A DNA stretch of 40,598 bases, from positions 1 through 40,598 of the forward strand of contig CAMCSO010000006.1 in NCBI GenBank assembly GCA_945877545.1, given 5' to 3'. The notes below the pieces were generated by a model that saw only the letters and a program-made list of their open reading frames with translations, searched no databases and was not told the origin of the DNA. The DNA comes from Bifidobacterium breve. GTDB lineage: Bacteria; Actinomycetota; Actinomycetes; S36-B12. The number at the start of each line of letters is the position of its first letter. Position 1 is the first letter of the stretch. The position numbers were made by a program, and so were the translations under genes. Positions 1 through 40,598 of this stretch are shown here, piece by piece.

Positions 1-2106
1 GTGACTGCACCTGATCACTGGAAGGTCGTGAGCAACTCGCCGACACCAGTGCCAACAGCTGTGTCCGAGGCAGTCGCCCGCTGGGAGTTCGCCCCGACCC
101 CGCGCATGTCGACCTACATCACCGCCCTCGTCGCCGGGCCCTATCACGAAGTGAGCGATGAGTACGCCGGACCGTACGGCACGTATCCGATGGGCGTCTT
201 CTGCCGCGAGTCGCTCGCTCAATACCTCGACGCCGACGACATCTTCGAGTTAACGAAGCAGGGCTTTGCGTTCTTTGAGGAGCAGTTCAAAACCCCTTAC
301 GCATTCGGCAAGTATGACCAACTCTTCGTGCCCGAGTTCAATGCTGGCGCGATGGAGAACGCAGGATGCGTGACCTTCCTCGAGGACATGGTCTTCCGCT
401 CCAGGGTGACCGACGCCGCCTACGAGCAGCGTGCCAACACGATCCTCCACGAGCTCGCGCACATGTGGTTCGGCGACCTCGTCACCATGTCATGGTGGGA
501 CGATCTGTGGCTGAACGAGTCATTCGCCGAGTGGGCCTCCCACTACGCCAACGTCAACGCCACCCGCTACACCGATGCCTGGACAACCTTCTCCAACCAG
601 CGCAAGGCGTGGGCCTACCGTCAGGACCAACTGCCCTCGACCCATCCGATTGCGGCCGACATGGTCGACCTCGATTCGGTTCGCGTCAACTTCGATGGCA
701 TTACCTATGCGAAGGGCGCCTCAGCGCTTCGCCAGCTCGTCGCGTGGGTGGGCGAAGCCGAATTCCTCGCTGGGGTCAAGACATATTTCGTCAAGCACGC
801 GTGGGGAAACACTGAGCTCTCGGACCTGCTGTCCGAGCTCGAGGTGACCTCGGGTCGCGATCTGTCGAACTGGACGCAAGAGTGGCTTCGAACGAGCGGG
901 GTGAACCTCATGCGCCCGGCGCTCACCGTTGATGGGGCGGGCAGTTACGCCTCGTTCGCCATCCTTCAGGAGCCGCCGACCTCGCCCGAGGGAATCGAGC
1001 CGATCCTGCACTCGCATCGCATGGCGATTGGCCTGTATGACCTCAACGATGGCGTTCTCACTAGGCGCGAGCGCATCGAGCTCGATGTCGTCGGCGCGCG
1101 AACCGACGTGCCTCAGCTGGTGGGCACGCGGCAGCCGGACTTGCTCCTCCTCAACGACGACGACCTCACCTTCACGAAGATCCGCCTCGACGAGCGGTCA
1201 TGGGCCACCGCCGTAGACCACCTCGGCCAGATCGATGACTCCCTCGCCCGAGCGCTCGTCTGGGGAGCCGCTTGGGACATGACGCGCGATGCCGAGGTGT
1301 CGACCGGCGACTACCTCTCCCTCGTGCTGAGCGGCGTCGGCGCCGAGTCCGACATCGGAGTCGTTCAGGTCATCCTGCGTCAGCTGAAGACCGCGATCGA
1401 CTTGTACGCCGCTCCTGAGAACCGCACTCCCAACCTCGAGCAACTGGCCTCAGGCATGCTCGCGCTGGCAACAGCCGCCGAGCCAGCGAGCGATCGGCAA
1501 CTCGCATTCACTAGAGCGTTCCTAGGATCCGCGGTGACGAAGGATCACCTCGCCATCCTGAAGGGCCTGCTTGACGGATCGGTCACGTGGGATGGCCTGG
1601 CGATCGACACCGACCTGCGCTGGTCTCTACTCCAGCGGCTCGTATCGCAGGGCGAGGCCGACGAGTCGCTCATCGAGGCCGAGTTGGCAAGCGACGACAC
1701 AGCGACCGGCCGCCGGCAGGCCGCAGTCGCGCGGGCAGCGCGACCGACAGCCGTCGCAAAGGAACTGGCGTGGGCCGACATCATCGATCGCCATGACCTG
1801 CCGAACGCACTCATGAACGCGACGATCGGCGGCTTCGTCCAGCCCGATCAGGTTGATCTCCTGCGCCCGTATCGAGCCGCCTACTTCGAGGTGCTGCCCC
1901 GGGTCTGGCGGGAGCGCACGATGGAGATGGCCCAGGACATCACGATGAGCCTGTACCCGGCCTACCTTGTGGAAGAGCAGACCCTGGCCCAGACCGATGC
2001 GTTCCTATCAGCACCTGATCTCGCAGCTCCGCTGCGAAGGCTGCTCGGCGAGGGCCGCGACGGCGTGGTCCGGGCAATGCGCGCAAGAGCAAGAGACATC
2101 ACCTAA
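1..2106 (+). CDS. pepN: Aminopeptidase N, M1 family (5' end cut off by window)
   Basis: Zinc metallopeptidase that removes N-terminal amino acids from peptides in the cytoplasm. Counting from position 1, the exopeptidase motif GAMEN is at residues 116-120, the zinc site HELAH at 150-154 and the third zinc ligand E173 in NESFAEW, giving the HEXXH-x18-E pattern of clan MA. The long helical C-terminal domain (ERAP1_C-like) follows to residue 701. Intact actinobacterial PepN proteins are about 850 residues, so roughly 150 N-terminal residues lie upstream of the window. The GTG at position 1 is therefore very probably an internal codon, not the start. The TAA stop is followed within a few bases by the left inverted repeat of the next element. 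Confidence 0.95.
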   Translation: MTAPDHWKVVSNSPTPVPTAVSEAVARWEFAPTPRMSTYITALVAGPYHEVSDEYAGPYGTYPMGVFCRESLAQYLDADDIFELTKQGFAFFEEQFKTPYAFGKYDQLFVPEFNAGAMENAGCVTFLEDMVFRSRVTDAAYEQRANTILHELAHMWFGDLVTMSWWDDLWLNESFAEWASHYANVNATRYTDAWTTFSNQRKAWAYRQDQLPSTHPIAADMVDLDSVRVNFDGITYAKGASALRQLVAWVGEAEFLAGVKTYFVKHAWGNTELSDLLSELEVTSGRDLSNWTQEWLRTSGVNLMRPALTVDGAGSYASFAILQEPPTSPEGIEPILHSHRMAIGLYDLNDGVLTRRERIELDVVGARTDVPQLVGTRQPDLLLLNDDDLTFTKIRLDERSWATAVDHLGQIDDSLARALVWGAAWDMTRDAEVSTGDYLSLVLSGVGAESDIGVVQVILRQLKTAIDLYAAPENRTPNLEQLASGMLALATAAEPASDRQLAFTRAFLGSAVTKDHLAILKGLLDGSVTWDGLAIDTDLRWSLLQRLVSQGEADESLIEAELASDDTATGRRQAAVARAARPTAVAKELAWADIIDRHDLPNALMNATIGGFVQPDQVDLLRPYRAAYFEVLPRVWRERTMEMAQDITMSLYPAYLVEEQTLAQTDAFLSAPDLAAPLRRLLGEGRDGVVRAMRARARDIT

Positions 2107-2111
2107 CCCCT

Positions 2112-2185
2112 CGTTCATCTGGCCCAGAATCCGGGTCGCCTGAACGATTCAGCCCGGGATTTGGCGGTATTCGTTCATCCTGCCC
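2112..2185. repeat. Left long inverted repeat
   Basis: This block matches the reverse complement of 3266-3352 over nearly its whole length. Shared pieces in order are TTCATCTGGCCCAGAATC, GCCTGAACGATTCA and ATTCGTTCATCCTGCCC, with a few mismatches and an insertion of about 15 bp in the right copy. The motif TCGTTCATC-TGCCCA occurs at both ends of this copy (2112 and 2172), and the middle contains the palindrome CTGAACGATTCAG. Confidence 0.8.
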
Positions 2186-2241
2186 AAGCGGGCTGTGGAT
2201 AGTCGTTTGACGATTCAGAGCGCACCTTCCACAGTGCTCCT

Positions 2242-3249
2242 ATGCCCGGAGCCAATCGAACCGCTCACGACACCCAATCTCTCCGAGACTCCGTCCGCCT
2301 GCTCGCAGCGATGCAGGGACGCGTCTTTCGGAGAGAGGACCTCAGTACTTGGGGGCACGACGCAACCGTCGTTCAGGCTATGGTCCGGAAGGGTCATTGG
2401 CGAAAGATCCGCTACGGCATTTACGCCGACACCGATGACTTGCGCAGTTCCGAGGGTGATGCACGCTTGATGCACGCAATGGAGTGCGCTGCCGCAGTCA
2501 AGGCGCTGCGCCTTCCCGCCTTCGTCTTCGGACCCTCGGCAGCGCTTCTGCACCAACTTCCTCTCCAAAACGGTCTCGCCGACAATCCCCATCTCGTCCG
2601 CTACCCATACCGCGACATTCGCGTGCTCAACCGCTCCGCAAAGCGGTCTGAGTCACTGCCGAACGTGAGCGTCGTGAGCCACGAACTTCATCCCGCCCAA
2701 TTGACCGCTTGGGAGGGCATCCCAATTGTCGGGCGACCGCTGGCCGCAGTGAGTGCGGCCTGCTATGCGCGGCCAGATTGGGCCGTCGGTCTGCTCGACG
2801 CGGTGCTCTGGGACGGGTCCGCGACCCGGGAGAGCCTCAACGAGATCATCGGGGAATGGCCACTCCTCCGCGGCATCGGCACGGTGCGTAGGGCGATCGA
2901 ACTCGCCCGCCCGGGAGCCCAGACAATTCTCGAGACCCTCTCGCGAGTGCGACTAGTACGGGCTGGTCTCGAGGATCCAGCGTTGCAGCGCGAGTTTCGC
3001 GATGAAGTCGGCCTCATCGGATATGCCGACATGTTCTGGGAGTCACTCGGCGTCATCGGCGAGGCTGATGGCCAGATGAAATATGAGACGCGGGTGGACA
3101 TCTTCAACGAGAAACTCCGCGAGGACAGGCTTCGGGCGCTCGGCTACATCGTCGTGCGATGGACCTGGGACGAGATCATGACTGATCCAAAGGCCGTCGC
3201 AAGGCGCATCCTTGTGGGGTCGCAAATTTCGCGACGACGTGCCAGTTGA
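2242..3249 (+). CDS. AbiEi-like N-terminal domain protein with DUF559-type C-terminal nuclease fold
   Basis: 335 residues from ATG 2242. The N-terminal part (about residues 20-60: MQGRVFRREDL..VVQAMVRKGHWRKIRYGIY) resembles the winged-helix start of AbiEi-type antitoxins, where a recognition helix is followed by R-x-G-x-Y/F. The last 80 residues have the DUF559/Vsr-like PD-(D/E)XK pattern: YADMFWE, then GEADGQMKY, then EKLREDRLRALGYIVVRWTW. Proteins of this build are common in actinobacteria and are often annotated as type IV toxin-antitoxin AbiEi family or DUF559 proteins. No AbiEii toxin partner is adjacent. The gene stands alone between long inverted repeats, which argues for a mobile orphan. 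A nuclease role is inferred from the fold signature; the substrate is unknown. Confidence 0.75.
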   Translation: MPGANRTAHDTQSLRDSVRLLAAMQGRVFRREDLSTWGHDATVVQAMVRKGHWRKIRYGIYADTDDLRSSEGDARLMHAMECAAAVKALRLPAFVFGPSAALLHQLPLQNGLADNPHLVRYPYRDIRVLNRSAKRSESLPNVSVVSHELHPAQLTAWEGIPIVGRPLAAVSAACYARPDWAVGLLDAVLWDGSATRESLNEIIGEWPLLRGIGTVRRAIELARPGAQTILETLSRVRLVRAGLEDPALQREFRDEVGLIGYADMFWESLGVIGEADGQMKYETRVDIFNEKLREDRLRALGYIVVRWTWDEIMTDPKAVARRILVGSQISRRRAS

Positions 3250-3265
3250 CGCACGAAACCCCCGT

Positions 3266-3352
3266 GGGCCAGATGAACGAATCAGGCTGAAATCCGTCTT
3301 GAATCGTTCAGGCTGCCCAGATTCTGGGGCAGATGATTCTGGGTCAGATGAA
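3266..3352. repeat. Right long inverted repeat
   Basis: Begins 17 bases after the DUF559-type gene stop and is the inverted partner of 2112-2185. Read on the minus strand it starts TTCATCTGACCCAGAATC, has an extra partial copy (ATCTGCCCCAGAATC), then GCCTGAACGATTCA, and ends ATTCGTTCATCTGGCCC. It lies between two convergent genes, so it could also serve as a terminator region. Confidence 0.8.
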
Positions 3353-3365
3353 GGGGGGCTTGGGG

Positions 3366-3755
3366 TTAGGCGGGGCCGTCTTCGTGGACGACGTGCGGGG
3401 CGCGGGCTCGTTGGGCGAGGAGGTTGACCGCGTCGCGTATTCCGCCGACGAGATCACCTGCCTCGAACGAGGATCTCATCGCGAGCACCGCGAGCTCACA
3501 GGACCGATCATCGAGTGCGCGCGCAGCATGGCTGCCGGTGACGATCTCGATGGACCGAGCATCCGGATCGACCGCTACGAGCACAGCGCCCGGCGCATCA
3601 GCTAACTGAGCGTGCCTGGCAACCGCTGAATCGCGGCCGCTCGGCAGTTCACCGACGAAGATGCCAAAGGACAGGCCGCTGATCTCGCGGCCAAGATCAA
3701 TAACCCGCTGCAGGTCGCTGACCTGCCCTCTGGAGAAATCACTACCAGGTGCCAT
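3366..3755 (-). CDS. DUF5130 family protein
   Basis: 129 residues from ATG 3755, which has a good ribosome site (GGAGGTGG a few bases upstream). A longer open frame extends upstream but has no comparable site. The core reads SGLSFGIFVGEL, then VLVAVDPDARSIEIVTG, then DRSCELAVLAMRSSFEAGDLVGGI, matching the TPM-like DUF5130 family of actinobacteria, whose biochemical function is not established. The gene overlaps the end of the small membrane gene by about 14 bases and is the last gene of a three-gene minus-strand unit starting with malQ. It ends beside the right inverted repeat of the DUF559 cassette. Confidence 0.7.
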   Translation of the reverse strand: MAPGSDFSRGQVSDLQRVIDLGREISGLSFGIFVGELPSGRDSAVARHAQLADAPGAVLVAVDPDARSIEIVTGSHAARALDDRSCELAVLAMRSSFEAGDLVGGIRDAVNLLAQRARAPHVVHEDGPA

Positions 3756-3993
3756 GTGCTCCACCTCCCACTGCTGACGATGACGCTGCCCCGATCTCGC
3801 GAGGAAGACGCGACGGATCCGGCAGCGCGCCAGACGTCTGGATGAACAGACTGCCACCGGACGCACCCGCCTCAGACGCCACCTGGGCACGACCAGAACG
3901 GGTCCATGATGCGGCAAAAACGAGGAGTGCGACGAGCACGGCGAACGCCGCCGGGATGCCGAGGAATATGAGGAGAGCCTGGCCTGAATTCAC
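3742..3993 (-). CDS. Small single-pass membrane protein
   Basis: 83 residues from GTG 3993, one base after the malQ stop, so probably translationally coupled. Residues 6-28 (ALLIFLGIPAAFAVLVALLV) form one strong transmembrane segment; the remainder is a polar, probably cytoplasmic tail rich in Ser, Gly and Ala. Small one-pass proteins of this kind commonly accompany DUF5130 genes in actinobacteria. The function is unknown. Its 3' end overlaps the DUF5130 start. Confidence 0.6.
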   Translation of the reverse strand: MNSGQALLIFLGIPAAFAVLVALLVFAASWTRSGRAQVASEAGASGGSLFIQTSGALPDPSRLPREIGAASSSAVGGGAHGTW

Positions 3994-3994
3994 G

Positions 3995-6214
3995 TCATAA
4001 CCCTAAGGGATTGTCCCGCTTCACCATTGGCCGGACGGTCGCCACGAGGTGCTCGACTCGCTCCGGCGCAGCGAGGAAATCATCGAGCAGGACCGGCCGG
4101 CCACTCGAATCAGTCATCGGGACCCGCCAGTTCGGATACTCCTGATCAGTGCCCGGCTGGTTCTGCGCCCTGCGGTCGCCGAAGGCGTCGGGCAGCGAGA
4201 TGCCGAGTAGTCGGGCCGGCGACGCGGCGAGCGCCCGGTGAAGGGCGACAACCATGGCGGCCAGCCCCTCGTCGGTCGCGAGGTCAGCCGATGAGTCAAG
4301 CCAGCCCTCGGAGACGAGCAGTCCGGCCCACTCCCGACGTTCGCGGGCGGCATCTGCCCGCTCGACCTCGACCGGGCGAGCGAGCAGTCCGAGTTCAGCT
4401 CGGATTCGCACATGCTCATCACGGAGATAGCCCGCCGTGGGCGGAAGATCGTGGACGGTGACGCTGGCGAGCACCTCGCGACGCCAAGATGACGGCGGCT
4501 TCACCGCGCCGGAATCCTGCCGCTCGAACCACAGGATGCTCGTGCCGAGAATCCCCCGGTCGGCGAGTGCTTCCTGGACCCACGGCTCGACGGTACCGAG
4601 ATCCTCCCCCACGATGACCGCACCAGCACGCTGCGCCTCGAGGCACAAAATGCCGAGCATGGCATCGTGATCAAGCCTCACGAAGGTCCCCTCGGATGCC
4701 GGGAGGCCGCGCGGCACCCACCACAGTCGAAAGAGTCCGAGGACGTGGTCGATGCGCATGCCCCCGGCATTGCGGAGGACCGTTCGAAGCATGTCGCGGT
4801 ATGGCAGGAACCCGGCCTCCGCAAGTGCATCCGGCTGCCATGGTGGCTGCGACCAGTCCTGCCCCATCTGGTTGTACATGTCCGGTGGGGCCCCGACGCT
4901 CACCCCGCGGGCCAGGACATCCTGAAGGGCCCAGGCGTCCGAGCCGGCCGGATGGACCCCGACCGCTAGATCGTGCATGATCCCGATTGCCATGCCGGCT
5001 TCGCGTGCTGCCCGCTGAGCACGGCCGAGCTGGGTTTGGATCTGCCATTGCATCCAGCGGTGGAAGTCGACGGCCGCGGCGTTCGCGGCGCGAAAGGCTT
5101 CGACGGCCGGGCTTCGCGGGTGGCTGAGTTCCGCGGGCCATGCAGTCGGGTCGTTGCCGAACATGTCGCTCATGACGCACCAGGTGGCGAAATCCACGAG
5201 ACCGATGCCCTCGTGAAGGCAGTAGTCGCGAAACTGCTCCGCGCGATCAGGTGACATCGGAAGGGTCGCGATGCTCTCGAGTACCGCCCGTTTCGCCCCC
5301 CAGCAGGTGTCGCGATCAAGGAGGGCATCAGTGAGGTTCATCTGCTGCAGGGTGGACGCCAACTCCTCCGCGCGTTCGCGGGTCGCCGCCGGCAGCGATA
5401 CGAATTCCGGAATGTCCTGAACACGCAGGTAGAGGGGATTTGCGAACCGCCGGGTGACCGGCAGGTACGGGGATGGCGCCATCGGGGCACTGGGCGCCGC
5501 AGCGTGCAGGGGGTTGATGAGGAGGAAGCCGGCACCGAGGCGCCTGCCGCTCCACGACGCGAGGTCCGCGCAGTCCCGAAGGTCACCGATCCCCCACGAC
5601 CGACGCGAGCGTGTCGCGTAGAGCTGCGCCATGAATCCCCACTGACGCTCGCCGATGATGCGCTCAGGATCGAGGCGACTCGGGGTCATGACGAGGGTGG
5701 ACGACACCAGCGACTCGGCGGTCTGGGCGATGACCGTATGCCAACCGAGGTCGAGGTCACCCGGCACCGTGAAACTCGCCTCACCGATGAGGACGCCATC
5801 GACGAGCACCGGGTCGACCCAATAATCCATCTGATCGAGCTGGCGGCGTGAACCGTCCTCCAGTTCGACGCGCACGACAACCTTCGTCCCGTGCGGCACA
5901 TGAACAGGTAGTCGGCGATCCTGCCCCTGACGGCCGATGAATGTCGGTGGAAGCGTCCGCCGCCAATCGCGGAGCCGTACCTGCTCGAGGCCGGCTGCGA
6001 TCTGCGGCTCCGTCTCGCTCTCAACCCCGAGCGCCTTGAGTACCGCTCGCACTGTCCGCGCGCTCACCCGCTCTAGGCGGCCAGACTGATCCCAGTAGTC
6101 GGTCGCGACCCCGTGGGCCCGTGCGAGCTGTGCCAGCGACTCGCCGACCTCGATGAACGGCTCGTCACCGACAATCGTCCCGCCGTCCAACGACTCGCCG
6201 TCGAACTCACTCAC
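3995..6214 (-). CDS. malQ: 4-alpha-glucanotransferase (amylomaltase, GH77)
   Basis: Transfers alpha-1,4-glucan segments between maltooligosaccharides in glycogen/maltodextrin metabolism. The GTG at 6214 is chosen because GGAGG lies just upstream; an in-frame ATG at 6232 has no such site. About 739 residues, matching the long actinobacterial MalQ with an extra N-terminal region. Counting from the GTG, the GH77 catalytic residues are visible: nucleophile D489 in MRIDHVLG, acid/base E537 in VGEDLGTV and D589 in VHDLPPT. The 250s-type substrate loop PSPYLPVTRRFANPLYL is also present. It is divergently oriented to the S9 peptidase and leads an operon with two small genes. Confidence 0.95.
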   Translation of the reverse strand: MSEFDGESLDGGTIVGDEPFIEVGESLAQLARAHGVATDYWDQSGRLERVSARTVRAVLKALGVESETEPQIAAGLEQVRLRDWRRTLPPTFIGRQGQDRRLPVHVPHGTKVVVRVELEDGSRRQLDQMDYWVDPVLVDGVLIGEASFTVPGDLDLGWHTVIAQTAESLVSSTLVMTPSRLDPERIIGERQWGFMAQLYATRSRRSWGIGDLRDCADLASWSGRRLGAGFLLINPLHAAAPSAPMAPSPYLPVTRRFANPLYLRVQDIPEFVSLPAATRERAEELASTLQQMNLTDALLDRDTCWGAKRAVLESIATLPMSPDRAEQFRDYCLHEGIGLVDFATWCVMSDMFGNDPTAWPAELSHPRSPAVEAFRAANAAAVDFHRWMQWQIQTQLGRAQRAAREAGMAIGIMHDLAVGVHPAGSDAWALQDVLARGVSVGAPPDMYNQMGQDWSQPPWQPDALAEAGFLPYRDMLRTVLRNAGGMRIDHVLGLFRLWWVPRGLPASEGTFVRLDHDAMLGILCLEAQRAGAVIVGEDLGTVEPWVQEALADRGILGTSILWFERQDSGAVKPPSSWRREVLASVTVHDLPPTAGYLRDEHVRIRAELGLLARPVEVERADAARERREWAGLLVSEGWLDSSADLATDEGLAAMVVALHRALAASPARLLGISLPDAFGDRRAQNQPGTDQEYPNWRVPMTDSSGRPVLLDDFLAAPERVEHLVATVRPMVKRDNPLGL

Positions 6215-6272
6215 CGTGCCTCCGGGAATCACTGGTCCGCACGCGCGCGACGTGCTTCAACGACTCTCACCT

Positions 6273-6278
6273 TATGGT
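6273..6278 (+). promoter_or_regulatory. -10 hexamer of leaderless S9 peptidase transcript
   Basis: TATGGT ends exactly 6 bases before GTG 6285, so transcription would start at or next to the start codon. No separate ribosome site is needed. No clear -35 box is visible. Confidence 0.5.
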
Positions 6279-6284
6279 GGGGGG

Positions 6285-8399
6285 GTGACCGAACACGATT
6301 CCCCCATGACGCCTGACACGGCTTCCCGCCCCGACTACCCCGATGCGCACCGCGCCGACCACGTCGACGTCCTCCATGGCACCACCGTGCCTGACCCGTA
6401 TCGCTGGCTTGAGACCGCTGACGACACCCGCACCACCGAGTGGGCCGCGACGCAGCGGCAACTGACCCAGGCCGAGCGCGAGTCCTGGACCACCCGCGAT
6501 GCATTCGCAGAGCAGGTCGAGCGCCTGCTCGGAGCCGGCACCGTATCGCCCCCCTACTGGCGCGGCCAGCGCCGCTTCATCACCCGGCGCGAGCCAGGGC
6601 AGCAGTTTTCCGTCCTGTACGTCATCGACGCCGATGGCATCGAGCGCGTCCTCATCGACCCGATGGTCCTCGATCCGACGGGCCTCACCACCCTCGACAG
6701 TTGGCAGCCCTCGAAGGAGGGCGACCGCCTCGCCTACCAGTTGTCAGTTGGTGGGACCGAGGAGTCCGAGGTGTACGTGATGGACGTCGAATCGGGTGAG
6801 GTGCTCGACGGCCCGATCGACCGGTGCCGCTTCTCGCCTATCGCCTGGCTCCTCGGCGGTGAGGCCTTCTACTACGTCCGCCGCATCGCCCCGGAGCTGC
6901 TGCCCGAGGCGGAACGCAACTTCCATCGCCGCGTGTTCCTGCACGTCGTGGGCACCCCCGCAGATGAGGATGACGAGGTGTTCGGCGCGGACATGACGAT
7001 GACGAACTATTACGGGGTATCGGTCAGTCGAGATGGACGTTGGCTGCAGATCTCTAGTTCGGAGGGAACCGAGCCCCGCAACGACCTGTGGGTCGCCGAC
7101 CTCGAGGCGGGCGACCCCCGCTCCCCCGGGTTCGATATCGTCCAGAGCGATGTTGACGCGCAGACCTCCCTGTCGTTCGAGCGTGATGGCCGCGTCTTTG
7201 TCAGCACTGATCGCGATGCACCGATGGGTCGCATAGCCGTCACCAGCCCGGGTAAGTGGGCCGCAGAGCACTGGGTTGATCTCATCGCCGAGGATTCAGA
7301 TTCTGTATTGGACGATGCGGCGCTCCTCGATGACGACGAACTCGAGGACGATCTGCTGCTCGTCGTTCGGACAAGGCACGGGGTGAGCGAGCTGTCGGTG
7401 CACCGGGCTGATGACGGCGCGTTCGTGCGGTCGGTCGAACTGCCGGGCGTTGGCACACTCGCCGGACCGGTCGAGCACCCGGAGGGCGGCCCGCTCGCCT
7501 GGTTCGTCTACACCGACCACACCACCGTTCCGCAGATCTACCAGTTCGATGCCCGCACCGGGGCCTTCGAGCACTTCGCCAGCCCTCCCGGAACCGTCGA
7601 CGTTCCGCGAGTGCATTCGCGAGTTGTGACGTATCCGAGCAAGGACGGCACGATCGTCCGGATGTTCATCGTGTCACCGGATGAGGCTCCGGCTGCGCCC
7701 CGTCCGACAGTGCTCTATGGCTATGGCGGCTTCGGCATTCCCATGTCGCCCGGCTACTCCGCGGCCATCCTCGCCTGGGTGGCAGCCGGCGGCGTGTGGG
7801 CGATCGCGAACCTCCGCGGCGGCGGCGAGGAGGGTGAAGAGTGGCACCGCGACGGCATGCTCGGCAAGAAGCAGAACGTGTTCGATGACTTCCACGCGGC
7901 GGCCGAGTATCTCACCGACGAAGGCTGGACGACTGCGCGCCAGCTCGGGATCTACGGCGGTTCGAACGGGGGACTGCTCGTCGGCGCCGCGATGACCCAG
8001 CGGCCTGAACTTTTCAACGCCGTCATGTGCGTCGCTCCGCTTCTCGACATGATCCGCTACACGACCTCCGAGCTCGGGCCGACCTGGACCGTCGAGTACG
8101 GCGACCCGGAGGTCGCGGAGGAGTTCGGTTGGCTCATCGACTATTCGCCATATCACCGGGTGGTCGACGGAACCGACTACCCCGCGACGATGATCGCCGT
8201 GTTCGACAACGACACGCGCACCGATCCGATGCACGGGCGCAAAATGTGCGCCGCACTCCAGCAGGCCACGAGCGGAACGCGACCCATCCTCATTCGGGCC
8301 GAGGGCGATGTCGGGCACGGGGCACGGTCGATGTCAAAGTCAGTCGAGGAGGCAGCCGACACGCTCGCCTTCCTTGCTCGCTGGACGGGTCTGGAGTAG
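6285..8399 (+). CDS. S9 family prolyl oligopeptidase
   Basis: Serine peptidase that cleaves short peptides, probably after proline, in the cytoplasm. The chosen start GTG 6285 gives 704 residues, the usual length for S9A/S9B enzymes; the open frame continues upstream only into malQ antisense. The N-terminal PDAHRADHVDVLHGTTVPDPYRWLE is the standard beginning of the family, followed by a beta-propeller and a C-terminal alpha/beta hydrolase. The triad is visible: S560 in YGGSNGG, D643 in DNDTRTDPMHG and H678 in GDVGHGARS. No signal peptide is seen. The -10 hexamer 6 bases before the GTG suggests a leaderless mRNA. Oligopeptidase B is an alternative specificity. Confidence 0.93.
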   Translation: MTEHDSPMTPDTASRPDYPDAHRADHVDVLHGTTVPDPYRWLETADDTRTTEWAATQRQLTQAERESWTTRDAFAEQVERLLGAGTVSPPYWRGQRRFITRREPGQQFSVLYVIDADGIERVLIDPMVLDPTGLTTLDSWQPSKEGDRLAYQLSVGGTEESEVYVMDVESGEVLDGPIDRCRFSPIAWLLGGEAFYYVRRIAPELLPEAERNFHRRVFLHVVGTPADEDDEVFGADMTMTNYYGVSVSRDGRWLQISSSEGTEPRNDLWVADLEAGDPRSPGFDIVQSDVDAQTSLSFERDGRVFVSTDRDAPMGRIAVTSPGKWAAEHWVDLIAEDSDSVLDDAALLDDDELEDDLLLVVRTRHGVSELSVHRADDGAFVRSVELPGVGTLAGPVEHPEGGPLAWFVYTDHTTVPQIYQFDARTGAFEHFASPPGTVDVPRVHSRVVTYPSKDGTIVRMFIVSPDEAPAAPRPTVLYGYGGFGIPMSPGYSAAILAWVAAGGVWAIANLRGGGEEGEEWHRDGMLGKKQNVFDDFHAAAEYLTDEGWTTARQLGIYGGSNGGLLVGAAMTQRPELFNAVMCVAPLLDMIRYTTSELGPTWTVEYGDPEVAEEFGWLIDYSPYHRVVDGTDYPATMIAVFDNDTRTDPMHGRKMCAALQQATSGTRPILIRAEGDVGHGARSMSKSVEEAADTLAFLARWTGLE

Positions 8400-8402
8400 G
8401 AC

Positions 8403-9368
8403 GTGACGGGGATGATGGCGATCGTCGCGGCCCTGCCAGTCGCTGCCGCGAAGGACGACGACTGGTGGGTGACGCTCTGGGAGTGGCTCATCGGCACCCC
8501 ACTGGAAATCATCGCGACGATCGTCATCGCTCTCATCCTCCAAAAGGCGCTCGGCTGGATCATCAGAAGAGTGGTCCTGCGCACCTCCGAACGAGCGCGA
8601 AGAGAGCGGCTTGAGCAGACCCGTAAGGTCACCCGCACCGCTGAACTATCCGTCATCCTCCTCACCCAGCGCACCGAGCAGCGAGCCGCCGCAATCGGCT
8701 CCCTCCTCAGCAGTATCATCGCGATCACCGTCTGGGGCGTCGCGATCATCGTCATCCTCGAGGCCCTCCGTGTCGACATCGCCCCGCTCCTCGCGAGCGC
8801 CGGCGTCATCGGGGTCATCCTCGGCTTCGGAGCCCAGACACTCATTAAGGACTACCTCTCCGGCATCTTCATCATCCTCGAGGACCAGTTCGGCGTGGGC
8901 GACATCGTCGATGTCGGGCCAGTTGTCGGAACCGTGGAAGAGGTGTCCCTGCGCTACACGCGACTCCGCGACATGTCGGGCGTCGTCTGGTACGTCCGCA
9001 ACGGTGAGATCCTGCGCGTCGCGAACAGGTCCCAGGGCTGGACCCTTGCCATCGTTGACATCCCCGTCGACTACGACTCCGATCTTGACCGGGTTCGCGA
9101 TCTCATCGAGAAGGTCGCGATCGACATGGATGAGGATCCGACCTATGACGACATGCTCCTCGGCCAACCGGTGTTCGCCGGCGTCGAGTCGATGAGCGGC
9201 AATGCTGTCGTCGTGCGCGTGACCGCAAAGGCCGTGCCCGAGATGCAGGTCCAACTCGTGCGTACGATTCGTGAGCGGATCAAACTCTCCTTCGACCGCG
9301 CCGGCATCATCGTCCCGGTGCTGCCACCCCAGCAGATGCCACCGATATCCGAGCCCCGGCGCCAGTAA
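8403..9368 (+). CDS. MscS-family small-conductance mechanosensitive channel
   Basis: Tension-gated membrane channel that releases solutes on hypo-osmotic shock. 321 residues from GTG 8403, 3 bases after the peptidase stop, so likely co-transcribed. Transmembrane segments are at about residues 37-55 and 100-125. The pore helix follows with the Ala/Gly-rich MscS signature ASAGVIGVILGFGAQTLIKDYL-type, then FIILEDQFGVGDIV and the cytoplasmic beta and alpha/beta domains. In many actinobacteria an MscS of this kind lies near trHbO and pepN, as here within the same 15 kb. The Pro-rich C-terminus is short. Confidence 0.93.
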   Translation: MTGMMAIVAALPVAAAKDDDWWVTLWEWLIGTPLEIIATIVIALILQKALGWIIRRVVLRTSERARRERLEQTRKVTRTAELSVILLTQRTEQRAAAIGSLLSSIIAITVWGVAIIVILEALRVDIAPLLASAGVIGVILGFGAQTLIKDYLSGIFIILEDQFGVGDIVDVGPVVGTVEEVSLRYTRLRDMSGVVWYVRNGEILRVANRSQGWTLAIVDIPVDYDSDLDRVRDLIEKVAIDMDEDPTYDDMLLGQPVFAGVESMSGNAVVVRVTAKAVPEMQVQLVRTIRERIKLSFDRAGIIVPVLPPQQMPPISEPRRQ

Positions 9369-9564
9369 CCAATAGATTCAGTCAGATCAAGCAGGCCAGG
9401 GGAATCACCCGCTGGTGTCTGGCCGTGAACCGTGTGTGGAGACGGGGCGTCGAATAGGGCTTCCTCGTATGTGACAGAACTGAGAGCAGGGAGTAACCTC
9501 CCCCTAGATCAGCGGACTAATGGTTTTCTCAGTCACCGTCGTCGTGCGTCTTCGAGGAGTCGAA

Positions 9565-12500
9565 ATGACCGAATTGTCCATGAACGGCAACCGCCGAGGG
9601 CTGACCGGATTTCTGGTACTCACGACAACGATTGCGATGCTCATCACTGGCTGCGTCGGATCCGCGGGCTCCGCAGCAAGCTCGCCTGCTGGCGACGTAG
9701 CAGTCGTTACTAAGGGTGGCTCAGCGACGGGATTGTCCAAGTCTGCGGCGCTGCCTACCTGCGCTGATACGACAGTAAAGGCCACCGTCGCACTCGCAGA
9801 TGCGGTGAGCTCGACCCCGACGCCTACGGTGTCCGCAGCAAGCACAACAGCTCCAGTCCCGAGCGCGTCGGCCACTCCCGCTCCCAATCCCACAAGCAGT
9901 GGCTCGCCGTCTGCGAGTGCCTCGCCGTCGGGAAGTGCTTCCGCTTCGGCAAGTGCCTCGCCGTCGGCAAGTGCCTCCGCTTCGGCAAGTGCCTCTGCGT
10001 CGGCAAGTGCCTCACCGCGAGCGCTTTGCCCGGCGGTCCCCAGCGGGCTGAAGGCCTCACCTGGGATTTCAAAAATCGCGGTCAGCTGGGCAGCGCCAGA
10101 CCTCGCTTCACCGACCGTCACGAGTTATGTCATCACCCTTCTCCCCGGCGGGCGGATGGTTCAGGTCGCAGCGGGTCGCAACGGAACGACGATCCAAGAT
10201 CTTGACAACGGTATCGAATACTCAGTGACCATTCAGGCGGTCAACGAGCTCGGAGTTTCGGAGTCGTCCCAGCCTGTTCTCGCGACGCCGACGTTGGGTC
10301 AGGAGCCCGAGGTGCAGCGGCTCATCGTGGCGTATGAGCCCGGAGTTCCTACGGCCGAGGCGCCTGGTAGGGCCACCGGCTCGGATGCGGTGAACGAAGT
10401 GGCCCTGCTGCCAGACAAGCCGCTGGGCGCGGGTATGCGCACGGTCGAGATCTCCGAGGCAGTGAACGAGAACACCGCTCGCGAACTGTCGGCAGAACTT
10501 ACGGCCGATCCGAGGGTGAAATGGGCGCAACCCGACTACTTCGTCCCAACGCTCGCGACCACACCCCCTAATGACCCCCGATACACGAGCGGTGAAATGT
10601 GGGGCCTGAACGGTCCTTACGGTATTCGAGCCCCCGAAGCTTGGGCGGTGACGCAGGGATCGCCATCCGTTGTCGTCGCCGTGCTGGACACCGGCATCAC
10701 CGTGCATCCGGATCTCGCTGGTCAGACGGTTGCAGGGTACGACATGATCGTCGACACTGCCGTAGCGAACGACGGCGACGGGCGCGATGCCGATCCTGCT
10801 GACCCGGGCGACTGGGAGTCCAGCTATACAAGCAGTTGGCACGGAACCCACGTTGCGGGCACCATCGCTGCAGTGACAAACAACGCTGAGGGCATTGTGG
10901 GCGTGGCCCCGAATGTCAAGGTTCAGACGGTTCGGGTCCTCGGCACCGGGGGAGGCTATACGTCTGACATCGTTGCCGGAATCACGTGGGCATCCGGTGG
11001 AGCCATCACGGGAGTTCCAACGAATCCGACACCTGCGCGAGTGATCAGCATGTCCCTTGGCGGCGCGAGTGCCTGCAGCATTGCGGAGGCGACCGCGATC
11101 TCGGCGGCGATTGCGCGAGGAACAGTGGTGGTGGTTGCAGCTGGAAACAGCAATGCAAACACCTCAGGTTTCACGCCGGCTAGCTGCTCGGGTGTGATTG
11201 CCGTAGCGGCAATCGGGAGCGATGGCAAGCGTGCGTCCTTCTCGAACTACGGGCCGATCGTCGATATTGCTGCTCCGGGGGTCGGGATCTGGTCGACCCT
11301 CAATAGTGGATCGACGACCCCGAGCACTCCTTCGTATGCCTCGTACAGCGGCACGAGTATGGCGACACCGCATGTCTCAGGCGTCGTGGCACTCATGATC
11401 TCCCAGAATCCCTCCCTGACCCCCGCGCAGGTTGAGACACGAATCAAGACGTCCGGGATGTTCACCCCGTTCCCTGGCGGGGTCTGTGATCCTGTCGCCA
11501 CAAAGACGTGCGGCGTGGGCATCATCAATGCTGGTGCTCTCTTGGGCGGCGGGTCTACGACGGTGCCCGTGGCCGGCGTGACGGTTTCCCCGACCTCGGT
11601 CACCTTGAACCTGGGCCAGACCCAAGCTCTGACAGCAGTAGTCGCCCCGAGCACCGCGACGACTCCCGCGGTCACTTGGGCTTCGTCAAACCCTTCAATC
11701 GCGTCGGTGAGTCCCAGCGGTGTCGTCACTGCGGTTGCTGCTGGCGCCGCGACGATCACTGTGAAGACCACCGATGGCGGGTTCACCGCCTCGTCGGCGG
11801 TGACCGTGACATCCACGGTCCCGGCCACCGGCGTCACGGTGTCGCCATCGACGGTCGCCTTGGCGCCCGGTCAAACGCAGACGCTGACGGCTGCGGTACT
11901 GCCGTCCAATGTGACGAACAAACTCGTCACCTGGGCCACGTCCAACCTGCAGGTTGCCACCGTGAGCACGTCCGGGGTTGTGACCGCCGTCGCTGCGGGC
12001 TCCGCCACGATCACCGCTCGGACGACCGATGGCGGATTCACGGCAACGTCAACGGCAACTGTCAAGAAGGCCGGGCAGACCATCACGTTCAGCCCACCAA
12101 CGTCACTTACTATCGCTCAGTCGCCATTCACCCTTGCTGCCACGTCATCGTCTGGTCTACCTGTGACGTTCACGGCGTCGCCCTCAACGGTCTGCACGGT
12201 GTCGGGGACGGCCCTGACTGTGACAGCTGCGGGGAGATGCACGGTGACGGCAGCGCAGGCCGGTGACGCAACATGGGCTTCGGCATCGTCTGTGGCGACA
12301 AGAATCACTATCACCAAGGTCGCCCAGACGATCACCTTCACGAGTCCCACCAGCGTTGGAGCACTGCCACCCAGCTACACGCTCAGCGCAACGGCAACGA
12401 GCGCTCTGCCGGTCACCTTCACTGCGACACCCTCGAGAATCTGCACGGTCTCGGGCAATACCCTGCGCCTAGTGAGCTCAGGTACCTGCTCAGTGACTGC

Positions 12501-12876
12501 GAAGCAGTCAGGGTCGACCTACTACGCAAGTGCCGCGCCTGTCACCCGATCGATTTCGATCACCCAGGTCGCGACTACGACGGTGCTCGTATCAAGTGTC
12601 GGGTCGGTGCGCACCGGGACCCGCGTGACGTTATCTGCGACAGTCTCTCCGGCCTCGGGGGGGAACATTGCTGGGATGACAGTGAAATTCTTCTCCCGCA
12701 CTTCGAACGCGAGCGCCTGGACTCAAATTGGCTCAGCAACAACCGGGACATCGGGTGTCGCCCAGATCAAGCCCTCATGGTCAACCGCCGCGACCTACGC
12801 CCTTATGGCGGAAGTGCAGGGAACTGGCGTATATACGGCGTCACAGGGGACAGCCCAGATCACCGTGACAAGGTAG
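9565..12876 (+). CDS. Multidomain subtilisin-like (S8) lipoprotein protease
   Basis: 1103 residues from ATG 9565, chosen because GAGGAG lies 6-7 bases upstream. Order of parts: lipoprotein signal with lipobox LITG-C30; a Ser/Ala/Pro linker (about 75-155); a fibronectin type III-like domain (about 155-245); an I9-like propeptide region (about 250-345); the S8 catalytic domain with D375 (VLDTG), H426 (HGTHVAG) and S598 (GTSMATPH); two bacterial Ig-like BIG2 repeats; two further beta repeats starting QTITF; and a C-terminal Ig-like domain. It should be anchored outside the membrane and degrade proteins there. The Fn3-like domain ahead of the propeptide is unusual. It ends 8 bases before the convergent soxR. 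Confidence 0.92.
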   Translation: MTELSMNGNRRGLTGFLVLTTTIAMLITGCVGSAGSAASSPAGDVAVVTKGGSATGLSKSAALPTCADTTVKATVALADAVSSTPTPTVSAASTTAPVPSASATPAPNPTSSGSPSASASPSGSASASASASPSASASASASASASASASPRALCPAVPSGLKASPGISKIAVSWAAPDLASPTVTSYVITLLPGGRMVQVAAGRNGTTIQDLDNGIEYSVTIQAVNELGVSESSQPVLATPTLGQEPEVQRLIVAYEPGVPTAEAPGRATGSDAVNEVALLPDKPLGAGMRTVEISEAVNENTARELSAELTADPRVKWAQPDYFVPTLATTPPNDPRYTSGEMWGLNGPYGIRAPEAWAVTQGSPSVVVAVLDTGITVHPDLAGQTVAGYDMIVDTAVANDGDGRDADPADPGDWESSYTSSWHGTHVAGTIAAVTNNAEGIVGVAPNVKVQTVRVLGTGGGYTSDIVAGITWASGGAITGVPTNPTPARVISMSLGGASACSIAEATAISAAIARGTVVVVAAGNSNANTSGFTPASCSGVIAVAAIGSDGKRASFSNYGPIVDIAAPGVGIWSTLNSGSTTPSTPSYASYSGTSMATPHVSGVVALMISQNPSLTPAQVETRIKTSGMFTPFPGGVCDPVATKTCGVGIINAGALLGGGSTTVPVAGVTVSPTSVTLNLGQTQALTAVVAPSTATTPAVTWASSNPSIASVSPSGVVTAVAAGAATITVKTTDGGFTASSAVTVTSTVPATGVTVSPSTVALAPGQTQTLTAAVLPSNVTNKLVTWATSNLQVATVSTSGVVTAVAAGSATITARTTDGGFTATSTATVKKAGQTITFSPPTSLTIAQSPFTLAATSSSGLPVTFTASPSTVCTVSGTALTVTAAGRCTVTAAQAGDATWASASSVATRITITKVAQTITFTSPTSVGALPPSYTLSATATSALPVTFTATPSRICTVSGNTLRLVSSGTCSVTAKQSGSTYYASAAPVTRSISITQVATTTVLVSSVGSVRTGTRVTLSATVSPASGGNIAGMTVKFFSRTSNASAWTQIGSATTGTSGVAQIKPSWSTAATYALMAEVQGTGVYTASQGTAQITVTR
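9900..10017 (+). repeat. Tandem 18-bp repeats coding the Ser/Ala/Pro linker
   Basis: Units such as TCGGCAAGTGCCTCGCCG recur every 18 bases with third-position changes, coding repeats of S-A-S-A-S-P type. This forms a flexible wall-spanning or surface linker after the lipobox and is likely to vary in length between strains by slippage. Confidence 0.8.
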
Positions 12877-12884
12877 GTGTGGCT

Positions 12885-13382
12885 CTAGACGTTCAACGGG
12901 CATCCCTCGAACGGCTCGGGTCGCGGGGTCCCGGGCTGGAGGCGCCTCGCGCCGGGTCCTTCAACTCCCATGGCATCGCCGGTGTTCACGAGTTGGCAGC
13001 GAGCGAATGAGAGGCATCCGCAGCCGATGCAGTTGGTGAGGTCTTCTCGCAGCCGCGTGAGCTGATCAATCTGATCGTCCAGCCGCGCCCGCCATGCGGT
13101 GGACAGCCGGTACCAGTCGGCTTCGCGCGGTGTTCGTCGCTTGGGCAGGGCATCGAGGGCGGTCCGGATCGCCGCAAGTGGGATGCCCACCCGCTGAGAG
13201 GCTCGAATGAATGCGAGGCGTCGCAGGACGTCGCGGGTGTAGCGCCGCCGGTTACCCGGATCGCGGGTGCTGCGAATCAAGCCCCTGCGCTCGTAAAAGT
13301 GAAGGGCCGATACCGCGAGACCACTTCGATCAGCGAGCTGGCCGACGGTGAGGGTCGGTTCCGTGCAGGAGTCGGTTGGCAT
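12885..13382 (-). CDS. soxR: Redox-sensitive transcriptional activator SoxR
   Basis: MerR-family regulator that activates promoters when its [2Fe-2S] cluster is oxidised by redox-active compounds. 165 residues. The N-terminal HTH reads TVGQLADRSGLAVSALHFYERRGLI, a dimerisation helix follows, and the cluster ligands C118, C121, C123 and C129 (CIGCGC..C) have the exact SoxR spacing. The C-terminal tail is about 36 residues. The ATG is 6 bases downstream of TAACGT, suggesting a leaderless mRNA. It is divergent from a frameshifted membrane gene and an oxidoreductase gene, with a SoxR-box-like palindrome between them. In actinobacteria SoxR usually responds to redox-active small molecules and controls a few such genes, which fits this layout. 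Confidence 0.92.
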   Translation of the reverse strand: MPTDSCTEPTLTVGQLADRSGLAVSALHFYERRGLIRSTRDPGNRRRYTRDVLRRLAFIRASQRVGIPLAAIRTALDALPKRRTPREADWYRLSTAWRARLDDQIDQLTRLREDLTNCIGCGCLSFARCQLVNTGDAMGVEGPGARRLQPGTPRPEPFEGCPLNV

Positions 13383-13388
13383 TGGTCG

Positions 13389-13394
13389 ACGTTA
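13389..13394 (-). promoter_or_regulatory. -10 hexamer of leaderless soxR transcript
   Basis: TAACGT on the minus strand, 6 bases before the soxR ATG at 13382. Confidence 0.45.
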
Positions 13395-13401
13395 GCATTT
13401 G

Positions 13402-13421
13402 ACCTAAACCAATGTTGAGGT
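13402..13421. promoter_or_regulatory. SoxR box (operator)
   Basis: ACCTAAAC-CAAT-GTTGAGGT is a 20-bp inverted repeat with one mismatch between arms. It resembles the known SoxR site CCTCAAG..CTTGAGG and lies between divergent soxR and its probable targets. A TTGACC at 13399-13404 could be the -35 box of the rightward promoter. Confidence 0.7.
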
Positions 13422-13424
13422 TTC

Positions 13425-13729
13425 ATGAGTGTGCCATTCACCTCGTCCCTCTCAACAGAGGAGCAGGCGAAGGTTGCTGAGCTCAAGGAACTCGGCAGCA
13501 TTGGTGCGGTCTATCTCTCGATGCGCGGTGCGAAACCTATCGGATCCCTTCGGCTACGTGGTGCGGTGCGGTGGGTCTTGCCATCGCGGCCGTCGGTGAT
13601 GCCACCGGGTTTATGCCCGTGACAGTCATGGGGGCCGTCGCTGAGTTCACACTCGCATGCATATGGGCGCTGGTGGCGACCCGGACGATACGGGCGGCCT
13701 TGAACCACCGGATGCATGACGCGCGATAA
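13425..13729 (+). pseudogene. Frameshifted small membrane protein, probable SoxR target
   Basis: Starts ATG 13425, four bases after the SoxR box. The first frame reads MSVPFTSSLSTEEQAKVAELKELGSIGAV-type sequence for about 45 residues and then becomes low-quality. Another frame takes over from about 13560 with GLAIAAVGDATGFMPVTVMG and AEFTLACIWALVATRTIRAA, two membrane segments, ending TAA 13729. The switch falls in the slippery repeat GTGCGGTGCGGTGGG near 13560-13575 and needs a single-base indel. The rebuilt protein would be about 100 residues. This is either a true frameshift mutation or a sequencing error. The family is not recognised. Confidence 0.6.
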
Positions 13730-13746
13730 GGGGAGAGAATCAGAGC

Positions 13747-15240
13747 ATGAAACGTTGTCTTGTCACCGGCGCCACTGGATATGTGGGCGGCCGGCTCGTC
13801 CGCGAGCTTCTCGCGCATGAATATCAGGTGCGGGTGCTCGCGCGCTCGCCTGAGAAGGTGCGCGACGCAGCATGGGCGGAGCAGGTCGAGGTCGTCGCGG
13901 GCGATGCGGGAGATCCGGTCTCCGCTGCGTTGGCAATGCGCGACATTGATGTCGCCTACTACCTCCTTCATTCCCTGCAGGAGGGAAGAAACCTCGAGCA
14001 GGCTGAGCGCGATATGGCCGAGAACTTCGCGACCGCCGCGCGCGAGCAGGGCGTGAAACGCATCGTCTACCTCGGCGGCCTTGCGCCGAGCATTCCGCTG
14101 GAGAAAATGTCGCCGCACATGCGCTCCCGGGTAGAGGTCGGTCGGATCCTCCAGGCCTCGGGCGTCCCGACAATAGAACTGCGCGCAGCTGTCGTCATCG
14201 GCTCAGGCTCCGCGTCCTTCGAGATGATGCGCTACCTGACCGAGCGGCTCCCGGCGATGATCACCCCGCGGTGGGTTCGCACGAAGACCCAGCCGATCGC
14301 GGTTCGCGATGTGCTGCGGTACCTCGTCCTAGCCGCCGAGCTTCCTCCCGAGCTGAATCGCTCATTCGACATCGGTGGACCAGAAGTCATGAGCTACCAG
14401 GACATGATGCAGCGGTACGCCAAGGTGGCCGGGCTGCCGCGGCGCATCATCCTGCCGATCAACCTGCTCTCCCCCCAGTTATCGAGTCACTGGGTCAACC
14501 TCGTCACGCCGGTGCCGAAGGCGATCGCAAAGCCTCTCGTGCGTTCGCTCAGCCACCCGGCAACCTGCACCGAGAGTGACATCAAGGAGTGGATTCCCGA
14601 TCCGCCCGAGGGTCTCATCAACTTTGACGAGGCAGTCGGGCTGGCCCTCACCCGGATCCAGGACGCCGAGGTCGCCACCCGCTGGTCGGGCGCCGCCATC
14701 CCGGGACGTCCGTCCGACCCACTCCCCAGCGATCCAGATTGGGCCGGCGGCACCCTGTATGAGGACATCCGGGTGCTGCACACGACCGCGTCGCCCGAGA
14801 ATCTCTGGGCCGCCGTCGATTGCATCGGCGGCGATAATGGCTGGTACTCGGCGCGCTTGCTGTGGGAGGTCCGCGGATTCATTGACCGGATGGCGGGGGG
14901 TGTGGGCCTTCGCCGGGGACGCCGCGACCCCAATACCCTGCGAGTAGGCGAGGCTGTCGACTTTTGGCGGGTGGAGGAGCGACTGCCGCCGAACCTCATG
15001 CGCCTTCGGGCCGAGATGAAGATGCCGGGTCGCGCCTGGCTCGAGTTCACGGTTGAGCCTGACGAAACCGGCGGCGCAACGCTAAGGCAGCGCGCTGTCT
15101 ACTGGCCGCGAAGTTTCGCCGGACATGCCTACTGGTGGTCCGTCGCGCCCTTCCACGCCTTCGTCTTCCCGCCGATGGCTCAACACATCGTGGAGCGGGC
15201 TGAGGCCCGGGAGTTGGCATCGGGCAGAATCGGGGTGTGA
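13747..15240 (+). CDS. NAD(P)-binding SDR-type oxidoreductase with DUF2867 domain
   Basis: 497 residues from ATG 13747, preceded by AGGGGAGAG. The N-terminal Rossmann fold starts KRCLVTGATGYVGGRLVREL (glycine-rich TGATGYVGG), typical of atypical NmrA-like SDRs, with VAYYLLHSL and the KRIVYLGGL strand. From about residue 340 a DUF2867 domain follows (SARLLWEVRGFIDRMAGGVGLRRGRR, then YWPRSFAGHAYWWSVAPFH). The substrate is unknown. It lies downstream of the SoxR box and shares its stop with the start of glbO, so a SoxR-controlled or stress-related operon with the haemoglobin gene is plausible but inferred. Confidence 0.9.
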   Translation: MKRCLVTGATGYVGGRLVRELLAHEYQVRVLARSPEKVRDAAWAEQVEVVAGDAGDPVSAALAMRDIDVAYYLLHSLQEGRNLEQAERDMAENFATAAREQGVKRIVYLGGLAPSIPLEKMSPHMRSRVEVGRILQASGVPTIELRAAVVIGSGSASFEMMRYLTERLPAMITPRWVRTKTQPIAVRDVLRYLVLAAELPPELNRSFDIGGPEVMSYQDMMQRYAKVAGLPRRIILPINLLSPQLSSHWVNLVTPVPKAIAKPLVRSLSHPATCTESDIKEWIPDPPEGLINFDEAVGLALTRIQDAEVATRWSGAAIPGRPSDPLPSDPDWAGGTLYEDIRVLHTTASPENLWAAVDCIGGDNGWYSARLLWEVRGFIDRMAGGVGLRRGRRDPNTLRVGEAVDFWRVEERLPPNLMRLRAEMKMPGRAWLEFTVEPDETGGATLRQRAVYWPRSFAGHAYWWSVAPFHAFVFPPMAQHIVERAEARELASGRIGV

Positions 15241-15671
15241 CCGACTCCAACGCCCCGTCAGGTCCAACCCCATATGAGCAGTTCGGGGGCCATGAGTTCT
15301 TCGTACGTCTCGTGCACGCCTTCTACGTCAGGGTCGCGGTCGACCCGGTCATGCGGCCGATGTACCCCGACCAAGACCTCGGGCCTGCCGAGGATCGGTT
15401 GCGCCTGTTCCTTGAGCAGTATTGGGGAGGGCCAACCACCTATAGCGACGAGCGCGGCCATCCCCGCCTCCGCATGCGTCACGCCGATTTCGCAATTGAT
15501 GCCGTCGCCCGGGAGCACTGGCTTGCCCATATGCACGACGCACTACTTGAGCAGGGCCTGCCGCAGGAGGATGCCGTGACCCTGTGGAACTACTTTGTCG
15601 GCGCAGCCCATGCGATGCAGAACATCCCGGACGAACTACCCCCGGGCGCGACTCCGGTCGCCCAGTCGTAA
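15237..15671 (+). CDS. glbO: Group II truncated haemoglobin (trHbO)
   Basis: 144 residues; GTG 15237 overlaps the previous stop by 4 bases (GTGA), so it is translationally coupled. Binds haem and O2 and may deal with O2, NO or peroxide. Key residues agree with mycobacterial trHbO spacing: B10 Tyr30, CD1 Tyr43, proximal F8 His82 in RMRHADF and G8 Trp95 in EHWLAHM. The EQYWGGPTTYSDERGHPRLRMRH-type centre is diagnostic. It ends just before a convergent hypothetical gene. Confidence 0.95.
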   Translation: MTDSNAPSGPTPYEQFGGHEFFVRLVHAFYVRVAVDPVMRPMYPDQDLGPAEDRLRLFLEQYWGGPTTYSDERGHPRLRMRHADFAIDAVAREHWLAHMHDALLEQGLPQEDAVTLWNYFVGAAHAMQNIPDELPPGATPVAQS

Positions 15672-15699
15672 GCACCGTCGGCAGCTGGTTGCGAGCACC

Positions 15700-16377
15700 T
15701 CAAACGATGAGGCGCAGGCGTGCCTTGGGCAAGACGCCCGCCCGCCTCGTGAAGACGCTTCCCCGCTGAGTCGTGAACCGCTTCCAGGCTCCCGATGACG
15801 CCGCCGAGACGCGGCCGCTGTCGTTGCCAAGCATGCCGAGTCGCTTTGACGCGTGAAGGGCCCGCATGGGCAGCGCCGCCCACGCGGTGCGTTCCCAAAT
15901 CTCATCAGCGATCACCTGCTGGCCCGTCTCGCTCAGCCCGGCTGCCCTCGCGTTGAACTCCGCTACGGCCTCGGCGACGAGGGCGGTGAGGTCACTCGCG
16001 ACCCCTGCGATCGGCACCTGCCACCCGTCACTCGGCGGCAGGTGCGCAACCGACATTGAACTCGTCACGGGAACCGATGCGGTTGATAGCCGCTCGAGTT
16101 CGAGGGGGCGCGAGGACGCAGATGCCGACTCGAGTTCGGAGACGAGGGACGAAATGGTGACGACGAGGTCCAGTGGCGTGCCATCAGGCGAGGCGACGAC
16201 TGCCGGAACCGCGAAGAAGGCGAGCACATTTAGCGGCGGCGCGCTGTAGATACCGAGCGCCGACGCGGTCGAGACCAGGCGCACGGGCATGCGGGCATCC
16301 CAGATGAACTGCCTGCGGGTGACAGCAAGGAGCGAGCGCAACTCCTCAGGACCGAGGGCAATCCGCTCGTCAGGCAT
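15700..16377 (-). CDS. Conserved hypothetical protein in ettA-thioesterase operon
   Basis: 225 residues from ATG 16377, overlapping the thioesterase gene by 8 bases. No signal peptide or membrane segment stands out. The sequence is mixed alpha/beta with an LDLVVTISSLVSELE stretch at about 70-85 and a basic C-terminus. It looks like a cytoplasmic protein of actinobacteria known mainly by gene order next to a 4HBT thioesterase and ettA. No catalytic motif was recognised. Being the last gene of a tight operon with ettA suggests shared regulation but does not define a function. Confidence 0.75.
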   Translation of the reverse strand: MPDERIALGPEELRSLLAVTRRQFIWDARMPVRLVSTASALGIYSAPPLNVLAFFAVPAVVASPDGTPLDLVVTISSLVSELESASASSRPLELERLSTASVPVTSSMSVAHLPPSDGWQVPIAGVASDLTALVAEAVAEFNARAAGLSETGQQVIADEIWERTAWAALPMRALHASKRLGMLGNDSGRVSAASSGAWKRFTTQRGSVFTRRAGVLPKARLRLIV

Positions 16378-16810
16378 GGGCTCCCGCTCGGTGCTGTGCG
16401 TTCACATGGTCTGGCTCAAGTGCCTCGGTGAGGAGCGCACGGACATCAGGTGGGATCCGCGATGCTGACTTGGTCTCGGGGTTGAAGTAGGCCATGACGC
16501 TCAGGGCGTCGGCAGCCAGCGACCCGTCGTCGTCGAGGATCCGGTACGCGAACTGGTATGAGGCCGCACCGATGGTGGGGATCCAAATTTCCACGGTGAC
16601 GGGTTCCGCCTTGAGATAGAGCGGGCGCCGATGGTTGATTTCCTGGCGGACGATCACATGGGTGAATCCGATGTGTGTGCCCGCTGTGACCTGCCGGATC
16701 ACGTGGACCCTCGCCTCCTGCAGGTAGTCGTGAAACACCACATTGTTCACGTGCCCGAGTAGGTCGATGTCGCTGAACCGGCGCTGCACTGGAACGCGAA
16801 AGATGGTCAC
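16370..16810 (-). CDS. Acyl-CoA thioesterase, 4HBT hotdog family
   Basis: About 146 residues. The GTG at 16810, 3 bases after the ettA stop, is preferred to a TTG at 16813; both imply coupling to ettA. Hydrolyses acyl-CoA thioesters. The 4HBT signature is at the N-terminus: VQRRFSDIDLLGHVNNVVFHDYLQEAR contains the catalytic Asp in the D-x-D/H-V-N-N loop. This is followed by the hotdog strands HVIVRQEINHRRPLYL and PVTVEIWIPTIGAASYQF. The chain-length preference cannot be read from the sequence. Confidence 0.88.
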   Translation of the reverse strand: MTIFRVPVQRRFSDIDLLGHVNNVVFHDYLQEARVHVIRQVTAGTHIGFTHVIVRQEINHRRPLYLKAEPVTVEIWIPTIGAASYQFAYRILDDDGSLAADALSVMAYFNPETKSASRIPPDVRALLTEALEPDHVNAQHRAGAHA

Positions 16811-16813
16811 CAA

Positions 16814-18511
16814 TCAGTCCCGGGTGAGCTTGCGGTAGGTCGCGCGGTGCGGGCGCGCTGCCTCTGCGCCAAGCCGCTCGACCTTGTTCTTCTCATAACT
16901 GTCGAAGTTTCCCTCGAACCAGAACCACTCGGAGTCGCCCTCGTAGGCGAGGATGTGGGTCGCGACGCGATCGAGGAACCAGCGATCATGCGAGGTGATG
17001 ACCGCGCAACCGGGGAACTCGAGAAGCGCGTTCTCCAGGGAGCCGAGGGTCTCGACGTCGAGGTCGTTCGTCGGCTCATCGAGGAGCAGCAGGTTGCCGC
17101 CCATCTTCAAGGTGAGCGCAAGGTTGAGCCGGTTGCGCTCCCCACCGGAGAGCACTCCGGCGGCCTTCTGCTGATCGGGACCCTTGAACCCGAACACCGA
17201 GACGTAGGCCCGTGAAGGCAGTTCGACGTTGCCGACCTTGATCCAGTCGAGGCCATCGGAGACAACCTCCCAGACGTTCTTTGTTGGGTCAAGGCCCGAA
17301 CGCGACTGGTCGACGTAAGAGAGCAGCACCGTCTCGCCGATCTTCAGGTCGCCCGCGGTTGGCAGATCGTCCTTGTCGTCGGTGCGCCCTTCTGCTGCCG
17401 CGACGATCATCTTGAACAGGGTGGTCTTGCCGACGCCATTCGGTCCGATGACCCCGACGATGCCGTTTCGCGGCAACGTGAAACTCAGGTCGTCGAGAAG
17501 GAGACGATCCCCAAAGCCCTTTGTCAGGTGCGAGGCCTCGACAACGACACTGCCGAGGCGCGGGCCTGGCGGGATCTGGATCTCCTCCATGTCGAATTTG
17601 CGGGTCTTGTCGGCGGCCGCGGCCATCTCCTCGTAGCGATCGAGGCGCGCGCGGCTTTTGGTCTGGCGTGCCTTGGCGTTTGAACGAACCCACTGGAGTT
17701 CGTCGGTGAGGCGGCGCTGCAGCTTGACGTCCTTTTGCCCCTCGACCTTGAGGCGGGTGGCCTTCGTGTCGAGGTAGGTGGAGTAGTTGCCCTCGTAGGG
17801 ATACGCCCGTCCGCGGTCGAGCTCGAGGATCCATTGCGCGACGTTGTCGAGGAAGTAGCGATCATGGGTGATGGCGATGACGGTGCCGGGGTACTTCTCG
17901 AGGTGTTGCTCGAGCCACTGGACGCTCTCAGCATCGAGGTGGTTCGTCGGCTCATCGAGGAGGAGGAGGTCAGGCTTGCGCAGCAGCAGTTGGCACAGGG
18001 CCACCCGGCGCTTCTCACCGCCGGAGAGCACCGAGACGTCGGCGTCGGGCGCTGGGCAGCGAAGGGCGTCCATCGCCTGCTCGAGCTGGGAGTCGAGATC
18101 CCACGCATTCTTGTGGTCGATCTCCTCCTGCAGCGTGCCCATCTCGGCGAGCAGGGTGTCGTAGTCGGCATCGGGCTCGGCCAGTTCGGCGGAGATCGCA
18201 TTGAAGCGATCGACCATGGCCTTGGTCTCCGCGACGCCGTCCTGCACGTTCTCAAGGACCGACTTCGACTCGTCGAGTTTCGGCTCCTGCAGGAGGATCC
18301 CGACGGTGTACCCGTCCATGAGTTTTGCTTCGCCGTTCGATACCTCGTCGAGGCCGGCCATGATCTTTATGAGGCTCGATTTTCCGGCACCATTGGGCCC
18401 GACGATGCCGATCTTCGCGCCCGGGAGAAACGAGAGCGTCACATCGTCGAGGACGACCTTGTCGCCGTGCGCCTTGCGTGCCTTATAAAGGGTGTAAATG
18501 AACTCAGCCAT
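16814..18511 (-). CDS. ettA: Energy-dependent translational throttle protein EttA (ABC-F)
   Basis: 565 residues from ATG 18511; the open frame runs 43 codons further upstream without support. Soluble ABC-F ATPase that binds the ribosomal E site and tunes early elongation according to the ATP/ADP ratio. It has two ABC domains. The first has Walker A GPNGAGKS (38-45), signature LSGGEKRR and LLLLDEPTNHLD. The second has GPNGVGKT, LSGGERNR and LLLLDEPTNDLD, joined by a basic linker (RSNAKARQTKSRARLDRYEEM). A TAGGCT hexamer at 18520-18525 on the minus strand lies 8 bases before the ATG and could be the -10 box of a short-leader or leaderless mRNA. First gene of a three-gene operon. Confidence 0.95.
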   Translation of the reverse strand: MAEFIYTLYKARKAHGDKVVLDDVTLSFLPGAKIGIVGPNGAGKSSLIKIMAGLDEVSNGEAKLMDGYTVGILLQEPKLDESKSVLENVQDGVAETKAMVDRFNAISAELAEPDADYDTLLAEMGTLQEEIDHKNAWDLDSQLEQAMDALRCPAPDADVSVLSGGEKRRVALCQLLLRKPDLLLLDEPTNHLDAESVQWLEQHLEKYPGTVIAITHDRYFLDNVAQWILELDRGRAYPYEGNYSTYLDTKATRLKVEGQKDVKLQRRLTDELQWVRSNAKARQTKSRARLDRYEEMAAAADKTRKFDMEEIQIPPGPRLGSVVVEASHLTKGFGDRLLLDDLSFTLPRNGIVGVIGPNGVGKTTLFKMIVAAAEGRTDDKDDLPTAGDLKIGETVLLSYVDQSRSGLDPTKNVWEVVSDGLDWIKVGNVELPSRAYVSVFGFKGPDQQKAAGVLSGGERNRLNLALTLKMGGNLLLLDEPTNDLDVETLGSLENALLEFPGCAVITSHDRWFLDRVATHILAYEGDSEWFWFEGNFDSYEKNKVERLGAEAARPHRATYRKLTRD

Positions 18512-18612
18512 AGTCACCGAGCCTAGTTGCCGCAGCGGGCGACTTCTCGGGCTGGCACCGCGGACCGGACGAACAGGGTCGTCGGACTCGTCTCCTAACG
18601 CAAGAATTGCAT

Positions 18613-18618
18613 TATTCT
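18613..18618 (+). promoter_or_regulatory. -10 hexamer of leaderless transcript
   Basis: TATTCT ends 6 bases before GTG 18625. This supports GTG 18625 over the in-frame TTG 18607 as the real start of the membrane protein. Confidence 0.5.
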
Positions 18619-18624
18619 TCGATC

Positions 18625-19431
18625 GTGACGATCTACGCATCCTTCGTTGAGATGACGCTCGTCGTTGCCATCCTGCTCATCCTTGTGCCGTTGCTGGCCC
18701 TCACCATCATCCTCGTGATGGCGGTGGATCGCGGCGATTATCATCTTCGCGACAATGACAATGTGGCGACCACAGCGATGCGGCTCATCGGTGGTGCCTT
18801 CATCTTCATGAGCGCCTTCGCGACCGTTGCTCTGTGGCAGGAGTCGAGTCGCCTCGCAGATACGATCGGCCAAGAGTTCGGCCACGCGAGCGTCGTCGTC
18901 AATCATCTCCGCGCTCAGGAGGTCCCCGGGTCCGAGGAGATCATTGGTCATCTGCGCACCTACGCCAGCATCGTCATGGACGGCGAACTCATCAACCCGA
19001 GGGTCTCCTCAAGCAACGACGGGGCGAATGAGCAAGTGTTCGAAGCGACTCGAGGAATCATCAAACTGGATGCGGCAGGCAGAATCGAAAGTGATGACGC
19101 GAAGGTCCTCTTCGATTCACTCGGCGGGATGACGCTCGCGCGAAACAGTCGCCTCAGTCAGCCCTACCCCCTCCTACCACTGTCGATCTTCGCCCTCGTC
19201 GTCGTTCTCGGGGTCTCCACGATCATCCTCGCTGCGATGTACCCGACGGGTCCGGATCGCAGGCTCAAGTGGATTCAAGCGCTCTTGTCCTTCGTCGTCG
19301 TTGCCGGTCTGCTCAGCACCGTTACGTTTCTACTCAACGGCAACAGCGGTTGGCTTCGTGAGGATCGACAGCGTCCAGCAGTGCTCTTCTTGCAGGAGTC
19401 CTCCGGTCAATCCCTGCCGCAAGCCCCCTGA
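18625..19431 (+). CDS. Membrane protein, DUF4239 (bestrophin-like) type
   Basis: 268 residues from GTG 18625. Membrane segments are at about residues 10-32 (LVVAILLILVPLLALTIILV), 50-70, 188-210 and 218-240, with a soluble stretch of about 110 residues between the second and third. The ATTAMRLIGGAFIFMSAFATVALWQESSRLADTI-type region recalls the conserved membrane/amphipathic section of DUF4239 proteins, and the overall 2+2 layout fits. The match is by architecture and weak sequence likeness only, and the transport function is unproven. Divergent from ettA with a short intergenic region. It marks the right end of the compact core-like part. Confidence 0.6.
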   Translation: MTIYASFVEMTLVVAILLILVPLLALTIILVMAVDRGDYHLRDNDNVATTAMRLIGGAFIFMSAFATVALWQESSRLADTIGQEFGHASVVVNHLRAQEVPGSEEIIGHLRTYASIVMDGELINPRVSSSNDGANEQVFEATRGIIKLDAAGRIESDDAKVLFDSLGGMTLARNSRLSQPYPLLPLSIFALVVVLGVSTIILAAMYPTGPDRRLKWIQALLSFVVVAGLLSTVTFLLNGNSGWLREDRQRPAVLFLQESSGQSLPQAP

Positions 19432-19577
19432 GTTCATCGCCGGTGCCCGCGGTGGCTCACGGGCGCCGACATCAACGCAGACATGAGCGCATCGACTCGC
19501 CCAATCAGGCGATGTCACCTCGGTGGGAGCCCACGCGCCAAGTCACGGCGTCGCACGGGATCGGCATACGCTTGTGA

Positions 19578-19808
19578 GCCTGGCCGGACGACGAGAACAC
19601 CATCGGAGCCTCCGCTGCCCTACCGCTGGCCCGATTCCTGTTCACGGCCAGGGAGGTTGCGCGGGCCCTTTCGGTTTCGACGACGCCCGCGTTCCAGCAC
19701 GCGTTGAGTGGCGATTTGCCGTGCCGTCGCATCGCCCGGCTCGCTCGATACACAACCGCCGATGTCGAGTCGTTCATCGACAGCCTCGACGATCGGGGTT
19801 TCCAGTGA
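19578..19808 (+). pseudogene. Excisionase/MerR-type HTH fragment
   Basis: The frame open from 19578 to TGA 19808 contains FTAREVARALSVS, then LPCRRIARLARYTTADVESFID near its end, matching the excisionase-family HTH pattern (tAxEvAxxLxVS..LPxxRIGRxxRYxxxDVexFI). No ATG, GTG or TTG start precedes the HTH part in this frame, so the 5' end is missing or frameshifted. It is followed at once by a hairpin and a second decayed gene, consistent with a degraded mobile-element locus. Confidence 0.5.
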
Positions 19809-19823
19809 CCCGGCCAGCCGCTA

Positions 19824-19849
19824 GAGCGATGTATCTATCCACATCGCTC
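19824..19849. promoter_or_regulatory. Inverted repeat, probable operator
   Basis: GAGCGATGT and ACATCGCTC form a perfect 9-bp inverted repeat around an 8-base spacer. It lies 27 bases before the ATG at 19876 and has no T-run after it, so an operator fits better than a terminator. Confidence 0.5.
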
Positions 19850-19875
19850 AGTAGGCACTACGCAAGGAGGACGGC

Positions 19876-20164
19876 ATGTCACGACACAAAGGATCTGAAG
19901 GCTCCGTTCGTCTCACGCCGGGGCGGGGTCGGGGATACGGACTACGTCGAAGCCCGGAAGAACTCGGCCCGTGTGGAACGCTGCCCACGAGGCAGCGCTC
20001 CTGCTGCGGCATGCAGACAACAAGGCGATAGGGGAGAGAACCGGCCCGAGCGAATGGATGCGCTGTGGGATGCGTGGGTCCAGTCGTTTCCGGATGTCGT
20101 CCCGCGGCTCGGGATGCACTGGGGCAACATCACGGACCTTGACTCCCATCGTCGGATGAGCTGA
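19876..20164 (+). pseudogene. Decayed small gene of unknown function
   Basis: ATG 19876 has a strong ribosome site (AAGGAGG, 5 bases before), but its frame stops after about 51 codons. Protein-like sequence then continues in the second frame (about 19965-20055, WNAAHEAALLLRHADNKAIG) and in the third (about 20054 to TGA 20164, MDALWDAWVQSFPDVVPRLG). Two single-base shifts would give one protein of about 95 residues. No family is recognised. Its position before a vapBC module and after an HTH fragment suggests a broken toxin-antitoxin or mobile gene, but that is a guess. Confidence 0.35.
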
Positions 20165-20183
20165 CCGTGGTTGCACCCGTGCG

Positions 20184-20582
20184 TCAGATGAGTTCGAACT
20201 GGCAACGCGGACCGGATGCTCGGGTCAGGCGGGCGTCGCGGGTGAGAAGCGGGAGGTTCAGTGCCTCCGCTATCGCGACGTAGGCACCGTCGTACGGCGT
20301 GATCGTGGGCGAGAGCTCATGGATCCGCGCAATGAGCGGGGTGCTCGCCAACCGCTCGATCGGCCAGGTCGCGAGTCCATCGAGTGCCCTGCGCAACGTT
20401 CGGTCATCGATCTCGCCGTGCATCCGCAGCGCTCGCCAGGCGCCCATGCATTCGACATCGATCGTGTGCGGCGCGAACCATGAATCCGCCTCCTTGAGCC
20501 GGCCCCTGATCACCGCGGATCCCTCGGCCATCGGCCGAAGTGCATCGACGAGAATCGAGGCGTCAAGGACGAGGCTTGGCAC
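20184..20582 (-). CDS. vapC: VapC-type PIN-domain ribonuclease toxin (module 1)
   Basis: 132 residues from GTG 20582, overlapping its antitoxin gene by 20 bases. VapC toxins cut specific RNAs, often tRNA or rRNA, when freed from VapB. The four PIN acidic residues are present: D7 (LVLDASILVDAL), E44 (DVECMGAW), D98 (PYDGAYVAIAEAL) and D116 (LLTRDARL). The longer open frame upstream is read through the antitoxin. It is co-transcribed with vapB from the palindromic promoter at 20857-20891. Confidence 0.88.
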   Translation of the reverse strand: MPSLVLDASILVDALRPMAEGSAVIRGRLKEADSWFAPHTIDVECMGAWRALRMHGEIDDRTLRRALDGLATWPIERLASTPLIARIHELSPTITPYDGAYVAIAEALNLPLLTRDARLTRASGPRCQFELI

Positions 20583-20865
20583 TGGCCCTCCGAGCACTGG
20601 CGAGCTCCGTGAGGTGCCCGGTGCGATCCTCGCGCGCGGCGCGAATATCTGCTGCGGCATCGGCGGGCAGCGGTGAACTCAGCGACGGGCTCCCCCGCAG
20701 GCCTGCTTCCCAGCGCTCGATGGCCTCTCGGGCAGTCAGGGTCTCGGCAAAGGCCTCGAGCCGCGCGAGCAGGTACTGCTGGAGCGACTGGCCATCTGCC
20801 TTGGCATGGGCCACGAGTTGGGCGTGGAGGCGTTCGTCGACATTTCGGATGAGCATGTTCGGCAT
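20563..20865 (-). CDS. vapB: FitA/VapB-type ribbon-helix-helix antitoxin (module 1)
   Basis: 100 residues from ATG 20865. The N-terminal ribbon-helix-helix reads MPNMLIRNVDERLHAQLVAH, then GQSLQQYLLARLE, as in FitA-like antitoxins; the C-terminal half should wrap the toxin active site. The ATG lies inside a 35-bp palindrome and 6 bases after CATAAT, so the mRNA is predicted to be leaderless and autoregulated. The gene lies downstream of, and in the same direction as, the ssb paralogue. Confidence 0.85.
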   Translation of the reverse strand: MPNMLIRNVDERLHAQLVAHAKADGQSLQQYLLARLEAFAETLTAREAIERWEAGLRGSPSLSSPLPADAAADIRAAREDRTGHLTELASARRASAKPRP

Positions 20866-20891
20866 GCTTGCATTATGCAAGCATGCCGAAC
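20857..20891. promoter_or_regulatory. Perfect 35-bp palindromic operator over vapB start
   Basis: Two exact 17-base arms (beginning GTTCGGCATGCTTGCAT) flank one central base. On the minus strand the centre forms CATAAT (20872-20877), 6 bases before the vapB ATG at 20863-20865. Operator, -10 box, transcription start and first codons therefore overlap, which would give tight autorepression by the VapBC complex. Confidence 0.8.
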
Positions 20892-20909
20892 CCCACGTCA
20901 AGGGCGAAT

Positions 20910-21434
20910 TCACGCAGCCTCGCCCCGGATCTCTCCCGTCTCAAGGTCGACATCCTCGGGCAGGTCATCGACGATCCCCGCCGCCTCGAGCTCATCAGCG
21001 ATCATCCCCGCAGCGGCAGCAGCATCCGCCTCGGCGCGGGCCTCGCTCTCGACTGCAGCCCCGCGCTTGACCCGGGTGAAGGTCGCGACGCCACGGCTGA
21101 GATCGGGACCGACAGCGATCGCCTCGATGTCGTGGAATCGCATGATGTGGCTCGATTCCCCGCACGGGCGCGGGACCTCGCGGCTGCGAAGCTTGCCGTA
21201 GACGACCACGGGCATGCCCTTCGTAATCGACTGAACCACATTGTGGGCCAAATCGCGCCAACATGAAACGGAAAAGTAGTGCGTATCGCTATCGACCCAG
21301 CGCTCGGTGGCTCGGTCGTACCGCCGACTGCTCATCGCCACGCGGAACGAGGCAACCGGGTCGCCGCTGTTCGTGAAGCGAAGTTCAACGTCCTTGACCA
21401 CATTGCCGGCCACGGTGAAAGTGATGTCATTCAT
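20910..21434 (-). CDS. ssb: Single-stranded DNA-binding protein paralogue
   Basis: 174 residues from ATG 21434 (MNDITFTVAGNVVKDVELRF); another in-frame ATG at 21455 follows a duplicated CAAGGACGATG. The OB fold shows the SSB pattern GDPVASFRVA, SCWRDLAHNVVQSITKGMPVVVYGKL and IEAIAVGPDLS. The acidic tail ends in ETGEIRGEAA and lacks the terminal DDIPF peptide that canonical SSBs use to bind partner proteins. It is therefore likely a second SSB, for recombination, conjugation or uptake, rather than the essential replicative one. It is followed by vapBC module 1. Confidence 0.85.
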   Translation of the reverse strand: MNDITFTVAGNVVKDVELRFTNSGDPVASFRVAMSSRRYDRATERWVDSDTHYFSVSCWRDLAHNVVQSITKGMPVVVYGKLRSREVPRPCGESSHIMRFHDIEAIAVGPDLSRGVATFTRVKRGAAVESEARAEADAAAAAGMIADELEAAGIVDDLPEDVDLETGEIRGEAA

Positions 21435-21697
21435 CGCATCGTCCTTGGGGTTCATCGTCCTTGGAATCAAGGACCGCTGGGGGCTATCCCCAACGGCCCC
21501 ACCCTCGGGCAGCGCGCAGATGTAGGAAAGTCTCGAATTCACACCTGTGCACGCCAGCCCACAACAACTTATTCCGGTGGACAACGCGCTCTAAGGATGA
21601 AGGCAGCATGCCACGCCAAGTGGTAGCGGTTCGTGTACATGGGTTTCCATGTTGTCCCCCCAAGCGCAGAGCACGTTTCGCTTCACGCTGCACCGCT

Positions 21698-23167
21698 CTA
21701 GCGAAGCAGTAGGCAGACCAGCGGTGCCGGAACGGCCCACACGGCTCCGGTCATATCGAGCACTGACTTCGTTGCGAACACGCCTGCTTTGTACTTACCG
21801 GCGATGACGCGGCCTTCGCCCCGCCAACCCGTGTCAACCCACTTGCTCTCGATCGGGACAGTGCGTTCAGAGCCGTAAGGTGTGGCGGCATCCACGGGAC
21901 AGAAGTCGACCTCGTTACCCGAGTCTGTCCGTGCGTACCCGACGGTGTCACCAGCGAGCCACCGTCCTTCGTCCAAGTCATCGAGGACGCGGGCAAGCGT
22001 GACCCCGACGGTCATCTCCGTAAGGCGTGTCATGTCGGGTGACGGCAAGCCGCGGCGAAGAAGGTGCGGCAGCCAACCGAGTAGTGGGTCGGCTAGGTAC
22101 ACCTTGGGCCGGCTGCCGATGATGATGATGCCATCGTCGCTGCGTTGTGGACATCGGAGTGCCGCGAACGTCGCCACGAGTCGATCGACTCGCCGGTCGA
22201 GGGTGGGCCGGTTGGGATAACCGAGGGTCTCGGCGGCGGCGGTGACGTTCAGCGGGCTCGATCCGCGCTGCTCGAGTTCGCTAAGGAGCCGTGAGATCGA
22301 TTCCGGTGGCGCGTCAGCATCGACGTCCGTCAGCAGCCACGCCTGGAGGTCCTTGAGATAGGCCGTGCTGACCTGCCCGTCGCGGACCTGCTCGGCTACA
22401 GCGCGAGGGAATCCGCCGCATGTCAGGTACTCCTGCCATGCGACGTCGTACCCATCGACGTCGAACGCGACGGCCTCGAGGCTGCGACGAACTCCCGGTT
22501 CCTGCAGGTGCGCGGGGTGTACGGGCTCCAGCAGATGCAGGTGTCTACCGGAGGCGATGAGGTAGTCGCGGAAGCTCATCGGAGCCACGTGTCGAAGGCG
22601 GCGGGTATCTTCCAATCCGGCCCGCCCTGCGAACAGGTTCGCGGCAGCGTCAGCCCCCTTGACCCAGCGACTGCCGGTCGCCACGACGGTATCGCCCTCG
22701 AAGGGAGTGCCGTCGCGGGCAGTCTTCAAGGTTGCGGTCCAGCCGGTTATTTGGGTGATCTCATCGAATAGCCAGATGCGGCGCTGAATCTGTTCGCGGT
22801 CCACGGAACGTGTCAGTTCCCGGCCAAGCGTGAGTGCGCGCCTCAGATCGCGCGCAGCCAGTTGGTCGCATGGGATGTGAATTATCTGCCGCGGGTCGAT
22901 GTCCGATCGCCGGCACAGGGCGTCGACGGAGTCCATCAGGATGACGCTCTTGCCGACGCGACGTGGGCCGGCCAGGACGACGAGCGCGTCCGTCAGCGGC
23001 CCGGCAGTGATATCCACCAGAACCTGCGAGCGGTACCCCAGATCAAACTGGCCGCGGCCTTGGAGGACGCGGTGCGTCGCCCTCCAGGCGGTGCGATCCC
23101 CACTCGTGGCGGTGCGCCACCACGGGTTCGCATCCGTCAGGATTCGTCGGAGTTCGTCATCTCGCAC
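21698..23167 (-). CDS. AAA_14 ATPase with DUF4143 C-terminal domain
   Basis: 489 residues from ATG 23167. Walker A is GPRRVGKS (67-74) and Walker B IWLFDE (131-136), followed by the sensor-like VVATGSR. The C-terminal DUF4143 part ends with GNEVDFCPVD and PIESKW, a restriction-endonuclease-like D..E-x-K pattern. Such proteins are widespread accessory ATPases of unknown role. Its N-terminus carries an extra 45 residues before the ATPase core. Directly upstream are 33-bp tandem repeats that may be its control region. It is transcribed away from the MFS gene. Confidence 0.85.
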   Translation of the reverse strand: MRDDELRRILTDANPWWRTATSGDRTAWRATHRVLQGRGQFDLGYRSQVLVDITAGPLTDALVVLAGPRRVGKSVILMDSVDALCRRSDIDPRQIIHIPCDQLAARDLRRALTLGRELTRSVDREQIQRRIWLFDEITQITGWTATLKTARDGTPFEGDTVVATGSRWVKGADAAANLFAGRAGLEDTRRLRHVAPMSFRDYLIASGRHLHLLEPVHPAHLQEPGVRRSLEAVAFDVDGYDVAWQEYLTCGGFPRAVAEQVRDGQVSTAYLKDLQAWLLTDVDADAPPESISRLLSELEQRGSSPLNVTAAAETLGYPNRPTLDRRVDRLVATFAALRCPQRSDDGIIIIGSRPKVYLADPLLGWLPHLLRRGLPSPDMTRLTEMTVGVTLARVLDDLDEGRWLAGDTVGYARTDSGNEVDFCPVDAATPYGSERTVPIESKWVDTGWRGEGRVIAGKYKAGVFATKSVLDMTGAVWAVPAPLVCLLLR

Positions 23168-23188
23168 GACCTCAAGTTACCGCAGAGT

Positions 23189-23311
23189 GTTCCAGAAGGG
23201 GAGGGGTACAGCAACCCCGGCGTTTCAGAAGGTGGGGGGTACAGCAACTCTGACGTTCCATAAGGGGAGGGGTACAGCAACCCCGGCGTTTCAGAACGGG
23301 GGGGTATTTCC
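23189..23311. repeat. 33-bp tandem repeats upstream of the AAA_14 ATPase gene
   Basis: Three full copies (23189-23221, 23222-23254, 23255-23287) and a partial fourth to about 23311, in an exact 33-bp period. Each has GTTYCA-AAGG, a G-run and GGGGTACAGCAACCCC, which can form a small hairpin (GGGGT/ACCCC). Copies differ by a few bases. The array begins 22 bases upstream of the ATPase ATG. A period of three helical turns places the copies on one face of DNA. Confidence 0.85.
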
Positions 23312-23414
23312 TCGTTTGAGCGTGAGCCCGCGACTGCGAGGTTGCGCCTGTTGCGCCTGTTCGTCCCTGATGGAAGACCCCGTAGGCCGATAGAAAGACT
23401 AGCCTCGCTTAATC

Positions 23415-24689
23415 ATGCTTACTCGTATCCACCGCGCATGGCTCGTGGCCGCCGTCACCTTCCTTGTCCTCATCGCCTCGGCAGCGTTCCGCTCATCGGT
23501 CGGCCTCATGATCGTCCCGTTCGAGGACGATTTCGGATGGTCACGATCAGCGACCTCACTCGCAGTGTCGGTGAACCTCGTGTTCTACGGGCTTACCGCC
23601 CCGTTCGCGGCCGCCCTCATGGAGCGATTCGGTGTTCGTCGCATCGCGGCTGGCGCAATGCTCCTCGTGGCAATGGGCACCGCGCTCACCACCGTCATGA
23701 ACCAGGCTTGGCAACTCGTCCTGCTGTGGGGAGTGTTCGTCGGGCTCGGCACCGGAGCGACGGCACTCGTGTTCGGTGCCCTCATCGCCAACAGATGGTT
23801 CGTCAAGCATCGCGGCCTCGTCATCGGCTTATTTGGTGCCGCTTGGGCAACGGGACAGTTGGTCTTCCTGCCCTTCATCTCGCGCACAATCGAGGACCAG
23901 GGTTGGCGCTGGGCCTCCCTCGAAGTCGCCGCTCTCGCCACCCTCACCATCCCCCTCGTCTGGCTCGTCCTGCGCGACCGACCATCTGACCTCGGCCTGC
24001 GGCCCTACGGGGCGACAGATGAAACAGCTCAGGAACTGTCGGTCAACACCACCCACAGCGCCTGGGGAGCCGCGGCCACCGCACTCACCACCCTTCGCGA
24101 CGCAGCTCGAACCAAAGCCTTCTGGCTACTCGCTGGCACCTTCTTCATTTGCGGATGGACCACGAACGGGATCATCAGCACCCACTTCATCCCCGCGATG
24201 CACGACCATGGCATGGGTGCCACCACTGCCGCCGGGCTCCTCGCCATCGTGGGCCTGTTCGACATCATCGGAACCATCGGCTCGGGTTGGCTCACCGACC
24301 GCATGAACCCGCGCATTCTGCTCGGCATCTACTACGGACTGCGCGGGGTCGCGCTCATCGCGCTGCCGATCCTCCTCGGTCCCGAAGTCGATCCTCCTAT
24401 CATCATCGTGATGATTCTGTTCGGACTTGACTGGGTGGCCACCGTCCCGCCAACCGCGATGCTCTGCCGGGAGATCTACGGAATCGAACGCGGCGCAATC
24501 GTGTTCGGCTGGGTGTTCGCCTCCCACATGATCGGTGCGGCCGCGGCCGCGATCATCACCGGGTCGATCCGAGTGCAGTTCGGCGACTACTCCACAGCGT
24601 GGCTTCTCGCGGGCCTCCTCGCTCTCGTAGCAGCGGCCGCCGCACTCGCCATCCCGAAGGCACAGGCGCGGGGGCTCCTGAAAGACTAG
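23415..24689 (+). CDS. MFS transporter
   Basis: 424 residues from ATG 23415. Twelve membrane segments are evident. The N-half includes SSVGLMIVPFEDDFGWSRSATSLAVSVN, typical of the OFA/monocarboxylate-type MFS branch (D-F-G-W-S-R at the first loop), and the motif-A-like MERFGVRR between segments 2 and 3. The repeat in the C-half is GSGWLTDRMNPR. The substrate is probably an organic acid, but this is only inferred from the subfamily. TAGCCT at 23400-23405 could be its -10 box, 9 bases before the ATG. The next feature downstream is tRNA-Arg. Confidence 0.9.
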   Translation: MLTRIHRAWLVAAVTFLVLIASAAFRSSVGLMIVPFEDDFGWSRSATSLAVSVNLVFYGLTAPFAAALMERFGVRRIAAGAMLLVAMGTALTTVMNQAWQLVLLWGVFVGLGTGATALVFGALIANRWFVKHRGLVIGLFGAAWATGQLVFLPFISRTIEDQGWRWASLEVAALATLTIPLVWLVLRDRPSDLGLRPYGATDETAQELSVNTTHSAWGAAATALTTLRDAARTKAFWLLAGTFFICGWTTNGIISTHFIPAMHDHGMGATTAAGLLAIVGLFDIIGTIGSGWLTDRMNPRILLGIYYGLRGVALIALPILLGPEVDPPIIIVMILFGLDWVATVPPTAMLCREIYGIERGAIVFGWVFASHMIGAAAAAIITGSIRVQFGDYSTAWLLAGLLALVAAAAALAIPKAQARGLLKD

Positions 24690-24696
24690 GAGACCA

Positions 24697-24769
24697 GCGC
24701 CCGTAGCTCAATGGATAGAGCAACCGGTTTCTACCCGGTCGGTTGGGGGTTCGAGTCCCTCCGGGCGCA
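24697..24769 (+). tRNA. tRNA-Arg (TCT)
   Basis: Cloverleaf by eye: acceptor GCGCCCG pairs with CGGGCGC plus discriminator A; D arm GCTCAATGGATAGAGC; anticodon stem ACCGG/CCGGT with loop TTTCTAC, anticodon TCT at 24730-24732; T arm GGGGG-TTCGAGT-CCCTC. CCA is not encoded. Accessory DNA begins directly after it, so it may have served as an integration site. Confidence 0.95.
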
Positions 24770-24870
24770 CGTCTGTGAACGTTTCGTTGCGCTTGATGCG
24801 CAGAATCGTGGCACACCCTTCGGATGAACTCACCCCGAGTGATGGGGCGACGGTGAGTTTTAATGGATGG

Positions 24871-24876
24871 TATCGT
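24871..24876 (+). promoter_or_regulatory. -10 hexamer of leaderless vapBC module 2
   Basis: TATCGT ends 6 bases before ATG 24883, which fixes that ATG as the start rather than upstream in-frame codons. Confidence 0.5.
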
Positions 24877-24882
24877 CGAACC

Positions 24883-25128
24883 ATGCTAGCAACCATTGAC
24901 GCGGGAGGTCGGGTGGTGGTGCCGAAGGACGTCCGTGAGCGCCTCGGCCTACGGCCAGGAATGCAGGTGCAGCTCACGGAAGTCGATGGGGCGCTGGAGA
25001 TCACCCCGATGGTCACCCCCATGTCAGTGGTCGAGCGCAGCGGCGTCATCGTTCTGGAGTCTGAGCGAACGATGCCGACGCTGACGGCCGATCAGGTTCG
25101 TGATGTGCAGGAGGCCACTCGCCGGTGA
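24883..25128 (+). CDS. vapB: AbrB/MazE-type antitoxin (module 2)
   Basis: 81 residues from ATG 24883. The N-terminal SpoVT-AbrB swapped-hairpin domain is clear: ATIDAGGRVVVPKDVRERLGLRPGMQVQL. The C-terminal 35 residues should neutralise the toxin. It overlaps the PIN toxin gene by 4 bases (GTGA). The longer open frame upstream runs back into the tRNA 3' end and has no supporting start. Placement 113 bases after tRNA-Arg is typical of accessory modules. Confidence 0.87.
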   Translation: MLATIDAGGRVVVPKDVRERLGLRPGMQVQLTEVDGALEITPMVTPMSVVERSGVIVLESERTMPTLTADQVRDVQEATRR

Positions 25129-25529
25129 TCGCGGTCGATACGAGTATCGCGATTGCCGCACTGCCCCCTTGGCATGACCGTCACGCCGACGCAGCAGACA
25201 CGTGCCGAGATGGGGCCGCGATCCCCGCGCACGCCCTGCTTGAGGCGTACGCAACGCTGACTCGCATGCCTGAACCTCTGCGCATCTCAGGGCACGTCGC
25301 GGCCGAGGCACTTGATAGGGCCTGGGAAGGCCGAACCCTCGTACCGCCGGCAGACCTCGCGGCCGGAATTCCACGCATCCTCGCTCGCGCTTCAGTGGTG
25401 GGCGGGAGCAGTTATGACGGTCTCGTCGCGCTGACCGCGCACGCGCACGAGCGAACGCTCATCTCACTTGATCTTCGAGCCGAGCGCACCTACCGCCTGC
25501 TGGGCATTGAGTATCGGCTGCTCACGTAG
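25125..25529 (+). CDS. vapC: VapC-type PIN-domain toxin (module 2)
   Basis: 134 residues from GTG 25125. PIN acidic residues: D5 (VDTSIAIAAL), E40 (ALLEAYATL), D98 (SSYDGLVALTA) and D116 (LISLDLRAERTY). Predicted RNA-cleaving toxin held inactive by the AbrB-type protein encoded immediately upstream and translationally coupled. Intact by length. Confidence 0.87.
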   Translation: MIAVDTSIAIAALPPWHDRHADAADTCRDGAAIPAHALLEAYATLTRMPEPLRISGHVAAEALDRAWEGRTLVPPADLAAGIPRILARASVVGGSSYDGLVALTAHAHERTLISLDLRAERTYRLLGIEYRLLT

Positions 25530-25816
25530 GCGGCCGCAGCGCAGAGCAATGCCGGGCGCTCCCAACGTCACGGCACTTACCTCGTCCGGGTACTACGGAG
25601 CGCAGTGGGCGCCTTCACCTGCTGGATCACAGACTGCTGCGTGATCGCCTTCTCGACATAAGCTTCGGCGCCGCAGACGATCGCTAGCGAAGCGACGAGC
25701 ATGACCGAGTTGAATTTCGAATTTACCCCGGTCAGTGCGATGCCGGTTTCCATCGCCTACATGGTGTTTACGCCGGAGAGATTTGCAGCCTGCCCTCCCA
25801 AGGTTGAGATGGCCGC
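25530..25816. other. Mostly non-coding stretch with a weak membrane-protein remnant
   Basis: Nothing convincing is complete here. On the minus strand 25577-25753 encodes up to 58 residues (METGIALTGVNSKFNSVMLV..) with one hydrophobic segment, directly preceded by a stop. No ribosome site is obvious. It may be the tail of a lost membrane protein. Confidence 0.25.
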
Positions 25817-26155
25817 CTACCAAAATGACACAGGCAATGCAGTGACCCCGCCACCGGTCTCCGACGAGTGCCTCACTAGCGTGCTGGTCGCCTTAACCAA
25901 CCTGGGAGACTTAACCAGACTGGAGTAAGTGCGCCCGCAATTGCGAAGGGCAACCACTGCGCGGCAACCGTTGGTCAGGTGTTGATCTTGCCTCGCAGGC
26001 GAAATGCTGCCGGTCCCACCCGACACAGGAGCCGACCCCAGGGTCAGAGTCACCCTCGCGACGCCAACGCTCTTCGCAGCATCAGAGACGGAAACACCTA
26101 GTGCGGCCAGAACGTCCTCCCGCAGGATGGCGCCCGGGTGCACCGGATTGTTCAT
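25817..26155 (-). pseudogene. higA: Degenerate HigA-type antitoxin gene
   Basis: ATG 26155 begins MNNPVHPGAILREDVLAALG, then VSDAAKSVGVARVTL, the classic HigA HTH start. After about residue 40 the homology breaks: the expected SRVLNGxAGISPxxALRLE section is replaced, and only a trace (ISPA) remains, so indels have scrambled the rest. The frame runs on to a stop at 25817 without family likeness. The start overlaps the higB remnant stop (ATGA), as in intact higBA operons. Confidence 0.75.
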
Positions 26156-26440
26156 GCTGTCCACACTCCTTCGTGGGAGTCCCGAGAGTCCACGAGTTCC
26201 ACATCACCATCAAGGAAAAGCAAGGCGACTCCCCAGTTGCCGCTCACCCACACTGACCAGTCATCAGCGGGCTTGCCGGACAACTGGTGGGTCCGGAAGC
26301 CCGGTATTTCGAGATCCCGCGGCCCCTCAGGGATGTCCAGAGCGGACAGGCTCCGTCGGAGCGTGGGCCGCCTGCACGCCCTTGATCGAGTCGCGTGCGT
26401 ACAGTGCCTACAGGCACTTGCGGCGGATGCTTACGATCAC
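26152..26440 (-). pseudogene. higB: Dead HigB-type toxin gene (nonsense plus frameshift)
   Basis: From GTG 26440 the translation reads VIVSIRRKCL, then a TAG stop at codon 11, then ALYARDSIKGVQAAHAPT. A one-base shift follows near 26365-26375, and then LRRSLSALDIPEGPRDLEIPGFRTHQL and GNWGVALLFLDGDVELVD to TGA 26152. This follows the RelE-fold HigB consensus (HKGL..L, GIQPAHAxxLRxxLxxLD, GNWRVTFRF, DVDY) along its full length. The conserved final D-Y-x-D-Y-H has decayed to DSRDSH. Toxin activity is not expected. Confidence 0.8.
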
Positions 26441-26447
26441 CACTGCA

Positions 26448-26468
26448 CTGTATTGCGATACGATACAG
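26448..26468. promoter_or_regulatory. Relic higBA operator
   Basis: CTGTAT and ATACAG form inverted ends of a 21-bp element, with TATCG repeated within, 8 bases upstream of the higB GTG on the minus strand. It is probably the old HigA binding site. Confidence 0.45.
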
Positions 26469-26530
26469 GGACTCGCGGATGGCGAGGATTCCTGTTGGAA
26501 AAACACAGGAACTGGGATGACCGCCTCTCA

Positions 26531-26561
26531 GGTTGGAGGTTCGAATTCTCCCGGGGCGCAC
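26531..26561 (+). repeat. Degenerate tRNA 3'-half, possible att remnant
   Basis: GGTTGGAGGTTCGAATTCTC followed by CCGGGGCGCAC resembles the 3' end of the tRNA-Arg gene at 24740-24770 (about 25 of 30 positions), including the T loop TTCGA and the acceptor end GGGCGCAC. The part upstream does not fold as a tRNA. It lies at the far side of the vapBC module 2/higBA segment and could be a worn attachment-site copy, or a fragment of another tRNA gene. Confidence 0.5.
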
Positions 26562-26629
26562 TGAGAATAGATGTGGGCAGGCAAGAAATGAGTGACGAAC
26601 TCGAACCCCCGTTAGCGTCCTATTAGCGC

Positions 26630-26635
26630 TACAAT
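26630..26635 (+). promoter_or_regulatory. -10 hexamer of leaderless vapBC module 3
   Basis: TACAAT lies 6 bases before ATG 26642. Two TTAGCG repeats just upstream (26612 and 26624) may be part of the operator. Confidence 0.55.
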
Positions 26636-26641
26636 TATTCC

Positions 26642-26935
26642 ATGGATGAGTCTACAACACGGGCGGTCGTCACCGTCGGCGTACGTGAGTTGAAGAACCA
26701 GCTGAGCAGCTATCTCGATCGGGTTAAGGCAGGCGAGGAGATCACCGTAACCGAGCACGGCCGCCCCATCGCCCGGCTCACGGCTACGGCGCCTGAGGTC
26801 GACCGAAGGGCGGCACTGATCGAGGCGGGCATCGTGCGCCCGGCGTCTGCCACTCGTCGGCGCCTACCGTCCAGGCGAGTGACGCTTGCTCCGGGCGAGC
26901 CGCTTGACGCGATCGTCACCCGACAGCGACAGTGA
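26642..26935 (+). CDS. vapB: Phd/YefM-type antitoxin (module 3)
   Basis: 97 residues from ATG 26642. The N-terminus VTVGVRELKNQLSSYLDRVKAGEEITVTEHGRPIARL-type sequence is the Phd/YefM DNA-binding fold. The Arg-rich C-terminal tail is the toxin-binding region. It overlaps the PIN toxin start by 4 bases (GTGA). Predicted to repress its own leaderless promoter together with the toxin. Confidence 0.9.
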   Translation: MDESTTRAVVTVGVRELKNQLSSYLDRVKAGEEITVTEHGRPIARLTATAPEVDRRAALIEAGIVRPASATRRRLPSRRVTLAPGEPLDAIVTRQRQ

Positions 26936-27369
26936 TCACCTACATCGACACGTCCGTTCTGCTCAAACTGCTCGTCGACGATGAAGTCGGCGCGGACGCT
27001 GCCCAGCGGTTATGGCTCGACTCGGACTTCGTGATGTGCGCAGAGATCGGCTACGCCGAAGCGCGTGCAGCGCTCGCGTCGGCACGTCGTGGTGGCCGGC
27101 TCGACGCCCGTGAATTGTCGACCGCGAAGGCCGAGCTCAACAGGCTCTGGGCGCAGGTCGACGTGGTGCCGGTGACCAACGAACTCGTCCTCGCCGCCGG
27201 GGACCTGGCCGAAGCTGAAGGACTGCGCGGCTACGACGCTGTCCACCTCGCCGCCGCGCTAGCCGGCCAGGCAACCGTGGTCGCCACCGCCGACAGCCAA
27301 CTTCTTGCGGCCGCGCAGCACCGCAAGCTCGACGTCTCCAACCCCCTCGAACATCGCGAGAACCCCTGA
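26932..27369 (+). CDS. vapC: VapC-type PIN-domain toxin (module 3)
   Basis: 145 residues from GTG 26932. PIN residues D6 (YIDTSVLLKLL), E38 or E43 (AEIGYAEARAAL), D102 (RGYDAVHLAAAL) and D121 (VVATADSQLL). Typical pairing of a Phd-like antitoxin with a PIN toxin. It appears intact. A 25-bp sequence found again near 32129 follows its stop. Confidence 0.9.
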   Translation: MITYIDTSVLLKLLVDDEVGADAAQRLWLDSDFVMCAEIGYAEARAALASARRGGRLDARELSTAKAELNRLWAQVDVVPVTNELVLAAGDLAEAEGLRGYDAVHLAAALAGQATVVATADSQLLAAAQHRKLDVSNPLEHRENP

Positions 27370-27383
27370 GTGCATGCACTTTA

Positions 27384-27408
27384 GGCCGCATGCAGATGGA
27401 CGGCGGGA
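27384..27408 (+). repeat. 25-bp dispersed direct repeat, copy A
   Basis: GGCCGCATGCAGATGGAC and the next 7 bases recur at 32129-32153 with one mismatch. It lies 15 bases after the vapC module 3 stop and just after the palindrome GTGCATGCAC. Possibly a recombination or insertion scar. Confidence 0.7.
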
Positions 27409-27441
27409 CCGTTTCTCACAATCGGCGATGTACAGAGCGGG

Positions 27442-27735
27442 GTGACACATGAGCAGGTGCGAGGTAAGTGCGACACCTGCCCAGTCAGGAGGGAGACCGA
27501 GGACCAAATCGCGGAAGACAACACGTCGGACGAGTTCGCCGGATTCATCCGAAGTGCGATGCAGTCGTTCGGGATAGACCCTGACGCATGGTTAGAGGAG
27601 CAAGACAGACTCGATCTTGAGCAGGCAGAGGGGCCTAACCGAACCATGCTCGCCCGCGCTCAACTTCCGGGAGCCCTGAGCGTCCGCAAATCTGGGCAAC
27701 CCTTGGATGAACCACCCCTTGTTGATGGGAACTGA
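27442..27735 (+). CDS. Hypothetical protein with CxxC motif
   Basis: 97 residues from GTG 27442, which lies 5 bases after TACAGA (possible -10, leaderless). The N-terminus has KCDTCPVR (CxxC); then comes an acidic helical stretch DEFAGFIRSAMQSFGIDPDAWLEEQDRLDLEQ. Composition and codon use look coding, but no family is recognised. It follows vapBC module 3 in the same direction and might be an accessory gene of the same insertion. Confidence 0.45.
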   Translation: MTHEQVRGKCDTCPVRRETEDQIAEDNTSDEFAGFIRSAMQSFGIDPDAWLEEQDRLDLEQAEGPNRTMLARAQLPGALSVRKSGQPLDEPPLVDGN

Positions 27736-28335
27736 GCACGCGACAAGGAAGTGGCCGTGCGCGTCGCCTCCTCGATATCCGCGGTGTTGTCGAGCATGCG
27801 CTAGGCCCAACATCGAGCATGCGCTACGGGCACGCGACTCGTCGACCGGGAGGTCGCCAACACCGAGTCCCTTTCGCGAGGAGTGTTCGGGCCTGAGGGT
27901 GAACCCGGTGGCGCCGGGTGAGGGTTTCAACAGGTTCCCTCAGGTAGGTGTTGGGGGTTGGCTAATATCCCCCGCATCGGTCGAACGCCCGAAAGCGAAC
28001 TTGCTAAGTACGAGTCGCCTCGGCCTGTATTGAAGTCGATAGCTCCGGCCATGAACCACAACGTACCGGCGTGCCTCAGCTACTTTGAGCGCGTGCCTGG
28101 GGTTGGTGCCTCAAACACTTTGAGCGCGTATCTGTTAGGCGGCTGATGGTGGAGGCCTGCCTGATGGAAGGCAAGATTGACTTGAGTGGGCGCTTTAAAG
28201 TCCCTAGCGCATATTCTCCATTTGTGCGGCGTACGCATCTTTCGGTGATTGCCAGGAGAGTACTGCCATGGGTCGGTTGTCGCCCCGTCGCCACATGCCA
28301 CAGTCCCACGTCAGGCATAACTCATCCCCACATGA
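27736..28335. other. 600-bp stretch without a supportable gene; short repeats
   Basis: Only short repeats stand out. CGAGCATGCGCTA occurs twice 23 bp apart (27791, 27814), and ACTTTGAGCGCGT occurs twice 36 bp apart (about 28081 and 28117) with the hairpin CTCAAA-CAC-TTTGAG between. Open frames here look like antisense shadows. Confidence 0.5.
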
Positions 28336-28654
28336 TCACCAAGGTAATCCGTCGCATCCCGTCAGGTGCAGTATCGCTTCCTCGACGCTGCTCGGGATCG
28401 GCTTGCGCATGATCCTGACCAGCACGACGAATCCGATTGACGGATCCTGAATCTGCGCGGAGTTGACTGGTAACGGCTAAACCGAAGCCAATGAATCCGT
28501 GGACGAACACTGCCGCGATCCCTACCCACATGCCTACTCTCGACATCGTGGGGTCGTTGAGTAGCGATCCCACCTTGACTCGCCCATCAACTGCCGAACT
28601 CAGCAGACGGTGAGGGAGTCCTGCGTGGCGACCGCCCCTAAAGTCCGCGTCCGC
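28336..28654 (-). pseudogene. Broken small membrane protein gene
   Basis: The frame open from 28654 carries HAGLPHRLLSSAVDGRV and a membrane segment MWVGIAAVFVHGFIGFGLAV. Near 28470 protein-like sequence moves to the next frame (DPSIGFVVLVRIMRKPIPSS) and ends TGA 28336. There is no good start codon, and a TAG lies directly upstream. It looks like a decayed gene of unknown family. Confidence 0.3.
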
Positions 28655-28813
28655 CTACCGTACGGTTTCGTCCCAAGATACTCGGGAAGGAAAGCCTCTG
28701 TGAGTTCTCGAAAGCCCCTATCATCAGTCTGAAGACGGAAGAGGGATTCACGTCGTTCGTAAGCGTAGACAGAGGCGATGTCACACGGTTCACGGCAGGC
28801 CGCTTCTTGGACG

Positions 28814-29026
28814 TCAATTCAATGAATCGCCATCCGCATCGGTGGCACCAACATCTTGGATGCCCCCGCCGTACGACCCAGCAGGCGGCGGTGGCACCAC
28901 CTTCAGTGCGTCGTCCTGCGTTGCGCCTGCTGGGGCGACAGGCTCAGGGGTCGAAGTGGTGCACCCCGCAACCGCAGCGGTGACGAACACCACCCCGACG
29001 GTCAGCAGTTTCAAGCGTGTTCTCAT
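28814..29026 (-). CDS. Small lipoprotein
   Basis: 70 residues from ATG 29026. Signal peptide MRTRLKLLTVGVVFVTAAVA with lipobox AVAG-C22. The short mature part (about 49 residues) is Pro-rich in the middle (VVPPPPAGSYGGGI) and ends DATDADGDS-like, acidic. Too short for a folded enzyme; perhaps a wall-spanning or surface peptide, or a truncated lipoprotein. No family recognised. Confidence 0.6.
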   Translation of the reverse strand: MRTRLKLLTVGVVFVTAAVAGCTTSTPEPVAPAGATQDDALKVVPPPPAGSYGGGIQDVGATDADGDSLN

Positions 29027-29368
29027 TGCATTCCCGATCTATAACGATGGGGACGCGAATCATCCTCATTCCTCTTCGACCAACGATAACCCGTAACAGT
29101 TCCGGGAAACAGTGAAAAGTTCAGCAGCGGCAAGCAGTTCCCATTCGACATACCGCACCGCAAGCCCGAGAAGACCTACGAAAGCGCCGCGGGTGGGCCG
29201 CCCGACCCGAAGCCACGCACTGCACTCAGGCCCAGCGGCACTTGCTTCCTCGTTGTCGGCCTCGACGACGCTTGCGCCGTCAGCGGCACGCTGCGCACCT
29301 CGACAAGTGCGACCGCGACCCCGACGCCCACGACCGAAACACCCCAGACAGTCCCCGGTCACCCGCCG
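29027..29368. other. Region without a supportable gene
   Basis: Open frames on both strands here are Arg/Pro-rich and look like artefacts of GC-rich sequence. No promoter, repeat or RNA was recognised. Confidence 0.4.
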
Positions 29369-29779
29369 GTGGACTTTGTAAGGGCATCCACCGCCCGCGA
29401 TTGGAGCGCCCATCCCACGCGCCGGACAGGTGATCGGACACGGGTACGGATCGCGACGGCCTGGATGATCACCCACGACCCCGGAGCGCGACTCGCCGAT
29501 ATCATTGACCCCGACCACAACGTGATTGCTGCAGTGCGGGTAGCCAGGGGTGGGAGTGGGCCCCGTCCAAACAGCGGATGTCGCGGGACCACAATCCCGA
29601 CCGCTGAGGACCTCATCGCGGCCTTGTTGGAATACGACCACGACCACGACCATGGTTGCGCTCTAATTGCTCTACATCGTCGAAAGGACACGCGTGAACC
29701 CCTCCCAGAGTGGCATCTCCGGTGTTGTCGTCGGCTCAACCGTGGGGCCCGAAGGCTCCGTACCCCTTTCAACCGCTGA
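29369..29779 (+). CDS. Small protein of an unrecognised paralogous family, copy 1
   Basis: Starts GTG 29369 (VDFV), matching the start of its paralogue at 30988 (MDFV). Shared features with that copy: W-M-I-T-H-DPGARLADIID followed by a V-x-V strand, then T-A-E-D-LIAALLEYDHD. The paralogue has WTISHTAGQRLAGIAD and DSLSAALIEYVQT. The region after about residue 97 overlaps the next gene and is probably an unconserved extension; the original protein may have been about 95 residues. Possibly a small alpha/beta domain. Function unknown. Confidence 0.5.
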   Translation: MDFVRASTARDWSAHPTRRTGDRTRVRIATAWMITHDPGARLADIIDPDHNVIAAVRVARGGSGPRPNSGCRGTTIPTAEDLIAALLEYDHDHDHGCALIALHRRKDTREPLPEWHLRCCRRLNRGARRLRTPFNR

Positions 29780-30290
29780 CGAATTACTCGAAGTGAGCCC
29801 CCGTCGGGCCCGACAATTCGCGGACGCCGACCGACTCGTCGTCGTTGACCACGGTCCGCCAATGCTTGTGTCTCACACGTCCGTCCGCGAAGTGTCCGAA
29901 GCCCGGTCGGAATCTGGTCAGACTGTCGCAGTCCGCACGTCTAAGTCGCTCCTGTCCGGTGACCTCGCCGCGGCTATCGACCTCATCCGAGACGAACACG
30001 CCGCGACCCTCGCCGCCCTCGACGCAAGATTGATGGACCTCGCAGCCCACCGCGACGCCCTCGCGGGACAGGTGAAGGATCTCCGGGCCGAGACTCGACG
30101 GGAGCGGGCCGAAGTTGAGCGACAACGGGCCGAAGTTGAACGGGAACGGGAGCGGGCAGACACCCTCGCGGCCGAAGTTGAGCGACAACGGGCCACGATG
30201 GAACGAGAGCGGGAGTGGGCCGACGCCCTCGCGGTCGAGGTCGATCGGCTCCGATCTGCTCCGAGGTTTTGGGGCCGGTCGAGACTCTGA
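29694..30290 (+). CDS. HTH plus coiled-coil DNA-binding protein
   Basis: 198 residues from GTG 29694, which has AAAGGA 6 bases upstream; the upstream in-frame start at 29667 lacks a site. Residues 25-66 (PLSTADELLEVSPRRARQFADADRLVVVDHG..LVSHTSVREV) resemble the excisionase/MerR-like HTH. Residues about 115-190 form a long charged coiled coil of ERAEVERQRAEVERERE-type repeats, coded by imperfect tandem DNA repeats. The layout recalls KfrA-like plasmid proteins and other actinobacterial accessory DNA-binding proteins, though direct homology is not shown. It lies between copies 1 and 3 of an unknown small-protein family. Confidence 0.65.
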   Translation: MNPSQSGISGVVVGSTVGPEGSVPLSTADELLEVSPRRARQFADADRLVVVDHGPPMLVSHTSVREVSEARSESGQTVAVRTSKSLLSGDLAAAIDLIRDEHAATLAALDARLMDLAAHRDALAGQVKDLRAETRRERAEVERQRAEVERERERADTLAAEVERQRATMEREREWADALAVEVDRLRSAPRFWGRSRL

Positions 30291-30329
30291 GACTCGACCA
30301 GCACGACCTCAACGACAAGGGCCGGGACC

Positions 30330-30538
30330 GTGACGCTGTGCCAGCACGCGTCAGGTTGGCTTCTCTCGCTCAGCGTCGGAGCCAAATACACCGAGGTGCT
30401 CACCCCGCCGAGGATTGGTACTTGCGCGAATGGGCACCGGCCGGCGGGGCCGCCGAAGTTACCGACCTCATGGCCGCACTTGTCGAGTTCGTCGAGGTCA
30501 ACGCGAAACTGCTTGGACTGCCCGGACTCCAGGCGTAG
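30330..30538 (+). pseudogene. Small-protein family, copy 3 (frameshifted)
   Basis: From GTG 30330 the frame reads VTLCQHASGWLLSLSVGAKY and continues TEVLTPPRIG, comparable to the W-x-I-x-H..G-x-RLAxI block of copies 1 and 2. After about 30415 likeness passes to another frame, LREWAPAGGAAEVTDLMAAL followed by VEFVE, comparable to the C-terminal LxAALxEY block, to TAG 30538. One single-base shift joins them. It is probably a dead copy. Confidence 0.45.
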
Positions 30539-30701
30539 GAGTCGGCCCCGCCCAGTAGTGTGGTTCGGGCTCCCCGAAATTGGGCCATTCGTGAGGGGTC
30601 GGTGCACACCCCCATGAACGTCACGATGTACTCCCCCGAGACGAACGGACGGCCCAGACATCCGACGGGCGTAGGGAGCGTGAGAGCGGCTCAGGTTTCC
30701 A

Positions 30702-30731
30702 CCCATGTGGGGGGTAAGTCCCCATGTGGGG
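30702..30731. repeat. Twin palindromic repeats CCCATGTGGGG
   Basis: CCCATGTGGGG occurs at 30702-30712 and 30721-30731, each nearly palindromic. Together they could fold or form a two-site operator upstream of copy 2 of the small-protein family. No T-run follows. Confidence 0.55.
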
Positions 30732-30851
30732 ACAGCCCCGACATGGCAAAAGTTCTAAAATTACGCGATGCGCGCGAAATTGACGGGGTGTCGCGTCGGT
30801 CAGTAGCCGCGCAGTTTGACCCTGCCCCCCATGTTTCTGGCACTGGGCAGA

Positions 30852-30875
30852 CCTGCGGAAGGTTGCCCCTCGCGT
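30852..30875 (+). repeat. 24-bp direct repeat, partner of 31135-31158
   Basis: CCTGCGGAAGGTTGCCCCTC and the next 4 bases match 31135-31158 with one mismatch. The second copy lies inside the coding region of small-protein copy 2, so this is likely a fragment of another decayed copy. Confidence 0.65.
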
Positions 30876-30987
30876 CAGCAGTAACGGGTACGCTGACTTT
30901 CTGCAGATTACTGCCTGTGCACATATCCCAAGGACTGGCCAGTTTCTGCTCCCAGTCGCTGAGCAGTTCAGGAATGAGGAGGACCCA

Positions 30988-31236
30988 ATGGACTTTGTCG
31001 CCACTCGCACGGGAGAGACCACCACTGTCGTGCACGCTGACCGCTGGACCATTAGCCACACGGCAGGCCAGAGACTCGCAGGCATTGCCGACACGGAAGG
31101 GCAACTAATCGACTTGGTGCAAGTAGAGGACTGGCCTGCGGAAGGTGGCCCCTCGCGTGCAGTGGGGTCAGCCACTGCGACAGTTGACAGTCTGAGCGCT
31201 GCACTAATCGAGTACGTCCAGACTCATAGCACCTAA
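30988..31236 (+). CDS. Small protein of an unrecognised paralogous family, copy 2
   Basis: 82 residues from ATG 30988 with a strong ribosome site (GAGGAGG, 5 bases upstream). This is the best-preserved member: MDFVATRTGETTTVVHADRW, then TISHTAGQRLAGIADTEG, then a variable middle, then DSLSAALIEYVQTHST. It probably forms a compact beta-alpha fold; no signal peptide, membrane segment or catalytic motif is seen. Three copies occur within 2 kb around an HTH/coiled-coil gene, suggesting duplication inside an accessory element. Function unknown. Confidence 0.65.
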   Translation: MDFVATRTGETTTVVHADRWTISHTAGQRLAGIADTEGQLIDLVQVEDWPAEGGPSRAVGSATATVDSLSAALIEYVQTHST

Positions 31237-31462
31237 CCGTGCACGGCCAGCGGATCTAACGAGGGGGCCTCTCGCTCCTAGCCCTCAATTCATCGAAGAC
31301 TGATGTAGGCCCAGTCCTCGCACTGGCCCCCAGTCCATGCCTGGCCATAGGTGTAAGCCGTAGCAGTGCACGCATCGGTGCGTCCAGTTGTCGTAGGGCC
31401 ACGCGATCGCGCCACGTCCCTGTCGCAGGATGAGCCGGACTCAAATGGCGGGTCCGACCGTC

Positions 31463-31936
31463 CTAAGCCGCTTGGATGTTTGACGCCTGCTTGCCCTTTG
31501 CCCCATTCGTTATTTCAAACGTAACCCTCTCCCCCTCCTTTAGCGTTTTGAAGCCCGGCATGTTGATCGCGGAGAAATGAACGAATACGTCCTCGCCGCC
31601 CTCATCGGGGGTGATGAAGCCAAAGCCCTTCGAGTCGTTGAACCACTTCACGGTTCCCATCGCCCCCTTGACGTTGCTGGGCTCGCCGACCGTCTCCTTG
31701 CACGAGGACTGCTCACCCTCGCAGGTACATGTCGTCTTCGTTCCGTCGTTCTCGCAGGTCCACACCTCAACTACTTGATCGGCTGTTCCCTCGGACGGCG
31801 CAGGTGCCGACACCGCAGGAGCAGCAGCGACCGCTGGGTCGGCTGCCGTCGTGCTGGAGCCGCAGCCGGACAGGAGCAGCGCCCCCGCCGCAGCGAGGCT
31901 GATCGCTAGGGCCGAGACCCTCTTCATTGAGCGCAT
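31463..31936 (-). CDS. Exported lipoprotein with a C-terminal cold-shock domain
   Basis: 157 residues from ATG 31936 (AGAGGA 8-9 bases upstream); ATG 31927 is an alternative. Residues 1-24 are a lipoprotein signal ([21 protein letters not shown] then C25). Residues 26-55 are an Ala/Pro/Ser linker. Residues 58-80 hold four cysteines (C61, C70, C72, C79) that could form two disulfides. Residues 93-157 are a complete cold-shock domain, [15 protein letters not shown], with RNP1 KGFGFI (103-108) and RNP2 VFVHF (117-121). CspA proteins are normally cytoplasmic RNA/DNA chaperones of about 67 residues. Here one continuous frame adds an export signal, so a surface nucleic-acid-binding role is inferred. 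All key aromatics are kept. Confidence 0.85.
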
Positions 31937-32338
31937 CGCGTGGTTCCTCTCATCGCATCCGGGTAGCGAACACTGACCGAGGTAGACTCTGCCATTGCGT
32001 CTCTCGGCAGGCAAGGCATGGGCACTCCCCTTACGGGATTAGCCGTACACCTGTTGAAGGTCTGCTGCATCCTCGTCCGGTAGGGCAACCAAGTGCTATT
32101 CGAATACCCGACAATCGCCGACACTTTTGGCCGCATGCAGATGGACAGCGGGATTCCGGAACGCACTGGCACTCAGCAACACTCATCCTGTTCGGGTCGG
32201 TTGTGGCATGTCACCTGCGACGTACCTTGGGATTTGGCCTGAGTTGACTCGACGTGAGATCTACGTGAGGCATCGCGGCATGAAGGATCGAGCGGGGAGG
32301 AATAGGATGGTCAGAGCGACCATTTCACGCCAACCCGC
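31937..32338. other. Intergenic region with a dispersed repeat
   Basis: No gene is supported. It contains the 25-bp repeat copy B (32129-32153) and, at 32294-32300, a strong ribosome-site-like GGAGG before ATG 32307. That ATG opens a frame of only 16 codons overlapping the next small ORF. Confidence 0.5.
32129..32153 (+). repeat. 25-bp dispersed direct repeat, copy B
   Basis: Matches 27384-27408 with a single mismatch (GACAGCGGGA versus GACGGCGGGA at the end). Confidence 0.7.
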
Positions 32339-32515
32339 ATGCGCTGGGACCTCCTGACGACGTCAACCCGCGACCTCCTGCAGGGGATCGCGGGCGGGAC
32401 CTTGGCCTTCGACGACCAGTCGGTTCCGGCAACCGCGGCCGCTGAGGCAACGATGATTCGTAATCGGTTGGGCTTGATCTCAGCCCCTCGAACAGGGCAC
32501 GACAACCGACGGTGA
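32339..32515 (+). CDS. Small hypothetical protein
   Basis: 58 residues from ATG 32339: MRWDLLTTSTRDLLQGIAGG, then TLAFDDQSVPATAAAEATMI, then RNRLGL. Protein-like composition, ending 4 bases before the next open frame. The ATG has no ribosome site; the good site (GGAGG at 32295) serves ATG 32307 in another frame, so the original start may have been lost by a one-base shift. No family recognised. Confidence 0.4.
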   Translation: MRWDLLTTSTRDLLQGIAGGTLAFDDQSVPATAAAEATMIRNRLGLISAPRTGHDNRR

Positions 32516-32519
32516 CGAA

Positions 32520-32807
32520 GTGGACCCGCTCTCTCAGCTCGACGCCTACCCCGCTGAACTCGTCGACTTCATTGAAGGACTGATCGCTCAGTACGCAGGA
32601 TCCGAGCCATCATCATTGGAACCCGTTGGTATCCAGACTCTTATCGAAATAGTCGTCGACGAACTCATCATCAGCCTCCCGGATTGGCGGGCCCAAGTGC
32701 TCCTCGGCCAATTCCGTCGGGTACCGTCGCACTACCTGACGCGGGTTGCGTTGGGACAAGTCCGCACCGATTCAGTGGCGACCGACCAAACGTGTGGAGA
32801 AGCAGCG
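32520..32807 (+). CDS. Possible small ORF fused in frame to the YHYH gene
   Basis: GTG 32520 begins 96 codons (LDAYPAELVDFIEGLIAQYA, then QTLIEIVVDELIISLPDWRA) that run without a stop into the YHYH gene. Composition is protein-like, acidic and helical. The downstream gene has its own ribosome site and signal peptide, so these codons are more likely the remains of a separate gene that lost its stop than a real N-terminal extension. Confidence 0.3.
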
Positions 32808-34046
32808 ATGAGATCAGCACTGAAAACCTCAACCATTCTTGCCGGGATTCTTTCCCTGACGTTGGTTGTGGCCCCGCTTCCCACCGCCTTGGCGCACGAA
32901 CCAGATCAGGCCGTGCCCAGAAGCGCGCAGGTACTTCAACCAGCCGCTCCAATTGCAGGTAAAGCCTGCAAAAAGCAGGGCGCCACCGCCGGAACCTTCA
33001 CCTGCAAGAAGGTGAAGGGAAAGCTGGTCTGGGTCGCAGCGGTAGCTGTTTCACTCCAAGACCCCCTCTGCTCAACCAGCAACTACACCAGTCAGGTGAG
33101 CAGTGTCAGCTGCTCCGGAAACTCGATCACCTTCAGGTCCAACGGCCTCCCGGGCAGCGCCTTCACCACGATGGTCGGAATCACCGCCACCAATCAGCAG
33201 TACCCACGCCCACACGACTACTCCTTTACCTTCCCACGCACGCCCGCTGCTGCAGCCGCACCAACCGTTCCTGGTTCCGGGGCAATCGGTGTTGCGGTGA
33301 ACGGTGTGCCGCTGTTCAGTCCCTGGACACAGGGCGCGATTCTTCAGCACACGCTCGACATGGGGGAGCTCGACACCTGCGGCGGGCACGCCGGTCGCGG
33401 CGACGACTACCACTACCACATCGCCCCCAAGTGCCTTATCGACTCACTCGGTGCCGCGAAGGTTGAAACCCAGAAGTCGCCAATCGGTATCGCGAATGAC
33501 GGCAACCCCATCCGGGCACTGGGCTGGTTCCAGCCATCAGCGAGCGTTGAGTCTCAACTCGACACGTGCCGCGGCATGCGCGACGCAGCAGGAAAGTACT
33601 TCTACAACGTCCAGACCACGGCCAAGTGGGACATCCTGAACTGCTTCACGAATCAGGTCGTCAACACCTCGCGAGACAACTGGACCAACCGCACCGATAG
33701 TCAAGGCAACCCGATTGTCGGTGCGAAGGTCGCCCTCACCATCACCAATTCCTCGACCGTCGAGGCATCCGGGGTGAAGTGCTACGTCATGCAAGGTGAC
33801 CTGCGAAGCCAGCAGGTGATCCAGACCGATCAGTCGGTCAAGTCGACCTCCGGATCGACGGCCATCTTCTATTGTGATCCAGCCTGCTACGCGGAGTTCT
33901 TCGAGCCCACAGCTCGGTTCCCAGGTGGCTCGGTCTACTACGAGTTAGTGACGACCCGATGCCCCAGCGGATTCAACCCCCAATCCCTCCCGCTGCTGGC
34001 CGGCTACGCAGGACCAAGCCTCGGGAAGCGGGCCGCAAATGGCTAG
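32808..34046 (+). CDS. Secreted YHYH-domain protein
   Basis: 412 residues from ATG 32808 with GGAGAAG upstream. Sec signal peptide MRSALKTSTILAGILSLTLVVAPLPTALA, with likely cleavage after residue 29. Next is a short Lys/Cys-rich segment (GKACKKQGATAGTFTCKKVK), common ahead of secreted actinobacterial domains, then the YHYH domain with GRGDDYHYHIAPKCL (YHYH at 201-204), GIANDGNPI and GKYFYNV. YHYH proteins are secreted and often found in environmental bacteria; their biochemical role is not settled. Eight or more cysteines suggest disulfides. Confidence 0.85.
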   Translation: MRSALKTSTILAGILSLTLVVAPLPTALAHEPDQAVPRSAQVLQPAAPIAGKACKKQGATAGTFTCKKVKGKLVWVAAVAVSLQDPLCSTSNYTSQVSSVSCSGNSITFRSNGLPGSAFTTMVGITATNQQYPRPHDYSFTFPRTPAAAAAPTVPGSGAIGVAVNGVPLFSPWTQGAILQHTLDMGELDTCGGHAGRGDDYHYHIAPKCLIDSLGAAKVETQKSPIGIANDGNPIRALGWFQPSASVESQLDTCRGMRDAAGKYFYNVQTTAKWDILNCFTNQVVNTSRDNWTNRTDSQGNPIVGAKVALTITNSSTVEASGVKCYVMQGDLRSQQVIQTDQSVKSTSGSTAIFYCDPACYAEFFEPTARFPGGSVYYELVTTRCPSGFNPQSLPLLAGYAGPSLGKRAANG

Positions 34047-34165
34047 GCGGGCCGCGCCGTATCTCGTCGTACCTTGCCGTCTATCGACCTACACGGGCTT
34101 CCGTTTTGCACCGACCCGAAAGCGGTTCAAGGCGAACCCACTCCGTCAGTTCAACGCACCAATGG

Positions 34166-34495
34166 TCAGCAGCCATCAAGACTGCATGCCCCCGTGGCCA
34201 TGAGGATGAAATAGACCTGCGCAGCGACGACAAGAGCAATGACAACGATCGCAATCACCTGTGACGCTCGCGCCTTCCCTGCACCCGCGACCAGAGCCGC
34301 GACGGGTAGGGCAAAGGCAAGGGCGGCGACGGGTAGGGCAAAGGCGACGACAGCCACCTTCACCCACAACGGGTTTTCTGGCTCGTAGGTGACCATGTGG
34401 GCAAAAAGCAGGGCCACAAACTCTATCCAGACCAGGAACGGGCTTACGACAACGCTGATCAAGGCCAGCAGCAGCGCCTTGGTCGAGATCGCCAT
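34166..34495 (-). CDS. Small integral membrane protein
   Basis: 109 residues from ATG 34495. Three hydrophobic segments: LLLALISVVVSPFLVWIEFV, VKVAVVAFALPVAALAFALP and VIAIVVIALVVAAQVYFIL. FALPVAALA is duplicated because of a 27-bp tandem duplication (34299-34318 and 34326-34345 share 20 identical bases). No family recognised. The gene is isolated and transcribed towards the YHYH gene. Confidence 0.6.
   Translation of the reverse strand: MAISTKALLLALISVVVSPFLVWIEFVALLFAHMVTYEPENPLWVKVAVVAFALPVAALAFALPVAALVAGAGKARASQVIAIVVIALVVAAQVYFILMATGACSLDGC
34299..34345. repeat. 27-bp tandem duplication inside the membrane protein gene
   Basis: GCGACGGGTAGGGCAAAGGC occurs at 34299 and again at 34326. 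In protein terms FALPVAALA is repeated inside a membrane segment. Confidence 0.75.
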
Positions 34496-34757
34496 GCTTC
34501 ACACCCACTTCCGCCTGCGACTCCATGAAGAACTCTTGATAAATTACCACGGGCGCAAGGAGCCACAGCCAACGACTTAAATGCTGCCATGAGGGCTTGG
34601 GGCGAATCGCCAATCCAAGGCAAATGCCCGCACCGGACAAGTGTGGCAGCATCGACGGCTGACCTGATGACATCGCCGGTGCGTCACGGATCAGAGGTCT
34701 CACGTTACTCGCGCACCACGACGTGGATGGTCGCTCTAGCCGGCCACGGCCAGACGT

Positions 34758-34870
34758 AGACCTCCGTGTGCTCCTCGTTCCTGCGCTCCCGAAGTCGACC
34801 ACACGAGTTTCGAACGCCATTCAGTGCTGCCGAGAGGATCAGCTGGATCCGATCAACGCGGCCCGCGCGC
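34758..34870. repeat. Direct repeat, short copy (vapC 3' end plus flank)
   Basis: This 113-bp block matches 36072-36247 in two parts, AGACCTCCG..GCTCCCG and AAGTCGACC..GCCCGCGCGC, but lacks 63 bases found between them in the other copy. Its right end corresponds to the last codons (RAALIGSS, stop) of vapC module 4 read on the minus strand. Confidence 0.85.
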
Positions 34871-34914
34871 GGTACTGTAGTCCAAAACCGCACCTGACGT
34901 TAGGAAACCAATTG

Positions 34915-35808
34915 ATGCGTTCACCGCGGAATACCGCCACCTCTACCGCCTTGGCACTAGCGCTAGCAACCGCCATCACAGGTTGCAGTCCCTTGGCGAC
35001 TAGCACAGAGACACCATCACCCACTGTGGGTTCAACCACCGTGCTTCAGGCGACTGACACTGACGCCCAGATAAATACTGCGATTAATGCAATGACAACC
35101 TTCCCGGAGGTGCTCGATCCGCGCATCTGGAACGGAATGACGATAAAGCAGGACGTGCGAGAGCGCACGATCGCCATTGTCAATGAGTTAGTTGCATCGG
35201 TTGGAGTAAAGGACTTAAGGATTGATGCAATCGATCTTTTCGGTAGTAACGCCTCTTACGAGTATGACGATTCAGCTGACTTGGGTGTGCATGTTTTCAC
35301 CAGCTCTCCAACGTTGACTCCAGAGGTGCTCACCCCAATTCTGAAGCAGATAAGTGACGGTATCGCTCGCAAGATTGAAGGCAAGATTTTTTTCTACGGC
35401 GTTCCCCTGGAGGTGACACTCCACGCAGATCGCACTGCAAGTTACCAACCACAAAAGGGCATTGGGAATTACTCGTTCACCAAGGATTCATGGGTCTCGG
35501 TTCCAACAAAGCAACCGAACAATTACGACAAGGTAAGAATGCTCGCTGATGCGAAGTTCTACATAGCCAAGTACAACGCTCTGATCGCTGAGTACGAGGC
35601 GCAGCCTCGCGGATTCGAGTGCGGGCGATTCGATGAACTTGACAATGAAATGAGCGACTACAGAAACGCAGGGTTCGCTGCCGGAAGCGGCAGTAGGTCA
35701 ACGGAGAATTTAACGTATCGCCTACTTCGGCGCATCAGCGTCAACATTCCTGATGGAGTTGATACCAGTCAGGAAGAGTGCGAACTCCTGAGAGACTCCC
35801 TGAGTTGA
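34915..35808 (+). CDS. Lipoprotein with a nucleotidyltransferase-like domain
   Basis: 297 residues from ATG 34915. Signal peptide with lipobox AITG-C24 and a Ser/Thr-rich linker. Residues about 100-128 (VKDLRIDAIDLFGSNASYEY, then ADLGVHV) resemble the Pol-beta-type nucleotidyltransferase entry G-S-x..Y..S-D-I-D-x-H-V, with GS at 110-111 and D122 present but the second Asp replaced by Gly124. A further PLEVTLHAD strand and GNYSFTKDSWVSVP fit loosely with phage-encoded proteins of that type. An exported location and the missing Asp argue against catalysis. Base composition is clearly lower in GC than its neighbours, suggesting recent transfer. It lies between direct repeats. Fold assignment is tentative. 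Confidence 0.6.
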   Translation: MRSPRNTATSTALALALATAITGCSPLATSTETPSPTVGSTTVLQATDTDAQINTAINAMTTFPEVLDPRIWNGMTIKQDVRERTIAIVNELVASVGVKDLRIDAIDLFGSNASYEYDDSADLGVHVFTSSPTLTPEVLTPILKQISDGIARKIEGKIFFYGVPLEVTLHADRTASYQPQKGIGNYSFTKDSWVSVPTKQPNNYDKVRMLADAKFYIAKYNALIAEYEAQPRGFECGRFDELDNEMSDYRNAGFAAGSGSRSTENLTYRLLRRISVNIPDGVDTSQEECELLRDSLS

Positions 35809-35871
35809 TGTGCCTACTCGACGGCACTCTCACCCCGCTGACCAACAGCACCCGGCATGTTCACCACGAAC

Positions 35872-35979
35872 CTACCCTCCCACCGACTGCTCACCCACGC
35901 TCAACTCCCGGGCAACCTCCGCAATCGTTCGACCAGAAACGATCACCCGATGCGCGGCCTCAACCCTGAACTCGGTCAT
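35872..35979 (-). pseudogene. IS3-family orfA (transposase HTH) fragment
   Basis: From ATG 35979: MTEFRVEAAHRVIVSGRTIA, then EVARELSVGEQSVGG and TAG 35872. This is the N-terminal HTH of IS3-family OrfA (rVxxSGRTiaEVArELgVgEqxLgrW), cut at the W-V position. No orfB is present. It is a relic of insertion between the nucleotidyltransferase-like lipoprotein and the duplicated vapC end. Confidence 0.75.
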
Positions 35980-36071
35980 GTGCTTCCTTCGACTCGACAT
36001 ACTCGACATCCTTCCAGCGAGTGCCCAACGCACTCGCGAACAGTAGATGTCTACTTTTTCTGGGGAACCTC

Positions 36072-36247
36072 AGACCTCCGTGTGCTCCTCGTTCCTGCGC
36101 TCCCGTCGGGCTGTGGCGATCTGTGGACCCAAGCATGGTGAGGACCTACATCATCTGTTGTGGTCCCGAAGTCGACCACACGAGTTTCGAACGACACTAA
36201 GTGGCGCCGAGAGGATCAGCTGGATCCGATCAACGCGGCCCGCGCGC
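36072..36247. repeat. Direct repeat, long copy with 63-bp insert
   Basis: Same sequence as 34758-34870 but with 63 extra bases (36106-36168). The insert is bounded by TCCCG on both sides, so the short copy equals a precise loss of insert plus one TCCCG. The right part covers the 3' end of vapC module 4. Confidence 0.85.
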
Positions 36248-36650
36248 CAAGACGGTTTGCCAGCGAGACGAGCCCCCGGTCGAAGGTGGCGACCTCGCCA
36301 TCGTAGCTGCGCGCAAGCAACAACAGATGGGCGTCAGTCACGGCGCTACTGCCGTGCACCCCATCGGCTACCAGGTCAGCATGTTCGGCGACACTCACAG
36401 CGTCCGACCAAAAGACGTGACCGCCGACGGCCCTTAGCCTCGCGAGGAGGTGTGCAGCCTCGCCGGGCGTGCGTGCATCGCTGATCACCCGGTGGTTGCT
36501 CGAGACTCGGACGAATCCTGATTCAGTGACCGGGCAGGTTGCCCAGCCTTCTCGACGGTGCCTAAGGAACCAATCGGAGGCTCGAACGTGGTGGACATGG
36601 GTTGGCCAGCCGAGAGCGACGAGGAAATTCACGTCGAGGAGGTGTATCAA
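36216..36650 (-). CDS. vapC: VapC-type PIN-domain toxin (module 4)
   Basis: 144 residues. TTG 36650 overlaps the antitoxin stop (TTGA). PIN residues: D6 (HLLDVNFLVAL), E43 (CPVTESGFVRV), D105 (AVTDAHLLLLA) and D123 (EVATFDRGL). It resembles the mycobacterial VapC subgroup starting M-I-x-L-L-D-V-N. The end of the gene (RAALIGSS) is duplicated at 34850, together with its downstream flank. Confidence 0.9.
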   Translation of the reverse strand: MIHLLDVNFLVALGWPTHVHHVRASDWFLRHRREGWATCPVTESGFVRVSSNHRVISDARTPGEAAHLLARLRAVGGHVFWSDAVSVAEHADLVADGVHGSSAVTDAHLLLLARSYDGEVATFDRGLVSLANRLGARAALIGSS

Positions 36651-36871
36651 ACCTCGTCCAGCGCCTCGCGCACCAAATCCGGCGTTATTGGAGTCGAATC
36701 AGGTCGCACATCGAAGGTGGGCAGCCCCGTTTCAGTCGATGTTGAGTGCCGCTCAGCGAGTCCGCGGCGGGCTAACTCGGAGACGATGGAGCCGAGTGAC
36801 CGCCCCTGCTCGCGGGACAAGGTTCGGGCGACGGCCAAGACATGGTCGTCGATCTCCAGGGTGGTGCGCAT
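36647..36871 (-). CDS. vapB: Ribbon-helix-helix VapB antitoxin (module 4)
   Basis: 74 residues from ATG 36871. MRTTLEIDDHVLAVARTLSREQGRSLGSIVSELARRGL is the standard VapB ribbon-helix-helix; the C-terminal SFDVRPDSTPIT-like tail binds the toxin. The promoter is leaderless, with an inverted-repeat operator at 36875-36892. Intact. Confidence 0.9.
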   Translation of the reverse strand: MRTTLEIDDHVLAVARTLSREQGRSLGSIVSELARRGLAERHSTSTETGLPTFDVRPDSTPITPDLVREALDEV

Positions 36872-36874
36872 ATC

Positions 36875-36892
36875 CTGATGTTAGGGCATCAG
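36875..36892. promoter_or_regulatory. vapBC module 4 operator and -10 box
   Basis: CTGATG-TTAGGG-CATCAG is a perfect 6-bp inverted repeat with a 6-base spacer. On the minus strand it contains TAACAT (36878-36883), which ends 6 bases before the vapB ATG. Confidence 0.65.
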
Positions 36893-37218
36893 CGCATCAG
36901 GTGGGGCCATGGGCCGGTCGACCAGAACGTCGCTGTCGCCGCCCTCTCCGTCACCAACCGCGTCTGGTCAGCGGACATGGTCGTCACCGTCGAGATCCGA
37001 GGCAACGACACTCACGACGGTGAATGTGCCATCGATCAACTCGTTTACCTGCTGAATTTCCCGGCTTCAACCCTGGAGATCCAGTGCACGCTAGCGTGCA
37101 CGCCCATGGGACCAACGGTTGCTACGAACGTGCGTCGACTGAATCCAAGTGGATCCTGTTCATAGGTCATGAATCCGCACGAGATGCGGGCGCTCACCGC
37201 TGTCCCGGCAACCCGGGC
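36893..37218. other. Region without a supportable gene
   Basis: A plus-strand frame to about 37165 and minus-strand pieces exist, but none has a credible start and family likeness together. It may hold worn parts of the Ntn-hydrolase pseudogene that lies next to it. Confidence 0.35.
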
Positions 37219-37624
37219 TCATGCGTCGTCGTAAGGCGGATCATTCGAGAGCACCCGATACTCGGGACCGTGGTGAACAACGTGCTTGCCGCTGACGTAC
37301 TGCATGATCGCCGAGTCGCCCGACACATCCTCAGGTGCAAAGCAATGGCCTTGTCGACCGATGCAGCATTGTCCAACACGTACCGCGTCCAAAGGGCCGC
37401 CTGCACCCCGGCACGCGAATGAACACGTTGAGGAGCGGCTTCGATGAACCTACCCAATCCATGCTCCGACTCGACAGCACCGCGAGGTCATTGTCGTTCC
37501 ACAAAATGCGCGTTCAGGCGGTCGCCACGGTCGGGGCCGCGATGAGCAGAGCCACAGCGAGAGCCAAGACCAGTGTTACCCGACGGAAGATTCGATTCCC
37601 AACAGTGCGACGTGAGAGTGTCAA
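37219..37624 (-). pseudogene. Dead secreted linear amide C-N hydrolase (choloylglycine hydrolase family)
   Basis: From TTG 37624 the frame encodes a signal peptide (RRVTLVLALAVALLIAAPTVATA). A TGA (37514-37516) follows exactly where the N-terminal nucleophile Cys should be, then TRILWNDNDLAVLSSRSMDWVG, the family's start C-T-R-x-L..R-x-M-D-W. An internal part of about 60 residues is missing. The next pieces, RAGVQAALWTRYVLDNAASVDKAI and EDVSGDSAIMQYVSGKHVV.. to NDPPYD, are in different frames. The locus is about 400 bp against about 1 kb for intact genes. Non-functional. Confidence 0.75.
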
Positions 37625-37660
37625 CGGGTTTCCCTATCCAGTCATTGGGCAGCTGTACCG

Positions 37661-38212
37661 TCAGCAGCTTGCAAGAGTCGTCGAATTCACCCACGTTAGG
37701 ACCAGGTTCACGGCACCCGAAAGATCGGCCCTTCGTGTTCCTTCGAAGATTTCTCCCTGAGGGTTAAATGCGCAACTCTCGTCCACAGAGAAAGCATGGA
37801 AGGTTCCATCAATCGATATCGAGGGATAGCCCACCTTGGGGTTGTGTGCATGAAACTCGAACCACGTGGTGGACAACCACGGGCCTCGAGCGAACTCGCC
37901 GCCGACATCGGCGTCAGACGTCCCGCAATACCCGACGGCTGACACCATGCTTCCGGCGTAGAGGGTTTTCGGAAGATACTTACTGGGATCAATGCATCCG
38001 GCTCCGAGAGTAAGCAATTTCGTCCCCCCGGTGTTGTTGTTGATCTCCAGCCTCGTATCCAAAAAGACCGCCGCGAGGCGCTCTACGGAACCGGTAGGTG
38101 AGGGTGCAGGTGCAGCGATCGTGGTCGATACCCCGCCGCAACCGACCAACCCCCCGGCGAGCACTAGCCCAAACGTCAATGGCGCAATGGAACGACCCAA
38201 TGAACGCCTCAT
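37661..38212 (-). CDS. Lipoprotein (lipoprotein array member 1)
   Basis: 183 residues from ATG 38212 with GAAGGG upstream. Leader MRRSLGRSIAPLTFGLVLAG with lipobox LVG-C25, akin to the leaders of the three lipoproteins to its right. After an Ala/Pro/Ser linker the mature part starts FLDTRLEINNNTGGTKLLTLG and has four further cysteines. The NNNTGGT motif resembles the VNNSGTAINL start in array member 3, suggesting related small beta domains (C2/NPCBM-like folds are possible but unproven). Function unknown. Confidence 0.7.
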   Translation of the reverse strand: MRRSLGRSIAPLTFGLVLAGGLVGCGGVSTTIAAPAPSPTGSVERLAAVFLDTRLEINNNTGGTKLLTLGAGCIDPSKYLPKTLYAGSMVSAVGYCGTSDADVGGEFARGPWLSTTWFEFHAHNPKVGYPSISIDGTFHAFSVDESCAFNPQGEIFEGTRRADLSGAVNLVLTWVNSTTLASC

Positions 38213-38572
38213 CTTTTTCCCTTCAACAGGACAATAGGAGGACGAGGACGAGGAGCACGTCACCTGTTGCTCCCACCCACCACCAAGATGTCAATAGTCG
38301 CAACACAGGAAACCTAACTGACGTTATGCGCCTCCCGTGCAGTACTTGACCCCCCTCTTCAGGGATTTCGATCAATAGTTCCCGCTCGCCGAGACGTGGA
38401 GCCGGTCGAGGATTAGATGTTGACGGTCTGGAAGTTTGAGCTACCGGGCCCGCGCCACAATGGTGTCGTCCAACCTCTCCGGTTCACGCCTTGCGAGTCA
38501 GCCGTCCTGCGGCGAGGCGAATCGGCGTCAACATCGACTTCGCCTACGCCCACTCACCATGGCGGCACCTAA
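38213..38572. other. Intergenic region
   Basis: No gene is firmly supported. A short frame from about 38416 (MLTVWKFELPGPRHNG) recalls the beginning of small proteins starting M-x-T-x-W-K-x but soon turns into low-complexity sequence. Probably a remnant or chance. Confidence 0.35.
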
Positions 38573-39223
38573 TTAAAAAGCCCTCACCGGACGGATGCCG
38601 AGCACGTTGTCCTTGTGGCCCCTGTAGTCCTGACTCCCACTGGGGAAGACCTGGTACCACGCGCTGCTGTCGTTGTTCTGCGAGGAACTCCAGTAGGTGC
38701 CCGACCCAAAACCGCCAACAATCTCCCGCTGCTTGTACAGCTGATTCAGTTCATCGCTAGAGGGCAGGAACCAATCATCCTTGCCACCACCGTTGTAGCT
38801 GGCCGCCGCCCATGCAGCGCCCGACGAGCACTCAGCCACGATCGCTTGTGTATTCGCCATACCGGAACCAATGCCCACACCCACAGCACGATCGATCCCT
38901 AGGTCAGTGTTGTCACACCACATGGCCGTCTGGTCTGCGCCTCCCATATTCCAACGGGCCGGGGCGGCCTCCAAGTACCTACCCCAGTCCTTCTCGGAAC
39001 CCGCGTCATAGAACACCACCCCACCAGCAGGGCCGGTATCACCAACGGCACAGTCGCCAATCCCATTCTCATCACACGTAAGGCCAGCAGCCTGCCTGTC
39101 AACAGAAACGGCAGGTGACGGCGCAGTTGTATTCCCGGTGATCGAGGTCGTCGCTCCACCGCAACCGGCGAGCACCAGACTGACAGCGAATGATGTAACG
39201 CACCTACCCAATGAAATCCTCAC
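38573..39223 (-). CDS. DUF1566/Lcl-domain lipoprotein (array member 2)
   Basis: 216 residues from GTG 39223, with GAAGGG 7-8 bases upstream; an in-frame ATG at 39238 is the alternative. Leader VRISLGRCVTSFAVSLVLAG-C21. Mature part: GDTGPAGGVVFYDAG, YLEAAPARW, GIGSGMANTQAIVAEC, DDWFLPSSDELNQLY, GTYWSSSQNN and VLGIRPVRAF, the hallmark order of Lcl C-terminal (DUF1566) domains in surface proteins, which adopt a C-type-lectin-like fold in related families. Probably a surface-bound binding protein. It lies 17 bases after array member 3, so they may form an operon. Confidence 0.85.
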   Translation of the reverse strand: MRISLGRCVTSFAVSLVLAGCGGATTSITGNTTAPSPAVSVDRQAAGLTCDENGIGDCAVGDTGPAGGVVFYDAGSEKDWGRYLEAAPARWNMGGADQTAMWCDNTDLGIDRAVGVGIGSGMANTQAIVAECSSGAAWAAASYNGGGKDDWFLPSSDELNQLYKQREIVGGFGSGTYWSSSQNNDSSAWYQVFPSGSQDYRGHKDNVLGIRPVRAF

Positions 39224-39240
39224 CTGGTTTCCCTTCATCC
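39027..39240 (-). repeat. Duplicated lipoprotein 5' block, copy A
   Basis: The SD, start, leader and first about 60 codons of array member 2 match those of array member 4 (40396-40598) closely, for example CACCAACGGCACAGTCGCC identical in both. Beyond this block the two genes share only domain-level likeness. Confidence 0.8.
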
Positions 39241-39828
39241 CTATTCCTTGTCATTCGGCGGGGGGCAGAGGGTTGTGCTGTTGGCAGACTTGGAAGCCGT
39301 GAAGGTAATGAGGAACTGCTTCCAGTCATCGTCGGGGAGTCGCTTAATCGTGACGCCGCGGTCGCCGCGTACTCCAAAGTAATAGTCGCCCTCAGCGTTC
39401 TCCGTAAATTCATTCGGGCCGCAGAGCCCTGTTTCCCCTCCCCTTCCCCCCCCTCCCTCGCGCACATAAGGAAGGAACACCCCGTTGTAGCCCCTTAGCT
39501 TCAAGGTGTCACCGTCGGGGAAACCAAAGACCACCTCGACGTCCTCACCAAACGTCGCCTTCCCTGAGGCGCTTCCTGTTCCCCCGTCCTCGATGGTCCC
39601 CACAATGGACATAGGTGTTGTTTCCAAGTTCACGAGATTGATAGCTGTGCCGCTGTTGTTCACTATTTGAAAGTTCACGCCTTTTATCCTGATCGGTGCG
39701 GCTTCCCGGGGGACACTGGCCGAAGGTGACGCTGCAGGTGCACTTGTCCCGGTGGCTGCGCATCCTGTGAGGAGCCCCGCCAAGAGCAGTCCAAAGGTCA
39801 GGGTCGTGGTGCGGGGTGAGAGTTTCAA
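39241..39828 (-). CDS. Lipoprotein (array member 3)
   Basis: 195 residues from TTG 39828, chosen for AAGGAG 6 bases upstream. Leader LKLSPRTTTLTFGLLLAGLL with lipobox LTG-C23, then a Ser/Ala/Pro linker. The mature domain is beta-rich: FQIVNNSGTAINLVNLETTP, GEDVEVVFGFPDGDTLKLRG and WKQFLITFTAS, with a Gly/Arg-rich loop (REGGGGRGGETG) in the middle. No family was recognised. It ends 17 bases before array member 2. Confidence 0.7.
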   Translation of the reverse strand: MKLSPRTTTLTFGLLLAGLLTGCAATGTSAPAASPSASVPREAAPIRIKGVNFQIVNNSGTAINLVNLETTPMSIVGTIEDGGTGSASGKATFGEDVEVVFGFPDGDTLKLRGYNGVFLPYVREGGGGRGGETGLCGPNEFTENAEGDYYFGVRGDRGVTIKRLPDDDWKQFLITFTASKSANSTTLCPPPNDKE

Positions 39829-39987
39829 CAGGTCTCCTTGGCTCGGTTTGGGGCACAGCGGCATGGATTAACTCAATGGCAACTGCGCTGTGCGTATCGG
39901 GCGCATGAACACAAGGTCAGTTGGCGGTCTCGCCCCTCGTGTCGACTGCCCATCAGGATCCCGCCCTTCCGGAAGCACAACGGACGT
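39829..39987. other. Short intergenic region between lipoprotein genes
   Basis: 159 bases between array members 4 and 3. No clear terminator; member 3's promoter may lie here. Confidence 0.3.
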
Positions 39988-40584
39988 CTAGTTCGATGGT
40001 GACGTGTAAGTCCGCACCGGGCGGATAAGAAGAACGGAATAGGACTTGTCAAACGCGGCCACCGTCCCGTCTTCAAACTGCTGCCACCATGCCACGTCCT
40101 TATTCGAGTCGGAACTCCAGTAACCGACGGCAGAGCCTCCGTCGGCATCGCGACCAAAGCCTCCGATGACATCGCGCTCCGGGTATTCCCACAGGATGTT
40201 CAGTTCCTCTCTTGTCGGGAGGTTCCAGTCGGCTTTTTCTCCACCTGTGTAGGCCGCAGCGCGTGTCATACCATCTTCCCAACTGACCGCTTCGGGGTCA
40301 GTGTCATTCCCGGACCAACCCTTCGGAGCGACCTCGAGAATGGTTGCACCACCAGCACCCGGAACAACACTGATCACCGTTCCCCCACCCGTGCCGGTAT
40401 CACCAACGGCACAGTCGCCGATGCCATTCTCAGCACACATAAGGCCAGCGGCCATCCGTTCCATCGACGCCGCGGGCGACGGCGCAGCTGCACTCCCGGT
40501 CAACGAGGGCGTCCCTCCACCGCAACCGGCGAGCACCAGACTGAAAGCCAATGATGTAACGCACCTACCCAGTGAAATCCCCAC
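39988..40584 (-). CDS. DUF1566/Lcl-domain lipoprotein (array member 4)
   Basis: 198 residues from GTG 40584 with GAAGGG at the very edge of the window. Leader VGISLGRCVTSLAFSLVLAG-C21, almost identical to array member 2. Mature part: CAENGIGDCAVGDTGTGGGT, LEVAPKGW, KADWNLPTREELNILW, GYWSSDSNKDVAWWQQFEDG and LLIRPVRTY, a diverged Lcl/DUF1566 domain in which FLPSSDELN has become NLPTREELN. Probably exported and surface-bound. Paralogue of member 2. Confidence 0.82.
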   Translation of the reverse strand: MGISLGRCVTSLAFSLVLAGCGGGTPSLTGSAAAPSPAASMERMAAGLMCAENGIGDCAVGDTGTGGGTVISVVPGAGGATILEVAPKGWSGNDTDPEAVSWEDGMTRAAAYTGGEKADWNLPTREELNILWEYPERDVIGGFGRDADGGSAVGYWSSDSNKDVAWWQQFEDGTVAAFDKSYSVLLIRPVRTYTSPSN

Positions 40585-40598
40585 CCGGTTTCCCTTCA
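40396..40598 (-). repeat. Duplicated lipoprotein 5' block, copy B
   Basis: Counterpart of 39027-39240; it runs off the window at the ribosome-site end, so the duplicated block may extend further into the promoter. Confidence 0.8.

Follow-up and report, generated by a model that had tools for sequence, protein, structure and literature searches.

A nuclease gene framed by inverted palindromes from a dispersed repeat family: a possible counterpart of REP/RAYT systems in actinobacteria

Genes for DUF559/AbiEi-like proteins are abundant orphans, usually classed as antitoxins or as genes of unknown function. Why, then, should one such gene stand alone between two long inverted repeats, as it does in the 40,598-nucleotide stretch of DNA analysed here (the window)? 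The initial annotation of this sequence took the gene and its repeats to be a transposase-less cassette, perhaps spread by its own nuclease, which could explain why genes of this kind are scattered in actinobacterial genomes. We examined the locus, its repeats and its relatives across the class with this question in mind.

The nuclease gene and its flanking repeats

The gene (2242..3249, + strand; 335 aa) is bordered by pepN, which encodes an M1 aminopeptidase (1..2106, + strand) and whose 3' end forms one insertion border, and by a convergent DUF5130 gene (3366..3917, − strand; identified by profile and neighbour comparison), which forms the other. The blocks at 2112-2185 and 3266-3352 had been described as imperfect inverted copies of one another, and they align as such: the arms (2115-2192 and 3259-3336) are 78 nt long and 77% complementary, and are accompanied by a second, outer inverted pair of 30 nt (2102-2131 and 3335-3364; 83% complementary) and by a 16-mer whose inverted match is perfect (2111-2126 and 3265-3280). 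A core 18-mer, TTCATCTGGCCCAGAATC, has four matches in the window at up to 3 mismatches, three of them within the two blocks, where 0.02 would be expected, and CCTGAACGATTCA is matched exactly in both the left and the right block. The complementarity of the arms, together with the count of the core, rules out a chance origin of the inverted repeat.

Both flanks are copies of a repeat that we call R1. The left copy (2111..2192, + strand), which reads CATCTGGCCC..GGG..GAACGA-spacer-ATTCGTTCATCC.GCCC, was matched by the R1 model at 2116-2202 (E=1.8e-14), and its second hairpin is truncated toward the gene. The right copy (3249..3352, − strand; model match at 3249-3335, E=4.1e-14) is inverted and carries at its outer end an extra 15-bp tandem (3320-3334 and 3335-3349); both copies are shortened on the side facing the gene. 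Between the left repeat and the gene, the motif CTGTGGATAG (2193..2202, + strand; consensus CTGTGGAYAA) can be read from the sequence, with a possible -35 element, TTGACG (2207-2212, + strand), just after it. The ORF list and Pfam profiles revealed a single ORF and no transposase in the space between the repeats. The Pfam profiles likewise found no AbiEii (DUF1814) toxin gene beside the nuclease gene, its neighbours being pepN and DUF5130; since no toxin partner adjoins it, a type IV toxin-antitoxin identity was ruled out. A search for known RNA families across the window returned one tRNA only.

Profiles and the predicted structure divide the encoded protein into a putative AbiEi-like winged-helix/DNA-binding region and a C-terminal DUF559 nuclease domain of the PD-(D/E)XK type (probably Vsr/EDxHD-like). 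The DUF559 tail, which the initial annotation had recognised, was confirmed by the PF04480 profile, which matches residues 261-325 at 23.3 bits against a Pfam cut-off of 20.6; the AbiEi_4 profile stays below its Pfam cut-off (17.5 vs 25), and PADLOC gives an AbiEi match at E=4e-8. We place the nuclease domain at about residues 230-327 (2929..3222, + strand) on the basis of the DUF559 match, the AlphaFold2 model and the residues E231, D263, E274, D276, K280, E290 and R293, which are invariant in 25 homologues and include the catalytic acids of the PD-(D/E)XK type (E231, D263, E274 and D276; 25/25). Judged from dN/dS values of 0.04-0.17 between species, the gene is under purifying selection. With the AlphaFold2 model (mean pLDDT 90.7) as query, Foldseek matched AbiEi (6y8q) at a probability of 1.00 but a weak E-value of 2e-3, and the catalytic domain of the homing endonuclease I-Bth0305I (3r3p) at a probability of 1.00 but a weak E-value of 0.07; Vsr (1vsr, E=2.0) and NGO0050 ranked after these two, and a profile comparison matched the protein to NGO0050 at E=4.5e-4. 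Pfam gave no match to a Y1/HUH tyrosine transposase domain (PF01797) in the gene. Carriage by phages was rejected, the gene having matched nothing in phage records; plasmid records gave one distant match.

R1, a dispersed palindromic repeat of the genus

When the left block was used as a query, many more copies were found in its own genome (2.97 Mb in 307 contigs). The consensus drawn from 14 ungapped copies is 87 nt long, CATCTGGCCCAGAATCCGGG..GATGAACGAA-spacer-TTCGTTCATCT.GCCC.GA(A/T)TC.GGGCCAGATG, and the 14-copy alignment shows two hairpins of about 27 nt that lie 60 nt from each other, with an inverted pair at the centre; covariation of the stem in the repeat alignment was not significant, lying not clearly above shuffles. 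A covariance model of R1 identified 22 sites in the own genome at E<1e-6, of which 20 are away from the nuclease gene, and most copies are gene-less. Such a search of the same and related genomes had been suggested by the initial annotation, which named isolated, gene-less repeats as one of the findings that would count against its cassette. Its description therefore stands in part: a single gene does lie between inverted repeats in the absence of a transposase, but the repeats are not the private ends of one cassette, because they belong to a dispersed palindromic family.

R1 is abundant in 5/5 genomes of the genus and almost missing from 54 other genomes of the family and order, two of which gave weak matches. 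A pattern scan of named genomes produced real matches only in two congeneric MAGs, other taxa having one match per contig. The genome G003 holds many copies of R1, and the nuclease gene was not found in its assembly, which is 92% complete. Solo copies are located for the most part at the 3' ends of genes and in the gaps between convergent ones, not at promoters; 13/24 of them lie at convergent gene ends, as against 4/25 gene pairs in the window (p=0.007).

Tandem arrays with a 60-nt period were found at three places (G003:C140, G004:C200 and G004:C190). One R1 site comprises about 1.5 units of 60 nt in G000 (C157:5272-5358) and about 4 in G003 (C140:400-606), and another has one copy in one species and two in its sister species. 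Wherever a comparison was made, sister species carry solo copies at the same sites, in a sample that is biased because its loci were fetched for containing R1, so that absence could not be scored; these shared sites imply that spread has been old or slow here. Two further arrangements were noted. Half an R1 palindrome lies at or within the coding region of a distant DUF559 paralogue (L034:1510-1536, which is G000:C1:15799-15825; also L081 and L082), in frame in L034. In three species, a gene for a secreted protein stands between two directly oriented R1 copies some 2 kb apart (G000:C190:344-430 and 2385-2471; G002:C90; G003:C55), and the DNA beyond each of these copies resembles, by eye, the end of a RelE-type toxin gene.

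Bracketed homologues across the class

The gene family was matched in 266/395 genomes sampled across the class. We scored bracketing by aligning the upstream flank of each homologue to its reverse-complemented downstream flank, with a threshold of >=40. This was reached at 26/40 homologue loci within the family and at 38/62 distant loci elsewhere in the class, so that long flanking inverted repeats are present at 64/102 homologue loci class-wide, about 37% being without a clear bracket. Among control ORFs, which were defined mechanically and often have no intergenic gaps, the count was 0/304: 0/181 in the family set (highest score 28) and 0/123 in the same distant genomes (highest score 35). 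Fisher's test on the pooled counts, computed with 63/102, gave p ~3e-47. Some loci are orthologous in close relatives (for example L032/L072/L073/L074, L186/L187 and L197/L199), and the independent cases are therefore fewer than 64, though still several tens. The association of gene and repeat is secure, and we hold it to be practically certain. These are class-wide single-gene elements, in which a homologue bracketed by its own repeat is the rule; the earlier description of a single-gene unit is supported by its recurrence with homologues throughout the class.

One gene only is found between the repeats of bracketed loci. Across the 64 loci the repeat has a median length of 78 nt, with a median of 72 nt from repeat to start codon and 12 nt from stop codon to repeat, and 83% of the bracket repeats fold with z<-2. 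A CTGTGGAYAA-like motif, which resembles a reversed DnaA box, lies between the left repeat and the gene at many loci, its strict form being present at 11/63 as against 0/123 controls. At a paralogous group in a second locus of the genus (G000:C47 and orthologues; 47-49% aa identity), a related but diverged repeat forms the bracket, and within the own genome the two paralogues (48% aa identity) are flanked by separate, diverged repeats, one by R1 and the other by R2. A simple motif search had made the C47 paralogue appear unbracketed, a reading that was overturned by the covariance model and flank alignment.

The bracket repeats were found to be dispersed in 37/37 genomes tested with pooled bracket queries (18 of the family and 19 that belong, almost without exception, to other families of the class). 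Among the matches listed there were 7 to 59 per genome, figures that are not copy numbers, since they include the gene's own two copies, since palindromes match both strands and since about 20 candidates at most were scored in each genome; where there were 7-8 matches, solo copies are few. Among the matches listed, those in most genomes were chiefly to the genome's own query segment. The more alike two proteins are, the more alike are their repeats (mean similarity 0.12 for pairs under 40% aa identity and 0.73 for pairs over 80%), and the Mantel correlation between repeat and protein, although small (0.19 vs 0.15), exceeded all 500 permutations. In a named isolate, Arthrobacter sp. StoSoilB13 (NZ_AP024649.1), a distant homologue has a bracket score of 64, and its repeat occurs at 6 sites in one large replicon and at 5 in another. 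Calling the system actinobacterial rests on the initial annotation, on the context of Pfam matches and neighbouring genes and on this Arthrobacter record.

In nearly all the genomes examined outside the genus, 5-105 bp separate pepN from a convergent DUF5130 gene next to it, and these gaps are empty sites. The comparison proposed in the initial annotation, of strains with and without the insertion, accordingly yielded the empty sites in relatives, but no visible target duplication, because the intergenic DNA of the empty sites compared is too diverged. Within the genus, the nuclease gene and repeat lie beside DUF5130 in G002, where the contig begins within the gene, and beside pepN in G004, where the contig ends in the right repeat. 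The cassette at this site is shared by descent among at least three species of the genus, and so has not been recently mobile there. In another genus, the empty pepN-DUF5130 gap (L090, G009) contains a different large palindrome, CTTCGTTGAGTGCGGAGTTGTTGG..CCAACAACTCCGCACTCAACGAAG.

At a second site, between convergent genes that we identified by eye as gltA (citrate synthase) and dapD, at least 11 cassettes from several genera, with different repeats and proteins, are found (L075, L180-L183, L185, L188, L189 and L193-L195). In our reading they lie in both orientations, 7 vs 4, which suggests either inversion between the repeats or repeated arrival. Elsewhere, judging from the flanking DNA, L267 and L270 (in the congeneric G179 and G164) share an insertion locus and have opposite cassette orientations.

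Known systems and competing explanations

The closest known systems are the REPtrons and the TIRtrons/TIRYTs (PMC3733652). As in REP/RAYT systems and TIRtrons, one gene is flanked by inverted palindromic or terminal repeats, of which many hairpin-forming solo copies are also dispersed in intergenic DNA; the repeat varies along with the enzyme, and spread is slow. Whereas RAYTs are HUH Y1 tyrosine transposases, however, the enzyme here is a DUF559/Vsr-like PD-(D/E)XK nuclease with an AbiEi-like DNA-binding region; the repeats are also longer than REPs, at about 75-90 nt, and the R1 alignment consensus contains neither a GTAG nor a CGTC tag. A profile search of the own genome, in which positive controls were matched, found no Y1_Tnp domain anywhere, ruling out a RAYT as mobiliser of the repeats. 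The predicted fold of the catalytic domain may resemble that of Vsr/EDxHD homing endonucleases such as I-Bth0305I, and break-driven copying is plausible, but unlike their genes the one described here lies outside any intron or intein, is bracketed by palindromes, and has no recognised homing site that we could find. Free-standing DUF559 proteins (NGO0050, 3hrl) have the same D..ExD strand motif but not the DNA-binding extension; to our knowledge, no repeat association is known for them.

We lean, by a little, toward a reading in which this two-domain protein, encoded between inverted copies of a dispersed palindrome, binds and nicks its cognate repeat and spreads it, much as in REP/RAYT systems but with an unrelated nuclease. 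In its favour are the recurrent bracket around a single gene, the dispersal of each cognate repeat, the separate repeats of the two paralogues, the joint variation of repeat and protein, the invariant nuclease residues, the low dN/dS, the two Foldseek matches, the empty sites and the two orientations of the gltA-dapD cassettes; binding, cleavage and spread by the protein are what we infer from these. Three other explanations deserve consideration. Proteins of the AbiEi type are known to bind inverted repeats of 23 bp next to the genes that encode them, and AbiEi and Rv2827c autoregulate through such repeats in their promoters (PMC7319586). The predicted N-terminal fold may resemble that of AbiEi and Rv2827c, and the region may by analogy also bind inverted repeats, while the left repeat is found a short distance before the gene start; the flanking repeats might therefore be operators for autoregulation, with the dispersed copies serving as a regulon, as titrating decoys, or as marks of self DNA against a defensive nuclease. 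We think this unlikely, given that the gene has another, inverted copy beyond its stop codon, that solo copies favour gene 3' ends and convergent pairs (13/24 vs 4/25) over promoters, and that no AbiEii-type gene adjoins. The protein moreover differs from AbiEi in carrying its own conserved nuclease domain, and the locus from AbiE in having repeats that are both two-sided and dispersed.

That repeats far outnumber genes, and persist in G003, where the nuclease gene was not found, would also fit MITE- or REP-like elements that owe their movement to an unrelated transposase, with the gene a passenger between two copies. Chance capture cannot explain the pattern, however, because brackets surround 64/102 homologues and 0/304 controls, with different repeats in different genomes; with no Y1 transposase in the own genome and no other gene found between the repeats, we regard this explanation as very improbable. 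Their position at the 3' ends of convergent genes, their hairpin potential and their conservation at orthologous sites would instead be expected if the repeats were functional elements kept by the host, such as bidirectional terminators or insulators, and the nuclease a caretaker or gene-conversion enzyme, with repeats copied to the ends of its own locus. Yet a host-essential element would not be expected to be almost missing outside the genus, as R1 is, or to change its sequence wholly between genera, and the gene is bracketed at both ends regardless of its neighbours; this explanation too seems to us decidedly unlikely.

Spread and persistence of the cassette and of solo repeats through cognate nicking is the likeliest mechanism, and spread of the cassette by its own nuclease, which we still only infer, is better motivated now than when it was first suggested. 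In such a mechanism the AbiEi-like region would, by analogy, recognise the cognate palindrome, and the nuclease domain would nick it, perhaps in an extruded or single-stranded form, after which repeat units and, occasionally, the whole cassette could be copied or shuffled by repair, recombination or strand transfer. The protein would in this way maintain and slowly spread its own repeat, a role that has been proposed for RAYTs with respect to REPs. Against this reading, no movement was observed: solo copies share their sites between sister species in the biased sample compared, the cassette is vertically inherited at this locus and no target duplication is visible, so that movement is old or slow. 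The homologue loci that have no clear bracket, the many R1 copies in G003, where the gene was not found, the weak Foldseek E-values and the stem covariation not clearly above shuffles count against it as well. It is quite possible, although we stop just short of calling it probable, that this is an undescribed actinobacteria-wide system, selfish or domesticated, in which a PD-(D/E)XK nuclease joined to a palindrome-binding region like that of AbiEi generates, propagates and edits a genome-specific family of palindromes; its likeness to RAYT/REP would then be convergent, the catalytic folds being unrelated. A full-text literature search, with most subscription papers and preprints outside its scope, found no account of an association between DUF559 genes and repeats, which we provisionally regard as new.

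The bracket gives DUF559/AbiEi-like orphans a likely substrate, and dispersed palindromes a likely enzyme. Since every genome supplies its own pair of enzyme and repeat, the named soil isolate included, both are directly testable. If the enzyme does make the repeats, at least two unrelated nucleases would each have given rise to REP-like families.

Follow-up and report, generated by a model that had tools for sequence, protein, structure and literature searches.

The window, that is, the whole 40,598-nt stretch of DNA analysed here, carries on its minus strand an uninterrupted frame (31936-31463; ATG at 31936, stop codon at 31465-31463) encoding a protein of 157 aa, in which a Sec signal ending in the lipobox LLSG-C is followed by an Ala/Pro linker, a four-cysteine segment and a complete cold-shock domain (CSD; PF00313). 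An earlier note on this DNA had described such a continuous frame, and its coordinates and parts were confirmed. The features are as follows, all on the minus strand, with residues numbered as in the window protein (P0001).

31463..31936, minus: complete coding sequence of the predicted lipoprotein-anchored cold-shock protein, 157 aa, from the frame and its homologues
31944..31951, minus: ribosome-binding site GAGAGGAA ahead of the ATG at 31936; in the homologues, a site resembling AGGAAC/GGGAAC has equal spacing
31865..31936, minus: predicted signal peptide, 24 aa, with the lipobox at its end, at the same position in 5/5 homologues
31862..31864, minus: codon of the putative lipid-attachment cysteine C25, invariant in the five homologues, with LspA in 5/5 genomes
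31778..31861, minus: Ala/Pro/Ser-rich linker, ~10 to 40 residues in the homologues, predicted disordered (pLDDT ~40)
31664..31777, minus: four-cysteine segment with invariant W, four C, TCTCEG and VKG, from the homologue alignment
31658..31660, minus: ATG in frame at the boundary of the CSD, found in the window genome alone and not conserved
31469..31660, minus: cold-shock domain PF00313 (Pfam), nearest to a betaproteobacterial CspA (81%, against 58% for the host CspA)
31613..31630, minus: RNP1, KGFGFI, of which KGFGF is invariant in the homologues
31574..31588, minus: RNP2, VFVHF, read in frame and from the homologue alignment

The CSD scored 104.6-106.4 bits against PF00313 (cut-off, 27), the sole above-cut-off Pfam match of the protein; the same search gave a weak match to CusF and found no family for the N-terminal 89 residues. 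AlphaFold2 modelled the CSD at pLDDT ~90, and Foldseek matched it to the cold-shock protein 3i2z (TMt 0.95). The four-cysteine segment was modelled as a beta hairpin and a short helix, at a confidence too low to read the cysteine pairing. The host genome (G000; 2.97 Mb, 307 contigs, 90.5% complete) encodes two more, ordinary CSD genes, on contigs C195 and C24.

Several other elements occur in the window. A secreted protein with a YHYH domain (PF14240; 32520-34046) lies upstream of and divergent from the CSD gene and is not its neighbour in relatives, and a 32-nt element is present twice at 94% identity (27377-27408 and 32122-32153), one copy being upstream of the lipoprotein-CSD gene. Short repeats at 27.2-27.4 kb raised the suspicion of a second copy of the gene, which proved not to be a CSD gene. 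A direct repeat of 227 nt (39011-39237 and 40372-40598, 84% identical), whose minus strand encodes a lipoprotein signal, represents a lipoprotein gene copied in tandem at the contig end, and an intergenic element (34758-34870 and 36072-36247; 34 nt at 100%, 89 nt at 92%) is duplicated near lipoprotein genes. In the related genome G084, a lipoprotein of a different family (L107, contig C157) bears a signal peptide nearly identical to that of the window gene, which suggests that the genus re-uses the starts of lipoproteins as modules.

Distribution of the fusion

Fusions in other genomes, which the earlier note had suggested looking for, were found: a query with the whole protein against 85 genomes of the family returned four more, in G082, G083 and G084 of the same genus (89%, 60% and 58% identical to the window protein, respectively) and in G007 of another genus (53%). 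The carriers are 4/5 genomes of the genus and one genome of the sister genus. In 5/5 fusions the signal, lipobox, Ala/Pro linker, four cysteines and CSD form one open frame, and the occurrence of this same frame in four other assemblies excludes a sequencing or assembly join, including the frameshift that had been named as a possible artefact. Invariant among the five are the lipobox G-C, W56, C58, C67, C69, C76, TCTCEG, VKG and the RNP motifs.

Searches queried with the Cys segment, which cover CSDs on this anchor, gave no further fusion in 166 genomes of the order, in samples of 395 genomes from the class and 397 from the phylum, or in viral contigs. Outside the family, relatives of the Cys segment were absent from the class and phylum samples and from viral contigs; none was found in Pfam, nor in the PDB (best E 0.056, fibronectin). 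One further scan of contigs for fusions recovered just the four known homologues, and inspection of 18 other CSD open frames in the family for a concealed signal peptide showed none, all of them being ordinary.

The intact members number only five and all come from assemblies derived from metagenomes, a point against the explanation favoured below. The homologue records, from separate assemblies, carry the isolate names HRSG-H1, MsH-01oct19, MaH-09apr19 and Loclat, which we take to be lake samples. Fusion-bearing public records (L059, L060, L061) are titled 'Bifidobacterium breve' with isolates that have environmental bin names, and the organism label looks wrong.

Origin of the cold-shock domains

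The window CSD is 81% identical to a cold-shock protein of Neisseria (that of N. meningitidis is PDB 3CAM), compared with 58% to the CspA of its own host. By identity and tree, the CSDs of G000/G082 and G083 group with betaproteobacterial proteins, that of G084 with alphaproteobacterial proteins (72%, support 100/98), and that of G007 with the actinobacterial group. In CSD trees of 64 columns only, with several long branches, a single clade of the fused CSDs was rejected (AU p = 0.002), and so was the grouping of the G083 and G084 CSDs (p 0.011). The G083 and G084 genes are nevertheless 83% alike in the signal and 72% in the Cys segment, and their synonymous divergence is lower before the CSD (28/91 sites) than within it (27/43; p 0.0006).

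These relationships indicate that the anchor and the Cys segment descend together, with at least one replacement of the CSD. One replacement, in G084 versus G083, is well supported, because the grouping of the CSDs is rejected while the signal, the Cys segment and the upstream synonymous sites stay close; a second, in G007 versus the beta type (p 0.04), is the weaker case. Nucleotide identity between G083 and G084 drops from 83% to 43% past RNP2, and a swap breakpoint inside the CSD was considered and set aside: bacteria all conserve the first half of the domain, and AU tests run for each half were weak; the drop therefore fits whole-domain and 3′-half replacement alike.

Binding, export and selection

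The best explanation of the gene, to which we give a probability of about 0.62, is that its product, tethered to the membrane, binds single-stranded nucleic acid outside the cytoplasm. RNP1 and RNP2 are intact and the contact residues KWFNKFFDFHFFK are all present in the window CSD, which supports nucleic-acid binding by the domain. At thirteen CSD positions that contact nucleic acid in the published complexes of B. subtilis CspB, 62/65 residues are kept between the five fused CSDs and the nearest cytoplasmic CSD, versus 177/256 at other aligned positions (Fisher p 2e-6); the contact sites are conserved in all CSDs, and therefore this value shows retention, not new constraint. The net charge, -1 for the CSD and -7 for the rest of the mature chain, counts against this explanation, as a protein that catches nucleic acid greedily would be expected to have a strongly basic surface; cytoplasmic Csps, however, are likewise acidic or neutral.

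An unlikely reading, though the best placed of the rivals, is that the exported CSD serves as a plain OB-fold scaffold for another ligand (protein, glycan or metal), for example as a trap for phage endolysin. OB folds are versatile, the CusF match could be read in this way, repeated CSD replacement would fit partner-driven change, and crystals of the phage endolysin PlyGRCS with CspC (8h1i, 8xyf) indicate that CSDs can bind other partners, an interaction called serendipitous in a reference as listed by PMC11396672. However, the CspB contact residues are kept above the rest of the domain, also in CSDs of different origin, and no phage or cell-wall genes are neighbours.

That the CSD is exported and membrane-tethered, as the nucleic-acid binder would require, is well supported by sequence. 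All five have a positively charged n-region, a hydrophobic core and a lipobox before a Cys within the first 35 residues; the lipobox match alone is weak, because the pattern arises in 9% of shuffled N-termini, and it is the conserved position in five genes that carries the argument. A ribosome-binding site precedes the lipoprotein ATG in 5/5 homologues, LspA (PF01252) and VKOR, the actinobacterial disulfide-forming enzyme, are encoded in 5/5 carrier genomes, and four invariant cysteines follow the lipid cysteine. The CSDs of G083 and G007 contain an extra cysteine pair (CDVFF...KSSC and VCFDI...VAPC), while 0/27 cytoplasmic CSDs of the family have any cysteine. In our reading of the models, the G083 pair would face across the last (beta4/beta5) hairpin, at its two ends, and the G007 pair is ~3 residues out of register, which makes its disulfide less certain than that of G083. 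Purifying selection (below) and the lack of an internal start in relatives likewise support export.

The latter point bears on a less probable alternative, which the earlier note had itself raised in part, namely that the CSD acts in the cytoplasm, either as a separate CspA made from an internal start at 31660 or as a full chain retained by an inefficient signal peptide. CSDs are otherwise cytoplasmic, and in the window an in-frame ATG coincides with the CSD start. However, this codon (31660-31658) is CTC in the 89% relative G082 and no start codon stands there in the other three, so that a start at the boundary is missing in 4/5 homologues, and the nearest purine run is spaced by 2 nt; being private, the ATG is therefore not evidence of a separate CspA. 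Moreover, the genome already holds its two ordinary CSD genes, and the conserved lipobox and the even number of added cysteines point outside.

Selection is evident between the window gene and G082, both over the whole gene (dN 0.055, dS 0.337, dN/dS ~0.16) and within the CSD (dN 0.055, dS 0.538, dN/dS ~0.10). What loss of constraint looks like is seen by contrast in a decayed copy of the Cys segment in the window genome (L048; G000:C69:2038-2160), which reads WTCAKDGEEATCT... frameshift ...SEADCECTVSKP.SVKGATGTVK and has lost the CSD. The same relic, adjoined by a small membrane protein gene, is found in G083:C280 (L050) and G084:C78 (L049); being common to three genomes of the genus, it indicates that the genus ancestor had at least two copies, one of which died. 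The trait is therefore dispensable, at least in that copy, and this counts against the favoured explanation. That a csp gene merely recombined into a lipoprotein gene and the short-lived, functionless product is drifting or decaying would suit the narrow and patchy distribution, the shared decayed copy and the modular re-use of lipoprotein starts (G084:C157, the same signal on another lipoprotein), but is very improbable given the overall dN/dS and the frames that remain intact in two genera, at 50-60% identity and with all the defining residues retained. The domain arrangement is real, conserved, selected and apparently undescribed.

Proposed mechanism and comparison with known systems

Based on these findings, we propose that the tethered nucleic-acid binder would act as follows. 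First, the protein would be exported by Sec, and Lgt and LspA would lipidate it and cleave before C25, yielding a diacylated lipoprotein that remains on the outside of the freshwater actinobacterium's cytoplasmic membrane. The flexible linker and the small four-cysteine segment, presumably disulfide-bonded, would then hold out the folded CSD, and the displayed domain could bind single-stranded DNA or RNA. Its likely role, which is speculative, would be the capture or retention of extracellular single-stranded nucleic acid on the surface of the cell, in adhesion or scavenging and possibly uptake.

The genomic context does not narrow this role, and the lack of a conserved neighbour pointing to a pathway counts against the proposal. 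No shared neighbour was found in the contigs read for all homologues, no gene adjoining the fusion in more than one genome, and the gene looks monocistronic. Close to the G084 gene lies a membrane protein similar to the one beside the decayed copy (E 3e-5), which is not present at the other homologues. Of the 85 genomes of the family, 69 encode ComEC, most of them lacking the fusion, and two of the five carriers (G082 and G007) gave no ComEC, so an association with ComEC was rejected. Of the exported, membrane-tethered, nucleic-acid-binding CSD put forward in the earlier note, the tether is well supported and the binding supported by the sequence, while nothing was found in support of the suggested roles in uptake, biofilm, phage defence or scavenging, there being no conserved neighbours and no tracking of the fusion by ComEC.

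A broader and more tentative reading is that a constant anchor has had its CSD swapped by recombination with beta- and alphaproteobacterial and actinobacterial csp genes, giving a surface receptor for single-stranded nucleic acid and a new exported class. If so, the cell would keep such an extracellular receptor while its binding module changes over time. The presence of CSDs of different bacterial groups on one anchor suggests that the activity, not the exact sequence, is kept.

CSDs belong to the most ancient and best-studied domains that bind nucleic acid, and in bacteria they are regarded as intracellular. Like CspA, CspB, CspC and CspE (PF00313), the window protein has a full CSD with RNP1 and RNP2 and the same fold, but those are free cytoplasmic proteins of ~65-75 aa without a signal, an anchor or a cysteine segment, whereas all three are present in its 157 aa. 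A conserved, lipid-anchored and cysteine-stabilised CSD would add a new place and a new job for the fold, and would offer a defined protein for testing how actinobacteria of the plankton encounter DNA or RNA outside the cell. ComEA, a membrane-tethered extracytoplasmic DNA binder, serves as a working analogy only: it binds double-stranded DNA through a helix-hairpin-helix (HhH) and sits within com genes, whereas the fusion has no HhH domain and no com genes near it in the contigs read, ComEC lying elsewhere.

In the open-access literature, no exported or lipoprotein cold-shock domain was found in bacteria, which agrees with the earlier impression that no system of this kind has been described. 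In Listeria monocytogenes, Zea was the first secreted RNA-binding protein to be reported from a bacterium (PMC6907008), and it shares with the window protein the Sec signal peptide and, as far as binding is predicted here, the association with nucleic acid outside the cell; however, Zea is released and has no known domain or lipid anchor, whereas here a recognised CSD sits on one. The closest functional precedent is provided by Staphylococcus aureus lipoproteins such as SaeP, which hold extracellular DNA on the Gram-positive surface (PMC6593408, which does not mention cold shock proteins) and differ in lacking a CSD. By analogy with these DNA-holding staphylococcal lipoproteins and with Zea, we prefer to see the window protein as tethering single-stranded nucleic acid at the surface.
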